Shown piece after piece: positions 1-64,000 of a stretch of 64,000 bases of DNA. The stretch spans positions 2,232,001 through 2,296,000 of the forward strand of contig NZ_CP043761.1 in the NCBI RefSeq assembly GCF_008386395.1. Direction: 5' to 3'. Both the position numbers and the translations under genes were made by a program. This stretch comes from Paenibacillus sp. 37. Lineage in GTDB: Bacteria; Bacillota; Bacilli; Paenibacillales; Paenibacillaceae. The notes beneath the pieces were generated by a model. It had not been told where the DNA came from, made no database searches, and was given only the letters and a program-made list of their open reading frames with translations. The stretch's first letter is position 1; every line of letters begins with the position of its first letter.

Positions 1-102
1 GATCAGCCTTTGTTGAACGGTGTAAAAATTGATTATCTCTACTTCCCGGAAGAGGGATTTGTTATTACGAATCCGTCCCAAGGCAATCACGGCGACCACT
101 AA
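1..102 (+). CDS. C-terminal end of a HesB/IscA-like protein (5' truncated by window)
   Basis: The first 33 codons are open in frame 1 and end at TAA 100-102. The peptide carries a leucine-leucine-asparagine-glycine, then IDY, then GF-x-I-x-NP. This is the pattern at the end of the A-type iron-sulfur carrier fold (IscA, SufA, YutM). The two cysteines that usually follow as CGCG are absent and the tail is GNHGDH, so a canonical carrier is doubtful. The next gene is YuzB-like; as I remember it, B. subtilis yuzB lies near the HesB-like yutM, which fits the call. Only the tail is visible, so the assignment is tentative. Confidence 0.45.
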   Translation, partial: DQPLLNGVKIDYLYFPEEGFVITNPSQGNHGDH

Positions 103-123
103 GGGCGCGAAGAAGGGGAACTC

Positions 124-345
124 ATGGCTAACGATATCCGCGTATGCGAAAAGTGTAATCATGTTCGACTGAAATCGATTGTGCCCAAGTTGCAAAAAAT
201 GGCTCCAGACACGGAGATCAAGATTGGGTGCAAATCCTATTGCGGTCCTTGCGCGAAACGTGCGTTTGTCTTTATCAACGGTCGGTACATCAGTGCGCCG
301 ACAGAAGAAGAAGTGCTCGCCAAAGTTGCAAAGTTCGTGAAGTAA
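124..345 (+). CDS. DUF1450 family protein, YuzB-like
   Basis: This 73-residue protein matches the small cytosolic DUF1450/YuzB family found across Bacillales. It has two cysteine pairs: C8-x2-C11 near the start, and cysteines near residues 36, 40 and 43 in the segment GCKSYCGPC. The spacing suggests a metal- or cluster-binding or redox-active fold, but the family's function is not established. The ATG follows a GAAGGGGAA ribosome binding site. The gene starts 21 bp after the HesB/IscA-like gene, so the two are probably cotranscribed. A hairpin with a T-run at 394-424 ends the unit. Confidence 0.8.
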   Translation: MANDIRVCEKCNHVRLKSIVPKLQKMAPDTEIKIGCKSYCGPCAKRAFVFINGRYISAPTEEEVLAKVAKFVK

Positions 346-393
346 TAGGATATGATATAACAAGGTGAGTGGAGAAAACTGTCCACACATCAC

Positions 394-424
394 AAAGGAG
401 GGGCTACGTGCTTCTCCTTTTTTT
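394..424 (+). terminator. Intrinsic terminator after the DUF1450 gene
   Basis: AAAGGAG (394-400) pairs with CTCCTTT (414-420), and seven T residues follow. It lies about 50 bp past the DUF1450 stop codon. Confidence 0.7.
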
Positions 425-451
425 GCGTTTGGGTAGCAGTGAAAGGCTGCT

Positions 452-850
452 TCAAAATGCGGCATCATCTATCATTTCAGTAATTTGGAAGGTATCTTCT
501 CGAATTTCAATGGCAATGACGGTAGTATCCTTTTTCAGAAAATGTACATGTCCCAGCCGTTCTTCCTCTAATTCCACCCATCCTGTATCCGCTAACTTCT
601 GAAAATAATCCATTGGTGGGTATAGTCCTTGCTCACCCCCAATATGTTTCAGTTCATACTTAACACCTTCTTTAAGAGTGGGATGATCGGAATAAGCTAT
701 GTTTTCAATGAGTTTTGCATTGGTTGGAACCGGGATGTCTGGGTTCATGGATGATGCTTTATATCCGTCTATCTCGTATGTTGCAGGAGCGCAGCCTTGT
801 ACCCAAATGAGCAAGGGCAACATGCAGAGTGTCAGTAATATTTTCTTCAA
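452..850 (-). CDS. Small putative lipoprotein of unknown function
   Basis: Translation probably starts at TTG 850-848, because GGGAGGAATTCAT lies directly before it; an in-frame ATG at 901 lacks a comparable site. The 132-residue product begins with lysines and a hydrophobic stretch ending at Cys20 in VQGC, which resembles a lipobox although Gln at -2 is unusual. The remaining ~110 residues are soluble, acidic and without a family I recognise. I infer an extracytoplasmic membrane-anchored protein. It converges on the DUF1450 gene and shares the 394-424 hairpin region. Confidence 0.6.
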   Translation of the reverse strand: MKKILLTLCMLPLLIWVQGCAPATYEIDGYKASSMNPDIPVPTNAKLIENIAYSDHPTLKEGVKYELKHIGGEQGLYPPMDYFQKLADTGWVELEEERLGHVHFLKKDTTVIAIEIREDTFQITEMIDDAAF

Positions 851-1000
851 ATGAATTCCTCCCGACTCAGCATGTTTACCTAATAAACGTAGCGGAATCA
901 ATTAAAGTTACGATAAAATCACAAAAGAAGAATAAGGAAGGCTTGTGCTATCCATCCTAAAGGGGTAACAGGAACATGATAATCCCAAGGAGGAATACTC

Positions 1001-1282
1001 ATGCCGAAGCGTTATGATTCCAGTTTGCAAGCCGATACCACCGTATCTCAGGCGCAAAATGCGGTGAACAAGCTTCATTATGCTGTATCTCAGGCCCTGT
1101 CTCATCCGACGGCACAGACCATTATACAGGCGGAACGTCGTCTGGCACATACGGAGCAAGCGATGCGACAAGCAGAGCTTTCACTCGGAGGGCAAGGTGT
1201 TGAGTTGGCAGAGGAAATGTTCATCGAGGAGAAGAGAAGATTGAATTCAATCCAGAGTCAGCACGGTCAAGGGAATTTATAA
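1001..1282 (+). CDS. Small hypothetical protein, possibly DUF2524
   Basis: The product has 93 residues, is rich in Gln, Ala, Glu and Arg, and is predicted to be almost wholly helical. It has no membrane segment and no cysteine. The ATG is preceded by AAGGAGGAATACTC, a very strong ribosome binding site. Length and composition resemble the small DUF2524/YtzC proteins of Bacillales, but that link is only a guess. The gene is monocistronic, with its own terminator at 1300-1333. Confidence 0.65.
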   Translation: MPKRYDSSLQADTTVSQAQNAVNKLHYAVSQALSHPTAQTIIQAERRLAHTEQAMRQAELSLGGQGVELAEEMFIEEKRRLNSIQSQHGQGNL

Positions 1283-1299
1283 CGTTCCTGTCACATCAG

Positions 1300-1333
1300 A
1301 ACCCGCAGGGCAGCAATGCTTTGCGGGTTTTTC
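1300..1333 (+). terminator. Intrinsic terminator
   Basis: AACCCGCA (1300-1307) pairs with TGCGGGTT, followed by a T-run at 1328-1332. It ends the 1001-1282 gene. Confidence 0.75.
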
Positions 1334-1456
1334 ATATCTTTTGCAACGACTCTCGATCCATGGGTTTACTCCGACAGTATGTCGAATGGTCGCTTAAAAT
1401 TCTGTGAGAAGGTTAATAGAACAAGAGCAGGCAAAATTCCATACGGGAGGTACAGA

Positions 1457-2287
1457 ATGACAAAACATATTACAGATTGTACGATTCTGAACAACGGAGT
1501 AACGATGCCATGGCTAGGATTTGGAACATATAAAGCAAAAGGTAAGGAAGTACAACAGGCGGTTGAGACCGCTTTGGAGGTTGGATATCGCAGTATTGAT
1601 ACCGCGTCCATCTATGGCAATGAAGAAGAAGTGGGACAAGCTATTGCAAGCAGTGGTGTTGCCCGTAACGAACTGTTTGTGACGACCAAGCTCTGGAACG
1701 AGGATCAGGGATTTGATTCAACGTTGAGAGCATTTGAAGCCAGTCAGAAGGCACTGGGACTGAATGTGATTGATCTTTACTTAATTCACTGGCCTGGCAG
1801 AGACCAGTATAAGGAGACGTGGAGAGCATTCGAACGTCTATATAGCGAAGGAAGCATCCGTGCGATTGGTGTGAGTAACTTTCAAGTTCACCATTTGCAA
1901 GATATCATAAATGAGGGTGGAACGGTGCCTGCGGTAAATCAGGTAGAGCTGCATCCGGGTCTGATCCAGCAGGAACTTCAGGATTTCTGCGGGGCCCAGG
2001 GAATTCAGCTGGAGGCATGGAGTCCTATTATGAAAGGCAAGCTTAACCAAGAGTCCACCCTCAAAGCGCTGGCCCAGAAATATGGGAAAACGCCAGCACA
2101 GATCATTCTGCGCTGGGACATTCAGAATCAGATTGTGACGATTCCGAAGTCCGTTACCCCGGAGCGTATTCGTGAGAATGCTGACATCTTTGACTTTGAA
2201 TTGACACCGGATGAGTTGAGACAAATTGATGCACTGGATTCAGATAAGCGGACGGGGCCACATCCGGATCAACTGTTCTGGGATTAA
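1457..2287 (+). CDS. Aldo/keto reductase (AKR5-type, YvgN/YtbE-like)
   Basis: A 276-residue NAD(P)H-dependent carbonyl reductase of the aldo/keto reductase superfamily, probably acting on methylglyoxal or other reactive aldehydes in the cytosol. The catalytic tetrad is visible as Asp48, Tyr53 (segment SIYGNEEEVG), Lys78 (VTTKLWNED) and His111 (DLYLIHWPG). The cofactor-binding signature IPKSVTPERIREN is near residues 230-242. An in-frame ATG at 1316 lies inside the upstream terminator. The start at 1457 has GGGAGG before it and matches the family N-terminus. The substrate cannot be read from sequence. It appears monocistronic. Confidence 0.92.
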   Translation: MTKHITDCTILNNGVTMPWLGFGTYKAKGKEVQQAVETALEVGYRSIDTASIYGNEEEVGQAIASSGVARNELFVTTKLWNEDQGFDSTLRAFEASQKALGLNVIDLYLIHWPGRDQYKETWRAFERLYSEGSIRAIGVSNFQVHHLQDIINEGGTVPAVNQVELHPGLIQQELQDFCGAQGIQLEAWSPIMKGKLNQESTLKALAQKYGKTPAQIILRWDIQNQIVTIPKSVTPERIRENADIFDFELTPDELRQIDALDSDKRTGPHPDQLFWD

Positions 2288-2405
2288 GTGGGTGGCGCTA
2301 ATTGAATACAAGTGTTTGATCATAAGTTAGTGGAGGTTCCGGTTACGGAATCGTTCTTCGTGAGTTTAAGATGTAAGCATAATCGGTCACGCTAAGACAC
2401 TGCGT

Positions 2406-2520
2406 GTGCAGAACAATATTTCGATCGCCGTTATCCCCGGATTTTTTTGAAAGTCCCTTTATCATGGGAGAAATCCGGTGATAAATGCGAGCGCTCCGCT
2501 TCTCCGGCTTTGTTCTGCCC
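2406..2520. repeat. Nested imperfect inverted repeat, REP/MITE-like
   Basis: This is the main feature of the non-coding stretch 2288-2583. The outer arms GCAGAACAA (2408-2416) and TTGTTCTGC (2510-2518) are exact complements. The inner 14-base arms (2431-2444 and 2471-2484) match at 13 positions, and a small TCCC/GGGA hairpin sits at the tip. There is no ORF. It could be a dispersed palindromic element or a stable RNA hairpin. Only one copy was noticed in this window. Confidence 0.55.
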
Positions 2521-2583
2521 ACTTCGTTATCGTGAAAATTATGAATCCATCTTTAGTGGATAGGTATATAGTAAGTAATATAC

Positions 2584-2627
2584 AAAAGCGGCAGGATCAG
2601 GGAGTATCCCCTGATCCTGCTGCTTTG
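2584..2627. terminator. Bidirectional terminator, 18-bp stem
   Basis: Bases 2585-2602 pair with 2609-2626 almost perfectly around a six-base loop. On the minus strand the stem runs into CTTTTGT, so it should end the dsbA-like transcript. It also lies downstream of the reductase on the plus strand. Confidence 0.8.
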
Positions 2628-2642
2628 TGTGTGTGAATTGGC

Positions 2643-3368
2643 TTAATTTTTTTTCGGAACTGCGCAGCCGTCATCTGTGCAGACGCCGCTGCCGTCAGCT
2701 TCGGTTGTATTGGACTCAACCATGGTGAACGGGGAACGCTCGTCCCAAGCTTTCTGAATAGCGTCCAGGAACACCTCGTCCGGCTGAGCGCCTGACACGG
2801 CGAACTTGCGGTCGAATACAAAGAACGGTACGCCGCGGATGCCGAGTTGCTCGCCTTCTGCTTGGTCAGCACGGACATTGTCGGTGAATTGATCACTGGA
2901 GAGCACTGCCGTAGCTGCGTCACGATCGAGGCCTACTTCTTCTGCTAACTGAGCCAACACTTCAGTGTCGCCGGAGTGTTTACCTTCAATAAACACAGCT
3001 TGGAAGATCCGTTCACTCAGTTCAAGCGCTTTGCCTTGTGTATCCGCCCAGTGTGTCAATCGGTGAGCTGAGAAGGAGTTCGTAGGGATCATGGCATCGA
3101 TATTGTATTCCAGTCCTGCCGTGCGAGCATTGGCATTCATCTGGGCATTCATACCTTTGGCCTGTTCCACGCTCATATTATATTTGTCAGCCAGATATTC
3201 CGAATTGGTTTTACCTGGGTTCAATGCAGCATTTGGATCAAGCTCAAAGCTTTTGAATTGCAGCTTCACTTCATCACGGTGTGGAAACTGTTCCAATACA
3301 TTCTCCAAGCGGCGTTTGCCGATATAACAGAAAGGGCAGAGAAAATCAGACCATATCTCAATATTCAT
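2643..3368 (-). CDS. DsbA family oxidoreductase, FrnE-like
   Basis: A 241-residue thioredoxin-fold protein. The active site C11-P-F-C14 follows the first strand (IEIWSDFLCPFC), then comes the helical insert typical of FrnE/2-hydroxychromene isomerase-like DsbA proteins, and a cis-proline region GVPFFVFD near residue 178. There is no signal peptide, so it is cytosolic, unlike classical DsbA. FrnE-type proteins are linked to disulfide handling under oxidative stress and in polyketide biosynthesis. The tail carries two further cysteines (CTDDGC) that may be redox active or bind metal. It has its own promoter with an operator-like dyad at 3398-3444. Confidence 0.9.
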   Translation of the reverse strand: MNIEIWSDFLCPFCYIGKRRLENVLEQFPHRDEVKLQFKSFELDPNAALNPGKTNSEYLADKYNMSVEQAKGMNAQMNANARTAGLEYNIDAMIPTNSFSAHRLTHWADTQGKALELSERIFQAVFIEGKHSGDTEVLAQLAEEVGLDRDAATAVLSSDQFTDNVRADQAEGEQLGIRGVPFFVFDRKFAVSGAQPDEVFLDAIQKAWDERSPFTMVESNTTEADGSGVCTDDGCAVPKKN

Positions 3369-3397
3369 TATGTTAAACCTCCATTATCCTTTTAGTT

Positions 3398-3444
3398 GAA
3401 ACTAATATAGTTACAATTATAAAGCCACTTTCTATAATTCGCAA
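3398..3444 (-). promoter_or_regulatory. Promoter with operator-like dyad upstream of the FrnE-like gene
   Basis: Read on the minus strand, TTGCGA (3444-3439) is separated by 17 bases from TATAAT (3421-3416). A near-perfect dyad, GTAACTA-TAT-TAGTTTC (3414-3398), covers the expected start point. A second short dyad, TTAGTTTCAACTAA, overlaps it. The placement is that of a repressor site, possibly a MarR/HxlR-type thiol-stress regulator. The regulator is not identified. Confidence 0.6.
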
Positions 3445-3452
3445 GGAGATTG

Positions 3453-3878
3453 CTATTTATCCCGATATGCCTTGGACCAATGATAAGGCTGGATCTCACT
3501 CAGTCTCTTGAAGACCAGTTGACCAGAAGGATCGTATACGGCAGCTTTGACTTCTTCGCCCCAGTAAAACAATCGTTCCTGGCATACACCGCAAGGTGTA
3601 AGGACCTTAAATTCTGAATGCTCATCATCACGAGCGATACAGAGGGAGTGGGTGACACGTTCGTTCAATTTGTGGGCTTCCAGATAAGCCCCTGTTTCCA
3701 TACATAGATGCGTGGCATCATTGATAACCTCTGGCGCTACACTAATCAGCAGGGAGCCAGCTTCGGTATAGACGGCACCCGCACCGCCCCATCCCTGAGG
3801 ATAACGTTGCTTCACAAATTTTGCGGCTGCATTGAACAATTGCTGTTCAATATGGATTGGTTCAGTATGTGATGTCAT
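3453..3878 (-). CDS. Cytidine deaminase-like zinc enzyme
   Basis: A 141-residue member of the cytidine deaminase fold. The zinc site is visible as C-x-E in CMETGAYLEAHKL (the Glu is the proton shuttle) and P-C-G-V-C in TPCGVCQERLFYWG. Length fits the single-domain tetrameric enzymes such as cytidine deaminase and blasticidin-S deaminase. It is somewhat divergent from B. subtilis Cdd, with CME replacing the usual CAE, so the true substrate may be cytidine, a modified nucleoside or a related amine. The ATG is 13 bases after AAGGGGA. It lies between the LTA synthase and the DsbA-like gene, on the same strand. Confidence 0.85.
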   Translation of the reverse strand: MTSHTEPIHIEQQLFNAAAKFVKQRYPQGWGGAGAVYTEAGSLLISVAPEVINDATHLCMETGAYLEAHKLNERVTHSLCIARDDEHSEFKVLTPCGVCQERLFYWGEEVKAAVYDPSGQLVFKRLSEIQPYHWSKAYRDK

Positions 3879-3954
3879 GTAATGAGAATTCCCCTTTTTG
3901 AAATGTAATTCACTTCATTTAGTGTATTTGTTTAGCTTGTCATTACGATATTGC

Positions 3955-5955
3955 TTATTGCGATGTTACGGCTGAACTGTCTTCCTCTCGAAAGCGCTGA
4001 ATCAAATCATAGGTAATGACCGTGTCCGAGACATGCAATCGCTTGGTTGCTTCATCATGAGCGGGACGACAAGCGTTGATATCTGTTTTGTCACGTGTGG
4101 ACAGGTCATAACAAGCGCCGCTCTCGTAGATATAATCATCCGATGGAATATAGAATACAGAACCATCCGAGAATGCGCCATTACGTAGCACAACCGTACG
4201 TGCAGACCCGTCATATACATCGTTACCCATATGATAATAGGACTGGTCGGACACCCCGAGCAGATGCAGCACGGATGGGGTGATGTCCAGTTGTCCCGAA
4301 GGTTCGTCGAAGGTTCCAGCCGCTGCTCCATCCGGTAAATGCACCAGCAGGGGAACCTCGTTCATGATCTGTGCCATATCCAGTTCATTCAATGAGCGTC
4401 CCAGGAACTGCTCGTATTGTGATTGTTCCTTGATCGAGTTGTCGTGGTCCCCGTAGAACATAAAGATGGTATTTTCCCATAATCCCCGATTTTTCAGATC
4501 CTCCACCATTTTGCCGAGCGCCGAATCCACGTAATGTACGGATTGCAGATAGTTACCAAACATGGTTCCCTGAAACTCGCCTACATCCAGTTGTTGTTTT
4601 TCTTTCGGCAATGCATACGGATGGTGACTGCTGAGTGTAATGAGGAAGGAATAGAACGGTTCGGTCACCTCACTACTCATTTTCTCAACGGATTGGCGGA
4701 AAAAGGATTCATCAGACAGGGACCAGCCAAGCGGGTCATCCTGTGCAAAATCATTTTTGCTATAAAACTTGTCGTACTTCATGTTCTGATACATCGTATA
4801 CCGATTCCAGAAGCCGCTCTCATAAGCGTGAAATACGTTGGTGCTGTACCCGTTGTCCTTCAGGATAGAAGGGAGGGAATCATACGTATGGTCTGCATAC
4901 CGTACAAAGGCCGAACCAACCGGAAGTGGATGTAGGGAAATGTTTGCTCCAAAATCGGCATCGGACGTTCTACCCTGACCGGTCTGGTGATAAAAGTGAC
5001 TGTAATACTGACTTTCCTTCATCAGTTCATTAAAATGGGGTGTGATCTCCTGACCCCCAATGCTCTGGCCAATCATGAAGTTCATAAAAGCCTCACCCTG
5101 GACAATGATCACGTTGCTGTCTTTATATTTGCCAAACAAGGCATCATTCTGCGGGGCAGTTTCTTGCCTTTCAGCGAAGAACGCTTTTGCTTGCTCAACA
5201 TCAGCGGGATCAGCCTGCGGCCCGGAGCCGATGTGGTCTTTGGCATAGTTGTACAGATCATAACCGTGAAAAGCGAGCAGTCCGGTCACATTATACATGG
5301 ATACATTCCACCAGTTGTTATCGAACAGGCCTTTGGCCCATGTTTTGCTGTAAAAATAAATCGGGCCGACAGCGAGGCCAAGTCCCAGCACAAGGGCGAT
5401 GCTGCCAGCCGTGAGACGGCGGCGCAACCGTGCCTTGCCATCGTTATACGAATAACTCCCGTAACCAGTAACAGATGTACTGGAGTGCTTCGAACGGTAA
5501 CGTCTACTGAACATTACGATAGTTGCGAACGGAATGACGACAAGCCAATCGGCAAAGAACCAGAGATCACTTGTGTAAATCAATGTAGCGATGCTGTCAC
5601 CCAATGCGTCAACTTGTCTCGCCTGCAACAATACCGGAATGGTCAAGAAATCCTGGAAATAGCGATAATACACCATATCGGCGTAGATTAGTGCGGTAAG
5701 CAGCAGGTTAAGGACCGCGAGAGACACGATCATGCCTCTACGTGGCAGCAACCAGGTCCAGAAGGACAAGAGTAGTAAAGATCCAATGGCAATGACTTTA
5801 TCCAGCAGTCCCATCGTAATGTTATAAGCGTGAAGATTGTGATGGAGCCACATGAGTTTGAGCAGCATGAGCACAAGAAAAATAAGATATAACGTTAATG
5901 GATGATATAGAAGCCCGCGTGGCATGGAGCTGCGCGTAGGCCGAGTGACAACCAT
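3955..5955 (-). CDS. LTA synthase family protein (membrane sulfatase-fold phosphoglycerol transferase)
   Basis: The 666-residue protein has about five N-terminal membrane segments (roughly residues 16-36, 51-69, 75-95, 127-150 and 181-202) and then an extracellular alkaline-phosphatase/sulfatase domain. That is the architecture of LtaS/YfnI/YqgS, which polymerise or prime glycerolphosphate on lipoteichoic acid. Likely metal ligands and nucleophile are Glu288 (VQGEAF), Thr330 (GQGRTSDADF) and the Asp-His pair in MFYGDHDNS near residue 505. AAGGGGG precedes the ATG. Bacilli usually carry several paralogues, so whether this one is the main synthase or an accessory cannot be told here. Confidence 0.92.
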   Translation of the reverse strand: MVVTRPTRSSMPRGLLYHPLTLYLIFLVLMLLKLMWLHHNLHAYNITMGLLDKVIAIGSLLLLSFWTWLLPRRGMIVSLAVLNLLLTALIYADMVYYRYFQDFLTIPVLLQARQVDALGDSIATLIYTSDLWFFADWLVVIPFATIVMFSRRYRSKHSSTSVTGYGSYSYNDGKARLRRRLTAGSIALVLGLGLAVGPIYFYSKTWAKGLFDNNWWNVSMYNVTGLLAFHGYDLYNYAKDHIGSGPQADPADVEQAKAFFAERQETAPQNDALFGKYKDSNVIIVQGEAFMNFMIGQSIGGQEITPHFNELMKESQYYSHFYHQTGQGRTSDADFGANISLHPLPVGSAFVRYADHTYDSLPSILKDNGYSTNVFHAYESGFWNRYTMYQNMKYDKFYSKNDFAQDDPLGWSLSDESFFRQSVEKMSSEVTEPFYSFLITLSSHHPYALPKEKQQLDVGEFQGTMFGNYLQSVHYVDSALGKMVEDLKNRGLWENTIFMFYGDHDNSIKEQSQYEQFLGRSLNELDMAQIMNEVPLLVHLPDGAAAGTFDEPSGQLDITPSVLHLLGVSDQSYYHMGNDVYDGSARTVVLRNGAFSDGSVFYIPSDDYIYESGACYDLSTRDKTDINACRPAHDEATKRLHVSDTVITYDLIQRFREEDSSAVTSQ

Positions 5956-6118
5956 ATGTATGTCCCCCTTGCTTTTGTTGTTTTGTTATCGGAATGTAAA
6001 ATAGGGCTCCATCCATTATAGCGTGGCCTCATGTGTTTTCAACTATGCCTCAGAAGAATTGATTTCTGCGGAAGTGAAGGTCGATGAAGGAGAATTCATA
6101 TGACCAGAAAAGCGCACA

Positions 6119-6155
6119 AAAAAAGCGCCCCGGCCATGGGTGGCTGGAGCACTTT
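6119..6155 (-). terminator. Terminator of the rRNA methyltransferase gene
   Basis: On the minus strand an AAAGTGCTCCAGCC arm pairs, with wobbles, with GGCCGGGGCGCTTT and is followed by a T-run. It is positioned just past the stop codon at 6169. Confidence 0.65.
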
Positions 6156-6168
6156 ATATTTGGAACAA

Positions 6169-7332
6169 TTATGAAGATTGTGGTGTTTTATTTCGTGGAG
6201 GCAGTGGGCCCAAATACTGATAGTATTGGGTTTCAATGCGTCCGTTGAACAACTTGCGACGTTTGTCTGCCTTATGACCAAAATACTCCTCAAAAGCTTT
6301 GGTCGACGTGATTGCAAAAAAGGACCATGTTGGCATGTCGAGGTAACTGCGCCCTAATGAGCGGAGCAACTTCTGAACTTCTTTTTCTTCACTCAAACGT
6401 TCACCATATGGGGGATTGGTAATGATAACACCATATTCACCCTGTGGTCTTGCGCGATGCGCGGGCAGAACGCTGACTTCAATGTCTTTAGCAAAGCCTG
6501 CGCTCTTGATTGCAGCCTGAGCTACTTCAATCGCTTCCGGATCAATGTCGCTGCCCGAGATTTGTAACGGGATATCGTCACGTACAGCATCGAATGCTTC
6601 TTCACGCGCCTGTTCCCATAATTCTTCAGGAATGACAGCCCAGTCCTCAGAGTTGAAGGTCCGACGAAGTCCTGGTGCAATGTTCCAGCCGATCATGGCG
6701 GCTTCGATCAGCATTGTGCCTGATCCACAGCATGGGTCATAGAATGGACGGGATACATTCCAGCGGCTGAGCTGAATAAGAGCTGCAGCAAGTGTTTCTT
6801 TGAGTGGCGCTTCGGTAACGAGTTTACGATAACCCCGTTTATGAAGACCCGGTCCCGTTGTATCTAAAGTAAGCAGGGCGCGATCGTTCAGCAGAATGAC
6901 CTCAATTACATAACGAGACCCGTCCTCTGGGAACCACTCTGTGTCATAAGTCAGTTTCAGTTTCTCTACGATTGCTTTTTTCACGATCCCTTGTGATGCA
7001 GGCACACTGCTTAACTGAGATTTTTGAGAGCGACCTTCTACAGGGAATTCGCCGTCGGCTGGAATCCACTCTTCCCAAGGCAGTGCTTTGGTGCCTTCAA
7101 ACAATTCGTCAAATGTCGTAGCAGGGAATTCACCCATTTTCACCAATACGCGATCCGAACTTCTCAGCCACAGATTACAACGGCATATATCAATATAATC
7201 TCCTGTGAAGAAAACCCGGCCGTTGTCGATCGTAACATCTTCATACCCCAGTTGCTTCAGTTCCCGGGCAACAACAGCCTCGAGTCCCATCGCCGAGGTT
7301 GCAATCAATTGCAATTGAGCCATGTGATTCAT
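6169..7332 (-). CDS. THUMP-domain 23S rRNA guanine-N2 methyltransferase, RlmL/YpsC-like
   Basis: A 387-residue class I SAM-dependent RNA methyltransferase. The N-terminal ~150 residues form the ferredoxin-like/THUMP RNA-binding module. The C-terminal Rossmann domain carries the PCCGSGTMLIEAA motif (about residues 197-209), GSDIDPEAI and the N6/N2-type motif TNPPYGERL near residue 310. This is the YpsC family, related to the N-terminal half of E. coli RlmL, which makes m2G in 23S rRNA. GGAG sits five bases before the ATG. The ~165-base leader (7333-7496) is unusually structured. In B. subtilis ypsC lies next to rnpB; no RNase P RNA is visible here. Confidence 0.9.
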   Translation of the reverse strand: MNHMAQLQLIATSAMGLEAVVARELKQLGYEDVTIDNGRVFFTGDYIDICRCNLWLRSSDRVLVKMGEFPATTFDELFEGTKALPWEEWIPADGEFPVEGRSQKSQLSSVPASQGIVKKAIVEKLKLTYDTEWFPEDGSRYVIEVILLNDRALLTLDTTGPGLHKRGYRKLVTEAPLKETLAAALIQLSRWNVSRPFYDPCCGSGTMLIEAAMIGWNIAPGLRRTFNSEDWAVIPEELWEQAREEAFDAVRDDIPLQISGSDIDPEAIEVAQAAIKSAGFAKDIEVSVLPAHRARPQGEYGVIITNPPYGERLSEEKEVQKLLRSLGRSYLDMPTWSFFAITSTKAFEEYFGHKADKRRKLFNGRIETQYYQYLGPLPPRNKTPQSS

Positions 7333-7508
7333 TTCAACTCCATTTCAAGCTGGAGAAGGGAAATCCTTCTCTCTGCTGTATAGTAACGGTGCGGCCTTGC
7401 CGCTTTCCGTGAAAAAACTTACAATGAGAAATGCGGTGAACGTATGCATTCCTCTTTCGAGGTGATGCACCAGTCAACCGCCTGTGTTGATAACAAACAT
7501 TTATTATA
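7333..7508 (-). promoter_or_regulatory. Structured 5' leader and -10 element of the rRNA methyltransferase gene
   Basis: On the minus strand TATAAT (7508-7503) would start RNA near 7496, leaving a ~164-base leader. It contains a nested hairpin: outer arms at 7481-7473 and 7441-7433; inner TGCAT/ATGCA and CCTC-GAAA-GAGG, a GNRA tetraloop, at 7469-7445. A second stem-loop lies at 7410-7386. A GAGAAGG/CCTTCTC hairpin (7371-7353) sits about 20 bases before the start codon. No known riboswitch class was recognised. Confidence 0.45.
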
Positions 7509-7559
7509 GAACATTGGCATCCATATGGAAAGCAGTCCAAGTGTCCAAGGAGGATTTTA

Positions 7560-8195
7560 GTGGTGAATCTGACCCCTGATGAATATGTAAATCAATTATT
7601 TCAAGAGGATGAGCTTTTGCTGAAAGTGAAAGAGGCTATCCGTTCGAATGGTATGCCGGAAGTTTCGGTGGCTGCGGCGTATGGACGACTGCTCACGTTT
7701 CTAGCGAAGACATCCAAAGCAGAAGCTGCGCTCGAAATCGGCGTATTAGGCGGTTACAGTGGGATATGCATTGCACGCGGGTTGCGTGAGAATGGAACCC
7801 TGACTTCGCTGGAACTGAGAGAGGAATATGCGGCAATGGCGCGTGGTCATCTGGAAGAAGGCGGTTTTGGCGAAAAGGTAGAGTACCGCATTGGTCCGGC
7901 CGCAGATAGCCTGGAACAATTGGAGCAGGAGGGTCGCACATTCGATTTCTTCTTTATTGACGCAGATAAGGAGAATTATCCGGTATATCTTGACTATGCC
8001 ATTAAGCTGGCCCGGCCAGGTGCGGTCATTGTAGGTGATAATTGTTTCCTGCGTGGTCGTACGCTGAATCCGGACAAGCAGGGACCGGCTGTGCTTGCTG
8101 TTCGTCGCTTCAATGAACAGATGGCGAGTGACCCGCGCTTGGTGACGACCATGTTGCCGGACTACGATGGGCTCGTACTTGCCTGGGTGAAGTGA
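7560..8195 (+). CDS. SAM-dependent O-methyltransferase, COMT-like (YrrM-type)
   Basis: A 211-residue member of the metal-dependent O-methyltransferase family (Methyltransf_3). Motif I is EIGVLGGYSGICIARG (residues ~60-75), the acidic ribose-binding strand is LTSLELREEY, and the metal-binding residues fall in FIDADKENY and VGDNCF. Family members methylate catechols, flavonoids or, in TrmR/YrrM, hydroxyuridine in tRNA. The substrate is not determined here. Two GTG codons in tandem follow AGGAGG, and the first is used. It is divergent from the rRNA methyltransferase and ends in a strong terminator. Confidence 0.88.
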   Translation: MVNLTPDEYVNQLFQEDELLLKVKEAIRSNGMPEVSVAAAYGRLLTFLAKTSKAEAALEIGVLGGYSGICIARGLRENGTLTSLELREEYAAMARGHLEEGGFGEKVEYRIGPAADSLEQLEQEGRTFDFFFIDADKENYPVYLDYAIKLARPGAVIVGDNCFLRGRTLNPDKQGPAVLAVRRFNEQMASDPRLVTTMLPDYDGLVLAWVK

Positions 8196-8216
8196 AAGTG
8201 GATATTTCCTAAAGAT

Positions 8217-8288
8217 AAAACTCCGATGGAACACGATCTCACGCTTTTATGTTTGTGAGGGGGATCGTGATTCTGTTCGGAGTTTTCT
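8217..8288. terminator. Terminator of the O-methyltransferase gene
   Basis: AAAACTCCGA (8217-8226) pairs with TCGGAGTTTT (8277-8286), and an inner CACGATC/GATCGTG stem extends the hairpin. The T-run favours the plus strand. Confidence 0.75.
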
Positions 8289-8292
8289 AAAA

Positions 8293-8358
8293 ACACACAA
8301 AGAAAGAGATGACAACATTTTGAAGGACAGAAAATGTGTCGTCTCTTTCTTTGTGTTT
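8293..8358 (-). terminator. Very long terminator hairpin downstream of the asparaginase gene
   Basis: Arms of about 26 bases (8295-8321 and 8331-8356) pair with one wobble and one bulged base around a ten-base loop. On the minus strand the stem is followed by GTGTTTTTAG. It lies between two convergent genes, just after the first hairpin. Confidence 0.75.
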
Positions 8359-8383
8359 ACAGATATCTTTGTAGTAGTTCTAT

Positions 8384-9595
8384 TTATACTTCAGGTGTTC
8401 CGTACGTTTCGAACCATTTTTTGATGGTGTCAAAATCATCACTGAAGGACAAGCCCAGCATCAATAATACACGAGCTTGTTGTGGACTCAGGTTGTCACC
8501 TGCAATGATGCCTTTGCCGCCGCCGTATACACTTCCCGAACCCGTCCGAGTGGTGGTGACAAAGATAACACCTTCTTCAATGGCTTTGGTACGAGCTTGT
8601 CCCATAGCTCTGGAGATACCGCCAGCTCCGGTACCGGAAGTCACGATTCCTTTGGCACCGCTGCTCACGAATCCTTCAATGGCTCCGCCGCCAGCTTCTT
8701 GATATGAGATCGCAATTTCTACTTTGGCCAGATCTGCCTTTGTAATTTTACTTAGATCAAATACGGGCTTTGCTGTGCCTTCAGGTTTCAACGCACGTGC
8801 AGGAGCGCGGTAGATTCGAATGTTTTCTTCATCAATATATCCTACAGCACCGAGCATCGGCGTTTCAAACGTATCTGTCCGATAATCATTTGTCTTGGTT
8901 ACACCACGAGCAAGCTGGATTGTGTCATTCAACATGAGTACAGTGCCGAATGAAGTGGTACGACCACTGCCTGCAAGTTTGATTGCGTTGTACAGATTGG
9001 CTTGAGCGTCAGAACCGATGACAGTCCATGGACGCATGGAGCCTGTGATGACGACTGGTTTGTCACTCTGAACCGTCATATCGAGGAAATAAGCGATTTC
9101 TTCCATTGTATCTGTACCCGTGGTAACGACAACACTGTCATACATTGCCAGAGCTTTGTCTACCGTCTGCGACAAGTCATAGAGGTCGGTCATGCTATAG
9201 GAACCTGAACCTGAATTTCCGAACTGGAGTGTGCTAACATCAGCAATCTTCTGTTTATCCGGTAAGGCGTCTACCATCTCTCCAATCGGAAGTGTGCCTG
9301 CCTTGTAATTCTGGAAGCTGGTGGCATCCTCGGATTGTCCGGCAATCGTTCCGCCAGTTCCGATTACCAATACATTAGGTAGTGCAGATTGCTTGGAAGA
9401 GTCTGGTATTGCGGGAATGGAAGTATTGCGAGCTGGGGTAGTGGTTGCTGTCTGAACAGCACCTGTTGTGCCTTTCACCTCTACCGTAGCTGCGTGCGCG
9501 GCGTAGGTTCCAATGGGGGACAACGAGATGGTTAATGCTGTTAAAGCTGCGGTACTCCATACAGCCCAGGGACGAAGATTGGATGTTTTACTCAT
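8384..9595 (-). CDS. ansZ: Secreted type II L-asparaginase, AnsZ-like
   Basis: The 403-residue enzyme hydrolyses asparagine to aspartate and ammonia. It starts with a signal peptide (positive start, hydrophobic segment, A-x-A near residue 38). The two asparaginase signatures are GTGGTIAG with its catalytic Thr (about residue 83) and TTGTDTMEE with the second Thr-Asp pair (about 162-169). The ATG at 9595 has AAGGAGAG before it; a GTG three codons upstream is less likely. B. subtilis ansZ is under nitrogen control through TnrA, and a near-consensus GlnR/TnrA box lies at 9678-9694. Secretion and regulation suggest scavenging of external asparagine for nitrogen. Confidence 0.92.
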   Translation of the reverse strand: MSKTSNLRPWAVWSTAALTALTISLSPIGTYAAHAATVEVKGTTGAVQTATTTPARNTSIPAIPDSSKQSALPNVLVIGTGGTIAGQSEDATSFQNYKAGTLPIGEMVDALPDKQKIADVSTLQFGNSGSGSYSMTDLYDLSQTVDKALAMYDSVVVTTGTDTMEEIAYFLDMTVQSDKPVVITGSMRPWTVIGSDAQANLYNAIKLAGSGRTTSFGTVLMLNDTIQLARGVTKTNDYRTDTFETPMLGAVGYIDEENIRIYRAPARALKPEGTAKPVFDLSKITKADLAKVEIAISYQEAGGGAIEGFVSSGAKGIVTSGTGAGGISRAMGQARTKAIEEGVIFVTTTRTGSGSVYGGGKGIIAGDNLSPQQARVLLMLGLSFSDDFDTIKKWFETYGTPEV

Positions 9596-10081
9596 GAATA
9601 GCACTCTCCTTCAAGTAAGTGTGATGTTAAGTTTGTTAAGAAGAATATGTATACCATTTCAAATTGATTGTATTTCATGTTAAGTAATATGACAAACTTA
9701 GATAATGGTAGAGTAATCGGTTACATTCGTAGATAATGAGAGTAAAATGATTATTTATGAGGAATTACGAAAGAATATTCATTCTGATAGAGATATATAA
9801 GAGCTGGTTTTAGGAGTTTTGAAGAGAAATATGCCTTCGTTGTGTTATTTAATATTACATATTGAGTCTTTTGTCCTGATAAAATGAAGCATTTTAATAA
9901 AAGAATGTCGAATTGGGACGCATATCAGAAGTAGGTAACAGAATAAGAGGATGATAGTAACGCATATTAGGTAATGGGGATCAATTACGGTCTAAAGAGT
10001 GGTTTCGTTATAGAGTTATGTTTATAATAGGGGTGATTAACATATGTAAATAAATATATAATATTGATTGGAGGAGAAACG
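9596..10081. other. AT-rich intergenic region between divergent asparaginase and P450 genes
   Basis: About 485 bp without a convincing ORF. It contains the asparaginase leader and its nitrogen box on the left. On the right, TTTATAATAG (10021-10030) and ATATATAATATT (10053-10064) are possible -10 elements for the P450 gene. No terminator or repeat was seen in the middle. Confidence 0.6.
9649..9694 (-). promoter_or_regulatory. GlnR/TnrA box and -10 region of the asparaginase gene
   Basis: TGTTA-AGTAATA-TGACA at 9678-9694 matches TGTNA-N7-TNACA exactly and differs at one position from the fuller TnrA consensus. A minus-strand TATACA at 9654-9649 would place the box centre about 45 bases upstream of the start point, where nitrogen activators usually bind. 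Paenibacillus is thought to use GlnR in this role. Confidence 0.65.
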
Positions 10082-11284
10082 ATGAAACAGGCACCGAGAA
10101 AGTATGCAAATTACATTCCGATTCGGGAACTGGAGACTTTGGAAGAGAGGTTACTTCCCTTCAAGGTGTATGCAGAACTTCGTGATAACACTCCAGTCCG
10201 ATATGATGAGCATCGAGAATGTTGGGATGTTTTCGGGTATGAAGATGTGAAGTACGTTCTGAAAAATCCCAAACTGTTCTCTTCTGCACGTGATCGTGCC
10301 AATACGAGCATGTTGACGACAGACCCTCCCAAACACAAACAGCTGCGTGATCTGGTGAACCAGGCGTTTACACCCAAGGCAATTGAAGCATTGGCTCCGC
10401 GTATTCAGGAAATCACAGATGAGTTAATTGCTCCACACCTGTCAGAAGGACATATGGAACTTATTGATGACCTTGCAACACCATTGCCCGTCATTGTCAT
10501 TGCGGAATTGATCGGAGTCCCTGCGGCGGATCGTCAAAAGTTCAAAGACTGGTCTGATGTATTGGTGAAAGGCGCACGTGACGATAGTGAGCAGGCCTTC
10601 CAGGAGTTATTGGAGGAGAAAAAAAGAAATATGCAGGAGTTGCATATCTATTTCACTGGCATTATGGAAGAACGTCGGTTGCAGCCAGAGGATGATCTGA
10701 TCTCATTACTGCTTGCTGCGGAGATTGATGGTCAGAAATTGACTGCAGATGAAGTGGTAGGCTTCTGTATTCTTCTACTTGCTGCCGGTAATGAAACAAC
10801 AACCAACCTGATTACCAATGCGGTTCGTATCCTATCCGAACAACCTGAGCTACAACAGGAGTTGCGCGAACATCCTGAACGGATTACTTCTGCGATTGAA
10901 GAGACGCTGCGATATTATCCGCCAATTGTCGCGATTGGGCGGGTCGCCAAGGAAACTGTAGAGTTGAATGGTCAGACGATTCAAGCTGGAGAGCAGGTGA
11001 TTTCCTGGGTTGGAGCTGCTAATCGGGACAGTGCCCAATTTGAACACCCGGAAGATTTCATCTCTGATCGCAAGCCGAACAGACATATGGGCTTTGGTTT
11101 TGGCATTCATTTTTGTTTGGGTGCACCACTCGCTCGATTGGAGGCAAGGGTAGTTCTTCATACATTGCTTCAGCACATGGGAAACATTCAACTTGTGCCG
11201 GGAACGGCTCTGGAACCGATACAAAGTGCTTTTGTATTTGGTGTGAAACATTATCCGATACAATTCAATCTAATAAATAAATGA
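10082..11284 (+). CDS. Cytochrome P450 (bacterial CYP107-like class)
   Basis: A 400-residue soluble haem monooxygenase. Diagnostic motifs are the oxygen-binding I-helix AAGNETTTN (about residue 240), the K-helix E-x-x-R in EETLRYYPP, and the haem loop FGFGIHFCLG (338-347) with axial Cys345. The start is ATG 10082 after GGAGGAG; an in-frame TTG upstream overlaps that site. No ferredoxin or reductase gene is adjacent, so electrons must come from elsewhere; the [4Fe-4S] ferredoxin at 59.2 kb is one possible donor. It is monocistronic and not in a recognisable biosynthetic cluster. The substrate is unknown. Confidence 0.93.
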   Translation: MKQAPRKYANYIPIRELETLEERLLPFKVYAELRDNTPVRYDEHRECWDVFGYEDVKYVLKNPKLFSSARDRANTSMLTTDPPKHKQLRDLVNQAFTPKAIEALAPRIQEITDELIAPHLSEGHMELIDDLATPLPVIVIAELIGVPAADRQKFKDWSDVLVKGARDDSEQAFQELLEEKKRNMQELHIYFTGIMEERRLQPEDDLISLLLAAEIDGQKLTADEVVGFCILLLAAGNETTTNLITNAVRILSEQPELQQELREHPERITSAIEETLRYYPPIVAIGRVAKETVELNGQTIQAGEQVISWVGAANRDSAQFEHPEDFISDRKPNRHMGFGFGIHFCLGAPLARLEARVVLHTLLQHMGNIQLVPGTALEPIQSAFVFGVKHYPIQFNLINK

Positions 11285-11303
11285 TGAATGGCGCATGAAT
11301 GAC

Positions 11304-11346
11304 AAAAGCCGCTCTCAGGCCAATTAGGCGCTGGAAGCGGCTTTTT
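11304..11346. terminator. Bidirectional terminator between convergent P450 and MFS genes
   Basis: AAAAGCCGCT (11304-11313) pairs with AGCGGCTTTTT (11336-11346). T-runs are present in both directions. Confidence 0.8.
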
Positions 11347-11384
11347 CAAATGGAAAAGTAAGATGGACTAAAATGGATAGGGAA

Positions 11385-12596
11385 TCAGGATTCCCGAATA
11401 GAAGCAGGTTTGTTATACAATTTGAATCGGACCCAAACCATATTAAGCAGCAGCAGTCCGCCAGAGACGATAAACAGACCTTCGATCCCGATGAATCCTG
11501 CCATAAAACCTCCAATGATCGCTCCAAGCATGTTGCCTAACGCAAGGGTACTCGTATTAAAACTGAATGCACGGCTGATCATGCTATCGGATGTATAGGA
11601 ACGGATCAAGGCATTAACGCTCGGAAGCAGGCCACCCATGAATACACCCATCATGAAACGAACAACAATGAGCTGCCACACGGTCTGAACAAATGCCTGC
11701 GGAATAAGCATGAGTCCTGTTCCAATGAGTGAGAACGTAAGTACCTTGTGAGGACCAATCCGGTCACTCAGCTTCCCGAGAATCGGAGACATAGCCATAT
11801 TGGATAGTCCCGTAACTGCACCGACCATTCCTGCCCAGAAGGCCACATTTACATCCGAAGCATGCAATTTTTGCACATACAGCGGCAAGAGTGACATGGG
11901 GCTGATCATTGCAAACTGCAACAGGAACGTCACAGCAAACAGTGCGGGCAGTTGAGGTGACTTGTTCAATTCCTTCAGACCGGACAATACGGATTGTGCC
12001 GGCAGTTTGGCTGCTTCTTGACGGTCAAACTTCTCTCTCACCAGGAACATGGCGAGCATGGAAGCAACAAAGATCAGTCCACCTGTAATGTAGAAAATGG
12101 GGCGGAAGCCTACCGCATCCGCTAACAAGCCACCAATGAGTGGACCCAGAATTGTGCCGGCAACCTGCCCGGACTGACTGATTCCCATAGCGAAACCCAT
12201 GCGGTCTTTCGGCGTGGTACCCGATATCAGTGCAACAGCCGCAGGATTGAACCCGGAGATTGTACCGTTAAGCAAACGCAATAAGAGAAGCTGCCAGGGA
12301 TTCTGTGCCAGACCCATAAGGGCAATTACGATGGCCATCCCGAATCCCGAACGAAGCAGCATAACTTTACGACCATACTTGTCCGATAACTTACCCCACA
12401 GCGGTTGAAACAAAAATGAGGTGAGGAAATTGGCTGCAAAAATAAATCCCGCCCAAATGCCAATTTCATGTTCGCCAACAACGCCAAGATCTCTTGCGAG
12501 ATAAAGAGACAAAAATGGGGTAATCATGGTCATGCCCGAATTGACCAAAAATTGTCCGAACCAAAGCACAATGAGGTTTACTTTCCACGTTTTCAA
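11385..12596 (-). CDS. MFS multidrug efflux transporter, MdtG/TetA-like
   Basis: A 403-residue proton-driven exporter with about 12 membrane helices. The MFS motif A is seen in GKLSDKYGRKVMLLRS (about residues 70-85) and again, weaker, as GKLSDRIGPHKVL in the second half. Motif C (GPLIGGLLAD in helix 5) marks drug-proton antiporters. The start chosen is TTG 12596 with AAAGGAAGTG before it, giving MKTWKVNLIVLWFGQFL. The longer TTG at 12638 has no ribosome binding site. A minus-strand TATAAT lies near 12655. The substrate is unknown. Confidence 0.87.
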   Translation of the reverse strand: MKTWKVNLIVLWFGQFLVNSGMTMITPFLSLYLARDLGVVGEHEIGIWAGFIFAANFLTSFLFQPLWGKLSDKYGRKVMLLRSGFGMAIVIALMGLAQNPWQLLLLRLLNGTISGFNPAAVALISGTTPKDRMGFAMGISQSGQVAGTILGPLIGGLLADAVGFRPIFYITGGLIFVASMLAMFLVREKFDRQEAAKLPAQSVLSGLKELNKSPQLPALFAVTFLLQFAMISPMSLLPLYVQKLHASDVNVAFWAGMVGAVTGLSNMAMSPILGKLSDRIGPHKVLTFSLIGTGLMLIPQAFVQTVWQLIVVRFMMGVFMGGLLPSVNALIRSYTSDSMISRAFSFNTSTLALGNMLGAIIGGFMAGFIGIEGLFIVSGGLLLLNMVWVRFKLYNKPASIRES

Positions 12597-12733
12597 AGTG
12601 CTTTCACTTCCTTTCAAAGATATTTCTGTAATTCTCAAAAAAACACCATTCTTTCATTATAACATAATTGGCATATGAGGGATGGGTGTAAGGAATGTCA
12701 TAGTATTGTCACGTAGAACGCATCTGCATGTGG

Positions 12734-12762
12734 TTGTTACGGCTGTTTAAAAAGGGCATAAT
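12734..12762 (+). promoter_or_regulatory. Promoter of the hem operon
   Basis: TTGTTA (12734-12739), a 17-base spacer and CATAAT (12757-12762) give a plausible sigma-A promoter about 32 bases before the hemE start codon. Confidence 0.5.
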
Positions 12763-12800
12763 GGTAATTATGAGTCCAAAAACTATTGGAGGCTTCTTAC

Positions 12801-13865
12801 ATGAGCTATAATGATCGACTGATTCGGGCAAGTTTCAAACAACAGGTAGACCGTGTCCCGGTATGGTACATGCGTCAAGCTGGACGTTACGATCCTGAAT
12901 ATCGCAAAATTAAAGAAAAGTACTCCTTGCTAGAAATCTGCAAACAACCCGAGCTGGCGGCTGAAGTTACACTTATGCCGGTACGCAAACTTGGTGTAGA
13001 TGCGGCTATTTTGTATTCCGATATTATGAATCCGGTTGCCTCTCTGGGCATTGATTTTGACATTGTAAAAAATATTGGTCCAGTTATTGATAATCCTATT
13101 CGGTCTGCTGCAGATGTGGATCGGCTACGTCCCATCGACGTAGAAGGAGATCTGTCACATATTCTGGAAACCATTCGAATTCTGGATAAGGAGCTTGATG
13201 TGCCTCTTATTACGTTTGCGGGCGCACCATTCACGATTGCGAGTTATCTGATTGAAGGCCGACCTTCGAAAGGTTATATCCGCACCAAAACGATGATGTA
13301 CAGCGAGCCTGAGGTGTGGCACAAGCTGATGCAGAAGCTTGGTGATATGGTTATTACATATGTCCGTGCGCATATTGCGAATGGCGGTAAGGCATTTCAG
13401 TTGTTTGACAGCTGGGTTGGAGCACTTTCTCCCAAAGACTTCAGAACATATGTGTTGCCTACGATTACCCGTATCTTTACCGAATTATCGGATTTGAATG
13501 TACCGAAGATTTATTTCCCTGGTGTTGCATCCGGTGAGTTGTTGCCAGCACTGCATAATCTGCAAGCCGATGTGATTGGACTGGACTGGAGAGTATCCAT
13601 TTCGGAAGGGCGTCAACGTCTTGGTGGCAAGTTTGCAGTACAGGGTAACCTGGACCCATATTTGCTGACTGCCCCAATGGAACTGATTAAAGAGCAAGCC
13701 AAAGTGATTATTGACGAAGGAATCAAGGAGCCGGGATATATTTTCAACCTCGGACACGGATTATTTCCTGAAGCATCGCTAGAGAAGCTCAGAGAACTAA
13801 CGGCGTATATTCATGAATATTCTGCCGAAGCAATGAAGACTGGAGTGACGGTAACCAATGACTAA
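12801..13865 (+). CDS. hemE: Uroporphyrinogen III decarboxylase
   Basis: The 354-residue enzyme decarboxylates the four acetate side chains of uroporphyrinogen III to give coproporphyrinogen III, cofactor-free, in the cytosol. The signature RVPVWYMRQAGRYDPEYR (residues 18-35) holds the substrate-binding arginines, and GAPFTIASYLIEG and FQLFDSWVGALSP are typical. The ATG at 12801 follows GGAGG; the in-frame ATG 15 bases earlier overlaps that site. It is the first gene of hemE-hemH-hemY and overlaps hemH by 8 bp, which indicates translational coupling. Confidence 0.96.
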   Translation: MSYNDRLIRASFKQQVDRVPVWYMRQAGRYDPEYRKIKEKYSLLEICKQPELAAEVTLMPVRKLGVDAAILYSDIMNPVASLGIDFDIVKNIGPVIDNPIRSAADVDRLRPIDVEGDLSHILETIRILDKELDVPLITFAGAPFTIASYLIEGRPSKGYIRTKTMMYSEPEVWHKLMQKLGDMVITYVRAHIANGGKAFQLFDSWVGALSPKDFRTYVLPTITRIFTELSDLNVPKIYFPGVASGELLPALHNLQADVIGLDWRVSISEGRQRLGGKFAVQGNLDPYLLTAPMELIKEQAKVIIDEGIKEPGYIFNLGHGLFPEASLEKLRELTAYIHEYSAEAMKTGVTVTND

Positions 13866-14808
13866 TACTGTAGGTGTACTGGTGATGTCGTATGGCACAC
13901 CAGAAAATATGGAGAGTGTTGAAGCGTATTACACACATATCCGCAGAGGACGTCCGCCTGAACCGGAGCAATTGAAGGAACTGACGGATCGTTATGAAGC
14001 GATTGTTGGCGGTGTGTTCCCCCTTCGGGAGAACACAGACAATCAGGTCAAGGCCCTTCAAGAGACATTAAACCGCGATGAGCGTGGCACTGATGTGGAA
14101 TTCCGTTGTTATCAAGGACTGAAGCATGCTTATCCGTTTATTGAGGATGGCGTGGAGCAGATGGCGAAGGATGGAATTCAGACAGCGATTGGTATTGTAC
14201 TGGCTCCTCACTTTTCCACGATGAGTGTAGGCAGTTATATCAAACGTGCGCGTGAAAAAGCAGAAGAGCTGGGCGTTCATATGTCCTTTATTGAGAGTTA
14301 TCATCTGCATCCGAAGTTAATCCAGGCGTTGTCCACACGTGTCAGTGCCAAGTTGGATGCGTTCGAAGAAGCTGGAGCAAAACGCGGAGATGTGAAGGTG
14401 TTGTTTAGTGCGCACAGTCTGCCGGCACGTATTGTGGAGATGGGTGATCCATACCCGCAACAATTGCTGGAAACTTCGGAAGTGATTGCCTCACGTGTAG
14501 GCATAACCAATTGGCAATTTACGTGGCAGAGTGCCGGACGAACAGCTGAGCCTTGGCTTGGACCGGATATTCTGGATACGTTACAGGAGCTTTCTCGTGA
14601 ACAGGTAGAGGATGTACTTGTGGCACCAATCGGGTTTGTCTCGGATCATCTCGAAGTACTCTATGATCTCGATATTGAGGCCAAATCGATTGCCAAAGAA
14701 ATTGATATGCGCCTGATGCGTATTGATTCTCTCAATAGCGATCCTCTATACATGGAGACATTAAGCGACGTTATTATAAGCCAATGGCAGCAAGGGTCGG
14801 ATGAGTAA
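13858..14808 (+). CDS. hemH: Coproporphyrin III ferrochelatase (HemH/CpfC)
   Basis: The 316-residue soluble enzyme inserts Fe2+ into the porphyrin. Metal and proton residues are visible as His in FSAHSLPARI and Glu in QSAGRTAEPWLGPD, matching B. subtilis HemH His183 and Glu264. In Gram-positive bacteria the substrate is coproporphyrin III rather than protoporphyrin IX, as in the coproporphyrin-dependent haem pathway. This follows from family knowledge, since the sequence alone does not show it. It starts inside the end of hemE and overlaps hemY by one base (TAATG). Confidence 0.95.
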   Translation: MTNTVGVLVMSYGTPENMESVEAYYTHIRRGRPPEPEQLKELTDRYEAIVGGVFPLRENTDNQVKALQETLNRDERGTDVEFRCYQGLKHAYPFIEDGVEQMAKDGIQTAIGIVLAPHFSTMSVGSYIKRAREKAEELGVHMSFIESYHLHPKLIQALSTRVSAKLDAFEEAGAKRGDVKVLFSAHSLPARIVEMGDPYPQQLLETSEVIASRVGITNWQFTWQSAGRTAEPWLGPDILDTLQELSREQVEDVLVAPIGFVSDHLEVLYDLDIEAKSIAKEIDMRLMRIDSLNSDPLYMETLSDVIISQWQQGSDE

Positions 14809-16232
14809 TGGGTGATAAGAAACGCCGTGTTGTTGTCGTCGGCGGTGGCCTTACCGGCCTCAGCGCGGCATTTTATATCCGCAAGCATTACCGGGAAGCG
14901 GGCGTTGAACCCGTGATTACTTTGGTTGAGAAAAGTTCGTCCATGGGAGGCATGATTGAGACACTGCACCGGGATGGATTTGTGATTGAAAAAGGGCCCG
15001 ATTCCTTCCTGGCTCGCAAAACAGCAATGATTGATCTTGCCAAAGAATTGGAGATCGATCATGAGCTGGTCAGTCAGAATCCGGAGTCGAAGAAAACGTA
15101 TATCATGCAACGTGGCAAGCTTCATCCTATGCCAGCAGGACTTGTTCTCGGTATCCCGACAGAACTAAGACCATTCCTGAGAAGTGGTCTGGTCTCTCCG
15201 GCAGGCAAACTGCGGGCGTTGATGGATTTTGTCATCCCGCCACGTCGTACAACAGAGGATGAATCGCTCGGTTATATGATTGAACGTCGTCTTGGAGCAG
15301 AAGTGCTGGAGAACTTGACGGAACCACTGCTCGCAGGAATCTATGCAGGTGATATGCGGCGATTGAGCCTCCAGGCTACCTTCCCGCAGTTCGGCGAAGT
15401 AGAGCGCGATTACGGCAGCTTGATTCGGGGCATGATGACTGGCCGGAAACCGGCTGAGACGCATACCGGAACCAAACGGAGCGCTTTTCTGAACTTTCGT
15501 CAGGGACTGCAGAGTCTTGTTCATGCACTCGTCCATGAGTTGCAGGATGTGGATCAACGTCTGAACACCGCGGTGAAGTCACTGCAACGTCTTGATGGCA
15601 CGCAGACCAGATATCATGTTGAGCTGGAAAATGGTGAAATGCTTGAAGCGGATGATGTAGTGGTTACTGTGCCGACATATGTCGCGTCAGATCTGTTGAA
15701 GCCTCATGTGGATACAGCGGCACTGGATGCGATTAACTATGTATCTGTGGCCAATGTAGTGCTCGCTTTTGAGAAAAAAGAGGTGGAGCATGTATTCGAC
15801 GGATCGGGTTTCCTCGTTCCGCGGAAAGAGGGTCGGAATATTACGGCTTGTACGTGGACATCGACCAAATGGCTGCATACCAGCCCGGACGATAAAGTAC
15901 TGCTCCGCTGTTATGTCGGTCGCTCGGGTGACGAACAGAACGTAGAGCTTCCAGACGAAGCGTTGACGGATCTGGTTCTCAAAGATTTGAGAGAGACGAT
16001 GGGTATCGAAGCGGTGCCGATCTTCTCCGAGATTACAAGGCTTCGTAAATCCATGCCTCAGTATCCGGTGGGACACCTCCAACATATTGCTTCCCTGCGT
16101 GAGGAACTTGGCAGCAAGTTACCGGGTGTGTACATTGCAGGTGCAGGTTATGAGGGCGTAGGCTTGCCGGATTGCATCAAACAAGCGAAGGAAATGTCTA
16201 TTTTGGCAACACAGGCGCTTGTAGCAGATTAA
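14808..16232 (+). CDS. hemY: Coproporphyrinogen III oxidase (HemY/CgoX)
   Basis: A 474-residue FAD enzyme that oxidises coproporphyrinogen III to coproporphyrin III in the Gram-positive haem route; it was formerly called protoporphyrinogen oxidase. The N-terminal dinucleotide fold GGGLTGLSAAFYIRK (about residues 12-26) and the C-terminal FAD contact GAGYEGVGLPDCI are clear. IEKGPDSFLARK is the family's substrate-site segment. It is coupled to hemH by a TAATG overlap, so three consecutive pathway steps are made from one message. A terminator follows. Confidence 0.94.
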   Translation: MGDKKRRVVVVGGGLTGLSAAFYIRKHYREAGVEPVITLVEKSSSMGGMIETLHRDGFVIEKGPDSFLARKTAMIDLAKELEIDHELVSQNPESKKTYIMQRGKLHPMPAGLVLGIPTELRPFLRSGLVSPAGKLRALMDFVIPPRRTTEDESLGYMIERRLGAEVLENLTEPLLAGIYAGDMRRLSLQATFPQFGEVERDYGSLIRGMMTGRKPAETHTGTKRSAFLNFRQGLQSLVHALVHELQDVDQRLNTAVKSLQRLDGTQTRYHVELENGEMLEADDVVVTVPTYVASDLLKPHVDTAALDAINYVSVANVVLAFEKKEVEHVFDGSGFLVPRKEGRNITACTWTSTKWLHTSPDDKVLLRCYVGRSGDEQNVELPDEALTDLVLKDLRETMGIEAVPIFSEITRLRKSMPQYPVGHLQHIASLREELGSKLPGVYIAGAGYEGVGLPDCIKQAKEMSILATQALVAD

Positions 16233-16244
16233 GTACAGCAAGAG

Positions 16245-16288
16245 AGCTGTCTCACCGTAGAATTATCTACTGGAGAGATGGCTTTTTT
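16245..16288 (+). terminator. Terminator of the hem operon
   Basis: AGCTGTCTCACC (16245-16256) pairs imperfectly with GGAGAGATGGCT (16272-16283), followed by six T residues. Confidence 0.65.
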
Positions 16289-16413
16289 CATATGAAGATC
16301 TAGAAGCTAAGCGAGTTAATCCCCTTTCAATCGATGCAGTTCCAAGGAAAGATGGAAATCCAGAATATGCCTGATATAATGGTATGTATGGCTGTGAAGA
16401 AGAGGAGTTGCTT

Positions 16414-17829
16414 ATGTATCCCCCAAGATCAGATCGAAGTGTAGAGAGAAAAAAAAGAAAGCGCACCCGTGATAGAATCATCTGGACAATTAATCTTTTA
16501 TTGATCATGACAATTGGTCTGGTGGGCATTTTTTATGTGATTAACACACGTCAGCAACAGGCAGACCAGCCGGTGAAGCAGCAAATTGTTGATCAGGATC
16601 AGCCTTCCATTGGAGACGATGCCAAAGGCGGGGATCAAGTAAGTTCTCCAGACTCGGAGGAGTCTGATGAGACTCCGGAAGAAGACGCCGAAGCAACGAA
16701 TGAAGAAACAACAGCAGATGCAGGTGAGCCATCTGGCGTAGCGACCCCAGACACTTCAGGCAATACCAATAGTGAGAAATCAGAATCCGGAACGAAAAAA
16801 CCTGCGGCAACTTCGACTCCGTCCGGCACCAAGGGAAATGCAGGTGCGGATAAGGAAACAGGGGCATCGAAACCTACCAATTCAGCGAAGGATGTCACGA
16901 TTAACTTTGTTGGCGATATTCAATTCTCGGGCAAAGTTGCTGAATTGCTGGATAAGAACGGTTATGACTATCCCTTTGTCAAACTCGGCAGATTATTCAA
17001 GGATGATGATCTTACCATCGGCAACTTGGAGACTCCGATAACCCAAGGTGGTACTGGTGCAGCTGACAAAACGTATGTATACAAATCTTCGCCCAAAGCA
17101 TTGGCGGCAATGGCCTCTGCGGGTTTTGATGCTGTCAATTTGGCTAACAATCATATTCTGGATCAGGGTGTAGAGGGTTTGGTAGATACGTTAACCTATC
17201 TCAAGGAATATGGCATAGCTCACACTGGGGCCGGTATGAACAGGGATGAAGCCTATGCACCAGCGTATCTGGAACGCAAAGGCATGAAGATTGCATTGCT
17301 TGGGTTCTCCCGAGTTGTACCGGAAACGAGTTGGAAGGCTGAGGGCAATCGGGCTGGCGTGGCTGAAGCCTATGATTCCACAGGAGCGGTCAAAGCGATC
17401 CAGGAGGCCCGTAAGAAGGCTGATCTGGTAATCGTGGTTGCTCACTGGGGCGAGGAACGTGTAAGTACTCCGAACAGTGACCAGACCCGATTGGCTCATG
17501 AGTTTGTCGATGCCGGCGCAGATCTGGTCATAGGTGGTCATCCTCATGTGTTGCAAGGGTTGGAGTATTATAAGGGGAAATGGATTGCATACAGTACGGG
17601 GAATTTCATTTTCTCCAGATCAACAACCGAAGAGACATGGAAAACGGCGGTATTTCAGGCACGCTGTAGTGCTGATGCAGCTTGCAGCATGAAAGTCATC
17701 CCTTATGAGGCCGGGCTTGGTCAGGCCATTCCAATGATTGATGAGGCAAACAAACTGCTGCTGCAACAGATGGCAAAGCTCTCGCCAGGCATTCGATATG
17801 ATGGAAATGGAGTCGCTTCGCCAAATTAA
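16414..17829 (+). CDS. CapA family protein (membrane-anchored metallophosphatase-like)
   Basis: The 471-residue protein has a basic cytoplasmic start, one membrane helix at about residues 23-44, a ~100-residue low-complexity linker rich in Glu, Ser, Thr, Asp and Gly, and an extracellular CapA domain. Domain motifs are NFVGDIQFSG, GNLETPIT, NLANNHILDQG, HWGEER and GGHPHVLQG. CapA-type proteins take part in poly-gamma-glutamate capsule assembly or export, but no capB, capC or pgs gene is nearby, so the role here is uncertain. ATG 16414 has GAGGAG before it. The upstream ATG at 16384 sits at the expected transcription start after TATAAT (16375-16380). Confidence 0.87.
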   Translation: MYPPRSDRSVERKKRKRTRDRIIWTINLLLIMTIGLVGIFYVINTRQQQADQPVKQQIVDQDQPSIGDDAKGGDQVSSPDSEESDETPEEDAEATNEETTADAGEPSGVATPDTSGNTNSEKSESGTKKPAATSTPSGTKGNAGADKETGASKPTNSAKDVTINFVGDIQFSGKVAELLDKNGYDYPFVKLGRLFKDDDLTIGNLETPITQGGTGAADKTYVYKSSPKALAAMASAGFDAVNLANNHILDQGVEGLVDTLTYLKEYGIAHTGAGMNRDEAYAPAYLERKGMKIALLGFSRVVPETSWKAEGNRAGVAEAYDSTGAVKAIQEARKKADLVIVVAHWGEERVSTPNSDQTRLAHEFVDAGADLVIGGHPHVLQGLEYYKGKWIAYSTGNFIFSRSTTEETWKTAVFQARCSADAACSMKVIPYEAGLGQAIPMIDEANKLLLQQMAKLSPGIRYDGNGVASPN

Positions 17830-17853
17830 TAACCTTTTTGAGGAGGGAATCGA

Positions 17854-18606
17854 ATGAACAACCTTTGTGTAGCGCACCGTGGATTTTCTTCTATTGCACC
17901 AGAGAATACGATGGCTGCGTTTCTAATGGCCATGGAACGGCCTGAAGTTCAGTGGATGGAGCTGGATGTGCAGTTGTCGCGTGATGGTGTGCCAGTAATC
18001 ATTCATGATTTTACAGTGGATCGCACCACGAATGGAAAGGGTCTGGTTCGGGAAACCGATTGGGCAGATCTGCAACGTTTGGATGCCGGAGCATGGAAAA
18101 ACAAGTCTTACAAAGGCGAACGCATTCCGGCGCTAAGTGAATTGTTAGATCGCTCGTGCGGCAGAGTACGTTTGAACATTGAACTGAAAACGCAGGGAGA
18201 CATGTACCCGGGTCTGCCTGCGGCTGTTATACATGAAGTGAGAAAAAGACATATGCAAAATGATGTTGTAATCACCTCATTTGAACCAGCCGCTCTGATC
18301 GAAGTGAAGAAACTTGCACCGGAGATCCAGACGGGGCTGATTATCGATGCACGACCAGGTGATCTGTTAACTGCCCTGCAGCAGATGAATTGTACATTTC
18401 TCTCGATTGGATACACCAATGTAGACAAATCCTTAATGAACGATATGCGGAGTGCAGGCATTCGGGTGATGGCTTGGACAGTAGATGACAAGACCATTAT
18501 GAAGAAACTGGCCGCAGTTGATCCAGAACTCATGTTATGTACGAACCGTCCTGACGTATGGGAGCTGGCATTTCAGGAGACGAGCAGCCGATTCTTCAGA
18601 CCGTAA
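17854..18606 (+). CDS. Glycerophosphodiester phosphodiesterase (GDPD family)
   Basis: A 250-residue TIM-barrel enzyme that hydrolyses glycerophosphodiesters to glycerol-3-phosphate and an alcohol. Motifs are AHRGFSSIAPENT (residues 7-19, catalytic His), ELDVQLSRDGVPVIIHD with the metal-binding Glu/Asp and second His, and NIELKTQ. There is no signal peptide, so it acts in the cytosol on lipid headgroup breakdown products. GAGGAGGGAATCGA precedes the ATG. It follows the CapA gene by 24 bp and is probably cotranscribed with it and the FAH gene. Confidence 0.93.
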   Translation: MNNLCVAHRGFSSIAPENTMAAFLMAMERPEVQWMELDVQLSRDGVPVIIHDFTVDRTTNGKGLVRETDWADLQRLDAGAWKNKSYKGERIPALSELLDRSCGRVRLNIELKTQGDMYPGLPAAVIHEVRKRHMQNDVVITSFEPAALIEVKKLAPEIQTGLIIDARPGDLLTALQQMNCTFLSIGYTNVDKSLMNDMRSAGIRVMAWTVDDKTIMKKLAAVDPELMLCTNRPDVWELAFQETSSRFFRP

Positions 18607-18652
18607 TTACCCTAAATGCACTATTGAATCCAATAAAGGTGGTAATATACCC

Positions 18653-19285
18653 ATGTTGACTAACATTCGCAACGTATACTGTGTAGGACGCAATTATAAA
18701 CTTCATGCGGAAGAATTGGGCAACGCGGTTCCGGATGAACCAATGATCTTTATGAAACCTTCTCATGCAGTCGTGCCCCTGAGTGGTGAAACGCTTGAAT
18801 TGCCTGCTACCAAGGGTGAAGTTCACTATGAAGCTGAGCTTGTCGTGCAGATCGGCCGGGGTTATGAGCCAGGTATGGCGGTAGATGAGCTGGTGGATGC
18901 GTATGCGTTTGGTATTGATTTTACGTTACGTGACGTACAGTCCGTGATTAAGAAAAAGGGCCACCCTTGGACAGCGGCCAAAGGATTCAAAAATTCGGCT
19001 CCGGTTACTGCATTTCAGGCGTTCCCGGGGGCGGCAGCTTTACTTGAGAAAGACTTTACATTGACCAAAAATGGTGAGGAAGTCCAGCGTGGTAACATTC
19101 GTAACATGATCTTCAGTTTACAAGATATTGTGGATTATGTAGGTCACCATTACGGCCTGGGGCCGGGCGATGTCATTTTTACAGGAACACCGGAAGGTGT
19201 TGGACCAACTCAAGCAGGAGATGTGCTCGAACTGGCATGGGACGGCGAATCCTTGGGTACATGCACGATTGGGGCAGCGCAGTAA
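18653..19285 (+). CDS. Fumarylacetoacetate hydrolase family protein
   Basis: The 210-residue protein fits the short FAH-fold enzymes (YcgM/FAHD1-like) that act as acylpyruvate hydrolases or oxaloacetate decarboxylases. Metal ligands are the Glu residues in VHYEAELVVQIG and the Asp in FGIDFTLRDVQ. KGHPWTAAKGF and FTGTPEGVGP are family signatures. The start is ATG 18653, seven bases after GGTGGT. Upstream in-frame codons lie inside the GDPD gene. The physiological substrate is not evident. A terminator at 19327-19352 closes the capA-GDPD-FAH unit. Confidence 0.9.
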   Translation: MLTNIRNVYCVGRNYKLHAEELGNAVPDEPMIFMKPSHAVVPLSGETLELPATKGEVHYEAELVVQIGRGYEPGMAVDELVDAYAFGIDFTLRDVQSVIKKKGHPWTAAKGFKNSAPVTAFQAFPGAAALLEKDFTLTKNGEEVQRGNIRNMIFSLQDIVDYVGHHYGLGPGDVIFTGTPEGVGPTQAGDVLELAWDGESLGTCTIGAAQ

Positions 19286-19326
19286 GGATTACACATCATA
19301 CCTGCTTGAGAAGAATAGGGTACAAG

Positions 19327-19352
19327 AAAGGGGCGTGCATACGCTCCTTTTT
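19327..19352 (+). terminator. Terminator after the FAH-family gene
   Basis: AAAGGGGCG (19327-19335) pairs with CGCTCCTTT, with a T-run at 19348-19352. Confidence 0.7.
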
Positions 19353-19408
19353 GCTGTGTTATCGCGGATATATGGTCTATACCTTCATCGTACGGATACG
19401 CTACTAAG

Positions 19409-19816
19409 TTACGCCAAGCTGTATGTTGTATTTGCGCTCTGTGTGACCAACTCTTCCAGTTCGGTTTGTTGTGCAGCATGTTGCTCCGAGCTGATACTTC
19501 CATTTGCGAGTCGCTCATCCAACTGCTCCCTGAGCTGCCTTACTTGTATAGCAATGACCTCATCCAAATTCCCGTTGTTTTCTTCCGTAATCGTCCTCAG
19601 TGATTTGCCGTTATACAGCTCCTGATACAGATGCTCTTCTGAAGGCTGATTCAGAGCGCTGAGTAGCTCGTCACTGCTTCCCTCATGAGTATCCAGGTCA
19701 ACGATGGACCATTTAGCAGTAGGTATGGGGGAGATGGCGGATTGGCCCCATGCTGTTCCAGCGAAGGACATGGTGACAATCATTGTGCCTATAATAATGA
19801 CTCTTTTCATGTTCAT
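19409..19816 (-). CDS. Small secreted protein of unknown function
   Basis: The 135-residue product starts MNMKRVIIIG and has a signal peptide with a probable cleavage after AWG or near residue 25. The mature ~110 residues are acidic, contain no cysteine and are predicted helical toward the end (IQVRQLREQLDERL). No family was recognised. GAGGATTATCCAT before ATG 19816 favours this start over the ATG five codons earlier. It is convergent with the FAH gene. Confidence 0.6.
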   Translation of the reverse strand: MNMKRVIIIGTMIVTMSFAGTAWGQSAISPIPTAKWSIVDLDTHEGSSDELLSALNQPSEEHLYQELYNGKSLRTITEENNGNLDEVIAIQVRQLREQLDERLANGSISSEQHAAQQTELEELVTQSANTTYSLA

Positions 19817-19999
19817 ATGGATAATCCTCATTTCTGTAGTTGAGTACGAACTGAATCGTAGCTTGTCGTTGATGTAGTTGTAGATGTTTCGATCTGAGAA
19901 TAGTGTAAACGGGAAACCTGAAGTGAAACTTAAAACAGGATAAGTAATTTAGCCCGACAGAGAACGACCGTAAAAGAAGATCACTAATATAATTCGCAC

Positions 20000-20160
20000 T
20001 TGACAGGTTGGGTTAGTTGGTTATATGATGATCTCAATTATTTTAATACTTATTAAATGAACAGTGAACTAATTTGAATTGAAAAATAAATCGAGCTGAT
20101 TGGACCACCAAAGGCTCCCGGGACTACTCCACTATGGAATGTCCGCGGGGGCCTTTTTTT
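20000..20160 (+). promoter_or_regulatory. Promoter, operator palindrome and leader terminator upstream of the MarR gene
   Basis: TTGACA (20000-20005), an 18-base spacer and TATGAT (20024-20029) predict RNA from about 20036. A perfect palindrome, TTTAATA-CT-TATTAAA (20042-20057), lies at about +7 to +22. An intrinsic terminator at 20109-20160 (AAAGGCTCCCGGGAC pairing with GTCCGCGGGGGCCTTT plus T-run) follows, before the MarR ribosome binding site. This could be an attenuated leader or a ~120-base small RNA. The rest of the 19817-20200 gap holds no ORF. Confidence 0.6.
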
Positions 20161-20200
20161 GTTCGCTGTTGAAGTTTCAAACGATCAAGGAGGTTATGGA

Positions 20201-20758
20201 ATGAGTGATAGGGACTGGGAAGCGTTGGAGCGGACGGATTGGTTATTTCGCAAAATGGTCAGACGATTCGTCAAGGAGCGGGATCGCATCTCTGTAGAAG
20301 GCATCAGCCTGCCGGGTATGCTTATCCTGCACAAGATCATTCGTGAGGGAGAACAGCGGCTTGGAGATCTGGCAGAACAGTTGGACTTCACATCGGGTGC
20401 CATTACAGCTCTGACCGATAAGTTGGAGAAAAAGGGACTCACCATCCGCAGACGAAAGGAAGACGACCGCCGGACGGTTTTGCTGGACATCACATCCAGC
20501 GGGCGGGAGATGTATGCGAGAAACAGCAATATCGGTGCCCGATGTATCACGCTTCTGTTTGAGGGGTTTACGAGTGAGGAACTGGAGCAGCAAAGTCGAT
20601 TCTACGAGCGGGTAGTAGCGAATCTGGAGGGATTCTCGGACACGGTGCTGGAATTGGCGGAGAACAACGGGATACAAGAACATGATCGGTCCTCCACAAT
20701 TAACCTTGAGCAGAAGCAGCGGGACAATACCGGGAAGAGTAACTATCTCAGTTATTGA
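20201..20758 (+). CDS. MarR family transcriptional regulator
   Basis: A 185-residue winged-helix repressor or activator. The recognition region is LGDLAEQLDFTSGAITALTDKLEKKGL (about residues 56-82) and the wing is RRRKEDDRRTVLLDIT, carrying the family Asp-x-Arg. The ~40-residue C-terminal tail after the dimerisation helices is charged and longer than usual. The ATG at 20201 has AAGGAGG before it; the ORF's earlier start has none. It leads the sulfotransferase-SsuABC operon and probably regulates it, with the 20042-20057 palindrome a candidate operator. The inducer is unknown but may be a sulfate ester or sulfonate. Confidence 0.88.
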   Translation: MSDRDWEALERTDWLFRKMVRRFVKERDRISVEGISLPGMLILHKIIREGEQRLGDLAEQLDFTSGAITALTDKLEKKGLTIRRRKEDDRRTVLLDITSSGREMYARNSNIGARCITLLFEGFTSEELEQQSRFYERVVANLEGFSDTVLELAENNGIQEHDRSSTINLEQKQRDNTGKSNYLSY

Positions 20759-20817
20759 GGTTGGGTCACAGTAACGACATTTGATATACCACAAACATTC
20801 TAGGGGAGAGATGGTCA

Positions 20818-22266
20818 ATGGGACACTCAACAATATATCCAACTGGAGCGACGTTATACAATCCGGACAAAGCTTGGGGCGGTTATACCGTTTATCAGGC
20901 AGGTGAGGAAGGCGTAGTGTTGATCGATATGAATGGCAAGGAGGTTCACCTGTGGAAAGGATTATTAGGTTTTCCGGCCAAAATATTACCTGGCGGCTAC
21001 GTGCTGGGCAGTACAGGTCGGAGAGATCCGAAGTTCGGTATTCAGGATAATGTCGATCTGGTTCAGGTGGATTGGGACGGCAACATTGTATGGAAATACA
21101 ATAGCTACGAACACATCGAAGATCCGGGGTATGAGCCACTATGGTATGCCCGCCAGCATCATGATTATCAGCGTGAGGGTAATCCGGTAGGTTATTATGC
21201 ACCTGGGCTTGCACCGAAGACGAAGAGTGGTAAAACACTTATCCTGGCTCACAAAAATGTGAGTAACCCGCAAATTTCAGATAAGCCATTGCTTGATGAC
21301 GCCATTATTGAAGTGGATTGGGAGGGGAAGGTACTTTGGGAATGGCTGCCTAACGAGCACTTTGAAGAATTAGGTTTTGATGAAGCGGCTCGAAATGTTC
21401 TGTTCCGTGATCCGAATACACGTTCTTTCGGTCATTTGGGTGGTGGTGTGGGTGACTGGTTACATATTAATTCTGCTTCTTATGTTGGACCCAACCGCTT
21501 CTATGAAGACGGAGACGAACGGTTCCACCCCGACAATATTATCTGGGATGCAAGAGAGGCCAATATAATCGCTATTACAGACAGGCAGAGCGGAAAAATC
21601 GTATGGAGACTGGGCCCCGACTATACTTCAACTGAAGCGAAGCACATTGGCACAATTATCGGGCAGCATCATGCACATATCATTCCTCAGGGCCTTCCTG
21701 GAGAAGGGAACTTGCTTGTATTCGACAATGGCGGCTGGGCAGGTTACGGCCTTCCGAATCCGGCTTCCCCATTTGGATTAAAACATGCGATTCGGGATCA
21801 CTCTCGTGTGCTGGAGATTAACCCGGTCACTCTGGAGATTGTCTGGCAGTATACCTCGGCAGAAGCAGGTTTCTCGGTTCCGACGGATTCTTATAAATTT
21901 TATAGCCCATACATCAGTTCCGCCCAGCGTTTACCTAACGGCAACACCTTGATAACCGAAGGTTCCAATGGCAGATTGTTCGAAGTGACAGCGGAGCATG
22001 AGCTGGTCTGGGAGTATGTCTCCCCGTACACGGATGGGCGGAATACCAATATGGTCTATCGCTCGTATCGAGTTCCTTATCAGTGGGTTCCACAGTTGGA
22101 GAAACCGCAGGAAGTTGCCATCGAAGCCATTGATGTCTCCACCTACAGGGTACCGGGAGCAGCACCCAAAGGTTCTGCATCCATCGTGAGCGTAGAGACA
22201 ACTCTTCCATTTGTGGAGGGTGCAGCCTGTGTGGCAACGTCGGATGAAGGCAAGTCGGGTGGTTAA
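20818..22266 (+). CDS. Arylsulfotransferase-like (ASST family) protein
   Basis: The 482-residue protein resembles aryl-sulfate sulfotransferases, six-bladed beta-propellers that move sulfate between phenolic esters. Repeated blade motifs are visible (VVLIDMNGKEVHLWKG, VDWDGNIVWKY, VDWEGKVLWEWLP, VWRLGPDY, LVWEYVSPY). Candidate catalytic histidines lie in GDWLHINSASY and GQHHAHIIPQG, followed by FDNGG. Classical AssT is periplasmic and has a signal peptide; none is present here, so the enzyme appears cytosolic. Placement directly before an SsuABC-type importer suggests it processes sulfate esters taken up by that system. Activity is inferred from family only. Confidence 0.82.
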   Translation: MGHSTIYPTGATLYNPDKAWGGYTVYQAGEEGVVLIDMNGKEVHLWKGLLGFPAKILPGGYVLGSTGRRDPKFGIQDNVDLVQVDWDGNIVWKYNSYEHIEDPGYEPLWYARQHHDYQREGNPVGYYAPGLAPKTKSGKTLILAHKNVSNPQISDKPLLDDAIIEVDWEGKVLWEWLPNEHFEELGFDEAARNVLFRDPNTRSFGHLGGGVGDWLHINSASYVGPNRFYEDGDERFHPDNIIWDAREANIIAITDRQSGKIVWRLGPDYTSTEAKHIGTIIGQHHAHIIPQGLPGEGNLLVFDNGGWAGYGLPNPASPFGLKHAIRDHSRVLEINPVTLEIVWQYTSAEAGFSVPTDSYKFYSPYISSAQRLPNGNTLITEGSNGRLFEVTAEHELVWEYVSPYTDGRNTNMVYRSYRVPYQWVPQLEKPQEVAIEAIDVSTYRVPGAAPKGSASIVSVETTLPFVEGAACVATSDEGKSGG

Positions 22267-22305
22267 GCGTCAAGAATCATGACTAGATCGAATGGGGTGT
22301 ATATT

Positions 22306-23334
22306 GTGAGAGTACCATCCATAATTACCGGCGTATTGATATTATTCCTGGCTACGGCACTCATATTATCCGGATGCAGTTCAAACGCAGCAGGATCTGG
22401 AGCAAAAGACGCTACCGGCAAGAATACCGATAATGTAAAAATTCGAATTGCAGATACAAGTACGAACCCAACGTTCAGGGTAGCCATTGCAAAAGGTTTT
22501 TTTGAAAACCGGGGCATAGATGCAGAGAGTATTACGTTTGGCTCACCGGCTGAAGGTGTAAATGCACTATTTATCAAACAGGTTGATATTGCGTACGGGG
22601 CGGACTTCCCTGTATTGAATGCTCTGGCTAAAGGGGAATATTCAGTCATCGCTTCTGCAGGCCAGACTACGGATGAAGCGGCAGCCGCCTGGAAGCTGTA
22701 TGCAAGGGATGATATTCAGAGTGGAGCAGATTTGAAAGGCAAGAAAGTGAGTTTCATTCGAGGCACATTTATTCCATATCTATGGGATGAATATTTGAAA
22801 GATCAGGGGGTGGCGCTGAGTGATGTGACGCAAATTGGTCAGGGGGCTTTTGATGAAGCCTACATCGCACTGAAACAGGGAGACCTTGATGCCGCTTGGG
22901 TCATAGGTTCCGCGTTAACCGATAAATTCGATGCACTCGAAGGAGTACATCAGCTGACGGATATGTCTCAGACGCCTATACGCCTTGGTATGGGACTGGT
23001 ATCAAGTAATGAATTCATCCAGGCAAACCCTGAAAAGATAAGTGACTTCCTTGCTGCGCTGGATGAAGCATCCACGTATGCCCAAGCGCATCCTGAAGAG
23101 GTTGCCGATCTGATGTATCAAGAGACCAAACAGCCTAAAGATGCCACGTTGAAAGATCTTCCGATCAATCCATGGGAAGTTGGATTTACGCAGGCTGCTT
23201 ATGATAGTTTGGCGGGTCAGAAGCAATATATGGTGGACATTGGAATCATCGAACAGGATTTTGATCTCGACACCAAACTCAATCTGACTTCTCTCCAGCA
23301 GGCGTTTCCGAAAAAAGTGACATATAGTAAATAA
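22306..23334 (+). CDS. ABC transporter substrate-binding lipoprotein, SsuA/TauA/NMT1-like
   Basis: A 342-residue extracellular binding protein. The signal peptide ends in LILSGC with lipid-anchored Cys24, then a short linker rich in Ser, Gly and Asn. The mature part has the NMT1/SsuA-like periplasmic-binding fold (IRIADTSTNPTFRVAIAKGFFENRGI, QVDIAYGADFPVLNALAKGEY). The family binds sulfonates, taurine, nitrate or thiamine precursors; operon context favours an organosulfur ligand. GTG 22306 has GGGGTG six bases upstream and is preferred. ATG 22279, nine codons earlier, has no ribosome binding site. Confidence 0.88.
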   Translation: MRVPSIITGVLILFLATALILSGCSSNAAGSGAKDATGKNTDNVKIRIADTSTNPTFRVAIAKGFFENRGIDAESITFGSPAEGVNALFIKQVDIAYGADFPVLNALAKGEYSVIASAGQTTDEAAAAWKLYARDDIQSGADLKGKKVSFIRGTFIPYLWDEYLKDQGVALSDVTQIGQGAFDEAYIALKQGDLDAAWVIGSALTDKFDALEGVHQLTDMSQTPIRLGMGLVSSNEFIQANPEKISDFLAALDEASTYAQAHPEEVADLMYQETKQPKDATLKDLPINPWEVGFTQAAYDSLAGQKQYMVDIGIIEQDFDLDTKLNLTSLQQAFPKKVTYSK

Positions 23335-23361
23335 TTCTTATTGAAATGGGAGGTGTCCGTT

Positions 23362-24138
23362 ATGTCCTTACCTGCAACTCAGCATACCATTCATATTGAA
23401 CAGCTTCGGAAAACGTATCATGCCCCGACCAATGGGGATGTACATTATATCATTAAGGATGTCGATCTGGTTATCAAGGGAGGGGAGTTCTTTGTCCTGC
23501 TTGGTCCCAGTGGGTGCGGGAAGTCAACGCTGCTGAATATGATCGCGGGTTTCATCTCCAAGTCAGGTGGACAGCTCAAGGTGGACAACAAGGAGATCGA
23601 CAGACCGGGCAGGGATCGGGCAATGGTATTCCAGCAGGCGGATTCTTCTCTCTTTCCATGGCTAACTGTGAGGGAAAATGTTGAATTCGGACTTCGAATG
23701 TCCAAGGTCCCTAAGACACAACGACGTGAGATCTCTGATCGATACATCCAGCTTGTGGGACTGAGTGCTCATGAGGGGAAATTTCCGAAAGAGCTCTCGG
23801 GTGGCATGAAGCAGCGGGTTCAATTGGCTCGGGTACTTGCGAATGACTCGGCGATCTTGCTGATGGATGAGCCATTCGGTGCGCTGGACGCGATGACACG
23901 GCGGACGATGCAGAAGGAACTGGTGAATATTTGGAAAGAAACTCATAAGACCGTTATCTTTGTCACCCACGATATTCAGGAGGCGTTATTGCTTGGTGAG
24001 CGCATAGGCATTATGTCCGTAGGTCCGTCTTCGAATATAACGGATATTTACCACAATACGTTACCTTACCCGAGGAACATCGCCTCGTCTGAGTTCAACA
24101 CCCTGTATGACCGAATTCAAGGCCACTTTGAAGAATAA
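23362..24138 (+). CDS. ABC transporter ATPase, SsuB/TauB-like
   Basis: A 258-residue nucleotide-binding subunit. It contains Walker A GPSGCGKST (about residues 49-57), the Q-loop near FQQADSSLFPW, the signature LSGGMKQRVQLARVL, Walker B ILLMDEPFGALD and the H-loop FVTHDIQEAL. FPW after the Q-loop and EPFGALD are typical of the nitrate/sulfonate/taurine importer ATPases. ATG 23362 is preceded by GGGAGGTG, which fixes the start. It energises uptake through the adjacent permease. Confidence 0.94.
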   Translation: MSLPATQHTIHIEQLRKTYHAPTNGDVHYIIKDVDLVIKGGEFFVLLGPSGCGKSTLLNMIAGFISKSGGQLKVDNKEIDRPGRDRAMVFQQADSSLFPWLTVRENVEFGLRMSKVPKTQRREISDRYIQLVGLSAHEGKFPKELSGGMKQRVQLARVLANDSAILLMDEPFGALDAMTRRTMQKELVNIWKETHKTVIFVTHDIQEALLLGERIGIMSVGPSSNITDIYHNTLPYPRNIASSEFNTLYDRIQGHFEE

Positions 24139-24155
24139 CTGAGGTGATATGTAAG

Positions 24156-24929
24156 ATGAAATGGTTGGAGAAAAAATGGGTGTCTATCCCGCTTCTATGG
24201 GTAACGGTCATCTTAATTTGGCAACTTGGCGCCCTAATCTATGGGCCTGACGTAATCCCTGGTCCGTGGCACACGATCCTGGGAGCACGAGAACTGATAG
24301 CTGACGGTACGCTGATGGAGTATATCGGAATCAGCTTCACTCGTGTACTGGCGGGCTGGGTACTCGGAAGCATCATTGCTATTCCGGTAGGGCTGATTAT
24401 TGGCAAGGTGCATATCATCCGGCTGTTCGCCGAGCCATTCCTTAACTTTATACGTTTTATCCCGCCGATCGCCTTTATTACCTTATTCCTGGTGTGGTTT
24501 GGTATTGGAGAGCAATCCAAGATCGCACTCATTATGTACGCAACCTTCTTCATAGTTGTGTTGAATACACTGACAGGTGTGCTCTCCGTCGAAGAGGACA
24601 AAATCCGGTCGGCCCGCAGTATGGGAGCCAATGAACGGCAGATTCTGCTGCATGTGATTGTTCCGGCGACAACCCCGTATATCTTCACGGGTGTGCGACT
24701 GGCGATGGGAACTTCGTATATGGCCATCATCGGTGCTGAGATGATTGCCTCGAATGAGGGAGTGGGTTACTTAATCTGGAATTCCAGACTCTTTTTCCGA
24801 ACAGATTGGATCTTTGTCGGACTGATTTCCCTGGGTTTTATGGGATTCCTGACGGATCGATTGTTCAACTGGTTTGGTCGCAGAGTACTCTACCGATATG
24901 GGGTCATTGGCGGAGCGAAGAGGGTCTAA
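24156..24929 (+). CDS. ABC transporter permease, SsuC/TauC-like
   Basis: A 257-residue inner-membrane subunit with about six helices. The EAA loop that docks the ATPase is visible as EEDKIRSARSMGANERQILLHVIVPATTP (about residues 148-176). Together with the lipoprotein and ATPase it forms a complete type I importer. GAGGTGAT before ATG 24156 sets the start. It is the last gene of the MarR-ASST-SsuABC unit, which ends at a strong terminator. Confidence 0.93.
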   Translation: MKWLEKKWVSIPLLWVTVILIWQLGALIYGPDVIPGPWHTILGARELIADGTLMEYIGISFTRVLAGWVLGSIIAIPVGLIIGKVHIIRLFAEPFLNFIRFIPPIAFITLFLVWFGIGEQSKIALIMYATFFIVVLNTLTGVLSVEEDKIRSARSMGANERQILLHVIVPATTPYIFTGVRLAMGTSYMAIIGAEMIASNEGVGYLIWNSRLFFRTDWIFVGLISLGFMGFLTDRLFNWFGRRVLYRYGVIGGAKRV

Positions 24930-25003
24930 ATTAGGACATAGGAACATTGAATTCCAGACGTTACTTGAAGAGGGGAGTTATCCTGTTTTAACGTTTGATC
25001 AAT

Positions 25004-25046
25004 AACCTGTTTTGGTACTTCTACACGAGGCCAAAACAGGTTTTTT
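25004..25046 (+). terminator. Terminator of the sulfotransferase-transporter operon
   Basis: AACCTGTTTTGG (25004-25015) pairs perfectly with CCAAAACAGGTT (25031-25042), followed by a T-run. Confidence 0.85.
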
Positions 25047-25157
25047 GTGTGCTGTCGTAAGGAGTTTCGGCATTGGGATCAAACCGTGGTATAATTGAAT
25101 TTCAAAAATACAATAAACGTCATGCGGGCTGTACATACGCTGCATGCAGGAGACATT

Positions 25158-25967
25158 ATGGATTGGATTATTGGCGCCGTATGCGCTTCTATGGTGGCAG
25201 GTGCTGCCTATGCGAAAAAGTCGCTAACCTTGTCTGGCTGCCTGGCAGCCATCATGATGGGAACGATATATTACGGAGCGGGTAACCTGTTCTGGTTTGG
25301 CACGTTATTGTTGTTTTTCATTACTTCAACGTTGCTCTCCAGGTTTCGTAAAGATCGGAAGCAGGAGCTGGAGAAATCCTATGCCAAGTCAGGAAATCGG
25401 GATGCAGGACAAGTGATGGCTAATGGTGGAATGGGTATGTTCCTATGTCTGGGATACTGGATATTTCCACATCCGGCATGGGTGTATGCTTTCATTGGTG
25501 TAATGGCTACCGTTACATCGGATACATGGGCAACCGAAATTGGGAGTCTCAGTCGCAAGCCGCCGCGCTCTGTGTTCACGTGGAAGGTACTTACGCCAGG
25601 TGCTTCAGGAGGTGTTTCACTTCTTGGCACCGTGGCTGCAGCCGTAGGCGGGGCTTTGATTGGTGCGGGAGCATTCTTGTTTTCCTGGATCGCCGGGATC
25701 GAAGGGTTTGGTCTGTTTAGTTGGACTTTTGTCGGTCTTGTAGGCGGGTTGGCAGGGGCTTTTGCTGATTCCTATCTGGGTGCAACGTTGCAGATGATGT
25801 ATCGTTGTACGGTGTGTGGCCGTGAAGTTGAGGTACATGAACATTGTGGGCATCCAACGGTTCGGGCTCGTGGCTGGGCATGGATGAGTAACGACCTGGT
25901 GAACGTGCTTAGCTCAGTGATCGGCGGATGTGTGGCGATTGGTTTAGGTAACATTTTGGCGTTGTAA
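25158..25967 (+). CDS. DUF92 family membrane protein (TIGR00297)
   Basis: The 269-residue protein has about six membrane segments and the DUF92 signatures ATVTSDTWATEIGSLS and TPGASGGVSLLGT. Plant relatives (VTE6) are phytyl-phosphate kinases, so a polyprenyl- or isoprenoid-phosphate-related CTP/lipid kinase role is possible but unproven in bacteria. A cysteine/histidine-rich loop (CTVCGREVEVHEHCG) near residue 215 looks like a small metal site and recurs in the family. The start at ATG 25158 follows GGAGACATT. TATAAT lies at 25090-25095. Confidence 0.85.
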   Translation: MDWIIGAVCASMVAGAAYAKKSLTLSGCLAAIMMGTIYYGAGNLFWFGTLLLFFITSTLLSRFRKDRKQELEKSYAKSGNRDAGQVMANGGMGMFLCLGYWIFPHPAWVYAFIGVMATVTSDTWATEIGSLSRKPPRSVFTWKVLTPGASGGVSLLGTVAAAVGGALIGAGAFLFSWIAGIEGFGLFSWTFVGLVGGLAGAFADSYLGATLQMMYRCTVCGREVEVHEHCGHPTVRARGWAWMSNDLVNVLSSVIGGCVAIGLGNILAL

Positions 25968-25979
25968 GGGGGAGTACAT

Positions 25980-26558
25980 TTGAGCACGGTACAGGGAGAC
26001 AAATCGGAGGCTATTTTGGATGCGGCCTATGGTATTTTTGGCTCGAAAGGTTTTTATGAGACGAAAATGTCTGATATAGCAGACGAAGCCGGCATCGCAA
26101 AAGGCACCATTTATTTATATTTCAAAAGCAAGGAACAATTATTTATCGCAGTATCCAAGCGGGACTGTAACAGCTTTATTAGCCGCCTGGAATATGCTTT
26201 GAACTCACATGAGAACACAGGTGATAAACTTGGAGCAATAGCCAAGACTCACCTTACGTATTATTATGAGCGCCGCAATCATACCAAGCTCTTTTTTATG
26301 GCACCCAATAATGATCCGGACCTGATGAAATTCATGAAGGCATTCATGAATCAATACATGAGTATGGTGTGTGAGGTATTGGAAAGTGCAAGTGTACCTG
26401 AGCCTGTATTGCTCGCTGAAGCCTACATTGGAATTCTGGACCGGCTGAAGATGGATATCATGTTAAATCCGGAGTTTAATGAGGAACATCTGAACAAACG
26501 AATTGCTTTTGCAGCAGCATTGTTTCTGGACGGATGCCGCTCTTTTTTACAAGTTTAA
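25980..26558 (+). CDS. TetR family transcriptional regulator
   Basis: A 192-residue one-domain repressor. The helix-turn-helix is in MSDIADEAGIAKGTIYLYFKSKEQLF (about residues 31-56), and the rest is the variable ligand-binding domain. TTG 25980 has GGGGGAG before it. It follows the DUF92 gene by 12 bp and precedes the yfmR-like gene by 60 bp. Overall it resembles the FadR/YsiA-type lipid-responsive TetR regulators, but the ligand is not known. Confidence 0.9.
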   Translation: MSTVQGDKSEAILDAAYGIFGSKGFYETKMSDIADEAGIAKGTIYLYFKSKEQLFIAVSKRDCNSFISRLEYALNSHENTGDKLGAIAKTHLTYYYERRNHTKLFFMAPNNDPDLMKFMKAFMNQYMSMVCEVLESASVPEPVLLAEAYIGILDRLKMDIMLNPEFNEEHLNKRIAFAAALFLDGCRSFLQV

Positions 26559-26618
26559 AGTTAGTGCGCGGATGTACGTAATGTTGAATATTAATTTACA
26601 GAGAAGTGGGTACGAGCA

Positions 26619-28550
26619 ATGAACATAATGACGGTAGAGCAAATTGCAAAAAGTTATGGCGAAAAAATATTGTTCAAGGACGCTTCATTTGGCATGGCTG
26701 ATCAGGACAAGATTGGTGTCGTTGGGGTAAATGGAACCGGTAAATCCACGTTTTTGCGTGTGATATCTGGCATGGAACCTGCAGATGCGGGACAGATCTC
26801 GATCGGTAATGATGTACGAATTCAGTTCCTGGCGCAAAATCCAGACTTCAATCCGGATAATACAGTACTGCAACAAGTATTCGAAGGTGACAGCCTGGAA
26901 ATGAAGACCGTGCGAGAATATACGGAAACGATGGAATTATTGGAACTGAATTCGTCCGATCCAGCGTTGCAAGAGCGGTTATTACGTTTGAATCAGCAAA
27001 TGGAGCAGCTTCAGCTCTGGCAGATGGAGAGTGAAGCGAAGAGCATTTTGTCCAAGCTGGGTATTCGTCAATTCGATGCACTGATGGGCACATTGTCTGG
27101 CGGACAACGCAAAAGGGTAGCACTTGCTGCTGCACTAATTCATCCTTGTGAACTGCTCATTCTGGATGAGCCGACGAACCATATTGATAATGATTCGGTC
27201 GTATGGCTCGAGCAGTACTTGCAGAAGCGCCGCGGTGCACTGCTTATGATTACGCATGATCGGTATTTCCTGGATCGTGTGGCGAATGTCATGCTGGAAT
27301 TGGATCATGGACGTTTGTTCCGGTATGAAGCCAACTATACACGCTTTCTGGAACTGAAAGCGGAGCGTGAAGAACGGGAAGCCTCTTCCGAACAGAAGCG
27401 TAAGAACTTGCTTCGGACAGAGCTTGCATGGATTCGTCGTGGTGCCAAGGCACGGACGACGAAACAAAAAGCGAGAATTGATCGCTTCGAACAACTCAAA
27501 GACCAACAAGGAGTCCAGCGCTCGGGTTCATTGGAAGTATCGGTTGGCTCCACTCGTTTGGGTAAAAAGATTCTGGAGATCGAGCATCTTTCCAAATCCG
27601 TGGGTGGCCGCACGCTCATCGAAGATCTGAGTTATATTGCCGTACCTGGAGATCGGGTAGGGATTGTCGGACCGAACGGTAGTGGTAAGTCCACGTTGCT
27701 TCAGATGATATCTGGCAAGCTGGAACCTGATGCAGGTGTGGTTGACGTTGGTCCTACGGTCAATCTGGGTTATTTCACACAGGAACATCAGGAGATGGAC
27801 GAATCTCTTCGTGTCATAGAGTATATTAAAGAAGTGGCCGAGAATGTGAAAACGGCCGATGGCTCTCTGATTACAGCATCCCAGATGCTGGAGCGGTTCC
27901 TGTTTACCCCGGCATCCCAGTGGACGCCAATCTCGCGTCTTTCTGGTGGAGAGAAGCGTCGCCTGTATCTGCTGCGTGTGCTGATGGCTGCGCCGAATGT
28001 ATTGCTGCTGGATGAGCCGACGAATGATCTGGACATCCAGACACTCGCTGTACTGGAAGACTACCTGGATGATTTCCCCGGTGTTGTCTTTGTCGTATCC
28101 CATGATCGCTATTTCCTTGATCGTACTGTGGATAAAGTGCTGTCTTTTGAGGGCAACGGTGCTGTACGTGTACACGTCGGCGACTACAGTGAATATGCGG
28201 AATGGATGCTGAAAAATGCGCCTGGAGCTAATCAAGAGAGTGACACAGGAGCGGCGAAGGTGAAGCAGTCATCGGAGAAAGCGACGCCTGCTGTGTCAGC
28301 GGCCAAACCGAAGTTGAAATTTAGCTTCAAGGAGCAACGTGAATACGACCAGATTGATGAAAATATTGAGAAGGCTGAAGCCAATCTTGTCCGGATTAAC
28401 AAAGAGATGGAAGAGTCATTTAGTGATTCTGCCCGTCTGCAGGAGTTGATGGCGGAGCAGGTTGAGGCTGAACGTCATCTGGATGAATTGATGGAACGCT
28501 GGACCGTTCTGAATGAACTTGCAGAGCAGATTGAGCAGAGCAAGTCTTAA
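26619..28550 (+). CDS. yfmR: ABC-F ATPase, YfmR/Uup-like translation factor
   Basis: The 643-residue soluble protein has two ABC domains: Walker A GVNGTGKST (about residue 38) and GPNGSGKST (about 350), with signatures LSGGQRKRVALAAAL and LSGGEKRRLYLLRVL. They are joined by a linker with LAWIRRGAKARTTKQKARI, diagnostic of Uup/YfmR. A C-terminal coiled coil (about 565-640) follows a charged linker. B. subtilis YfmR binds stalled ribosomes and overlaps EF-P in relieving polyproline stalls; the same role is expected. There is no membrane domain, so it is not a transporter. Confidence 0.93.
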   Translation: MNIMTVEQIAKSYGEKILFKDASFGMADQDKIGVVGVNGTGKSTFLRVISGMEPADAGQISIGNDVRIQFLAQNPDFNPDNTVLQQVFEGDSLEMKTVREYTETMELLELNSSDPALQERLLRLNQQMEQLQLWQMESEAKSILSKLGIRQFDALMGTLSGGQRKRVALAAALIHPCELLILDEPTNHIDNDSVVWLEQYLQKRRGALLMITHDRYFLDRVANVMLELDHGRLFRYEANYTRFLELKAEREEREASSEQKRKNLLRTELAWIRRGAKARTTKQKARIDRFEQLKDQQGVQRSGSLEVSVGSTRLGKKILEIEHLSKSVGGRTLIEDLSYIAVPGDRVGIVGPNGSGKSTLLQMISGKLEPDAGVVDVGPTVNLGYFTQEHQEMDESLRVIEYIKEVAENVKTADGSLITASQMLERFLFTPASQWTPISRLSGGEKRRLYLLRVLMAAPNVLLLDEPTNDLDIQTLAVLEDYLDDFPGVVFVVSHDRYFLDRTVDKVLSFEGNGAVRVHVGDYSEYAEWMLKNAPGANQESDTGAAKVKQSSEKATPAVSAAKPKLKFSFKEQREYDQIDENIEKAEANLVRINKEMEESFSDSARLQELMAEQVEAERHLDELMERWTVLNELAEQIEQSKS

Positions 28551-28563
28551 TTTATAACTAAAC

Positions 28564-28621
28564 ATCGCCCTTTCTTTCTATAGTGACTTTATGTCGCATT
28601 GGAGAAAAGGGCGATTTTTTT
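28564..28621 (+). terminator. Terminator after yfmR
   Basis: ATCGCCCTTT (28564-28573) pairs perfectly with AAAGGGCGAT (28606-28615), followed by seven T residues. Confidence 0.8.
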
Positions 28622-28714
28622 GTCTGCGAATTTGCGATTTTATGTGAAACGTTCTGTATGTTCATTACGTTGTATAAGTAAAGAATTCCATAGAAGGGAG
28701 AGAACACCACACTC

Positions 28715-29653
28715 ATGTATAAGGAAATTAATGAACAGTTGGCAGTGCTCAAGGAAAAGGGGAGAATTTACGAGAAATGGACCAAACGTCTGGAGAAGCT
28801 GCAAACGGAGGAAAGCGAATGGGAAGCAAAGGTAAAGCGTCGTCTGGAGCATCTCCAGAAGGAGCAGAAGGATGTTGATCGACTGAACAGTATGACATTG
28901 TCGGCATTTTTCTATCAACTGATTGGCAAGAAGACAGAACGGCTGGAGAAGGAAGAGCTGGAACTCATGGAGAGCAAGGCTGCATACGACACTGCTTGTC
29001 GCATGTTACAAGACGTACAGGAGCAACGAATTCATGTGGAGCAGGAGTTGGAGGGCGGGCGGCATTATCAATACTGGCAAAGCGATTACAACGCGCTGTG
29101 GGGGAAGAAGGAAGGTCGACTGCTGGACCAGGATGCGGAATTGCAACAGATGGCTGAGAATCGGGAACATCTGGCAAGTGAGCTTCAGGAACTGGATGAA
29201 GCTTTCCGGGAGGGGGAATACCTGGTCTATGCCCTTGAACGTGCCGAGAAGGCTTTGTCTTCGGCAGGTAATTGGGGTGTATATGACATGATGGGTGGTG
29301 GAGTGATCTCCACACATATCAAGCGAGGACGAATGGATGACGCTCAGGTCGCCATCATGGATGCAGGTAAGCGTCTACGACGTTTCCAGAAGGAGTTGGA
29401 GGATGTAGAGATGGCTGTACACGCGGATCTGCATCTGGGAGGTCTGCTTTCATTCGCAGACTATTTCTTCGATAACCTCTTCGTGGACTGGATGGTTCAG
29501 GACAAAATTCGCAAAGCCGAACGTCAGGTGAAGGATGGACTGAGTGCCGTTCGGAAAACCATGCATGTGTTAAGAAATGAAATGCGTGACCATAAGGCAG
29601 AGTTAGAGATATTGGATCGTAAGTATCATGCATATGTCGAACAGGCAGATTAA
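28715..29653 (+). CDS. Coiled-coil hypothetical protein
   Basis: A 312-residue cytosolic protein dominated by charged heptads (about residues 1-125 and 220-310). Between them lies a compact segment with SSAGNWGVYDMMGGGVISTHIKRGRMDDAQ (split here only as NWGVYDMMGGG and HIKRGRMDDAQ), a pattern I have seen in uncharacterised Gram-positive proteins. There is no signal peptide, membrane helix or catalytic motif. The start at ATG 28715 has GGGAGAG 12 bases upstream. It is monocistronic between two strong hairpins. No function is assigned. Confidence 0.75.
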   Translation: MYKEINEQLAVLKEKGRIYEKWTKRLEKLQTEESEWEAKVKRRLEHLQKEQKDVDRLNSMTLSAFFYQLIGKKTERLEKEELELMESKAAYDTACRMLQDVQEQRIHVEQELEGGRHYQYWQSDYNALWGKKEGRLLDQDAELQQMAENREHLASELQELDEAFREGEYLVYALERAEKALSSAGNWGVYDMMGGGVISTHIKRGRMDDAQVAIMDAGKRLRRFQKELEDVEMAVHADLHLGGLLSFADYFFDNLFVDWMVQDKIRKAERQVKDGLSAVRKTMHVLRNEMRDHKAELEILDRKYHAYVEQAD

Positions 29654-29667
29654 AAGAAATGACAACA

Positions 29668-29713
29668 AAGGCCCCTTCCAAGCACACCGAATTGTGTGCT
29701 TGGAAGGGGCCTT
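29668..29713. terminator. Perfect 20-bp stem between convergent genes
   Basis: The arms at 29668-29687 and 29694-29713 are exact complements around a six-base loop. T-runs are weak on both sides (CTTCTGCTT; CTTTGTTGTC). It probably terminates both the coiled-coil gene and the M42 peptidase gene. Confidence 0.7.
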
Positions 29714-29762
29714 CTGCTTAGACGAACATGCCATGATAATTTCGTCGATCAATGATTCTTTT

Positions 29763-30803
29763 TTATTTGGTTGTAATGTAGGCTGTGAGCAATCGTGCTG
29801 TATTCAGGACAGCATCCTTATGTGTACGCTCCATGGAATGAGATGCGTGAACTCCAGGACCGATCAGTGCTGCACGGATATTGTTTCCTCCGCGCAATGC
29901 TGCGCTGCCATCTGAGCCATAGTGGGGATAAATGTCCACGACGTAATCCATTCCATCTTGTTTGGCCAGTTCAATGAGACGACTGGTCATATCGTAGTCA
30001 TAAGGGCCAGAAGAATCTTTGGCACATATGGAAACGTCAGTTTCTTTACAGCTCAGGTCATCACCCATGGCTCCCATGTCTACAGCGATCATTTCACTGA
30101 TTTCCGCAGGGATATACGATGCGCCATGTCCAACTTCTTCATAGTTCGAGATAAGCAGAGAGACGTTATGTAATGGTTTCCAGCCTTCTCGATGTGCAGA
30201 CTCAAGGATGCCGAAGAGGGCTGCCACGCTGGCTTTGTCGTCCAGATGACGTGATTTGATATAACCACTCGGCGTGATGACTGCGCGAGCATCAAAGGAG
30301 ATAAAGTCACCGACAGAGATCCCGAGTTTCAACACATCTTCCTTGGAGGAGACAACTTCATCGATTCGAACTTCCATATGGCTCTCGGTCCGTTCAAATG
30401 TGCGTGCATCCGGATAGACGTGTACAGACGGATGAAGGGAGAGAATGGTGCCTGTGTATGTCTTTCCATCCCGTGTATGGATGGTGCAATATTCGTTTTC
30501 GATACTTTGCATCGAAAACCCACCGACAGAGGTAAGCTTCAATGTGCCATAGGATGTAACCGAGCGAACCATGGCCCCTAGCGTATCTACGTGAGCGCTT
30601 AAAGCAATTGTCTTGGAAGAGTCCTGTCCGGGCAATGTAAGCACCGCACCGCCCTTGTTATTCAGCTCACAGGCGATGCCCAGTGCTGCTGCTTCCTTCC
30701 GGATCATCTCGATAATATGATGTGTGTAACCACTTGGGCTTGGTGTATCCAGCAATTTTTTCAGGAAAGACAGAACGTATGATTCATCAATTGTAAAACT
30801 CAT
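29763..30803 (-). CDS. M42 family metallopeptidase (glutamyl aminopeptidase/endoglucanase-type)
   Basis: A 346-residue di-metal aminopeptidase. Metal-binding signatures are SAHVDTLGAM (His/Asp), the bridging Asp in HLDDKASVAAL, the catalytic Glu pair in SNYEEVGHGA and the later Asp/His ligands in VDMGAMG and HASHSMERTH. Members form large tetrahedral dodecamers that trim short peptides in the cytosol. ATG 30803 has GGAGGAAATTACACA before it; the ORF's earlier starts have no ribosome binding site. It is monocistronic. Confidence 0.93.
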   Translation of the reverse strand: MSFTIDESYVLSFLKKLLDTPSPSGYTHHIIEMIRKEAAALGIACELNNKGGAVLTLPGQDSSKTIALSAHVDTLGAMVRSVTSYGTLKLTSVGGFSMQSIENEYCTIHTRDGKTYTGTILSLHPSVHVYPDARTFERTESHMEVRIDEVVSSKEDVLKLGISVGDFISFDARAVITPSGYIKSRHLDDKASVAALFGILESAHREGWKPLHNVSLLISNYEEVGHGASYIPAEISEMIAVDMGAMGDDLSCKETDVSICAKDSSGPYDYDMTSRLIELAKQDGMDYVVDIYPHYGSDGSAALRGGNNIRAALIGPGVHASHSMERTHKDAVLNTARLLTAYITTK

Positions 30804-30848
30804 TGTGTAATTTCCTCCTCGGATCGTGGGTATGGTGTGAAACAAAAT

Positions 30849-30906
30849 ACAGCCTGTCTGGGGGAGAGAATGTGATACTAACATTCCTGACTCGCCAGCA
30901 GGCTGT
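30849..30906 (-). terminator. Terminator of the lapA-like gene
   Basis: On the minus strand ACAGCCTG (30906-30899) pairs with CAGGCTGT (30856-30849), followed by ATTTTGTTT. Confidence 0.55.
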
Positions 30907-30916
30907 CTCTGATTGG

Positions 30917-31297
30917 TTACAGTGTTCCCGTAGGGTTTCCTTTGCGCTGACTCTGGATCGAATCATTCTCCAATAGGCTGTTGGGTTCATTTGAGTCAAG
31001 CGAATCCATCGTTTTGAAAGAATCGAGTGAAGATTGGCTTGTCGCGGAACTTTCCAATTCAGATACACGCAATTTCAGTTGTTTATTTTCACGTTGCAGT
31101 CTGTATTGGCGATAAATGCCATATGACCCTACAATAATTCCACCGATCAGGGTACAGCCGAGAATGAGCAAAATCAGCGGGATTTGTACCGTGTTAAATA
31201 ACAGGTTGACTTGTACGGAATCCACATTAATGACCGCAAAGATTCCCGTGAGCAGTGCAAAAACAAGACCTGCTATGAGTGCCCATTGCATTTTCAT
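30917..31297 (-). CDS. LapA-domain membrane protein
   Basis: The 126-residue protein has two membrane helices (about residues 5-24 and 39-60) joined by the LapA/DUF1049 motif FAVINVDSVQVNLLF. A short coiled coil (RENKQLKLRVSELE) and a Ser/Asp-rich tail complete it. LapA proteins help lipopolysaccharide assembly in Gram-negatives, but their role in Firmicutes is unknown. AGGAGGCAACACC precedes the ATG. Confidence 0.85.
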   Translation of the reverse strand: MKMQWALIAGLVFALLTGIFAVINVDSVQVNLLFNTVQIPLILLILGCTLIGGIIVGSYGIYRQYRLQRENKQLKLRVSELESSATSQSSLDSFKTMDSLDSNEPNSLLENDSIQSQRKGNPTGTL

Positions 31298-31378
31298 GGT
31301 GTTGCCTCCTTGTTGAACAATTGAGAACTAGATATGCATTACCCAATATTCGGGTATGTTGCATCTTGCAATGATGAT

Positions 31379-31407
31379 AAAATCCCCTGCCCAAACGGGC
31401 AAGGGAT
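31379..31407 (-). terminator. Terminator of pepF
   Basis: On the minus strand TCCCTTGCCC (31406-31397) pairs with GGGCAGGGGA (31392-31383), followed by TTTT. Confidence 0.7.
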
Positions 31408-31430
31408 GCAGGTCACATGGAAAGACAACC

Positions 31431-33350
31431 TTATTTGGTTAGCTGCTCCATCTGTTCAATCAATTCCTTGAACACACTCATAGCTTCACGAATTGGCTGT
31501 GGTGTAGACATATCCACACCAGCTTTTTTCAGAATGTTGATGGAGTAATCACTGCCACCGCTCTTCAGGAAGCCAAGATATCGGTCAACCGCCGGTTGGC
31601 CCTCTTCCAGGATTTGCTTGGAAAAGCTTGTCGCTGCGGAGAAGCCTGTAGCATATTTGTAAACGTAGAAGCTGTTATAGAAGTGGGGAATACGAGCCCA
31701 TTCCATTTCAATTTCTTTGTCGACAGCCATGCCTTCTCCGTGATATTTAACGTTCAGATCATAATAGATCTCGGATAACAATTGTGGTGTTAATGCGTCA
31801 CCTTGTTCCGCACGTTCATGAATGATTTTCTCGAATTCAGCAAACATGGTCTGACGGAATACCGTTGTACGGAATTGGTCGGCATAATAGGTTAACAGAT
31901 ACAATTTTTCCTTTGGATCTGTTGATTTGTTAAGCAGGTAATCCATGAGCAACGCTTCGTTGGTCGTGGATGCAACCTCTGCCAGGAAGATGGTGTACTG
32001 GGCATCACGATACGGAAGTGTTGTATCCGAGTAATGTGAATGCAAAGCGTGACCCATTTCATGTGCGAGTGTGAACATGCTGTTCAGGTTATCTTTGTGA
32101 TTCAACAAGACATACGGGTGAGTGCCATAAGCGCCCCAGGCATATGCGCCAGAACGTTTATTTTCATTCTCATATATATCGATCCAGCGGTTATCATATC
32201 CAGTCTGCAATGCGTCAGCATAGTCCTTGCCGAGTGGTTTCAGACCATCTTTGACCGTTTGTTTCGCTTCCTCATAGGTAATATCCATTTTGTATTCGTC
32301 TACGAGTGGAGCGAACAGATCGTACATGTGCAATTGATCCACACCCAGCAACTTTTTGCGCAGGTCCATATAACGATGCAATAACGGAAGGCTCTCGTGA
32401 ATGGTGTCTACCAGATTGGTATACACATCCGTTGGGATGTTATCTCCATATAGGGACATTTCCATCACGGAAGGGTACTTCCGAACATTAGCATAGAACA
32501 TATTTTTGGTTACATTTGCGTTCAAGGCAGCGGCAATTGTGTTCTTCTGTTTAGCATAGGTTTCGTATACCGCTTTGAAGGCACGTTCGCGAACTTCACG
32601 GTTAGGGTTCTCCAGGAACTGAATGTAGCTGCCGTGTGTCAGCTCGACTTCCTTACCATGTTCATCCTTGATTCTTGGAAACTTGAGATCGGCGTTATTC
32701 AGCATGCTGAAGATGGTCTGTGGTGCTTGTGAAAGGTTGCCTACCTGTGCAAGCAAAGCCTCTTCAGCTTGGCTAAGAACATGGGCTTTTTCGCGTTTCA
32801 TCTCTTCCAGCGTAAATGTATAAGCAGAGAGTTTTTCGTTCGCAATAAATGCGTCCAACTGATCATCAGGCAGGGAAAGAATCTCCGGTGTGACAAAAGA
32901 AAGTGCTTCACCAACCCGTACGCCTAATTTCTGGGCTTTTTGGGACAGGTTTTGATATGTAGGATTAGCTGTGTCTTCATCTTGATGCATGCGTGCGTAC
33001 ACAAAGAGGCGTTCTATTTTGAGGCTGATCTCATCTTCGAATTCGAAGCAAGATTTGAGTACATCAGGTTGATTCAGTTTGCCTTGGAATTCGGAGGCCT
33101 TCTTGGTCAAAGACGATACTTCTTCATATTCTTGATCCCAGGCTTTCTGATCGGCAAATAAATCTTCCAGTTTCCAGCTATGTTCAGCTGGCACCTCGGA
33201 ACGTTTCAATAATTGACTCATGGAAATCCTCCTTTGATGATCTGATGAATGGTTGGACGAAGCTGCCTTCGTCTCGCTTGCCTGTGCGGAGAGAGACGAA
33301 GGAATCAGACTAAGTACCAGGATAACAGATAGCGATTTCTGGTATTTCAA
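31431..33350 (-). CDS. pepF: Oligoendopeptidase F (M3 family), possible dual start
   Basis: The zinc site is in TLAHEMGHALHSHYSD with a downstream Glu in LAEVASTTNEALL, characteristic of M3B oligopeptidases that cut 7-17-residue peptides. Two starts look functional. TTG 33350 has AAGGAGG seven bases upstream and gives 639 residues with a signal peptide (hydrophobic residues 7-22, S-A-Q-A-S). ATG 33221 has AAAGGAGG six bases upstream and gives the 596-residue cytosolic form starting MSQLLKRSEVPAEH, the usual PepF N-terminus. The gene may thus make exported and internal enzymes. A ~84-bp gap with a possible promoter precedes it. Confidence 0.93.
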   Translation of the reverse strand: MKYQKSLSVILVLSLIPSSLSAQASETKAASSNHSSDHQRRISMSQLLKRSEVPAEHSWKLEDLFADQKAWDQEYEEVSSLTKKASEFQGKLNQPDVLKSCFEFEDEISLKIERLFVYARMHQDEDTANPTYQNLSQKAQKLGVRVGEALSFVTPEILSLPDDQLDAFIANEKLSAYTFTLEEMKREKAHVLSQAEEALLAQVGNLSQAPQTIFSMLNNADLKFPRIKDEHGKEVELTHGSYIQFLENPNREVRERAFKAVYETYAKQKNTIAAALNANVTKNMFYANVRKYPSVMEMSLYGDNIPTDVYTNLVDTIHESLPLLHRYMDLRKKLLGVDQLHMYDLFAPLVDEYKMDITYEEAKQTVKDGLKPLGKDYADALQTGYDNRWIDIYENENKRSGAYAWGAYGTHPYVLLNHKDNLNSMFTLAHEMGHALHSHYSDTTLPYRDAQYTIFLAEVASTTNEALLMDYLLNKSTDPKEKLYLLTYYADQFRTTVFRQTMFAEFEKIIHERAEQGDALTPQLLSEIYYDLNVKYHGEGMAVDKEIEMEWARIPHFYNSFYVYKYATGFSAATSFSKQILEEGQPAVDRYLGFLKSGGSDYSINILKKAGVDMSTPQPIREAMSVFKELIEQMEQLTK

Positions 33351-33434
33351 CGGCCTTCCTCCTTACGATACGAATAATCTCGTATAGTATGACCTTAGGC
33401 ACGTTGAAATATTTGAATATTTGGGTCCCCTTGA

Positions 33435-33620
33435 TTAGGCTCCCATGTTATACAGAAAATAAACGATCAGGAAAAAGGCGAAACAAATGAGCAGGGTAGC
33501 AATAAGCGCCATTCCGCGTCTCAGTCGATCCGGGATGGAATTGCGTCCCAGAATAAGCACAATACCAAGGGAGAAGGCAAGGATAATAAAGATGACGACA
33601 TTGCTAGAGTCAAGCTGCAT
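33435..33620 (-). CDS. Small two-helix membrane protein
   Basis: The 61-residue protein has two hydrophobic segments (about residues 8-25 and 36-57) around a basic turn, RNSIPDRLRRG. No family was recognised. AAAGGGG before the ATG lies at the end of the upstream gene, three bases away, so the two are translationally coupled. Confidence 0.65.
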   Translation of the reverse strand: MQLDSSNVVIFIILAFSLGIVLILGRNSIPDRLRRGMALIATLLICFAFFLIVYFLYNMGA

Positions 33621-33623
33621 GGG

Positions 33624-33857
33624 TTAGACCCCTTTGAAGGCAGCCATCAATTGACGCCATTCATCCTCACGGTTCTCAAAGTCTGCTTTTGGGAAACGGC
33701 GTTCAGCCCAGTGCATTAATGCAGGACGGCTTAGGAAAGTATGGCATTCTTCGCCCCACTCTTCCGAAATTTCTCGCAGTACGAGATATTTGCCTTGAAC
33801 TTCTACGGTCATCATATTCCACTTGTCTGTTTTGTATATTTCATGTTTTTTTATCAT
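33624..33857 (-). CDS. Small hypothetical cytosolic protein
   Basis: The 77-residue protein has several aromatic and charged residues (KYLVLREISEEWGEE, LMHWAERRFP). It has no cysteine cluster, although one Cys is present, and no membrane segment. The ATG follows GGAGACTACCT. It is cotranscribed with the two-helix membrane protein and is divergent from the cold-shock gene. The function is unknown. Confidence 0.65.
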   Translation of the reverse strand: MIKKHEIYKTDKWNMMTVEVQGKYLVLREISEEWGEECHTFLSRPALMHWAERRFPKADFENREDEWRQLMAAFKGV

Positions 33858-33945
33858 AGGTAGTCTCCAAACTAACGGTTTTGGTAAAATGATACCGTAC
33901 CCTACGATTCAAAGCAAATTTTTTCGACATTTATGGAAAGATAAA

Positions 33946-33998
33946 TTGCAAAATGGAAGCCCATACAGTATAATAAAGGTATTCGCCATAGATGGCGA
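33946..33998 (+). promoter_or_regulatory. Promoter and leader hairpin of the cold-shock gene
   Basis: TTGCAA (33946-33951), a 17-base spacer and TATAAT (33969-33974) form a good sigma-A promoter. RNA would start near 33981, directly at a TCGCCA-tagA-TGGCGA hairpin (33983-33998), nine bases before the TAGGAGG site. The hairpin may influence mRNA stability or temperature-dependent translation. Confidence 0.65.
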
Positions 33999-34019
33999 TA
34001 TTTTTAGGAGGTTTTTCAT

Positions 34020-34217
34020 TTGAAAGGTACAGTTAAATGGTTTAACGCAGAAAAAGGCTATGGCTTTATTTCAGTTGAAGGCGGCGAGGACGTATTCGTA
34101 CATTTCTCCGCAATCCAAGGAGATGGCTTCAAAACATTGGAAGAAGGTCAAGCGGTAGAATTCGAAATCACTGATGGAAACCGTGGTCCTCAAGCAGCTA
34201 ACGTAAACAAACTGTAA
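34020..34217 (+). CDS. Cold-shock protein (CspA/CspB family)
   Basis: A 65-residue single-stranded nucleic-acid-binding OB-fold protein. RNP1 is KGYGFISV and RNP2 is DVFVHFSAI, both intact. The family acts as an RNA chaperone and is often among the most abundant cellular proteins. The start is TTG 34020 after AGGAGGTTTTTCA. The monocistronic unit has a strong promoter upstream and a terminator at 34280-34315. Confidence 0.96.
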
Positions 34218-34279
34218 GAATTTTTCCGGTCAACGGACTTCTTATATATGATAAATTTATAGCTGAATATTAAGAACCT

Positions 34280-34315
34280 AAGCACAGTCCCCCAAGGGAG
34301 GCTGTGCTTTTTTTG
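34280..34315 (+). terminator. Terminator of the cold-shock gene
   Basis: AAGCACAG (34280-34287) pairs with CTGTGCTT (34301-34308), followed by a T-run; a CCC/GGG step extends the stem. Confidence 0.8.
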
Positions 34316-34371
34316 ATTCTAAAATTTTCAGTGTAAATAACGGTTGAATACGGTGTATGTTCCCTGTGTGT

Positions 34372-35544
34372 TCAGGAGACGCGATTGGTCATGCTGGACC
34401 ATAACTTCAATCCGAAACCGATCAGTGCAGCCAGGGAGAAAGCCATAGCGGTGAGATAGAAGGTTTGTCTGCCTGCATGTTCCAGCAGCAGTCCGCCTAA
34501 CGTTCCGCTAAGAAGTCCCGAAGCACTGGACCAGACAATGGTGAACAAAGCCATACCCGTAGCTCTGTAGCCGTCCGGAACTAGGCGAATGATATAGCGG
34601 ACCGCCGTAACGTAGAAAATACCAAAGGTCACACTGTGCATCGTCTGAATTGCAACGACAGCTGCTGGTGTATCGGATATGGACATGAGAAGCAAACGAA
34701 CCGTATACATCAGTGCAGCAAAAGCGATTAGCGGCAGTTCTTTATAACGGTTTCCATACTTGCTGAGAAGTAGAAATATGGGGATTTCACTTACGGAAGA
34801 GATCAGCAAAGACCAGCCGATCAGCCCCTCGCTGGCACCCAAATCTTTTAGCGTGATGGTAAGAAATGCTTCGTTCATGCGATGTCCCATGGCAAGCAAA
34901 AATACACAGCCAAAAAAAGTAAGCACATCTCTGCGTTTCAGAATAGCCCATAACCCCGATAGATCCATTTTGCTACTGCTCCCCGAAGGTTGATCCTTCA
35001 ATTGAAAACTGATCAATAGTGTAGTTGCAGCAAGACCAACGCAGACCCAAATTGTCCATGCTGGACCAAAAGATCCAAGGAAATACCCGATACTTAATGC
35101 AAAGAAGGCATAACCGATCGATCCGAAGACTCGAATGGAAGTGAAATTTCGGCCGTACTTGCTGGCCGTTGTAATGGCCATCGTATCGGAGAGAGGATAG
35201 ACCGGATAATAGAAAAAGTAAAACAGGGTCACGAGTACAAATACCTGACCGAAAGTTGTTGCATTGGCGAGCATGATCCCTGTGATCAATTGACCACCAA
35301 GCAGAATGATCATCACTTTACGTACCGTTTGGTATCGGTCGCTGGCCATGCTCCAGAACATATTGGAGAACACAGAGATGAGGGGGCCAATTCCGTAGAG
35401 ATATCCAATCTCAGCCCGACTGAAGCCCAGATGACTGAAGTAAAGCTGGAAGTAGGATACCACCAGAACGGTGGAACCAAAGATGGTGAACATGAGAGCC
35501 CGGAGCCAGTTCTGATCCGGGCGGGCGTTGTGACTTAATTTCAT
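34372..35544 (-). CDS. MFS transporter (MFS_1-like/HcaT-type)
   Basis: A 390-residue polytopic protein with about 12 helices. The opening LRALMFTIFGSTVLVVSYFQLYFSHLGFSRAEIGYLYG and SDTMAITTASKYGRNFTSIRVFGSIGYA (residues ~115-142) match the MFS_1-like/3-phenylpropionate permease group (key segments SHLGFSRAEIGYLYG and GRNFTSIRVFGSIGYA). The substrate is unknown. ATG 35544 is preferred because TTGGAGTC precedes it; the ORF extends nine codons farther to a TTG. It follows the MATE-like gene by 40 bp. Confidence 0.82.
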   Translation of the reverse strand: MKLSHNARPDQNWLRALMFTIFGSTVLVVSYFQLYFSHLGFSRAEIGYLYGIGPLISVFSNMFWSMASDRYQTVRKVMIILLGGQLITGIMLANATTFGQVFVLVTLFYFFYYPVYPLSDTMAITTASKYGRNFTSIRVFGSIGYAFFALSIGYFLGSFGPAWTIWVCVGLAATTLLISFQLKDQPSGSSSKMDLSGLWAILKRRDVLTFFGCVFLLAMGHRMNEAFLTITLKDLGASEGLIGWSLLISSVSEIPIFLLLSKYGNRYKELPLIAFAALMYTVRLLLMSISDTPAAVVAIQTMHSVTFGIFYVTAVRYIIRLVPDGYRATGMALFTIVWSSASGLLSGTLGGLLLEHAGRQTFYLTAMAFSLAALIGFGLKLWSSMTNRVS

Positions 35545-35584
35545 GATGAGAGACTCCAATCCTGATAACAATTCAATGATTTTA

Positions 35585-36925
35585 TTACCCTTTCAGGGAT
35601 GTTGATTTACGGGCTTTCGGCACGGACATCGTAGGTTCTTGCTTCGTGCGCCGGATGACAAGCCAGACAATGATGAGTTCGGCGAGCAGGCCAAGGGATT
35701 GGGCAACAGCGCCAATCATGCCGTTCCACGCAGGAAAGATACTAACCAGTATAAGCAGCACAATTACTGTGCAGATTGCATTCGCAGTTTGCGAACGAAA
35801 CATCGTTTTTGTCTGACCGCGAAGCAGAATGAGGCCATTGCTGAAATCCAGAAAAGGGAAGATCAGCGGAAATAAGACGAACGCACGCAGTGTCCACAGA
35901 CTTTGTTGCAAAAGTTCGCCCTGAACGCTCATGACATTTTCGAGTACCCATGGTCCCAAGGGGGTATAGGCAATCGACACCATCATCGCAAACGGAATAA
36001 ATCCGGTGACAAGTGCGAATTTTCGTACCAGTTTGGCGTTCACAAGGTAGAAATTCAGCACGATCTGATGGATGTATGTAAAGAAGCTTAGCATCAACTG
36101 CATCAGACTGCTTGCTATGGCAAAGGACGAAATGGCTAGTGCGATCCCGGTCGTTTTGCCCAGTACAATGTTAATAACCGGTCCTATGAACAGCGCTACA
36201 AAGCTGGATAACAGCAGTGGCTTATAAAAGCGAAATACGTCTCCCTTGCTCTCGACGGGATGATCCTCAAGCTTGGCTGGCATCTTGCGCTTGATGCTGT
36301 TTCCTTCCAGAAAGCTGACGAGCGCTTCAATCATCATGCCCGCAGCAAAAATGATAGCGCCTACACGTCCACTGTCAATGCTGTCTGTGTATATGAAATA
36401 GAGGGAAAGGCCGTACATGCCGGCTAAACGGAATACCATACCGATGGTTAACCACTTGGTGCGGTTATTCGTAATGATGATCCCCTGATAGATGTTGCGG
36501 ATCACTGAAAAGATACTCACATACATGAGAATTTCATATACGTCGATGACTTTGGTCAGCAGATCCGGACTTACACCAAACAGGTATTTGAACACCCCGG
36601 TACCAACGGGAGAGTATACGATGAGAAACCCAATGAGAAGCACACAGGCAAGAAATATTTTGGTCACAAACGTGAGGGCCTGAAAGGAAAGGCGATCGCG
36701 AACCAGTGCGGAACAGGTTTGCCGCAGCAGGGTGGAGGGGCGTTCCGTGAGGGTTAACAAGCTACCGGCGATGGCATAGCTGGCAATAACCGTCTCGGGA
36801 TGAGCGGAACGTGCTAATGTGCTGTTTATGATGACGTGAGAAATGGTGACGAGAGAGGCGGAAATGCCAAGTGGCACAAAAAAAGAAAATAACCGTCTCC
36901 ACGAAAGTGATTCACTTGACGACAT
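35585..36925 (-). CDS. MOP/MATE-superfamily-like polytopic membrane protein
   Basis: The 446-residue protein has about 12 membrane helices and resembles the multi-antimicrobial-extrusion (MOP) fold, as in LFSFFVPLGISASLVTISHVIINSTLAR and SYAIAGSLLTL at the start (shortened here to VPLGISASLVTISHVI). It is clearly distinct from the canonical MATE pump at 39.3 kb and closer to unassigned MatE-like proteins. It could export a drug or flip a lipid-linked precursor; nothing nearby decides. AAAGGAGTCGTTGAC precedes the ATG. Confidence 0.7.
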   Translation of the reverse strand: MSSSESLSWRRLFSFFVPLGISASLVTISHVIINSTLARSAHPETVIASYAIAGSLLTLTERPSTLLRQTCSALVRDRLSFQALTFVTKIFLACVLLIGFLIVYSPVGTGVFKYLFGVSPDLLTKVIDVYEILMYVSIFSVIRNIYQGIIITNNRTKWLTIGMVFRLAGMYGLSLYFIYTDSIDSGRVGAIIFAAGMMIEALVSFLEGNSIKRKMPAKLEDHPVESKGDVFRFYKPLLLSSFVALFIGPVINIVLGKTTGIALAISSFAIASSLMQLMLSFFTYIHQIVLNFYLVNAKLVRKFALVTGFIPFAMMVSIAYTPLGPWVLENVMSVQGELLQQSLWTLRAFVLFPLIFPFLDFSNGLILLRGQTKTMFRSQTANAICTVIVLLILVSIFPAWNGMIGAVAQSLGLLAELIIVWLVIRRTKQEPTMSVPKARKSTSLKG

Positions 36926-37104
36926 GTCAACGACTCCTTTGATGGATGAAATATGCCTAGTATATCACAAAGTTTTGGGCGCGGATGCGATTTTTTATGC
37001 GGAATATGCGGCAGATCATTTGTACAATTAAGGGGATCATATTATAATAGGAATGGTTAAAAATCGCTCTAATACGTATTCAACCAAGTGGAGGCACATT
37101 TATT

Positions 37105-38184
37105 TTGAGCCAATCAAATCGAAAACGTCATCAATATCCGCGTGGACCGCTGGCATTGATGAGAGGGGTGTACAAATACACCATTCCGGAAACACGGAAG
37201 GCACTGAATGGATGGCGTGCTCAAGCTGAGGCGATTCCGAATGAGGAATTGCGTACACAGGCACTTGCCAGTCTGAAGGATAAACAGTTTCACTGTGAAG
37301 GCGGAACCGTCTACGCATTAGCTGATTTGCCCAACAGGCACATTCTGATTCCGCTGATCGTTTCATATCAAACTATTAGTGATTATTTGGACAATCTGTG
37401 CGACCGCAGCACGTCGATGGACCCGGATGACTTTCGTCTTCTCCATCAATCCATGCTTGATGCGGTAGATCCCGAAGCAATTCCCGTCAATTATTATGCC
37501 CTCCGTGAGGAGCAGGATGACGGCGGATATCTGCGGAATCTGGTGACCACATGTCAGGAACTGACCCGTCAGTTACCAGGCTATACGTCCGCCAAGCCCC
37601 AAATTCAGGATCTGGCAGGCCTATACACGGACCTGCAGGTATATAAGCATATCAAGCCGGAACTGAGAGAAACGGCACTGCTCGAATGGTGGTCGGAGCA
37701 TCGTCATCGCACACCTCAGTTTCGTTGGAACGAATTTGCTGCTGCAACTGGCTCTACACTGGGCGTTTTCATGCTGTTTCTGGCTGCGAGTGACGATCAG
37801 TTGACTGAAGAGCAAGCGGCCTCGATCCACACGGCCTATTTCCCACATGTATGCGCATTGCACATTATGCTCGATTATTTAATTGATCAGGATGAGGACC
37901 GCATCGGGGGAGATCTCAACTTCTGCAATTATTATGAGAATGTGGAGACCATGCTGGACCGAATTGCTTTTATTGTGGAGATGGCACGCAGTGATGTACA
38001 GAAGATTCCGGGAAGCTCCTTTCACCGGATGATCATCGAAGGACTGATTGCCATTTACCTGTCTGATCCCAAAGTCAGCGAACAACAGGAAGTTCGCGTC
38101 GTATCCAAACGTCTGCTGAAAAATAGTCCGATCACAAGAATATTTTTCTTCATTTTCAGTCGCTGGATACGGAAAAATATGTAA
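37105..38184 (+). CDS. ytpB: Tetraprenyl-beta-curcumene synthase, YtpB family (DUF2600)
   Basis: A 359-residue class IB terpene synthase. It matches B. subtilis YtpB over its length, including QFHCEGGTVYALAD, the Asp-rich motif SDYLDNLCDRSTSMDPDDFR (Asp93, Asp96, Asp100), the second metal motif MLDYLIDQDEDRIGGDLNFC and VSKRLLKNSP. The family cyclises tetraprenyl diphosphate to C35 tetraprenyl-beta-curcumene, the precursor of sesquarterpenes linked to spore robustness. No squalene-hopene cyclase-type partner lies in the window. TTG 37105 is ten bases after GGAGG. Confidence 0.92.
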   Translation: MSQSNRKRHQYPRGPLALMRGVYKYTIPETRKALNGWRAQAEAIPNEELRTQALASLKDKQFHCEGGTVYALADLPNRHILIPLIVSYQTISDYLDNLCDRSTSMDPDDFRLLHQSMLDAVDPEAIPVNYYALREEQDDGGYLRNLVTTCQELTRQLPGYTSAKPQIQDLAGLYTDLQVYKHIKPELRETALLEWWSEHRHRTPQFRWNEFAAATGSTLGVFMLFLAASDDQLTEEQAASIHTAYFPHVCALHIMLDYLIDQDEDRIGGDLNFCNYYENVETMLDRIAFIVEMARSDVQKIPGSSFHRMIIEGLIAIYLSDPKVSEQQEVRVVSKRLLKNSPITRIFFFIFSRWIRKNM

Positions 38185-38237
38185 GTCAGGTGTGATATTG
38201 CGGAGCCTGAAGTGAAACTAGAGGAGGAAGAAACATC

Positions 38238-39209
38238 ATGACAGCAGTAAAGAAAATCGCAGTATTAACGAGCGGTGGTGATTCACAGGGGATGAACGCG
38301 GCTGTTCGTGCGGTTGTTCGCAGCGGACTGTTTCACGGTCTCGAAGTATTTGGAGTTCAACGTGGATACCAGGGTCTTTTGAATAATGACATTTTCCCAA
38401 TGGATTTGCGGAGTGTAGGGGATATCATCCAACGTGGGGGAACGGTTCTTCAATCGGCACGTTGCAAGGAGTTCTATACCGCTGAAGGTCAGCAAAAAGG
38501 TGCGGACATTTTGCGTGCGCGTGGCATTGACGGTCTGGTTGTTATCGGTGGAGATGGTTCCTACAACGGAGCGAATAAACTGAGCAAACTGGGCATTAAT
38601 ACCATGGGTCTGCCAGGAACGATTGATAACGATGTTTCATTCACCGACTATACCATCGGATTTGATACAGCTGTAAGCATAGTAGTTGATGCAGTAAACA
38701 AATTACGTGATACGATGTCTTCACACGAACGTTCTTCCATCGTTGAAGTTATGGGTCGCCACTGTGGAGATATCGCGCTGCATGCCGGACTTGCTTCGGG
38801 TGCTGAAACGATTCTTGTCCCAGAAGTTCCATTTGATATGGACGAAGTAGCAGATCGGATGAAAGCTAACTTTGCACATGGCAAACGTCACAGTATTATC
38901 ATCGTTGCAGAAGGCGTAGGCAAAGGTGAGGATGTAGCAAAAGAACTGATGGAACGTTGCCCAACGTATGAGCCGCGTGTAACCGTTCTGGGTCACATTC
39001 AGCGTGGGGGTACGCCAACTCCATTCGACCGTAACCTGGCAAGCCGTTTAGGTGACTTCGCTGTTCGCAGTCTGATCGCAGGCGAGACAGACAAAGGTTG
39101 TGGCATTATCAAGGGTGAGCTTACCCTGACGGATATTGATAAAGTGGTTAACACAAAAAAAGATTTCGATATGGTGACTTACGAGCTTGCACAACGTTTG
39201 TCCCAATAA
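38238..39209 (+). CDS. pfkA: ATP-dependent 6-phosphofructokinase
   Basis: The 323-residue enzyme phosphorylates fructose-6-phosphate in glycolysis. GGDGSYNGA with Gly (not Asp) at the ATP/PPi-discriminating position supports ATP use. The catalytic Asp is in GTIDNDV, MGRHCGD holds the sugar-phosphate contact and LGHIQRGGTP the second. Two segments deviate from the Bacillus/E. coli norm: GGDSQGMNAA instead of GGDAPGMNAA, and NDVSFTDYT instead of NDI-x-GTD-x-T. GAGGAGGAAGAAACATC precedes the ATG. A bidirectional terminator follows. Confidence 0.94.
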   Translation: MTAVKKIAVLTSGGDSQGMNAAVRAVVRSGLFHGLEVFGVQRGYQGLLNNDIFPMDLRSVGDIIQRGGTVLQSARCKEFYTAEGQQKGADILRARGIDGLVVIGGDGSYNGANKLSKLGINTMGLPGTIDNDVSFTDYTIGFDTAVSIVVDAVNKLRDTMSSHERSSIVEVMGRHCGDIALHAGLASGAETILVPEVPFDMDEVADRMKANFAHGKRHSIIIVAEGVGKGEDVAKELMERCPTYEPRVTVLGHIQRGGTPTPFDRNLASRLGDFAVRSLIAGETDKGCGIIKGELTLTDIDKVVNTKKDFDMVTYELAQRLSQ

Positions 39210-39222
39210 TTCGATTCATAAG

Positions 39223-39261
39223 CAAAAAGAGCACAGTCCCGTGGATTGTGCTCTTTTTGTT
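39223..39261. terminator. Bidirectional terminator between pfkA and the MATE pump
   Basis: CAAAAAGAGCACA (39223-39235) pairs with TGTGCTCTTTTTG (39247-39259), with A/T tracts on both sides. Confidence 0.85.
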
Positions 39262-39286
39262 GTTTCACGGAGTGAGTATATCGATG

Positions 39287-40645
39287 TTACGCCTTACGGA
39301 GTGCCGCTTGTTTTTGTACCAAGAAGAGTCTCCAGAGAAGCGCTGTTGCTCCTACAGCAAGGCCGGCAATGAGTCCAATCCAGTATCCGAAGGCACCGAG
39401 TGAAGTATACGTAGCTGTTAGGTAACCTACAGGCAGGCCAATAATCCAATACGCTATGAACGTAATGATCAGTGCCGGATTAACATCTTTGTAGCCACGC
39501 AATGCTCCTTGGGTCGGTGTGGCAATCGCATCCGAGATCTGAAAGAAAATGGCGTAGATGAGGAAATGCTGCGTAAGTGCAATGACCTCTCGATCGTTTG
39601 AATACACGCCTGCAATCTGTTCGCCGAACACAATCAACACGATCGCTGTCAGCAGTGAGAGCCCGATGGCTCCACCAATTCCAAGCAGACTGTATTGTCT
39701 GGCATCTCTCAGACGCCCCGCACCTGCCTCATAACCCACAAGGATCGTAAGAGCCATACATATGCTCACAGGCAACATGTAGAGCGTAGAAGCGAAATTC
39801 AGCGCCGCCTGGTGGGCAGCAATTGTTGTGGTATCGAAACGGCTCATCATTAAAGTCACAGCAGCGAAGATGGACGTTTCGAAAAAAGTCGCGAATCCGA
39901 TGGGCACTCCAATCTGGAGTAACTCTTTCCATTTGGACAATGATACACGGGTCCATCGACGGAAAATGCCATATTGGGCGAAAGGTTCGACCCGATGGAC
40001 AAAAAAGAGACTAATAAGAAAGATCAGCCAGTATGTACATGCTGTAGCAACTCCAGCGCCAACACCGCCCAATTGTGGAAAGCCCCAGCGGCCGAATATC
40101 AGCAGATAATTTAGAATGATGTTAACGGGCAGGGAAACCAACGTAATGAACATCGTAGTCCGTGTCTGGCCAAGTGCATCCATGAAGCTGCGCAGCACCG
40201 TATATCCGAAGAGCGGGATAATGCCAAAAGCGAGTGCACACAAAAAATAGAAGGCAACTTGGGCAACCCGGGGCTCTAGAGGCATTCCGTTCAGTATAGG
40301 GCCAAGTAACAACGCCCCGGCTCCGATAACGACTAGACTGACTGCAATCCCTAGATACAACGCCTGGATGACGTTATACCCGATCTGATCATTACGTTTG
40401 GAACCTAACAGATGGGAAACGACAGGTGTAATACCGATCAGAATCCCGCTTAGTCCGGTTTGAACTGGCATCCACAGACTTGTGCCGATTGCGACGCCTG
40501 CAAGGTCGGCCGGAGAAAACTTGCCTGACATATTGGTGTCGAAGAACGACATGGAAGAGAGGGCGATTTGAGTGGTAAAGATGGGCAAAAATATAATCAG
40601 GAATTGCTTCACTTTTTGGGAAAAACTTGTTGTGTTCATGTTCAC
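39287..40645 (-). CDS. MATE family efflux transporter, NorM-like
   Basis: A 452-residue, 12-helix cation-coupled multidrug exporter. Two MatE halves are evident: [26 protein letters not shown] with [12 protein letters not shown] in the first, and [25 protein letters not shown] with [11 protein letters not shown] in the second (quoted in parts). GTG 40645 is eight bases after GAGG; the ATG two codons later is also possible. The substrate is unknown; NorM relatives export cationic drugs. It is monocistronic. Confidence 0.9.
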
Positions 40646-40775
40646 TGGCAGTGCCTCGCTATTCTAAAGAGATGTCATCCAAGTGTCATATCTGGACAGC
40701 TATTTATTGTAGTGGATTTTGTTCAATTTGAATAGGGACAGAAGCAGAGTGGGGCAGTCAGAGAAAAATGAACAC

Positions 40776-40811
40776 CAAAAAACCTCGCTCCGCTTCAAGC
40801 AGAACGAGGTT
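40776..40811 (-). terminator. Terminator of the DUF4015 gene
   Basis: On the minus strand AACCTCG pairs with CGAGGTT around a GCTT-ga-AAGC-like inner stem, followed by TTTTTT. Confidence 0.75.
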
Positions 40812-40842
40812 GGATGAAATGAGAAGTATGAAAGAGTGCGGA

Positions 40843-42024
40843 TTACTTATATTGTACACCTGATGTATAACGGTTGGACGCATTCCAGAGCAGATATTCA
40901 TGCACATCCATGTCCTTCATCGCTCTAATCTGGTCTTCCACTTGTTTCTTGCCATACTTGATATAATGCCCACTGCCCAGCCAGCTTGCTGTGAAGTCCT
41001 GAATCCACGGACGAATGACGGGTTTGAGTTCTTTGGTAGGGTCTAGTTTCTTGTGTGTATCTTCCATTGAACCCTTGATGGTTGTGTAAGGATCTTTGTC
41101 AGGGTCCTTGACTCCATACCAGCCAGTAGAATAGTGACTAGGGTATACCATCGGTGAGATCACGTCCACGTTTTCGGATATTTTAACAAAATCCTGTCCA
41201 ATGCCCTCAGCCGCAGGTACAGAAGCGGCGTAACCGAAAATATCAACCGAGACCCGAACACCTAGCGGGGCCAACTCCTTGCGTGCATATTGCACGAATT
41301 CAGCTACAACATCCACTCGTGACTTGTCGGATTTGGTATATTTCAGGACATCGGCTCGAGTTTCGAATCCTTCCGGGAAACGAACGTAGTCAAATTGAAT
41401 CTCTTTAAATCCAAGCTTGGCAGCTTCCTTGGCAATCTCAATGTTATAGTCCCATACTTCCTTGCTGTACGGATTCACAAAGCTGTCGCCTTTGCCATTG
41501 GCCCAGACAGATCCATCCTTGTTGCGGAAGGAGAGCTCCGGATTTTTCTTGGCAAGAATCGTATCTTTGAATACAACGACACGTGCAATCGGGTAGACCT
41601 CATGTTTTTGCAATCGTTTCATCAAGGCATCGATATCCCGAATAAAAGGTTGGGATTTACCCATTTTCTGAAGCGCTTTGTTTTCTGTGGGATAAGTTAT
41701 GTATCCGAGATCGTCTTTGATATCAATGACCATGGCATTCAGTTCTGTACTGTCTGTCAGTTCCAACAATTCTTTCATACGTTCGCCGCCAGCGCTGTAG
41801 GCTGTGACATAAATACCTTTGACCACAGGTGCGTCAGGTTGAGGATCCATTTTGGCAGGTGGGTTATCGGCATCAATAACGACCTGATCTTTTTGAGATT
41901 GGATGATTGCAGTGTTAAAACTGTTGGTTAACGATTGGAACTGGGGATTTCCCTGATCCGCCACTGCGGGGGCACCACCAAAGCTTCCAAAGGCCATAGC
42001 CAGTAAAGCCCAAAACATGTTCAT
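40843..42024 (-). CDS. Secreted putative glycoside hydrolase (DUF4015)
   Basis: The 393-residue protein starts with a short signal sequence (hydrophobic residues 2-20). The DUF4015 barrel (about residues 65-385) has VKGIYVTAYSAGGER, MVIDIKDDLGYITY, IARVVVFKD, FKEIQFDYVRFPEGF, VSVDIFGYAA and ISPMVYPSHYS. The Asp/Glu pairs on strand ends are GH13/GH-like candidates for catalysis. The true substrate is unknown; a cell-wall or secreted polysaccharide is plausible. ATG 42024 is after GGGAGTGG. Confidence 0.85.
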   Translation of the reverse strand: MNMFWALLAMAFGSFGGAPAVADQGNPQFQSLTNSFNTAIIQSQKDQVVIDADNPPAKMDPQPDAPVVKGIYVTAYSAGGERMKELLELTDSTELNAMVIDIKDDLGYITYPTENKALQKMGKSQPFIRDIDALMKRLQKHEVYPIARVVVFKDTILAKKNPELSFRNKDGSVWANGKGDSFVNPYSKEVWDYNIEIAKEAAKLGFKEIQFDYVRFPEGFETRADVLKYTKSDKSRVDVVAEFVQYARKELAPLGVRVSVDIFGYAASVPAAEGIGQDFVKISENVDVISPMVYPSHYSTGWYGVKDPDKDPYTTIKGSMEDTHKKLDPTKELKPVIRPWIQDFTASWLGSGHYIKYGKKQVEDQIRAMKDMDVHEYLLWNASNRYTSGVQYK

Positions 42025-42131
42025 TCATTTCCACTCCCTTATGTGTGCATTCCATGTATGAATTATACATTAAAGCCTCTGGGCTTTTAACCATATTAAG
42101 CAAGTAATGAAACACATGGAAAAAATGAAAA

Positions 42132-42167
42132 CCGCTTCCTGCTGAGGAAATCCTCTGCAAGAAGCGG
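42132..42167 (-). terminator. Terminator of the small gene at 42.2-42.4 kb
   Basis: On the minus strand CCGCTTC-TTGC-AGAGG pairs with CCTC-AGCA-GGAAGCGG, followed by a T-rich stretch. Confidence 0.7.
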
Positions 42168-42187
42168 CGTGATCAATCTGAAAAAAA

Positions 42188-42382
42188 TTATTGAATGTAA
42201 ATCTCATTTTGATGCTCACAAATACTGTACTGAATGATTTCCATTGCGTCTCCCTGTTCCAGGATGCCCAGCCCATCCCGGAGGACTATCAGTGAGTCGA
42301 GTTCATTCGGTTTCAAGAAAGGGAGCATTTCCGGGCACCATCTGTTGACAATCTCAAACAGTTTTACCGTTTCCATATCCAC
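42188..42382 (-). CDS. Small hypothetical protein
   Basis: About 64 residues, acidic, soluble, with two cysteines. AAAGGGTGATTATT precedes GTG 42382, giving the best start; GTG 42391 lies within that site, and ATG 42376 is a third option. No family was recognised. A terminator directly after the stop codon supports a real monocistronic gene. Confidence 0.55.
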   Translation of the reverse strand: MDMETVKLFEIVNRWCPEMLPFLKPNELDSLIVLRDGLGILEQGDAMEIIQYSICEHQNEIYIQ

Positions 42383-42550
42383 AATAATCACCCTTTCCTA
42401 CTCGAATTCCAAAATGGTAAGTCATTCGGCGCGATTCGGGAAAGCATATGGCCTGTGAAATTGAAGGGTTGAACCTGCTATACAACATATTTAGGAGCCG
42501 TACACCGTTATTATACCACAATGTTGTGAATTGTTAACCGTACAGGTGTC

Positions 42551-43372
42551 TCAACTTCTGCGAAATGAACCCATAACACCAACCGTTTCCACAATGTTAA
42601 CAAAAGCGTTTGGATCTGTATCCTTGATAATACGTTTAATTTCAACCAACTCGTAGCGGGTGGTAACGGTCATGAGCATGTCCTTCTCAATATCCGTGTA
42701 TGCTCCCTGAGTCTTAATTTTGGTAACTCCACGAGGCCGAACAAGTAATTTTTTTAACATGGCTTCGGTTTCGTTTGTAATAATGTACAGCGTTACTTTG
42801 ACGTGACTGATATGAATCAGATCAAGCACTTTGCCTGTAATGTAAATGGATACCATGGAGGCCAAGGCTGTATTCCAATTGTCACTCAGGTATCCTGCAA
42901 GCATAATAATCGAACCGTTCATGCCAGCCATTACCGTACCAATCGGAAAGTCTCGTTTACGCGTGAAAATGGACCCAACAATGTCGAGTCCTCCTGTGGA
43001 GCCACCGACTCGGAAGGAAACGCCAGTGCCCATTCCAATAAGCACACCGCCAAAAACAGAACTAAGTAAAGGGTCTGTTGCCACAGCAAAAACAGGCAGA
43101 AGCGCAATGAACCAGGAAGTGGCTGCTACCGAAAGAATACTTAATGTAATGAAGCGTCGTCCAAGAATAAACCAACCTGCAATGAGCAGGGGAATGTTAA
43201 GAACAAAATACATTATACTAAGATTCAACGTTGTAAAATAACCCAGAAGCATTGAAATACCGGACACCCCGCCGCTTAAAAGCTGATGGGGGACCAAAAA
43301 CCAGTTAAAGCCGCAGGCAATAGCTGCAGCACCCAAAATGATCACTAAAGAGTGCCAAATTATTTTGGGCAA
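42551..43372 (-). CDS. YitT family membrane protein (DUF161 + DUF2179)
   Basis: The 273-residue protein has five or so membrane helices with the repeated YitT motif (AACGFNWFLVPHQLLSGGVSGIS; GGVLIGMGTGVSFRVGGSTGG, quoted in part), followed by the cytosolic DUF2179 domain (about residues 215-265: YIITNETEAMLKKLL, GVTKIKTQGAYT). Family function is not settled. TTG 43372 follows GAGGTGAT and gives the typical short cytoplasmic start. The 57 codons upstream in the same frame are non-coding leader. Confidence 0.87.
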   Translation of the reverse strand: MPKIIWHSLVIILGAAAIACGFNWFLVPHQLLSGGVSGISMLLGYFTTLNLSIMYFVLNIPLLIAGWFILGRRFITLSILSVAATSWFIALLPVFAVATDPLLSSVFGGVLIGMGTGVSFRVGGSTGGLDIVGSIFTRKRDFPIGTVMAGMNGSIIMLAGYLSDNWNTALASMVSIYITGKVLDLIHISHVKVTLYIITNETEAMLKKLLVRPRGVTKIKTQGAYTDIEKDMLMTVTTRYELVEIKRIIKDTDPNAFVNIVETVGVMGSFRRS

Positions 43373-43677
43373 TTTAATCACCTCATTTATATTTAAAACC
43401 AGATTGCTGGTAATCTTGAATTGTTTTGTGATATAATAATTTGTGGATATTCTTGAGTAGGAAACTTTTCCTAAATGGAGCAATAAAATTTTGAAATGTT
43501 TCAAACACATGTATGTAGTTTTAGTCTTATGTTGGGGACCCATTCATGGAATTATATTCGTTAGTGAAAATAATTTGTCCCGTTGGGATACCCTATAAAT
43601 ATTAACGCTACTTAAGAATACAGACAACAAAGTGGATTGTCCACCATGTCCACCATATAAAAGGAGCATGAATAATT
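43373..43677 (+). promoter_or_regulatory. Leader region of the DEAD-box helicase gene
   Basis: About 305 bp without an ORF between divergent genes. It contains palindromes TAGGAAA-CT-TTTCCTA (near 43457-43472) and TTGAAA-TG-TTTCAA, a GTGGA-ttg-TCCAC hairpin and the direct repeat TGTCCACCA twice in tandem just before the AAGGAG site. A TATAAT at 43432-43437 could start a long leader, but no good -35 was found. Confidence 0.45.
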
Positions 43678-45273
43678 TTGACAAATTTAAACTTTACAGA
43701 TTTCAATCTTGAACCACTGGTGCTGCAAGCCATCACTGAGCTCGGGTTTGAAGAAGCAACACCGATCCAATCCAAAGCGATTCCTTTGGCACTCGAAGGC
43801 AGAGATTTGATTGGTCAAGCTCAAACAGGTACGGGTAAAACAGCTGCATTCGGTATTCCGTTGATCAGCAAAATCACAAAAAGTGACGAGAAAATCCGCG
43901 CCCTTATTATGGCACCTACACGTGAACTTGCAATTCAAGTTGCTGAAGAGATCGAAAAACTTACTCGCTTCAAAGGTCTTCGCTCCCTGCCAATCTACGG
44001 CGGACAAGATATCGTGCGTCAAATCCGTGCACTGAAAAGAAAACCACAAATCATCATTGGTACACCTGGACGTCTCCTTGACCACATCAACCGCAAAACA
44101 ATCAAACTAGATGATGTACAAACTGTTGTACTGGATGAAGCAGATGAAATGCTCGACATGGGTTTCATGGAGGATATCCAATCCATCCTGAAACAAGTTC
44201 CAGACGAGCGCCAAACGATGCTGTTCTCAGCAACAATGCCTCCTAACATTCAAAAATTGGCACAACAATTCTTGAACAATCCTGAACACATTTCTGTGAT
44301 TCCGAAACATGTTAGTGCACCATTGATTGACCAATCCTATATCGAAGTACCTGAGCGTCAAAAATTCGAAGCATTGAGCCGTTTGTTGGATATGGAATCT
44401 CCTGAACTGGCGATCGTATTCGGACGTACAAAACGTCGTGTTGACGAATTGGCTGAAGCTTTGCAAAAACGTGGATATTCTGCAGACGGTCTTCATGGTG
44501 ACTTGTCCCAGAATCAACGTGATGCGGTAATGCGTAAGTTCCGTGACGGCAGCATTGACGTACTCGTTGCAACAGACGTGGCTGCACGTGGTCTCGACGT
44601 ATCTGGTGTAACTCACGTTGTTAACTTTGACCTTCCGCAAGATCCGGAGAGCTATGTTCACCGTATCGGTCGTACAGGTCGTGCGGGTAAAGAGGGTGCT
44701 GCTTGGTCCTTCGTTACACCGCGTGAGATTGATCACTTGCACTTCATCGAGCGTGTAACACGTCACCGTATTCCACGTAAACCACTGCCAACAATGGCAG
44801 AGGCGGTTGAAGGTAAACAACGTTTGACAGCAGAGCGCTTGCTGGAAATCGTACAATCAGGCGAACTGAACGAATACAAAGGTATTGCGATTCAAATGCT
44901 TGAGCAATATGATTCTGTTCAACTGTTGTCGGCTGCACTGAAGCTCCTGACAGGTGACAAGAAAGATGCTCAAGTTGATCTGACTCCTGAAGACCCAATC
45001 CGTGCAAAACGTCGTAAACCGGATGTTCGATCTGGCGGACGTAAACCATCGGGTTACAGCGGTAACCGCACAAGTGGTAGCGGCGGCAGTGGTGGTGGTT
45101 ACAACCGCGATCGCAACAGCAGTGGCGGCGGACGTGGCGGTTACAACCGTGATCGTAACAGCGGCAGCAGCACTGGCGGTGGAAGCAGAGAAGGTGGTTA
45201 CAACCGTGACCGCAAACCGCGTCCAAGCAGTAACGAAGGACGTCGTCCAGCGAAAGATTCTTCTTTCGAGTAA
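43678..45273 (+). CDS. cshA: DEAD-box RNA helicase, CshA-like
   Basis: The 531-residue ATP-dependent RNA helicase has a Q-motif ([14 protein letters not shown]), motif I AQTGTGKT, motif II DEAD ([13 protein letters not shown]), motif III SAT and motif [13 protein letters not shown] helical extension (residues ~365-440) and a Gly/Arg/Asn-rich RNA-binding tail follow, with YNRDR repeated three times between residues ~475 and 515. CshA works in RNA decay and ribosome assembly and is needed in the cold. TTG 43678 is 11 bases after AAGGAG; an ATG at 43668 is out of frame and stops after 14 codons. Confidence 0.95.
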
Positions 45274-45292
45274 TATAAACGTATGATCTGAT

Positions 45293-45322
45293 AAATGGAG
45301 CGGGCAACTGCTCCATTTTTTT
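45293..45322 (+). terminator. Terminator of cshA
   Basis: AAATGGAGC (45293-45301) pairs with GCTCCATTT (45310-45318), followed by a T-run. Confidence 0.85.
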
Positions 45323-45492
45323 ATTTTCAAAGCGCCTGCAATCATTTTATTTCACTGTCAGAAGTGGCCAGAAGCGCTAGCTAAGGACAATGACGATCTC
45401 TTTTCGGGAAGTACTGGCTTTTCCTATCTATAATAAGGTATATTAATATTAGACTTAAGGTAATTCGCAAGGCTGCAGAGGAGGAGAAATGT

Positions 45493-46305
45493 TTGGAATT
45501 TAAAGGAGCTATGGGTGGGATCTACCGGCTTACAGAGTGGATTACGAGACTGGCCGCAACCAATCTGTTGTGGGCTATTTGTTCGTCTCCGTTCTTGTTT
45601 TTCTTGATTATGAAACTGCTCGTGATGCAGCAGAACCTCGCAAACGAATCATTGCAAATGAACTGGGCTATAGCTATTGTGGCACCGCTTACACTGTTCC
45701 CGGCGACTTCGGCGCTGTTTACGGTTGTTCGTAAATGGAATATGGGCGATACGGATGTTCCGATCTTCCGTACTTTCTTTGTAGGTTACAAGGAAAACTA
45801 CAAGCAAAGTTTAATTGGGGGCATTTTTTACACACTGCTGTTCGCGATTATGTATCTGGATTACACCGTGTACATGACGCAGTTCCGCAATATGCAGCTC
45901 GTGGGAATCATCATGTTAGTACTGCTTCTCTTGTTATTCGTATCACTCTTTAACTTTTTCTCGATGGTTGTACACTATCATATGTCCATCGGACTTATTA
46001 TCAAAAACGCGGTATTGCTTACGCTGATCAGACCATTCCGTGTATTTTCCACATTGCTGGGAAGTGGATTGCTGTTCTACATCGGTTTCCGTTATCCGGT
46101 CTTGTTTGTTTTCTTCATTATCAGTATCATTGCTTGGTTTGCTTTCTTTAACTTCTACGCAACCTTCAACAAGATGCAGGAGCAGATGGAGAAGATGCAA
46201 CTCAAGAAGGAAGAAGAGGAAGCTGCTGCGCTGGCTGAACAATCAGCAGAGAATGGTGAAACATCTGAGCCATCAGACGACAAAAACATTACATTGCAAA
46301 AATAA
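45493..46305 (+). CDS. DUF624 family membrane protein, YesL-like
   Basis: A 270-residue protein with about five membrane helices and the DUF624 opening (GGIYRLTEWITRLAATNLLWAIC; key WITRLAATNLLW) and WNMGDTDVPIFRTFFVGYK loop. The last ~45 residues are a charged, Glu/Ala-rich coiled coil and tail. YesL-type genes often sit in sugar-utilisation loci, but none is present here. The function is unknown. GGAGGAGAAATGT precedes TTG 45493. Confidence 0.85.
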   Translation: MEFKGAMGGIYRLTEWITRLAATNLLWAICSSPFLFFLIMKLLVMQQNLANESLQMNWAIAIVAPLTLFPATSALFTVVRKWNMGDTDVPIFRTFFVGYKENYKQSLIGGIFYTLLFAIMYLDYTVYMTQFRNMQLVGIIMLVLLLLLFVSLFNFFSMVVHYHMSIGLIIKNAVLLTLIRPFRVFSTLLGSGLLFYIGFRYPVLFVFFIISIIAWFAFFNFYATFNKMQEQMEKMQLKKEEEEAAALAEQSAENGETSEPSDDKNITLQK

Positions 46306-46322
46306 AACATGATGGATCGCCA

Positions 46323-46351
46323 TTTACTTTTTACACAGTTAGGGATATAAT
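46323..46351 (+). promoter_or_regulatory. Promoter of the 6S RNA gene
   Basis: TTTACT (46323-46328) and TATAAT (46346-46351), 17 bases apart, place the RNA start near 46358. Confidence 0.55.
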
Positions 46352-46356
46352 AATTG

Positions 46357-46563
46357 TACATCCTGCGATGTACGTTTCGGTTATTCGTTGTTTTGAACCA
46401 ATGATGATGTCTTCGGGAGATCAACACAGAATGTTGCTGAAAAGCCCTGTCTATACGACATGGGGACTTCAAAAAGCATTTTTGCGGTCACCCACCTGCC
46501 AAGCAGGTTCATAAGACAATGTAGCCGGACGGCATAGGCGGGTTCCTAAATCTTCATGTACAG
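46357..46563 (+). ncRNA. ssrS: Probable 6S RNA
   Basis: This non-coding region folds like 6S RNA, which binds sigma-A RNA polymerase by mimicking an open promoter. TGTACAT (46357-46363) can pair with ATGTACA (46556-46562). GAACC near 46395 pairs with GGTTC near 46541. Small hairpins follow on the 5' strand (CAACA/TGTTG; CCTGTC/GACATGG). The 3' half CCACCTGCCAAGCAGGTTCA then GTAGCCGGACGGCAT closely parallels the E. coli 6S segment CCUUGAACCAAGGGUUCA then GUUACAGCCUGCGGCGGCAU. A TATAAT promoter and a strong terminator bracket it. It lacks the SRP RNA GGAA loop signature. Confidence 0.75.
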
Positions 46564-46607
46564 CACCCTGACTTTTCCTCTTTAGAAGGAATTTCAGGGT
46601 GTTTTTA
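46564..46607 (+). terminator. Terminator of the 6S RNA gene
   Basis: CACCCTGA (46564-46571) pairs perfectly with TCAGGGTG (46594-46601), then TTTTT. An inner TTCCT/AGGAA stem is present. Confidence 0.85.
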
Positions 46608-46730
46608 AGTTGTGATGAATGTTTTTGATTGGTTTTACGATAAATATGATGCTTGCCCTTTTGTTACTACTTGAACAATGTTACACTAAGATACATAAAT
46701 GGAACGGTTACATTCAAAGGAGGAAGGGTC

Positions 46731-47123
46731 TTGACCTTAAAGAGAACGCTCGTCGGTATCATCCGCAGCATGGAGGGGACCAGCGATCGAGCCAAGGATC
46801 CCAAATTAAAAACACGGTATTATAACTTATCCAAAGACAGAGCCTGGGAAGAGGTCTCTTCGACACTCAAAAAGATTCCGGGTTATAAAGTGCTGCATGA
46901 AGTGCCTTCTGTTGGAGAAGTTATTCTGGAGAAGCGGACTACCTTTGGACGGACGATGGATATTACAGTTTCCATTATCTCGGTAAGTCCTGTTCGCAGT
47001 GCGGTGGATATGTATTCAGCTTCTCGTGGTTCACTTGGAGACTTGGGTTCCAATTATCGCACGATTATGAACTTATTCTCTGTACTGGATAAAAAGCTAA
47101 GCAAGTATAAAGCAAATGATTGA
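46731..47123 (+). CDS. DUF1499-like small protein
   Basis: The 130-residue soluble protein ends with SASRGSLGDLGSNYRTIMNLF, which fits the DUF1499 pattern S-x-SR-x-G-x-x-D-x-G-x-N-x-x-R-I. The middle (DRAWEEVSSTLKKIPGYKVLHEVPSVGEV) fits the family's opening helix and strand. Its function is unknown. TTG 46731 follows AAAGGAGGAAGGGTC. Upstream in-frame codons lack a ribosome binding site. A perfect 12-bp terminator follows. Confidence 0.72.
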   Translation: MTLKRTLVGIIRSMEGTSDRAKDPKLKTRYYNLSKDRAWEEVSSTLKKIPGYKVLHEVPSVGEVILEKRTTFGRTMDITVSIISVSPVRSAVDMYSASRGSLGDLGSNYRTIMNLFSVLDKKLSKYKAND

Positions 47124-47137
47124 AATAGATGATAAAT

Positions 47138-47176
47138 AACAAAAGCGAGTGAAGGTTAACCTTCCTCGCTTTTGTT
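47138..47176. terminator. Bidirectional terminator
   Basis: AACAAAAGCGAG (47138-47149) pairs perfectly with CTCGCTTTTGTT (47165-47176), serving the convergent DUF1499-like and tpx genes. Confidence 0.85.
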
Positions 47177-47194
47177 CTGAACGTATGATAACTT

Positions 47195-47713
47195 CTACAG
47201 CAAAGCTTTTACAGCAGCAATTGCTTGTTCGAAGTTAGGGGAGTCTGTCATTTCAGGCAAATACTCCACATATGTAATCCGGTCTTGGGCATCCAAAACA
47301 AAAATGGAGCGCATGTCGAGTTGGAATTCTTTGATCAGAACGCCGTAGTCTTCACCGAAAGAACGTGTTTTGTAGTCTGACAATGTAACTACGCGGTCAA
47401 CACCAGCTGCTCCACACCAACGGGCTTGAGCGAACGGAAGGTCAACGCTTACTGTCAAGACAACAACATTGTCTCCGAGATCTCCAGCTTCCACGTTGAA
47501 ACGACGAGTTTGCGCATCGCATACGCCAGTATCCAGGGAAGGAACAACGCTGATTAATTTGATTTTGCCTGCGAAGTCTTTCAGGGAAGCATCCTCAACC
47601 AGGTTCTTGCTCAGTGTAAAATCAGGTGCTTGATCGCCCACTTTCAGTTCGGGTCCGATCAATGTAATAGGGTTGCCTTTAAATGTGGCTGCGCCTGTAC
47701 GTTCTTGTGTCAT
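47195..47713 (-). CDS. tpx: Thiol peroxidase (atypical 2-Cys peroxiredoxin)
   Basis: The 172-residue enzyme reduces hydroperoxides using thioredoxin. The peroxidatic Cys65 lies in [18 protein letters not shown] and the resolving Cys100 in [12 protein letters not shown], the Tpx-type pair that forms an internal disulfide. ATG 47713 is preceded by AAGGAGGAACATTATT. The ORF's upstream ATG at 47758 has none and overlaps the -10. A minus-strand promoter TGGACA (47786-47781)-N18-TATAAT (47762-47757) lies upstream. Confidence 0.95.
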
Positions 47714-47756
47714 AATAATGTTCCTCCTTATAAATTGGTGATCCGTGCCAAAATCC

Positions 47757-47786
47757 ATTATAATCTTTTATGAAAGGCATTGTCCA
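47757..47786 (-). promoter_or_regulatory. Promoter of tpx
   Basis: Minus-strand TGGACA and TATAAT with an 18-base spacer lie 44 bases upstream of the tpx start codon. Confidence 0.6.
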
Positions 47787-47861
47787 ATTCGGACATGTAC
47801 CATTACGATGGATCAGAGATGTAAGTCCGATCTGAACAGGGTGGAGTGAAAGAAGAAATTT

Positions 47862-48488
47862 ATGATATTTATTCGCTATGAGAACTGGAAAGGTTATTTG
47901 AAGTATTTCCCTTTGACGTCGCTTTTTTTAATTGCCAATGTAGTCATGTTTATTGTGTTAACGGTGAACGGTGGATCAACAAACAATATGGTGCTGCTGA
48001 AATTCGGGGCACTTACGAATCATGAACTGTTCGCGCATGAATGGTGGCGTTACATTACATCCATGTTCCTGCATGCGGGCTTCAGTCATTTATTGTTTAA
48101 CAGCTTTGCGTTAATCGTATTTGCACCACCAATGGAGCGGTTGCTCGGGTCGGTAAGGTATGGTGTATTGTACCTGGGTGGCGGTGTATTGGGTAATATT
48201 CTTGCTGTTGCGTGGTACAACTCGGTTGGGAGTATTACCATATCGGTAGGGGCTTCAGGAGCGATCTATGCCGTCTATGGTGCATTCCTGTATGTAGCGC
48301 TGTTTCAGCGAACGATGATGGACGAGGCTTCGCGCAAAACGATGTACACGTTGCTTTTGTTCGGGATCATATTCTCTTTCGCCATGTCAGGCATCAACTG
48401 GATGGCTCACCTTGGCGGATTGTTGGGTGGATTCTTTATTTACGGACTGTTGATCAGATTGTGGAAACCCCGCAGCTTAAAGAGGTAG
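47862..48488 (+). CDS. Rhomboid family intramembrane serine protease
   Basis: A 208-residue six-helix protease that cleaves membrane segments within the bilayer. The catalytic Ser132 is in VGASGAIYAVYGAF and the catalytic His183 in NWMAHLGGLLGG. The L1 loop has EWWRYITSMFLHAGFSHLLFN (His71 and Asn80 side as HAGFSHLLFN). There are no extra TPR or zinc domains as in GluP/YqgP. The ATG is weakly served (GGAG 15 bases upstream). It precedes the LysR gene by 70 bp. Confidence 0.93.
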   Translation: MIFIRYENWKGYLKYFPLTSLFLIANVVMFIVLTVNGGSTNNMVLLKFGALTNHELFAHEWWRYITSMFLHAGFSHLLFNSFALIVFAPPMERLLGSVRYGVLYLGGGVLGNILAVAWYNSVGSITISVGASGAIYAVYGAFLYVALFQRTMMDEASRKTMYTLLLFGIIFSFAMSGINWMAHLGGLLGGFFIYGLLIRLWKPRSLKR

Positions 48489-48558
48489 TCAGAACGTTCT
48501 CAAGATGGAATGCAATCCAGGATAAGTAGGGTATAACAGATTGGAGCGATCAGGACGA

Positions 48559-49470
48559 GTGGAATTAAGACAGTTGCATTACTTTTTGAAAGTGGCACAG
48601 AAGGAACATGTAACACAGGCTGCTGAAGAGTTGCATGTGGCACAGTCGGCGGTGAGTCGTCAGATTCATCAGCTGGAAGAAGAGCTGGGCGTGGACCTTT
48701 TTATGCAAAAGGGGCGGAACCTGCAGTTGACTGCAGTGGGACAGCTTTTTTGCAAACGAATTGAAGGTATATTAAAAGATTTGGACAAGGCAGTCGGGGA
48801 AGTTCATGAGTTTCTTGATCCGGAGCATGGGGAGATTCGAATTGGATTCCCTCATAGCCTGGGGATTCATCTCATTCCTTCCGTTGTGGCTGCTTTCCGT
48901 CAGCGTTACCCTAACGTGAAATTCAGATTCAAGCAGGGGATGTTCCCTACACTGATTCGTGATGTGTTATCTGGAGAAGTAGACTTGGCATTTATTTCTC
49001 CTTTTCCAGAGAAGCATGATCAAGTAGATGGTGATATTGTACTCACAGAAGAATTGCATGCGATCCTTCCTCCCAATCACCCGTTAGCTGGTGAAGAGAC
49101 CATTGCGCTTGAACAACTCAAGGATGATAAATTTGTATTGTTTAGCAAAGGTTATTCTCTTCGTCCTATTGTGTGGCATGCCTGTCTGGAAGCTGGTTTT
49201 ACACCCAAGATCGCTTTTGAAGGGGAAGAGACCGACACCATCCGCGGATTGGTTGCTGCGGGCATGGGGGTCAGTCTGCTACCTGAGATGGCGCTATTCC
49301 AGACCAATCCTTTGCAACCGGCACATGTGGCCATCTCCCATCCCAAAGTAACACGGACCATCGGGTTAATTCACCGTGCGGATGACAAACTGCCGCTGGT
49401 TGCCCAGTCCTTTCGTTCATTTTTGCTTCATTATTTCGGTTTACAACAAAACAATACCCCATCCGATTGA
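48559..49470 (+). CDS. LysR family transcriptional regulator
   Basis: The 303-residue protein has an N-terminal winged helix (MELRQLHYFLKVAQKEHVTQAAEELHVAQSAVSRQIHQLE; HTH core AAEELHVAQSAVSRQ) and a type 2 periplasmic-binding effector domain from about residue 90. GTG 48559 gives the standard LysR start MELRQL; the TTG 18 bases upstream is an alternative, and neither has an ideal ribosome binding site. The regulated target is unclear; no divergent gene is present. Its last codons form the 5' arm of the terminator. Confidence 0.9.
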   Translation: MELRQLHYFLKVAQKEHVTQAAEELHVAQSAVSRQIHQLEEELGVDLFMQKGRNLQLTAVGQLFCKRIEGILKDLDKAVGEVHEFLDPEHGEIRIGFPHSLGIHLIPSVVAAFRQRYPNVKFRFKQGMFPTLIRDVLSGEVDLAFISPFPEKHDQVDGDIVLTEELHAILPPNHPLAGEETIALEQLKDDKFVLFSKGYSLRPIVWHACLEAGFTPKIAFEGEETDTIRGLVAAGMGVSLLPEMALFQTNPLQPAHVAISHPKVTRTIGLIHRADDKLPLVAQSFRSFLLHYFGLQQNNTPSD

Positions 49471-49493
49471 CGGTGGGGTATTGTTTTTGTTGT
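49443..49493. terminator. Terminator overlapping the end of the LysR gene
   Basis: ACAACAAAACAATACCCCA (from 49444) pairs with TGGGGTATTGTTTTTGTTGT, with the LysR stop codon in the loop. The AT-rich flanks let it act in both directions toward YugP. Confidence 0.8.
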
Positions 49494-49506
49494 ATTAGGT
49501 ATCCAA

Positions 49507-50187
49507 TTAATCGCGGCTGTTGAAGATTCCGATATAACGAATCAACTCAAGCAGTGAGATCAACGCTGCAGCAACGTAAGTCAAGGCTGCGGCATTCAGA
49601 ACCTTTGCAACACCTTTTTCTTCTTCGTTACGGATGTACCCTTCGGATACCATAATCTCTCTAGCGCGATTACTTGCATTGAACTCAACCGGTAAAGTGA
49701 TGAGTTGGAATGCTACAGTTACGGAGAAGAAGATGATACCGATACCTACAAGGTTCATGGCATTGAAGATGAATCCTGCAATCAACAGGAATGGAGCTAA
49801 TCCGGATGCAAAGTTCACAATTGGGAAGATCCGGTGACGTAGTGCCAGCATCGGATAACTTTCTTTATGCTGAATGGCGTGGCCAACTTCATGACACGCT
49901 ACCGAAACAGCTGAGATTGAGTTTTCATAATATACTGGTTCTGATAAACGTACAACCCGATTGATCGGATCATAGTGATCAGAGAGCGTACCGCGTACAG
50001 GTTCAATTGGAACATCGTGCAGGCCGTTAGCATCAAGCATCTGGCGAGCGGCATCGTAACCAGTCATTCCGTTCTGGTTCGGTACCTCCGACCAACGTCT
50101 AAACGTACCTTTAACGCGAAATTGCGCCCATAAAGAGAGCAAAAAGGCGATAATGATCAATACGAACATACCGTTATTAAAACTCAT
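49507..50187 (-). CDS. YugP-family zinc metallopeptidase (membrane)
   Basis: The 226-residue protein has an N-terminal membrane helix (about residues 6-22), the zinc motif ACHEVGHAIQH (near residue 114-124) and two or three C-terminal helices. This is the Zn_peptidase_2 (YugP) family, whose substrates are unknown. ATG 50187 is seven bases after GGAGG; ATG 50193 is too close to that site. It forms a minus-strand pair after the MerR gene (29-bp gap). Confidence 0.88.
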   Translation of the reverse strand: MSFNNGMFVLIIIAFLLSLWAQFRVKGTFRRWSEVPNQNGMTGYDAARQMLDANGLHDVPIEPVRGTLSDHYDPINRVVRLSEPVYYENSISAVSVACHEVGHAIQHKESYPMLALRHRIFPIVNFASGLAPFLLIAGFIFNAMNLVGIGIIFFSVTVAFQLITLPVEFNASNRAREIMVSEGYIRNEEEKGVAKVLNAAALTYVAAALISLLELIRYIGIFNSRD

Positions 50188-50215
50188 ATTCATTCCTCCG
50201 CTTTCTAAGAATAAG

Positions 50216-50644
50216 CTACATCATGGTGTTCTCAAGCAAGATTTTTAGTGCCTCCATTGTACCGGCACTTTTGGTGAGGAGTCCTGCCATCATTTTACGT
50301 GCTTGTACAGGTTTCATCTCTCCAAGTAGCGGTTTGAGTTCGTTAACCTCTCGCTCAAGTTGTTGTACATGAAGCTCCAGTGTTGTCAATTTGCTGGCAA
50401 CTTGTTCTTCTGTACTAACCAGACGCCACTTTTCAAGAGATTGCTTAATCTCGTCGAGACTATACTTCTCTTGTTTCATCTGTACAATACGTTCAAGCCT
50501 CGTTAAAGTTTCATTACTATAGAGACGATAATTTTTTTGTGTACGTTCTTCGGGAGCGATTAGTCCAAGCTTCGTGTAATAATCAATCGTCCGTTCACTA
50601 ACACCAGCGGTCTTGGCAAGTTCGCCAATCCGAAAAAGTTTCAT
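50216..50644 (-). CDS. MerR family transcriptional regulator
   Basis: A 142-residue regulator with the MerR winged helix (FRIGELAKTAGVSERTIDYYTKLGLIAPEERTQKNYRLY; HTH core IGELAKTAGVSERTIDYY) and a long dimerisation coiled coil from residue ~70. The effector region has no cysteine cluster, so a metal sensor is unlikely. The start is probably ATG 50644, with GAGGTGA upstream; GTG 50662 lies inside that site. Its promoter is at 50745-50774. Confidence 0.88.
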   Translation of the reverse strand: MKLFRIGELAKTAGVSERTIDYYTKLGLIAPEERTQKNYRLYSNETLTRLERIVQMKQEKYSLDEIKQSLEKWRLVSTEEQVASKLTTLELHVQQLEREVNELKPLLGEMKPVQARKMMAGLLTKSAGTMEALKILLENTMM

Positions 50645-50744
50645 ATCCCCAATGATATTCACCTCGCTTGCAAGTTCAAATGTAGGGAATTGTAGTTTCC
50701 ACTTGTGAATTTCTAGACTACGCCCAATTTTCTTACTAATAAGT

Positions 50745-50774
50745 ATGATACATGATCTTTAACCGTACAGTCAA
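50745..50774 (-). promoter_or_regulatory. Promoter of the MerR gene
   Basis: Minus-strand TTGACT (50774-50769), 18-base spacer and TATCAT (50750-50745). The CTTA-TTAG-TAAG dyad just downstream could be an operator. Confidence 0.5.
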
Positions 50775-50909
50775 ACGTTATGCTTTGGCAATCAGCATAC
50801 TGCATTTCTATATCTATGTACTCATAGAATGTGATTATGTACTTAAGTGCAAGAAAAAGACGTATGACTTTATTCCCAGAAATATTTTTCAGTTTTGATG
50901 AAAATACTC

Positions 50910-50977
50910 TTGTCAACTTTCCTCTCTTCTGCTTATAATGACATTAAGAGTTTCACGTTATGTGAAGAAACTTAACA
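50910..50977 (+). promoter_or_regulatory. Promoter and downstream GlnR box of the amt operon
   Basis: TTGTCA (50910-50915), an 18-base spacer and TATAAT (50934-50939) put the start near 50946. TGTGA-AGAAACT-TAACA (50961-50977) matches TGTNA-N7-TNACA exactly and lies at about +16 to +32, a position expected to block transcription. The rest of the 50645-50995 gap holds only the MerR promoter. Confidence 0.65.
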
Positions 50978-50995
50978 TAAGAGGGAGTGGGGTAT

Positions 50996-52396
50996 ATGAG
51001 AAAGAAATGGTTGGTTTCCGTGTTAGTAATGCTTACTTTGTTCGCTTTTCCGGTCAGCGCATTTGCGGCTGCGGAGGGTCCGACTAACATTGAACTTCAA
51101 AGTGGTTTGAACTCAGCCTTTACGTTTTTGGCTGTTGTACTCGTGTTCTTGATGCAAGGGGGATTTGCTTTACTCGAAGCGGGTTCAACACGAATGAAGA
51201 ATGCAGGACACATTGCGGGTAAGACCATCCTGACACTGGGAATTTCAGTTATTGCCTTCTGGGCTTTGGGTTTTGGTCTTGGTTTCGGTAATGGTAACAG
51301 CTTCTTTGGAACAACAGGATTCTTCCTGAGTGGTGACAAGATGGCTGCTTCCTTCGAATCACTGGCTTTCTCCGATGTTCCACTGACTATTAAATTCGTA
51401 TTTCACCTCGCCTTTGCGGCGGTATCTCTGGCCATTGCCTGCGGTGGTATGGCTGAACGTGCAAAGATGAGCGTATATATTGTTTTCGGTACTCTTTATA
51501 CCATTATCATGTATCCGGTTGTTGCTCACTGGGTATGGGGCGGCGGCTGGTTGGCTGAGCTGGGTATGCAAGACTTTGCAGGATCGACGGTTGTTCACTT
51601 GACTGGTGCGACTGCAGCATTGGTAGCTACCATCTTGTTGAAACCACGTATTGGTAAATATAACAAAGACGGAAAACCTAACATCATTCCAGGTCACAAC
51701 CAAGTGTATTCCGTACTCGGGGTTATTATCCTCTGGATCGGTTGGTTCGGATTCAACCCAGGTAGTACATTATCTGCCATGGGGGATGGGTTCTTCGGTT
51801 ATGTTGCATTAACTACTAACGTAGCTGCTGCAGCTGGTGGTGTTGCTGCGCTGTTGATCTCATGGGCAGTACTTGGTAAGTCTGATATTCCTAGCATGTT
51901 AAACGGTGTGCTTGCGGCACTCGTTGCGATTACAGGAGCATGTGCATTCGTTGAACCTTGGGCAGCGCTGGTTATCGGTGCTCTGGCGGGTATCATCACA
52001 TTCTTCACAGCACAGTACTTCGATCGTAAAGGAATTGACGATCCAATCTACGCTTTCTCCGTGCATGGTATTGCTGGTATGTGGGGTGCGATCTCCACGG
52101 GCTTGTTCGCTACTCCTGAACTTGCCGAGAATGCTGGTGTAGGTCAAGCGGGTCTGTTCTATGGCGGTGGATTCCACCAATTGGGCGTACAGCTTCTCGG
52201 TCTGGCAGGTGCTTTTGCCTTCGTACTGGTCATGTCCTTCATTATTCTGGGTGGAATGAAAGCGATCATGGGCATCCGTGTTACTGAAGAAGAAGAAACA
52301 ATGGGTCTGGATATCAGTGAGCACGGTACTTACGGATACCCTGAACAAATGAAAAATGTAGATTCTAAATCCAATGGTGGTACGTTCAGCTCCTGA
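50996..52396 (+). CDS. amt: Ammonium transporter (Amt/NrgA)
   Basis: The 466-residue channel-like ammonium transporter has a cleavable-type N-terminal signal helix (ends AFAAAEG near residue 26), then 11 membrane helices. Family markers include FLMQGGFALLEAGSTRMKNAGH, WGGGWLAELGMQDFAGSTVVHLTGA with the first pore His, and YAFSVHGIAGMWGAISTGLFA with the second pore His (quoted in parts). ATG 50996 follows GGGAGTGGGG. A GlnR box precedes the gene, in keeping with nitrogen control. Unlike the usual amt-glnK pair, no PII gene follows; a nucleotidyltransferase does. Confidence 0.96.
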   Translation: MRKKWLVSVLVMLTLFAFPVSAFAAAEGPTNIELQSGLNSAFTFLAVVLVFLMQGGFALLEAGSTRMKNAGHIAGKTILTLGISVIAFWALGFGLGFGNGNSFFGTTGFFLSGDKMAASFESLAFSDVPLTIKFVFHLAFAAVSLAIACGGMAERAKMSVYIVFGTLYTIIMYPVVAHWVWGGGWLAELGMQDFAGSTVVHLTGATAALVATILLKPRIGKYNKDGKPNIIPGHNQVYSVLGVIILWIGWFGFNPGSTLSAMGDGFFGYVALTTNVAAAAGGVAALLISWAVLGKSDIPSMLNGVLAALVAITGACAFVEPWAALVIGALAGIITFFTAQYFDRKGIDDPIYAFSVHGIAGMWGAISTGLFATPELAENAGVGQAGLFYGGGFHQLGVQLLGLAGAFAFVLVMSFIILGGMKAIMGIRVTEEEETMGLDISEHGTYGYPEQMKNVDSKSNGGTFSS

Positions 52397-52434
52397 GGTG
52401 AATGATGCTGAATCATGCTTCAAGGAGGCTGGAC

Positions 52435-53523
52435 ATGATGGAACCCATCTCGTATACAAACTATTCCTGGTCTTATCAGGGAATCGATGGTGCGGTGTCT
52501 TCTCAAGAACTGCGCCAGGAACGTGTAATATTACAGAACGAGCTCCAGGAATTGTTGTCCGCTTCCTTGTCGCCGATCGAGTGGTACCAAACGGTAAATG
52601 AACTGCATGACCGGATTGCACGGAAAGCAGTAGAGTTATGCATTCAGGGGATGGTTGAGGAAGGCTTCGGCCAACCTCCCGTCCCCTATGCCTTTATCGT
52701 ATTTGGCAGTTCCGGCAGGGAAGAAGCAACGTTATGGAGTGATCAGGATAATGGCATGATCATTAGCGATACTCCGCATGAAGGTAAAGAGGAATATTTT
52801 GCTCAGCTCGGACAGCGAATGACGGATATGTTAGAAGAGCTTGGTTACGCCAAGTGCGAAGGTAAAGTCATGTGCTCTGAGCCACTCTGGAGAAAAACAC
52901 TGGCCTCATGGAAACAACAATTAGCAGATTGGAGCTCGGATCTGAATTGGGAGCCTGTTCGTAATCTGATTATTGCTTCAGACATGCGTTTTGTTGCAGG
53001 TGAGCAAAGTCTGGCGGAGGAATGGATCACGAGTTTTTATGAAAAGTTCAGACTGATTCCTGAACTTTCGGATGCAGTTCTTCGCAATACGGTTAAACAT
53101 AAAGCTACATTAAATGTACTTGGACGTGTGGTCACAGAACGATTTGGTGAACATGCAGGCGGATTTGATGTTAAGTATGGTTTGTACATTCCGCTGGTGA
53201 ACAGTGCTCGTTATTTGGCTTTGCAACATGGGATCAAGGAGTCATCTACGTTAAAAAGAATGGAGAGACTGACTTCGCTTGAAGCTGTTCCATTTACATT
53301 ACTGGATGCATGTCAGCGGGCCTTCTTGGCTGCTTTGAAATTTCGCCGAAGTACACCGGTTGTCATACAAGGGGATTTGCAACATAGCAGTGGGTTCCTG
53401 GATGAGAAACAGATGAAACAAAAGCAAATTCATTATGAGCTCAGGGATACGCTCGGGTTGGTACGACGAGTGCATCGTGCTTTGCAAAGACAGTTGCGTT
53501 TTGCAGAAAGGAGACGTCCATGA
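52435..53523 (+). CDS. DUF294-type nucleotidyltransferase (GlnD/GlnE-like)
   Basis: The 362-residue soluble protein contains a Pol-beta-type nucleotidyltransferase core: GSSGREE (residues 91-97) and S-D-Q-D (102-105), the GS-x-x-R-x-E...SD-x-D metal motif seen in GlnD and GlnE. A DUF294 C-terminal substrate-binding helical domain follows (about 200-355). No CBS or cyclic-nucleotide domain is fused, unlike many relatives. AAGGAGGCTGGAC precedes ATG 52435; ATG 52402 abuts another site and is less likely. It lies 38 bp after amt and overlaps the exonuclease by 4 bp (ATGA). It could nucleotidylate a protein or small molecule; the target is unknown. Confidence 0.85.
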   Translation: MMEPISYTNYSWSYQGIDGAVSSQELRQERVILQNELQELLSASLSPIEWYQTVNELHDRIARKAVELCIQGMVEEGFGQPPVPYAFIVFGSSGREEATLWSDQDNGMIISDTPHEGKEEYFAQLGQRMTDMLEELGYAKCEGKVMCSEPLWRKTLASWKQQLADWSSDLNWEPVRNLIIASDMRFVAGEQSLAEEWITSFYEKFRLIPELSDAVLRNTVKHKATLNVLGRVVTERFGEHAGGFDVKYGLYIPLVNSARYLALQHGIKESSTLKRMERLTSLEAVPFTLLDACQRAFLAALKFRRSTPVVIQGDLQHSSGFLDEKQMKQKQIHYELRDTLGLVRRVHRALQRQLRFAERRRP

Positions 53524-54257
53524 GAGAGCCGGCAAGGGGCAATACAGGATTCTGGAATTCGCTGCGTCAGGGAGGGGTTCCTTCCGCCATCGCTTCCATT
53601 ATGGGAGCCCCTACGGCGCAACACATGGCGTTTATCCGTTCGATGATGAGAGATCAGCGCAGACCTGAGGTTCTGCATACACCTCTAAATGAGCTGGACG
53701 CAGTTGTATTTGATCTGGAAACGACGGGATTTTCGCCCCAGCATGGGGATGAGATTATCTCATTTGGTGCGGTCCGTATACATGGTGGTGTGGTACTGGA
53801 AGGGGAGCAGTTCTATACGGTGGTGCAGTCCAAGACTGCGGTTCCGGAACATATTACTGAACTTACAGGTATTACGCAGGAGATGACGCTGGACGCACCG
53901 ACTTTGCTGGAAGGGCTGCATGATTTCATGTCTTTTGTAGGTGGAAATGTTCTGATTGCACACGCAAGTGCGCATGACCGAGCTTTTCTGAATGCCGCTC
54001 TGTGGCGGACTTCAAAGGTAAGGTTGACACATCGTTTAATCGATACGATGATGTTGGCCCGCTGGCTTGAACCAAGCAGGCCGGGGTATGGTCTGGATGA
54101 ATTGCTGGAATCCAGAGGGATTCCGATCTATGGGCGGCACCATGCACTGGAAGATTCAAAAATGACTGCACAGTTATGGTCCTGCTACTTGGAGGACATG
54201 ACTCGTAAAAATGTGGAGACCTTGGGTGATCTGTATACCCAGCTAAGTCACGCATAA
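53520..54257 (+). CDS. DEDDh 3'-5' exonuclease, DnaQ/PolC-epsilon-like
   Basis: The 245-residue protein has all DEDDh residues: Asp65 and Glu67 (FDLETTGF), Asp153 (HASAHDRAFL), His208 and Asp212 (RHHALEDSKM). The first ~55 residues are a poorly conserved extension. Such stand-alone exonucleases trim DNA, RNA or small nucleotide substrates. The start overlaps the nucleotidyltransferase stop as ATGA, indicating coupling. In proteobacteria, as I recall, a DUF294 protein and a similar exonuclease also neighbour each other beside an acetate transporter, so the pair is likely functional. It ends 15 bp inside the convergent JAMM gene. Confidence 0.88.
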   Translation: MREPARGNTGFWNSLRQGGVPSAIASIMGAPTAQHMAFIRSMMRDQRRPEVLHTPLNELDAVVFDLETTGFSPQHGDEIISFGAVRIHGGVVLEGEQFYTVVQSKTAVPEHITELTGITQEMTLDAPTLLEGLHDFMSFVGGNVLIAHASAHDRAFLNAALWRTSKVRLTHRLIDTMMLARWLEPSRPGYGLDELLESRGIPIYGRHHALEDSKMTAQLWSCYLEDMTRKNVETLGDLYTQLSHA

Positions 54258-54734
54258 CGGAACGGGAAACAGATTGTATGAAGGCACAACACGTTGTGCC
54301 TGATCCTGCGATTCCTTCGAGGATTCAATCAGATAACCGTTCAGATGCATATGAGATCGCAACCCGCTTGTTAGGTCGGGTGAGCCGATGAGGTACATCT
54401 GAAGTAAACCGGCGAAGGCCGGAAGAGCTTGCATGTCCTCTACGGATGGAACAGGCCTTGTCTGCGGATGAGAATGGAAGATACCAATGAGCTTGGGCTC
54501 GGAGAATACGCACCGAATCCATTCGGCATCGTCCAGAGTAAAATGGTGCAGCGGGTCAGGTGCTACGTTACGAATGGGCTGAAACCGACTGATTCGTATA
54601 CCGCCCGCTGCGGTTTCACCCAGCATAACCCCGCAGGCTTCTTGCGGCAGCGAAAGGAACATGTGCTTTGACATCTCTTGTTCTACGGAAGAAGGGATGT
54701 AGATGGCGTTTTGCTGCCCGTGAAGTGCTGCCAT
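54243..54734 (-). CDS. M67 (JAMM/MPN+) metallopeptidase
   Basis: The 163-residue protein has a complete JAMM zinc site: Glu32 (PQEACGVMLGE), His87-x-His89-Pro (GIFHSHPQTRP), Ser97 and Asp100 (VPSVED). Bacterial members cut isopeptide or C-terminal tails, often from ubiquitin-like sulfur carriers (ThiS/MoaD type) or siderophore/cysteine pathway proteins. No ThiS-like gene is adjacent. GGGGTGAATACAA precedes the ATG. It is convergent with the exonuclease, whose 3' end overlaps it by 15 bp. Confidence 0.88.
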   Translation of the reverse strand: MAALHGQQNAIYIPSSVEQEMSKHMFLSLPQEACGVMLGETAAGGIRISRFQPIRNVAPDPLHHFTLDDAEWIRCVFSEPKLIGIFHSHPQTRPVPSVEDMQALPAFAGLLQMYLIGSPDLTSGLRSHMHLNGYLIESSKESQDQAQRVVPSYNLFPVPLCVT

Positions 54735-54758
54735 TTGTATTCACCCCTCTCTCTTTGG

Positions 54759-54784
54759 CTCCTGCTATGGCAGGAGTCCTTTTT
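54759..54784 (+). terminator. Plus-strand terminator upstream of the JAMM gene
   Basis: CTCCTGC (54759-54765) pairs with GCAGGAG (54770-54776), then TCC and five T residues. No plus-strand gene ends nearby except the exonuclease 500 bp earlier, so the amt-operon message may run antisense across the JAMM gene to this point. Confidence 0.6.
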
Positions 54785-54960
54785 CATTTTATTTTCTGTA
54801 ATGCGGATTGTAAAATTTTAAAGGAAAAGGGTACAATAATAAAGAGAACATTTGGGAATCATGTTCTGGTGAACTGTAATAGAGCGTGATAAACACTTAG
54901 CATGTGCAGAAATTACGGTTTCAGTTTCAATGTGCTAATTATATAAAAGGGTGGCGGGTT

Positions 54961-55512
54961 ATGAAACGAAACATATACATACTCCTTGGTGTTGTCTTGC
55001 TGGTTGGTATTGCACTGGCCCAGAATGCGGGTGACGGCATTACAGCCGTCTTTAAGCAGGAAGAACCCATGCCTACAGAGACGGGGCCTCGTGCGGGTCT
55101 TCTGGCGCCCGCTTTTTCTCTGACAGCAATGGATGGGAAGACGTACAGTGTGGGTGGTGCCAAAGATAAGGGCACGTTCGTCAGTTTCTGGGCATCCTGG
55201 TGTGAGCCGTGTAAACAGGAAGCTCCTGAGCTGAACAAAATGGCTGCAAAATACAAGGATAAGCTTGACATGTATGGGGTTAATGTAACGTCATACGATA
55301 AACTCAAAGATGCCAAAGCTTTTGTGGATGAGTACCAACTGAATTTCCCTATTCCCTTGGATGAGAAGGGGACTGTGTATGCTCAATACAATGGAGTCGC
55401 TTTTCCAACGAACGTTCTGATTGATTCCAGAGGCGTTATACAGGAGATTGTTCTGGGCATATTACCTGAGAAAGAGTTGGAACGTAAGATTAAAAAGTTA
55501 ATTGCGAATTAA
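54961..55512 (+). CDS. TlpA/ResA-like membrane-anchored thioredoxin
   Basis: The 183-residue protein has an N-terminal signal anchor (about residues 4-20) and an extracellular thioredoxin-like domain with active site Cys81-E-P-Cys84 (WASWCEPCKQEAPEL). The cis-proline is in VAFPTNVLID. ResA-type proteins keep apocytochrome c haem-binding cysteines reduced. CEPC is also the ResA motif. No ccs/res genes are adjacent. ATG 54961 follows GGGTGGCGG. Confidence 0.92.
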   Translation: MKRNIYILLGVVLLVGIALAQNAGDGITAVFKQEEPMPTETGPRAGLLAPAFSLTAMDGKTYSVGGAKDKGTFVSFWASWCEPCKQEAPELNKMAAKYKDKLDMYGVNVTSYDKLKDAKAFVDEYQLNFPIPLDEKGTVYAQYNGVAFPTNVLIDSRGVIQEIVLGILPEKELERKIKKLIAN

Positions 55513-55525
55513 TTTTCATGTAAAC

Positions 55526-55573
55526 AAAGAAGCCTCTGCATCCATGAATCATGGGTACAGAGGCTTCTTTATA
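55526..55573. terminator. Bidirectional terminator between the ResA-like gene and cimA
   Basis: AAAGAAGCCTCTG (55526-55538) pairs perfectly with CAGAGGCTTCTTT (55558-55570), with AT-rich flanks. Confidence 0.8.
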
Positions 55574-55631
55574 TTTTCCGGGAAATAAGCGTTAAGAGTT
55601 TGTTCAAAAAATGCTCTTTTGAATATATACT

Positions 55632-57251
55632 TTAGTGGTTGCTTATCCCATGAGCAGGAATAGGGAGTGTGCCCGGCTCATCCTGTAATTTTTCTTGAAG
55701 CAACGCATAGCGGAAACTGTGTACGAGCGCTTCCCAACTTGCTTCAATTACGTTCTCGGATACACCGACAGTGTTCCATGTGTTTTCCGTATTTTTGGAT
55801 TCGATCAATACACGAACTTTGGCAGCTGTGGCATCCTTCTCATCCAGAACACGCACTTTGTAGTCCGACAGATGCATGTTGGCAAGCGAAGGGAAGTATT
55901 GCACCAGCGCTTTCCGAAGGGCGTTATCGAGTGCGTTAACCGGACCATTGCCCTCAGCAGCGGTATAAGCGCTTGTTCCAGCGATATTCACTTTGACAAA
56001 AGCTTCAGAAACAACGGATTTGCCCGCTGTTTTCTCCACAAGCATTTTGAATGATTCAAACGTGAACAATTCTTTCATGTCACCGTTTGCTTCACGAATT
56101 AACAATTCAAGCGAAGCATCTGCACCTTCGAACTGGTAACCCTGATGCTCCAGGTCTTTGATCTTCTCAATAATCTGACGTGAATTGGCATTGCTTGGAT
56201 CGAACTCAAGCCCCAGTTCCTGTGCTTTGGATACAATGTTACTTTGTCCGGCAAGTTCAGAGACCAGCACACGTTGTTTGTTACCAACCAGTTCAGGCAC
56301 GATGTGTTCATAGGTACGTGAATCCCGCAGGATGGCAGAGACGTGAATTCCACCTTTGTGAGCAAAAGCAGCATTGCCGACATAAGGCTGATTAATCGGC
56401 ATATTCACATTGGCAATCTCGCTAACATAACGAGCCACGTTTGTAAGTTGTCTCATGGAATCTTCAGTAACACATTCATAGCCAAGTTTCAGTTGCAGGT
56501 TCGGGATAATGGATGCGAGATTGGCGTTACCGCAACGCTCTCCATAACCGTTCATCGTTCCTTGCACCTGACGGGCTCCGGCTTGTACAGCGCTGAGTGT
56601 GTTGGCCACAGCCAGTTCACAATCATTATGTGTATGGATGCCGAGATGGGCATGAGGCAGGCTTCTATGCAGTGTGGATACGATCTCGTGCACCTCGTTT
56701 GGCATCGTCCCCCCGTTGGTATCACACATGACGAGCCAGTCCGCTCCTGCCTCGTGGGCCTTGGTCAAGACCGCTTGAGCATACTCCGGGTTATGTTTGA
56801 ATCCGTCAAAGAAGTGTTCTGCATCAAAGATGACTTCCATACCATTCTGTTTCAGATAGGCGATGGAATCATAGATCATGGACAAGTTTTCTTCCAATGT
56901 AGTTTGCAAAGCGGTATGCACATGGAAGTCCCATGATTTACCGACCAGGGTTGCAGCCTGAGCACCAGATTCGATCATGCGCTTCAGGTTGGCGTCTTCA
57001 CTAGCAACGCTGCCTTTACGGCGGGTACTGCCAAAAGCAACAACCTTTGCGTTCAGGTTTAATTCCTTGACTCTTTTGAAAAACTCAATGTCCTTGGTAT
57101 TGCTGCCGGGAATTCCGCCTTCAATATAATGTACACCCAGGTCATCAAGCTTCTTGGCAATTTTGAGTTTGTCGTCTGCCGATAAGCTGACACCCTCCCC
57201 TTGTGTGCCGTCACGTAAAGTCGTATCGAAGATGGAAATGGCCTTTGACAT
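55632..57251 (-). CDS. cimA: Citramalate synthase (CimA, LeuA-like)
   Basis: The 539-residue enzyme condenses pyruvate and acetyl-CoA to (R)-citramalate, giving a threonine-independent route to 2-oxobutyrate for isoleucine. The HMGL-like barrel has IFDTTLRDGTQGEGVSLS, GGIPGSN, CDTNGG and HTHNDCELAVANTL; the C-terminal LeuA allosteric domain begins about residue 395. The opening DTTLRDGTQGEG and ~540 length fit the CimA class (TIGR00977) rather than LeuA (DGEQ-x-PG). AGGAGG precedes the ATG. The leader shows no T-box. Confidence 0.92.
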   Translation of the reverse strand: MSKAISIFDTTLRDGTQGEGVSLSADDKLKIAKKLDDLGVHYIEGGIPGSNTKDIEFFKRVKELNLNAKVVAFGSTRRKGSVASEDANLKRMIESGAQAATLVGKSWDFHVHTALQTTLEENLSMIYDSIAYLKQNGMEVIFDAEHFFDGFKHNPEYAQAVLTKAHEAGADWLVMCDTNGGTMPNEVHEIVSTLHRSLPHAHLGIHTHNDCELAVANTLSAVQAGARQVQGTMNGYGERCGNANLASIIPNLQLKLGYECVTEDSMRQLTNVARYVSEIANVNMPINQPYVGNAAFAHKGGIHVSAILRDSRTYEHIVPELVGNKQRVLVSELAGQSNIVSKAQELGLEFDPSNANSRQIIEKIKDLEHQGYQFEGADASLELLIREANGDMKELFTFESFKMLVEKTAGKSVVSEAFVKVNIAGTSAYTAAEGNGPVNALDNALRKALVQYFPSLANMHLSDYKVRVLDEKDATAAKVRVLIESKNTENTWNTVGVSENVIEASWEALVHSFRYALLQEKLQDEPGTLPIPAHGISNH

Positions 57252-57578
57252 GAAGATCCTCCTTTGAGATAAAGCGCTCTTTTAAAAGTATGGATTGTAA
57301 GTTGGGAAAAGCTGTTAAGTACGTTAGTGGACGAATCCTTCGATTCGGCAACGCTACACTGTGTTAAACTGGGTGCGCTGATTTGTCCTAAAATCGTCAA
57401 TTTGTATAATTAATTATTATATCACCATTATAGCCAAATGCTACATCGAAATCGCAGTATCATGTAACAATTAACGGATTTTAGAGAAAAAAGAAGGATG
57501 TTAATCATAATCCGGATGTATGTTATAATCTATTATTGAGTTTTAATTGGAATATATGGAAGAAAAGGAGGGCTTATT
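57252..57578. other. Intergenic region between divergent cimA and a miniprotein gene
   Basis: About 327 bp, AT-rich. On the minus strand TATAAT-like sequences near 57411-57435 could start cimA, leaving a leader with a CGAATC/GATTCG hairpin. On the plus strand TTAATC-N17-TATAAT (-10 near 57524-57529) can serve the miniprotein. No T-box or riboswitch was recognised. Confidence 0.5.
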
Positions 57579-57686
57579 TTGAGTTTTGTATGGGAAAATA
57601 CGGTTATTGCCCTGGTCACTTTGATATTTTTTGTGAGTGTAGGCTGGTTGATTATTCGGTCTCTGATCAGATCTCGCAGAAAATAA
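57579..57686 (+). CDS. 35-residue single-pass membrane miniprotein
   Basis: TTG 57579 is preceded by AAAAGGAGGGCTTATT, one of the strongest ribosome binding sites in the window. The 35-codon frame encodes MSFVWENTVIALVTLIFF, then VSVGWLIIRSLIRSRRK, ending at TAA 57684-57686. It predicts one membrane helix (about residues 8-27) with a basic cytoplasmic tail. No family was recognised. A -10 TATAAT lies ~50 bases upstream. It may be cotranscribed with dinB. Confidence 0.6.
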   Translation: MSFVWENTVIALVTLIFFVSVGWLIIRSLIRSRRK

Positions 57687-57779
57687 ATGTTCGTGACTGA
57701 ATTAACATAACGGGTTTGATATACTATAGAAGAAAGAAATTCGTTTCATTAATTAGTGTGCAAGAAAGGGCGGGGGTTC

Positions 57780-59084
57780 ATGATGTCTTCAGACGGCAAT
57801 CCTCCAGCGAATGTGGATCAATACTATCCTACAGCCGGACGGGTGATTCTGCATGTCGATATGAATGCTTTCTACTGCTCTGTACATGAAGCCGAGGAAC
57901 CAGATTTATATAGAGGAAAAGCAACGGCCGTTGCGGGCAGCAGTGAACTGCGAAAGGGTGTAATTGTAACCTGCTCATATGCCGCTCGTAATCGAGGCAT
58001 CTCAACAGGAATGGTTGTCCACCAAGCCTTGAAAAAGTGCCCTGATCTCATTGTGATTCGTCCTGATTTTCATTTATATCGTCAATATTCAAGAGCTTTC
58101 ATGCAGATTGCGTATAGTTATACCCCTCAACTTGAGGCAACGTCCATTGATGAATGTTATCTTGATATTACAGGGTCAAGGCAATTCGGGAATCCAATGG
58201 AGATTGCGGAGAGCATTCAGCGTAGAATCAAGGATGAATTGGGGCTGCCATGTTCCATTGGCATTGCCCCCAATAAATTATTGGCAAAAATGGCTTCGGA
58301 TCTGAAAAAACCAAACGGTATCTCCATTCTACGTATGAGGGACGTACCCCGGATTCTTTGGCACAGGCCATGTAACGAGATGTTTGGCATTGGCAAAAAA
58401 ACGGCTGAAAAGCTGAAAAAACTGGGCATTGAAACGATTGGTCAATTGGCCAAGTCGGATGAGAACATGTTGACCGAACTATTCGGAGTTAATGGAGCAT
58501 GGCTCAAAAATTCTGCGAATGGCATTAACCATTCCGCAGTTCACGCGGAACGGGAAGCCAATAAATCCATTGGACATACAACCACTTTACCGGCGGATGT
58601 ATCGGATATGAATGAGATTCATCGTGTGTTCCTCAATATAAGTGACCAGGTAGCCAGAAGATTGCGTAAGCACGAAATGTTCAGCCAGGGTATTCAGATT
58701 ACGATCCGCACACCGGATATGAAGACAATCACCCGATCACGTTTAATGGAAGTTCCTACGGAGGATGCAACGGTCATTTACCGTGAGGCCTGTAAACTAT
58801 TTGAGAAGCATTGGGGTAGTGGCAAGCCTGTACGCATGCTGGGTGTGACACTTCAGAACCTGATTCCGAGAGAAGAATCCGCTGTGCAGATGGACTTGTT
58901 TGAATATGAGCAGAAGCCCAAGAAGGACAATCTGATTCGGATTATGGATCAGTTACGTGATAAATTTGGTGAGAATGCTGTTGTGACCGCCGGCATGCTT
59001 GGAGACGATCCTTCCGTGCTGCTTCGGAATCATAAAGTGCGCGGTACATCCCTGCAAAAAGATAACTTGCAAAGTCTTGATTAA
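57780..59084 (+). CDS. dinB: DNA polymerase IV (Y-family, DinB-like)
   Basis: The 434-residue translesion polymerase has the catalytic triad in HVDMNAFYCSV (Asp) and SIDECYLDITGS (Asp-Glu), plus the little-finger domain from residue ~240. The beta-clamp-binding motif QMDLF is at about residue 373 (VQMDLFEYE). B. subtilis PolY1 (YqjH) is the closest type I recall. ATG 57780 follows GGGCGGGGG; ATG 57783 is also possible. It is error-prone and probably induced by DNA damage, though no LexA box was clear upstream. Confidence 0.94.
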   Translation: MMSSDGNPPANVDQYYPTAGRVILHVDMNAFYCSVHEAEEPDLYRGKATAVAGSSELRKGVIVTCSYAARNRGISTGMVVHQALKKCPDLIVIRPDFHLYRQYSRAFMQIAYSYTPQLEATSIDECYLDITGSRQFGNPMEIAESIQRRIKDELGLPCSIGIAPNKLLAKMASDLKKPNGISILRMRDVPRILWHRPCNEMFGIGKKTAEKLKKLGIETIGQLAKSDENMLTELFGVNGAWLKNSANGINHSAVHAEREANKSIGHTTTLPADVSDMNEIHRVFLNISDQVARRLRKHEMFSQGIQITIRTPDMKTITRSRLMEVPTEDATVIYREACKLFEKHWGSGKPVRMLGVTLQNLIPREESAVQMDLFEYEQKPKKDNLIRIMDQLRDKFGENAVVTAGMLGDDPSVLLRNHKVRGTSLQKDNLQSLD

Positions 59085-59201
59085 ATAAGGGATAATAGAG
59101 ACTTGTGGTTGCAAAATGATTTGTAATTATCCTTACTTTGGTTTAATATGTTTCTAGATAAAAACACTGTACGTTTTGAATTTTAGGAGGAGAGAATGTA
59201 A

Positions 59202-59444
<243 letters not shown>

Positions 59445-59465
59445 GGTTTTCTCACTAAACATACA

Positions 59466-59506
59466 GCACTTTCTTTTGTCTTAACGACAAGGGAAGGTGC
59501 TTTTTT
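59466..59506 (+). terminator. Terminator of fer
   Basis: GCACTTTCTTTTGTC (59466-59480) pairs with wobbles with GACAAGGGAAGGTGC (59486-59500), followed by six T residues. Confidence 0.8.
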
Positions 59507-59660
59507 GCATTCATTTAAATGTGATTATCCGACTATGGATCAAGGACGAACATTGTCGAACCCCCTTTTTTCCACCGGGTACTCAAGTCCTATGGATTCA
59601 ACGCCTGGTTATGCCGATATATAATGATATACGGAAAAAGGCGAAATAGTGGAGGATCGG

Positions 59661-61103
59661 ATGCAAAATACTCATCTAAGGACATATGTTAAGAAACATC
59701 CCGACAATAAAATGGCTTGGTACTTGCTCGGAAAGGAGTATTTGGGCGAAGGACAGGAGGCCAAAGCTAACTATTGCTTTCAGCAAGCGGGCGAGGTTTA
59801 TGAGGCATTTGAACGCAGTAAAGCTCCTGCGGACATCTGGGTAGACTATCAGGAGAAACTAGTGGAGATGTCTGTGCAAAAAGAGAAAAAACAACGTAGA
59901 CGCAAAATGTGGCTTACGTTGTTCATGCTGCTTGTGCTGGCAGGTCTGCCACCTGCGGACGCTCCGGGTTTCAGTCGTGAAGCGACCGACGCACTGTCAG
60001 CAGCACTGGAATCCACAGATGACATCGCAGCGCCTGTAGAAGCGAATAAACAGGTTGGAACTGTATCCATTGCGCCAAGCAATGTGTTCACTGCTGCGGC
60101 ATTTGGTGGAGGTAATCATGGCGAGGCTGCGCTCGCAGCTGCCTGGTCTGGGTCTGGTCCAAAAGTAGAGACCTCTGCTGTACTGGGTATGCAAACCTCG
60201 GATGACTGGTCTTTATGGAAGCGAAATATGCCTGTGAAATACATAGTACAAACCAATACAAGCGGGAAATTAACTGCACAGAGTTATGATGCCAAGCAAT
60301 GTAACTGTGAACCTCCTGAAATTACACCGAAAATCAAAAAGATGTCCTTGGCGTGGACCGCCAAGCAGGAAGCAGCTGCATCATTATCAAGTGCAATCGT
60401 TGCCTATCGCAAAAAAAATGACGCTTGGCCCAAGAGTGTAACGCAAATGGCTCAGCCATTTCCGAACAATATTCTGGGAGAGACTGCGTCAGGGATGACC
60501 GAGATGTTTCCGAAGCTGTTAGCTTTGCATCAAGGAAAGGCACAGGAAGGGAAGAGCGATTCGAGTGGTAAAGAGAATGGTTCAACGACCTCGAATTCGT
60601 CTCAAGGCAACAATGCCGCTTTTGCAGATACGCTGGGAGGTCAGCCTTTTTTGCAGGAGCCGCTGGAGATTGTCATTGATAAGGATAAACATAAACTTGC
60701 ATTAATCAGTGGGGATACGATTGTTCGGATGTATGATGTGGGACTTGGCGGTGATCGCACACCGGAGGGGTCATTTGTCATTACAGATAAAGTGGTCAAT
60801 CCGAATGGACGCTCGAACGGTGAGTTTGGAAGCAGAGGTATGCAGCTCTCGAATACGAATTATGCCATCCACGGGACCAACGAGCCAGACAGTATCGGAC
60901 TGGATGAGTCCCTTGGATGCGTGAGAATGCGTACAGGAGATGTAGAAGAGTTATTCGCTCTTGCTCCGCAAGGTACTCCGGTACGCATTGGAGAAGATGT
61001 ACTGCCAGATCTGACGCTTGTTCCAGAAGCAAAGCAGCGTTATCAGCATACGCTTGTTCCAAAGCAGAATAATCCGAACAAAACGTATCACTGGCTGAAT
61101 TGA
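59661..61103 (+). CDS. L,D-transpeptidase (YkuD) with cytosolic TPR-like head
   Basis: The 480-residue protein has three parts. Residues 1-60 form a TPR-like helical repeat (NKMAWYLLGKEYLGEGQEAKANYCFQQAGEVYEAF; core AWYLLGKEYLGEGQEA). A short membrane helix follows (~83-97). A long Ser/Ala/Gly-rich extracellular linker ends in a YkuD domain from ~325. The catalytic site is HGT...SLGCVRM (YAIHGTNEP, DESLGCVRMRTGD), the cysteine nucleophile of L,D-transpeptidases that crosslink peptidoglycan or attach proteins. GGAGG precedes ATG 59661. A helical module inside the cell joined to a wall enzyme outside is unusual. Confidence 0.88.
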   Translation: MQNTHLRTYVKKHPDNKMAWYLLGKEYLGEGQEAKANYCFQQAGEVYEAFERSKAPADIWVDYQEKLVEMSVQKEKKQRRRKMWLTLFMLLVLAGLPPADAPGFSREATDALSAALESTDDIAAPVEANKQVGTVSIAPSNVFTAAAFGGGNHGEAALAAAWSGSGPKVETSAVLGMQTSDDWSLWKRNMPVKYIVQTNTSGKLTAQSYDAKQCNCEPPEITPKIKKMSLAWTAKQEAAASLSSAIVAYRKKNDAWPKSVTQMAQPFPNNILGETASGMTEMFPKLLALHQGKAQEGKSDSSGKENGSTTSNSSQGNNAAFADTLGGQPFLQEPLEIVIDKDKHKLALISGDTIVRMYDVGLGGDRTPEGSFVITDKVVNPNGRSNGEFGSRGMQLSNTNYAIHGTNEPDSIGLDESLGCVRMRTGDVEELFALAPQGTPVRIGEDVLPDLTLVPEAKQRYQHTLVPKQNNPNKTYHWLN

Positions 61104-61145
61104 TCTGTTAGATATGTAGAATCAGATGGATTCAGCCTGAATCAT

Positions 61146-61283
61146 CTACATGTTGGCAATAATGATAAGAGCACCAATGATGATGATCAAGCCACCTACA
61201 CTGGCTGCTGTCCATGCAATGGCTTTGCGATTCACTTCTTCTTTCTTTTGCTGTAATGCAGGTGGTTTACGTTTGGGAGCCAT
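61146..61283 (-). CDS. 45-residue membrane miniprotein
   Basis: TAAGGAGGAATAACTC precedes ATG 61283. The 45-codon frame reads MAPKRKPPALQQKKEEVNRK, then AIAWTAASVGGLIIIIGALI, then IIANM and TAG. It predicts a basic, lysine-rich cytoplasmic head and one strongly hydrophobic C-terminal helix (about residues 24-43). No family was recognised. It is convergent with the L,D-transpeptidase gene. Confidence 0.65.
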   Translation of the reverse strand: MAPKRKPPALQQKKEEVNRKAIAWTAASVGGLIIIIGALIIIANM

Positions 61284-61538
61284 GAGTTATTCCTCCTTAT
61301 TTGGAATAGAACTGGTGTAGAGTAACCATGCTCTCATTGTAAAGAATTCAACTCGTCATTACCAGTGGGCGGGTGGATTTCTTGTGAGCATTTTGTATTA
61401 TTCGATTTGTGCTGTCTATGCGCAAACTACTTTCCTTTTTAATAAGAAACAGATAGACTTGTGTGTAGAGTGTTTTTTTACATATGAAAAGACGGACAAC
61501 GGCTTTTTGGCGTACCGGACCAGAACGGAGTGAGTGAT

Positions 61539-62636
61539 TTGTTATACAGAAGTCTTGCTAAACCTTTGTTGTTCAAAATGGACCCTGAACAGGCCCATCA
61601 TCTGATAATTGGCGGCCTTAGTGGCGTGGGTAGCATCCGTCCGGTTCCTTCCGGACTGCGTGTGATGTACGGCGTTCGGGAAACGTCTGATCTGGCTGTT
61701 GACATGTTTGGGTGTCATTTCCCTACACCTGTTGGTCTGGCTGCGGGGCTGGACAAAAACGGGCAGGCCGTAACGGGCTTTTCTTCCATCGGATTTGGAT
61801 TCATGGAAGTGGGAACCGTGACACCACTTGCACAACCAGGTAACGATCAACCACGGCTGTTCCGTTTGCCTCCAGATGAGGCGTTGGTGAACCGAATGGG
61901 CTTCAACAATCTTGGTGCGGAAGCCATGGCAGGTGAATTGGCACGTCTACAGGATCGGCGTATTCCAGTGGCTGTTAACATCGGCAAAAATAAGGCAACG
62001 TCTAATGAGGAAGCTCACTTGGACTATTCGAAGTGCATTCGGGCACTATACGATTATGCTGATCTGTTCGTGGTTAATATCAGTTCACCAAATACACCGG
62101 ATTTGCGTAATCTGCAACATGGGAATGAATTGAAGGAACTGCTCGCTGCGGTTATGAATGAGATGAACGTGCAGCATGCACGAGCGGGCGGAGCGACCAA
62201 ATCCGTTCTGGTGAAGATCGCACCGGATGTGAATGATCAGGAACTTGAATATATGGTTCGCACCATTGCAGACAGCGGTGTTGCTGGCATTATTGCTACA
62301 AACACAACCATCAGTCGTACAGGACTTTCCCACCAACATGCAAAAGAGACTGGCGGTCTGAGTGGTAAACCTCTACGTGACCGTTCAACGGAGATTATTC
62401 GCCAGATCTATCGCCAGACCGAAGGCAAACTTCCGATTATCGGTTCAGGTGGCATTTTCACAAGTGAGGATGCATACGAGAAAATTAAAGCCGGAGCAAG
62501 CTTGGTCGAAATATATACAGCATTGATCTATGAAGGACCTGAGGTGAATCGGCGCATTCATGCGGGACTGCGTGAGTTGCTGCGCAAGGACGGTTATCGT
62601 CATATCTCTGAAGCGGTTGGTGCGGAGCATCGTTAA
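61539..62636 (+). CDS. pyrD: Dihydroorotate dehydrogenase, quinone-dependent (class 2)
   Basis: The 365-residue FMN enzyme oxidises dihydroorotate to orotate in pyrimidine synthesis and passes electrons to the quinone pool. The N-terminal helical segment (LYRSLAKPLLFKMDPEQAHHL) is the membrane/quinone-binding part found only in class 2. FMN/substrate motifs are PVGLAAGLDKNG, NRMGFNNLGAE, VNISSPNTPDLRNLQ with the catalytic Ser, and IGSGGIFTSEDAYEKI. TTG 61539 has GGAGTGA before it; GTG 61530 is alternative. Most Bacillus use class 1B PyrD/PyrK, so a stand-alone class 2 gene outside the pyr operon is notable. Confidence 0.94.
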   Translation: MLYRSLAKPLLFKMDPEQAHHLIIGGLSGVGSIRPVPSGLRVMYGVRETSDLAVDMFGCHFPTPVGLAAGLDKNGQAVTGFSSIGFGFMEVGTVTPLAQPGNDQPRLFRLPPDEALVNRMGFNNLGAEAMAGELARLQDRRIPVAVNIGKNKATSNEEAHLDYSKCIRALYDYADLFVVNISSPNTPDLRNLQHGNELKELLAAVMNEMNVQHARAGGATKSVLVKIAPDVNDQELEYMVRTIADSGVAGIIATNTTISRTGLSHQHAKETGGLSGKPLRDRSTEIIRQIYRQTEGKLPIIGSGGIFTSEDAYEKIKAGASLVEIYTALIYEGPEVNRRIHAGLRELLRKDGYRHISEAVGAEHR

Positions 62637-62771
62637 GAAGGAATGTGAATCCCCGGAATGAAAATATAGAAGCATGGGAAGAGCGTAAAATGGTTCGGGA
62701 CTCTTCCCCCCACCAAACATCATGTATAATGGAATAGAACAGGGGACGCTATAGAGACAGGAGGCATAAGC

Positions 62772-63587
62772 ATGGACGGTAGAGACTGGGGTACATTTTT
62801 ACTTCCTTATGAACAAGCGGTAGAGGAATTGAAAGTCAAGTTTAAGACAATGCGAGCGGAACTGAAGAAACGGGAAGAGTATGCCCCGATTGAATTCGTT
62901 ACCGGTCGTGTCAAAAAAATATCCAGTATTCTGGAGAAATCCAGACGACTGAATGTGTCGCTTGATGACGTGGAAACAGGCATTGAGGATATTGCAGGTA
63001 TCCGCATTATGTGCCAGTTCGTGGATGATATCCGCCGGGTTGCCGAGTATATTCGAGGCCGTAAGGATCTCACGGTACTCATTGAGAAAGATTACATTAC
63101 GAATTTCAAAGAGAGCGGCTATCGTAGCTTTCATATGATTATTGAGTATCCCGTTCAGACGGCTCTCGGACAAAAGAAAGTTTTGGCCGAGATACAGATC
63201 CGGACACTTGCCATGAATTTCTGGGCTACCATTGAACATTCGCTGAGTTACAAGTTTCGGGAAGGGTTACCTGATGAGATGAGAACCAGGCTGAAAAAAA
63301 CGGCTGAGGCCGCGTTTATACTGGACAACGAGATGTCTGCAATTCGTCTACAGATTTTGGAGGCGCAGAAGGCGTTTGAGGATGACTCCAATATCGTGTC
63401 AAGAACATTGAATATCATTCATCAATTATACTTCTACCACCTTGTCAGTGAAGCAATTGAAGCACAGAAGCGATTTAACGATTACTGGGAACGTCATGAT
63501 ATGGAAGGACTCAAAGACTTGCTGGATGACGTGAAGAAACTTCTGAACAACGCCAGAAAGGGCGAAAACCCGGATGAGCATCTATGA
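62772..63587 (+). CDS. relQ: Small alarmone synthetase, (p)ppGpp synthase RelQ/YjbM-like
   Basis: The 271-residue protein matches B. subtilis YjbM (SasB/RelQ) along residues 1-200: WGTFLLPYEQAVEELKVK, APIEFVTGRVKKISSILEK, DIAGIRIMCQFVDDI, ESGYRSFHMIIEYP and EIQIRTLAMNFWATIEHSL. It has the synthetase domain only, with no hydrolase, TGS or ACT domains. It makes pppGpp/ppGpp from ATP and GTP/GDP. It is ~60 residues longer than YjbM, with a helical C-terminal extension. AGGAGGCATAAGC precedes the ATG. It overlaps the DUF309 gene by 14 bp. Confidence 0.94.
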   Translation: MDGRDWGTFLLPYEQAVEELKVKFKTMRAELKKREEYAPIEFVTGRVKKISSILEKSRRLNVSLDDVETGIEDIAGIRIMCQFVDDIRRVAEYIRGRKDLTVLIEKDYITNFKESGYRSFHMIIEYPVQTALGQKKVLAEIQIRTLAMNFWATIEHSLSYKFREGLPDEMRTRLKKTAEAAFILDNEMSAIRLQILEAQKAFEDDSNIVSRTLNIIHQLYFYHLVSEAIEAQKRFNDYWERHDMEGLKDLLDDVKKLLNNARKGENPDEHL

Positions 63588-64000
63588 GCCACTGTACGTG
63601 GACTACTTAATCTACTTCAATCGGGATCAGGATTATTTCGAGTGCCATGAGGTGCTGGAAGAATTGTGGCTTGAACGGAACCGGGATTCTCTCTATAAAG
63701 GGTTGTTACAAATTGCAGTTGGTTTATACCACTTCAGGAATAGCAATCTCCGCGGAGGAACGATGATGTTACAGAGCTCACTTGATCTTCTGGAACCTTA
63801 TCCTGCTACGATTCTGGGCATTGACCTTGGGGCTTTGGTACGGGATGTACAGGAAATCGTGAAGCAACTGTCCCAATCAGATGTTCAGTCTGTGACTTAC
63901 AGGGATTTGTCCATACGAATTGTTGATGAGGTCTTAGAACAAGAGATATCTAGAAGATCGCTTGAGCTAAAACCTAATATTCCGCAGCGCCGGAGTCCTA
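63574..64000 (+). CDS. DUF309 domain protein (3' end cut by window)
   Basis: An ATG at 63574 overlaps the end of relQ in another frame. The open frame continues to the window edge (142 codons). It has the DUF309 motif DQDYFECHEVLEELWLE (about residues 18-34) and the helical segment KGLLQIAVGLYHFRNSNLRGG. The family includes B. subtilis YpuF; its function is unknown, though the His/Glu pattern suggests a metal- or ligand-binding helical bundle. The overlap implies coupling with relQ. Confidence 0.85.
   Translation, partial: MSIYEPLYVDYLIYFNRDQDYFECHEVLEELWLERNRDSLYKGLLQIAVGLYHFRNSNLRGGTMMLQSSLDLLEPYPATILGIDLGALVRDVQEIVKQLSQSDVQSVTYRDLSIRIVDEVLEQEISRRSLELKPNIPQRRSP

Follow-up and report, generated by a model that had tools for sequence, protein, structure and literature searches.

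In Paenibacillus sp. 37, the ammonium transporter gene amt shares an operon with the genes of a short DUF294 nucleotidyltransferase (NTase) and a DEDDh exonuclease, and our preferred reading, to which we assign a probability of about 0.4, is that of a GlnR-controlled nitrogen-uptake module in which this pair exerts reversible covalent control over Amt. As the best mechanism, the sequence evidence suggests reversible AMPylation of the Amt tail, with the NTase as writer and the exonuclease as eraser. The DUF294 protein would be a soluble enzyme that recognises the cytoplasmic C-tail of Amt and transfers an adenylyl (or other nucleotidyl) group to protein tyrosine, where Tyr448 of a GYPE motif would be the likeliest modified residue. 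Modification of the tail would close the Amt channel under plentiful nitrogen, while the exonuclease, acting as a phosphodiesterase, would remove the nucleotide and reopen the channel. The nitrogen signal, which might be glutamine or the energy state, would by our guess be sensed by the helical domain of the NTase or via glutamine synthetase (GS). In the textbook view of Amt control, GlnK/PII blocks the pore; the pair would play, through covalent modification, the part that PII/GlnK plays through its binding to AmtB.

The amt operon and its two catalytic proteins

As the initial annotation had described, amt is followed by the DUF294 NTase gene and an ATGA-coupled DEDDh exonuclease gene (overlap at 53520-53523), all behind a GlnR-type box (Table 1). 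The NTase probably starts at the ATG at 52435 and not at 52402, since an AAGGAGG sequence, read by eye, is located at 52422-52428 and the nearest homologues comprise 362 aa.

Table 1. Features of the amt operon; positions refer to the window, i.e. the whole stretch of 64,000 nucleotides that was analysed
Feature	Position	Strand	Basis
Putative sigma-A-like promoter, TTGTCA-N18-TATAAT	50910..50939	+	read by eye
GlnR/TnrA-type box, TGTGAAGAAACTTAACA	50961..50977	+	pattern search of the window; just 3' of the -10
amt, ammonium transporter Amt, 466 aa	50996..52396	+	PF00909 2.1e-111; TIGR00836
Codons for G-Y448-P-E, the motif that marks the C-tail of pair-linked Amts	52334..52345	+	
Short DUF294 NTase, 362 aa, GlnE-like predicted fold	52435..53523	+	PF03445 3.5e-40, PF10335 1.3e-19
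NTase active-site motif GSSGREEATLWSDQD, residues 91-105	52705..52749	+	
DEDDh exonuclease, 245 aa	53520..54257	+	PF00929 4.8e-32; NCBIfam NF005836 311 bits (cut-off 261)

The box in the amt promoter matches the GlnR consensus TGTNAN7TNACA perfectly, and its position relative to the -10 is, as judged from the sequence, repressor-like. Within the window the pattern occurs four times against 1.54 expected, a count reached by 5 of 100 shuffles, and the box alone is therefore weak evidence. Across genomes, 46 of the 55 pair-linked amt genes have a GlnR-type box close to their start, compared with 0.61 expected from base shuffles. In P. polymyxa, the amtB promoter site ATGTAAAGAAACTTAACAT is bound by GlnR, according to the accessible text of PMC9948412.

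The operon resembles the known amtB-glnK arrangement in having a gene directly 3' of amt and a GlnR-type box ahead of it, but differs in that PII is missing, a catalytic pair takes its place and the Amt tail carries YPE. The same operon, amtB-DUF294-dnaQ, was already noted in 2012 for Anoxybacillus, Geobacillus, Paenibacillus and Brevibacillus (PMC3412718, Table 1 footnote d), there, in the available portion of that paper, without a function or a link to the Amt tail. New here are the counts of Amt linkage, the fold match of the NTase, the Amt tail motif and the occurrence of GS between Amt and the pair.

The catalytic residues of the NTase are intact (GSxGRxE...DQD), and they conform to GSxxRxE..DxD, the catalytic motif of GlnE. 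Both PF03445 and PF10335 score above cut-off, and the predicted structure displays a GlnE-type NTase plus helical domain fold, matching GlnE (both halves) and DrrA along its full length; both are enzymes that add or remove AMP on proteins. The model agrees with the GlnE-like nature proposed for the protein from the outset. No CBS or cNMP domain was found in the short NTase, NCBIfam returned no match at all and alignment against the sequences of solved structures yielded none up to E 10. Unlike GlnE (PDB 1v4a, 3k7d), which contains two NTase units, one adenylyl-adding and one adenylyl-removing, the protein consists of a single DUF294 plus DUF294_C unit of 362 aa, coupled with a DEDDh exonuclease and linked to Amt.

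The exonuclease retains D65, E67, D153, H207 and D212 and thereby all three DEDDh motifs; among the short-form Bacilli rows, the motif II D is replaced by E in 13 of 27 exonucleases. To our knowledge, no DEDDh enzyme acts as a protein de-AMPylase.

Nucleotidyl addition and exonuclease trimming are both frequent in RNA metabolism, and the NTase might accordingly extend the 3' ends of a transcript (such as amt mRNA or a tRNA) that the exonuclease trims. The authors of work on P. putida suggested mRNA decay for pp_0353 (PMC9927547, section 8, as far as the accessible text goes). However, RNA-tailing NTases match the NTase model far less well than GlnE does (TUTase E 0.07, TM 0.15), and such RNA-level control would leave the co-variation of a protein tail motif, presented below, unaccounted for; we consider it improbable. 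Somewhat less improbable, yet still unlikely, is that the NTase produces a small signalling nucleotide (either an oligonucleotide or a metabolite adduct), which gates the transporter or its pathway and is degraded by the exonuclease.

Distribution of the pair, PII and the Amt tail motif

No PII gene (PF00543) was found in the operon or anywhere in the assembly, which comprises 7.6 Mb on 2 contigs and has a completeness rating of 100%; the identical search was positive in 13 of 14 control genomes. The genome also encodes a second, orphan Amt. A PII protein encoded elsewhere, one of the NTase targets initially envisaged, was rejected on the basis of this search. The description of the pair as standing in place of PII holds for Paenibacillus sp. 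37 but is not supported as a general replacement rule, since DUF294 and PII are independent in Bacilli and co-present in Paenibacillaceae, where all 21 PII-bearing genomes also harbor DUF294. Among 250 Bacilli genomes, Fisher tests, the p-values of which ignore the relatedness of genomes, gave no exclusion between DUF294 and PII (30/81/32/107; odds ratio 1.24, p 0.56) and a lower frequency of the YPE motif where PII is present (14/78/48/110; odds ratio 0.41, p 0.009). Of the 148 Paenibacillaceae genomes sampled, 147 have Amt, and in 127 no PII was found.

Conserved transporter linkage is evident in the relatives: the pair adjoins Amt in 131 of 139 sampled DUF294-bearing Paenibacillaceae genomes (5 not, 3 unchecked). 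These neighbourhoods stem mostly from genomes drawn evenly, and loci were picked from match lists; genes were called with our own ORF finder and HMMs built from few sequences, contig ends cut some loci, and "short" NTase denotes an open frame below 500 aa, partial frames included. A search of viral contigs revealed no relative.

The YPE motif occurs in the tails of 55/55 pair-linked Amts as opposed to 0/29 PII-linked ones, and it tracks the short NTase in the 250 Bacilli genomes (83/9/15/143). In 13 of the 15 genomes that possess a short NTase but lack the motif a variant YPE is found; YPE without a short DUF294 match is confined to 9/250. Since a Tyr at this position is also common in PII-linked tails (AY[NES..]), what distinguishes the pair-linked tails is P-E and not the Tyr. 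The search for the ..SAYPE../..AAYPE.. tail covered DUF294 loci and known Amts, so that pair-less genomes may carry it. The AmtB tail is ordered when complexed with GlnK (PMC10433425, available part). Of the targets initially offered, the Amt tail appears from these sequence patterns to be the best fit.

It is also conceivable that two housekeeping genes are merely co-expressed with amt and do not act on Amt, YPE being a mark of the clade. Two changes on the Amt tree suffice for YPE, both coinciding with the pair, and with only two independent partner switches the tail-partner link is phylogenetically non-significant (sign test p 0.5). Such hitch-hiking is further favored by five Paenibacillaceae genomes having DUF294-Exo without an adjacent amt, and by YPE being kept in G065, G122, G130 and G138, the four tails read among nine pair-less Paenibacillaceae. 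It is opposed by the joint occurrence of YPE and short NTase in 25 of 48 sampled Bacilli families (25/1/2/20, hand count) and in two separate Amt clades. Moreover, the nine pair-less genomes also lack an exonuclease match above 32% identity, compared with 45-46% in G079/G089; a diverged exonuclease hidden there was rejected, the best matches lying in PolC/DinG-size frames (about 950-1520 aa) or being weak. Overall, hitch-hiking seems distinctly unlikely.

Glutamine synthetase neighbours and long-form relatives

In one family, GS is encoded between Amt and the pair. This arrangement was called at 13 loci (L176, L188, L329-L339); in L186 the GS gene is flanked by two pairs, and in L182 it follows DUF294-Exo, as called by Pfam for L176, L186 and L188 and by a local HMM for the others. 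These GS neighbours could indicate another target than Amt.

GS is the substrate of GlnE, the closest fold of the modelled NTase, and the pair might act on a non-Amt protein of nitrogen assimilation, above all GS, with Amt as a co-regulated neighbour. Against this GlnE-like role, the NIY Tyr is missing in 14/14 GS of L176, L186, L188 and L329-L339 and replaced by F in L182, GS was observed at no more than 4 of the 28 short-form loci, and the Amt tail motif is left unexplained. Unlinked GS of L336 and L347 retain the NIY Tyr. Modification of GS at this residue was consequently dismissed, the Tyr being absent from GS at pair loci, and action of the pair on GS or a similar protein instead of Amt is regarded as having a small chance.

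DUF294-exonuclease pairs beside acetate transporters in proteobacteria, mentioned in the initial annotation, were indeed encountered at L092, L095 and L096. Among the 80 best of 138 gammaproteobacterial loci, 18 include an SSS transporter. The term "transporter-linked" covers too much in the case of the long, sensor-bearing DUF294: of 32 loci sampled from the same phylum, some of them cut by contig ends, no more than 8 showed an SSS transporter, and others adjoin acs, aconitase and further genes. Pairs of the PP_0354/PP_0353 type, located by ActP/YjcH, DUF4212-SSS or acs, have both catalytic proteins in matching order (L092; Pseudomonas and Vibrio loci), but feature the long form with CBS/cNMP sensor domains and a context of carboxylate use.

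For the linked SSS transporters, a single comparison, of E. coli ActP (from a control genome without DUF294_C) with a linked ActP, revealed no matching tail change: DNA identity is 78% over an alignment that ends at query base 1633 (of 1656), leaving the final 23 bases unaligned. A tail signature on these transporters was therefore discarded, as the tail is conserved in E. coli ActP save for those bases.

Nucleotidylation was earlier proposed for Pflu5625 (PMC5715377, accessible text), and in P. putida loss of the eraser, not of the writer, resembles loss of the transporter (PMC9927547, likewise). The P. putida genetics, as far as that text covers them, fit a writer/eraser scheme. A broader version of covalent Amt control, which we regard as rather doubtful, would be a PII-independent switch in which a free-standing GlnE-type enzyme adenylylates the YPE Tyr and a DnaQ-type exonuclease serves as de-adenylylase, the same pair together with cNMP/CBS sensors governing proteobacterial acetate/pyruvate uptake and activation.

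Implications for ammonium uptake

In the literature searched, as far as its texts were accessible, no work was found on how Amt channels of PII-less Paenibacillaceae close. For reversible covalent control of Amt by the pair, a candidate switch, both the modified site (Tyr448 in GYPE) and the epistasis are predicted exactly. If this control is true, protein AMPylation would gain a new target and DEDDh exonucleases a new activity, and it would offer an interpretation of the DUF294 family in acetate/pyruvate operons. Many PII-less soil bacteria carry the pair beside Amt, and this genomic pattern suggests a different switch of ammonium uptake.

The amt operon and GlnR-type boxes of the window

The organism is a Paenibacillus close to P. 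xylanexedens, judged by a DUF294 protein 98% identical to that of the window. Genes for the ammonium transporter (Amt), the DUF294 nucleotidyltransferase (NTase) and the DEDDh exonuclease were all found where the initial annotation had placed them; the NTase start most likely lies at 52435 rather than 52402, since a Shine-Dalgarno sequence precedes the former position and a length of 362 aa is shared by the nearest homologues. As judged from sequence, the active sites of the pair are intact, and a GlnE-like fold is predicted for the NTase, which represents the sensor-less form, whereas the Pseudomonas NTase carries cNMP and CBS domains. The Amt-NTase-exonuclease unit with its GlnR box is conserved. 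The 7.6-Mb genome holds one DUF294_C (PF10335) match and two Amt genes, and a profile search returned no PII (PF00543) match in it.

Features in the window
Feature	Position	Strand	Remarks
amt	50996-52396	+
DUF294 NTase gene	probable start 52435	+	Shine-Dalgarno AAGGAGG at 52422-52428 (by eye); 362 aa homologues
Exonuclease gene	53520-54257	+	ATGA overlap with NTase stop
Promoter-like TTGTCA-N18-TATAAT	upstream of amt		by eye
GlnR-type box, perfect	50961-50977		upstream of amt
Prok-JAB/desampylase-like gene	54243-54734	-	convergent, after exonuclease gene
L-asparaginase-like secreted protein gene	8384-9604	-	name from sequence by eye
GlnR-type boxes, two, perfect	9678-9694, 9843-9859		upstream of L-asparaginase-like gene
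Further GlnR-type box	17133-17149

Of 37 loci from Paenibacillaceae (L042-L061, L097-L113), 31 have a relative of the Prok-JAB/desampylase-like gene at the corresponding position. Regarding the two boxes upstream of the L-asparaginase-like gene, ansZ is among the listed GlnR targets in P. polymyxa (PMC9948412). In strain WLY78 of this species, the amtB promoter is bound by GlnR according to ChIP-qPCR under nitrogen excess and EMSA, and the gene co-transcribed with amtB is named glnK2 (PMC9948412, Table 1). We suspect that this glnK2 is a DUF294 gene rather than a PII gene, because P. polymyxa E681 possesses the DUF294 operon and no glnK entry (PMC3412718). Footnote d to Table 1 of the latter source states that amtB 'seems part of an operon that includes a gene with DUF294 domain and the gene dnaQ'; the glnK entry is likewise blank for Brevibacillus brevis, while Geobacillus sp. 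Y412MC61 and Paenibacillus sp. JDR-2, also footnoted, carry multiple amtB copies together with a glnK.

Distribution of the pair and the Amt tail motif

Among 148 sampled Paenibacillaceae genomes, DUF294_C occurs in 139, Amt in 147 and PII in 21, all 21 of which also bear DUF294. Amt adjoins DUF294, on the same strand with starts within 4 kb, in 131 of the 139 (87 by coordinates among the Amt matches listed, 36 by locus reading and 8 by position of the Amt tail motif); five have no adjoining Amt (G008, G026, G040, G079, G089), and the count leaves out G021, G139 and G147. In G026, a stretch resembling the tail of a lost amt (L055:5251) is in frame with the DUF294 open frame, and a full-length Amt lies elsewhere. 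Of the 26 PII genes in this family, 15 lie within 4 kb of an Amt not linked to DUF294 (among the Amt matches listed). The pair seems to be lost as one unit, because none of the nine DUF294-less genomes has an exonuclease above 32% identity to that of the pair.

Across 250 Bacilli genomes, DUF294_C was found in 111, namely 98 with the short form (open frame below 500 aa) and 13 with the long, sensor-bearing form only, and PII in 62 (strong matches, hand-chosen). Exclusion between PII and DUF294 was not detected in these genomes (30 with both, 81 with DUF294 only, 32 with PII only, 107 with neither; p 0.56).

Pair-adjoining Amts share the tail ..GLDxSEHGxxGYPE.. or close variants, with YPE (Tyr448 in the window) in 55/55 of them and in 0/29 PII-linked Amts. 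YPE also occurs in 5/5 Amts classed as unlinked, of which L176 and L188 proved pair-linked across a glutamine synthetase (GS) gene and L114-L116 stem from pair-less genomes; the orphan Amt of the window's own genome lacks it. Within 20 further Amt loci, this orphan again included, YPE is present in the Amts of the five genomes whose pair is located elsewhere (L321-L325), in L315 (genome with pair) and in L328 (genome without), and absent from the other 13.

A DNA pattern for EHGxxGYPE was positive in 92 of the 250 Bacilli genomes and its reversed control in 0. Motif and short NTase coincide in 83 genomes; 9 have the motif only, 15 the NTase only, and both are missing from 143 (odds ratio 88, p 1.2e-39, counted by genomes; hand-counted by family 25/1/2/20, p 2.7e-10). 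Of 97 motif copies, 76 have a DUF294 match at a distance of no more than 3.5 kb. Thirteen of the 15 genomes with NTase only belong to family f112, whose Amt at the pair locus ends in ..SAYPE.. or ..AAYPE.. (L176, L188 and 11/11 new loci, L329-L339); of the remaining two, a contig end truncates the G611 locus, and G558 shows fragments only. Neither pair nor PII lies beside the motif-bearing Amt in the seven genomes read of the nine with motif only.

Ancestry was assessed on a tree of Amt cores without tails (89 rows out of 109 in total, after random thinning of those from Paenibacillaceae). YPE requires two changes on it, a topology uniting all YPE Amts in one clade is rejected (log-likelihood difference 158, p-AU 3.9e-65), and the second YPE group (L176, L186, L188) is placed among PII-type Amts. 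The tail switch accompanied the partner switch in 2/2 events, a number that cannot reach significance (p 0.5). In 25 of 48 families, and in two clades of Amt, the tail motif is found together with the short NTase.

Neighbouring genes and glutamine synthetase

Of 28 short-form loci hand-picked across families (L167-L194), 26 contain Amt (a fragment in L170), 4 contain GS, 27 contain at least one of these two, and 27 contain the exonuclease. In the same phylum, 32 long-form loci (L147-L166, L195-L206) have the exonuclease in 25, a sodium/solute symporter-type (SSS) transporter in 8 and an Acs-like gene in 3. Among the best 80 of 138 gammaproteobacterial loci, mostly from Vibrio and Pseudomonas, the exonuclease occurs in 79, an Acs gene in 62, 59 of these also with a hybrid histidine kinase gene (Acs and kinase confirmed by Pfam for L225 only), and an SSS transporter in 17 within the counted stretch, an 18th (L210) lying just outside. 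Therefore, the pair accompanies the uptake and initial utilisation of ammonium or acetate/pyruvate rather than transporters alone.

In other genomes of the phylum, an aconitase gene lies directly upstream of long DUF294-exonuclease pairs (L151, L160). Between Amt and DUF294, L194 contains an ANTAR-domain protein gene (2782-3429) and L180 an MgtC-family gene (5037-5735).

GS is part of the context of the module: 13 f112 loci (L176, L188, L329-L339) have a GS gene separating Amt from the pair, and the order in L182 is DUF294-Exo-GS. In L186 (family f139), a GS gene is flanked by two pairs, one beside the single Amt. Identification relied on Pfam for L176, L186 and L188 and on a local HMM for the others. 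In other GS, the region of adenylylation is marked by the NIY-motif Tyr. By alignment to solved GS, this residue is gone in 14/14 GS of L176, L186, L188 and L329-L339 and is F in L182, while unlinked GS in L336 and L347 retain it. Modification of GS at pair loci is hence unlikely, and those 14 may be divergent paralogues or sensors.

Proposed action on Amt

The C-terminal tail of AmtB gains order in the GlnK complex (PMC10433425), DUF294_C has been grouped with GlnD/GlnE (PMC3710099), and nucleotidylation is the role predicted for the long form (PMC5715377). A literature search on DUF294, exonuclease, nucleotidylylation and AmtB, covering few subscription papers or preprints, returned no proposal that the pair acts on Amt. 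In the proposed mechanism, the NTase would act as writer by modifying the Amt tail, most likely at the Tyr, whereupon the channel would close, and the exonuclease would act as eraser by reversing the modification. Such a mechanism predicts that eraser loss is harmful and writer loss is not, as in P. putida, where deletion of pp_0353 or actP-I, not of pp_0354, slowed growth on 20 mM pyruvate; all three genes were dispensable on 20 mM acetate (PMC9927547). The mechanism in full is offered tentatively, as somewhat less probable than not. A role of some kind for the pair in nitrogen assimilation by way of Amt is considerably more probable, at about 0.75.
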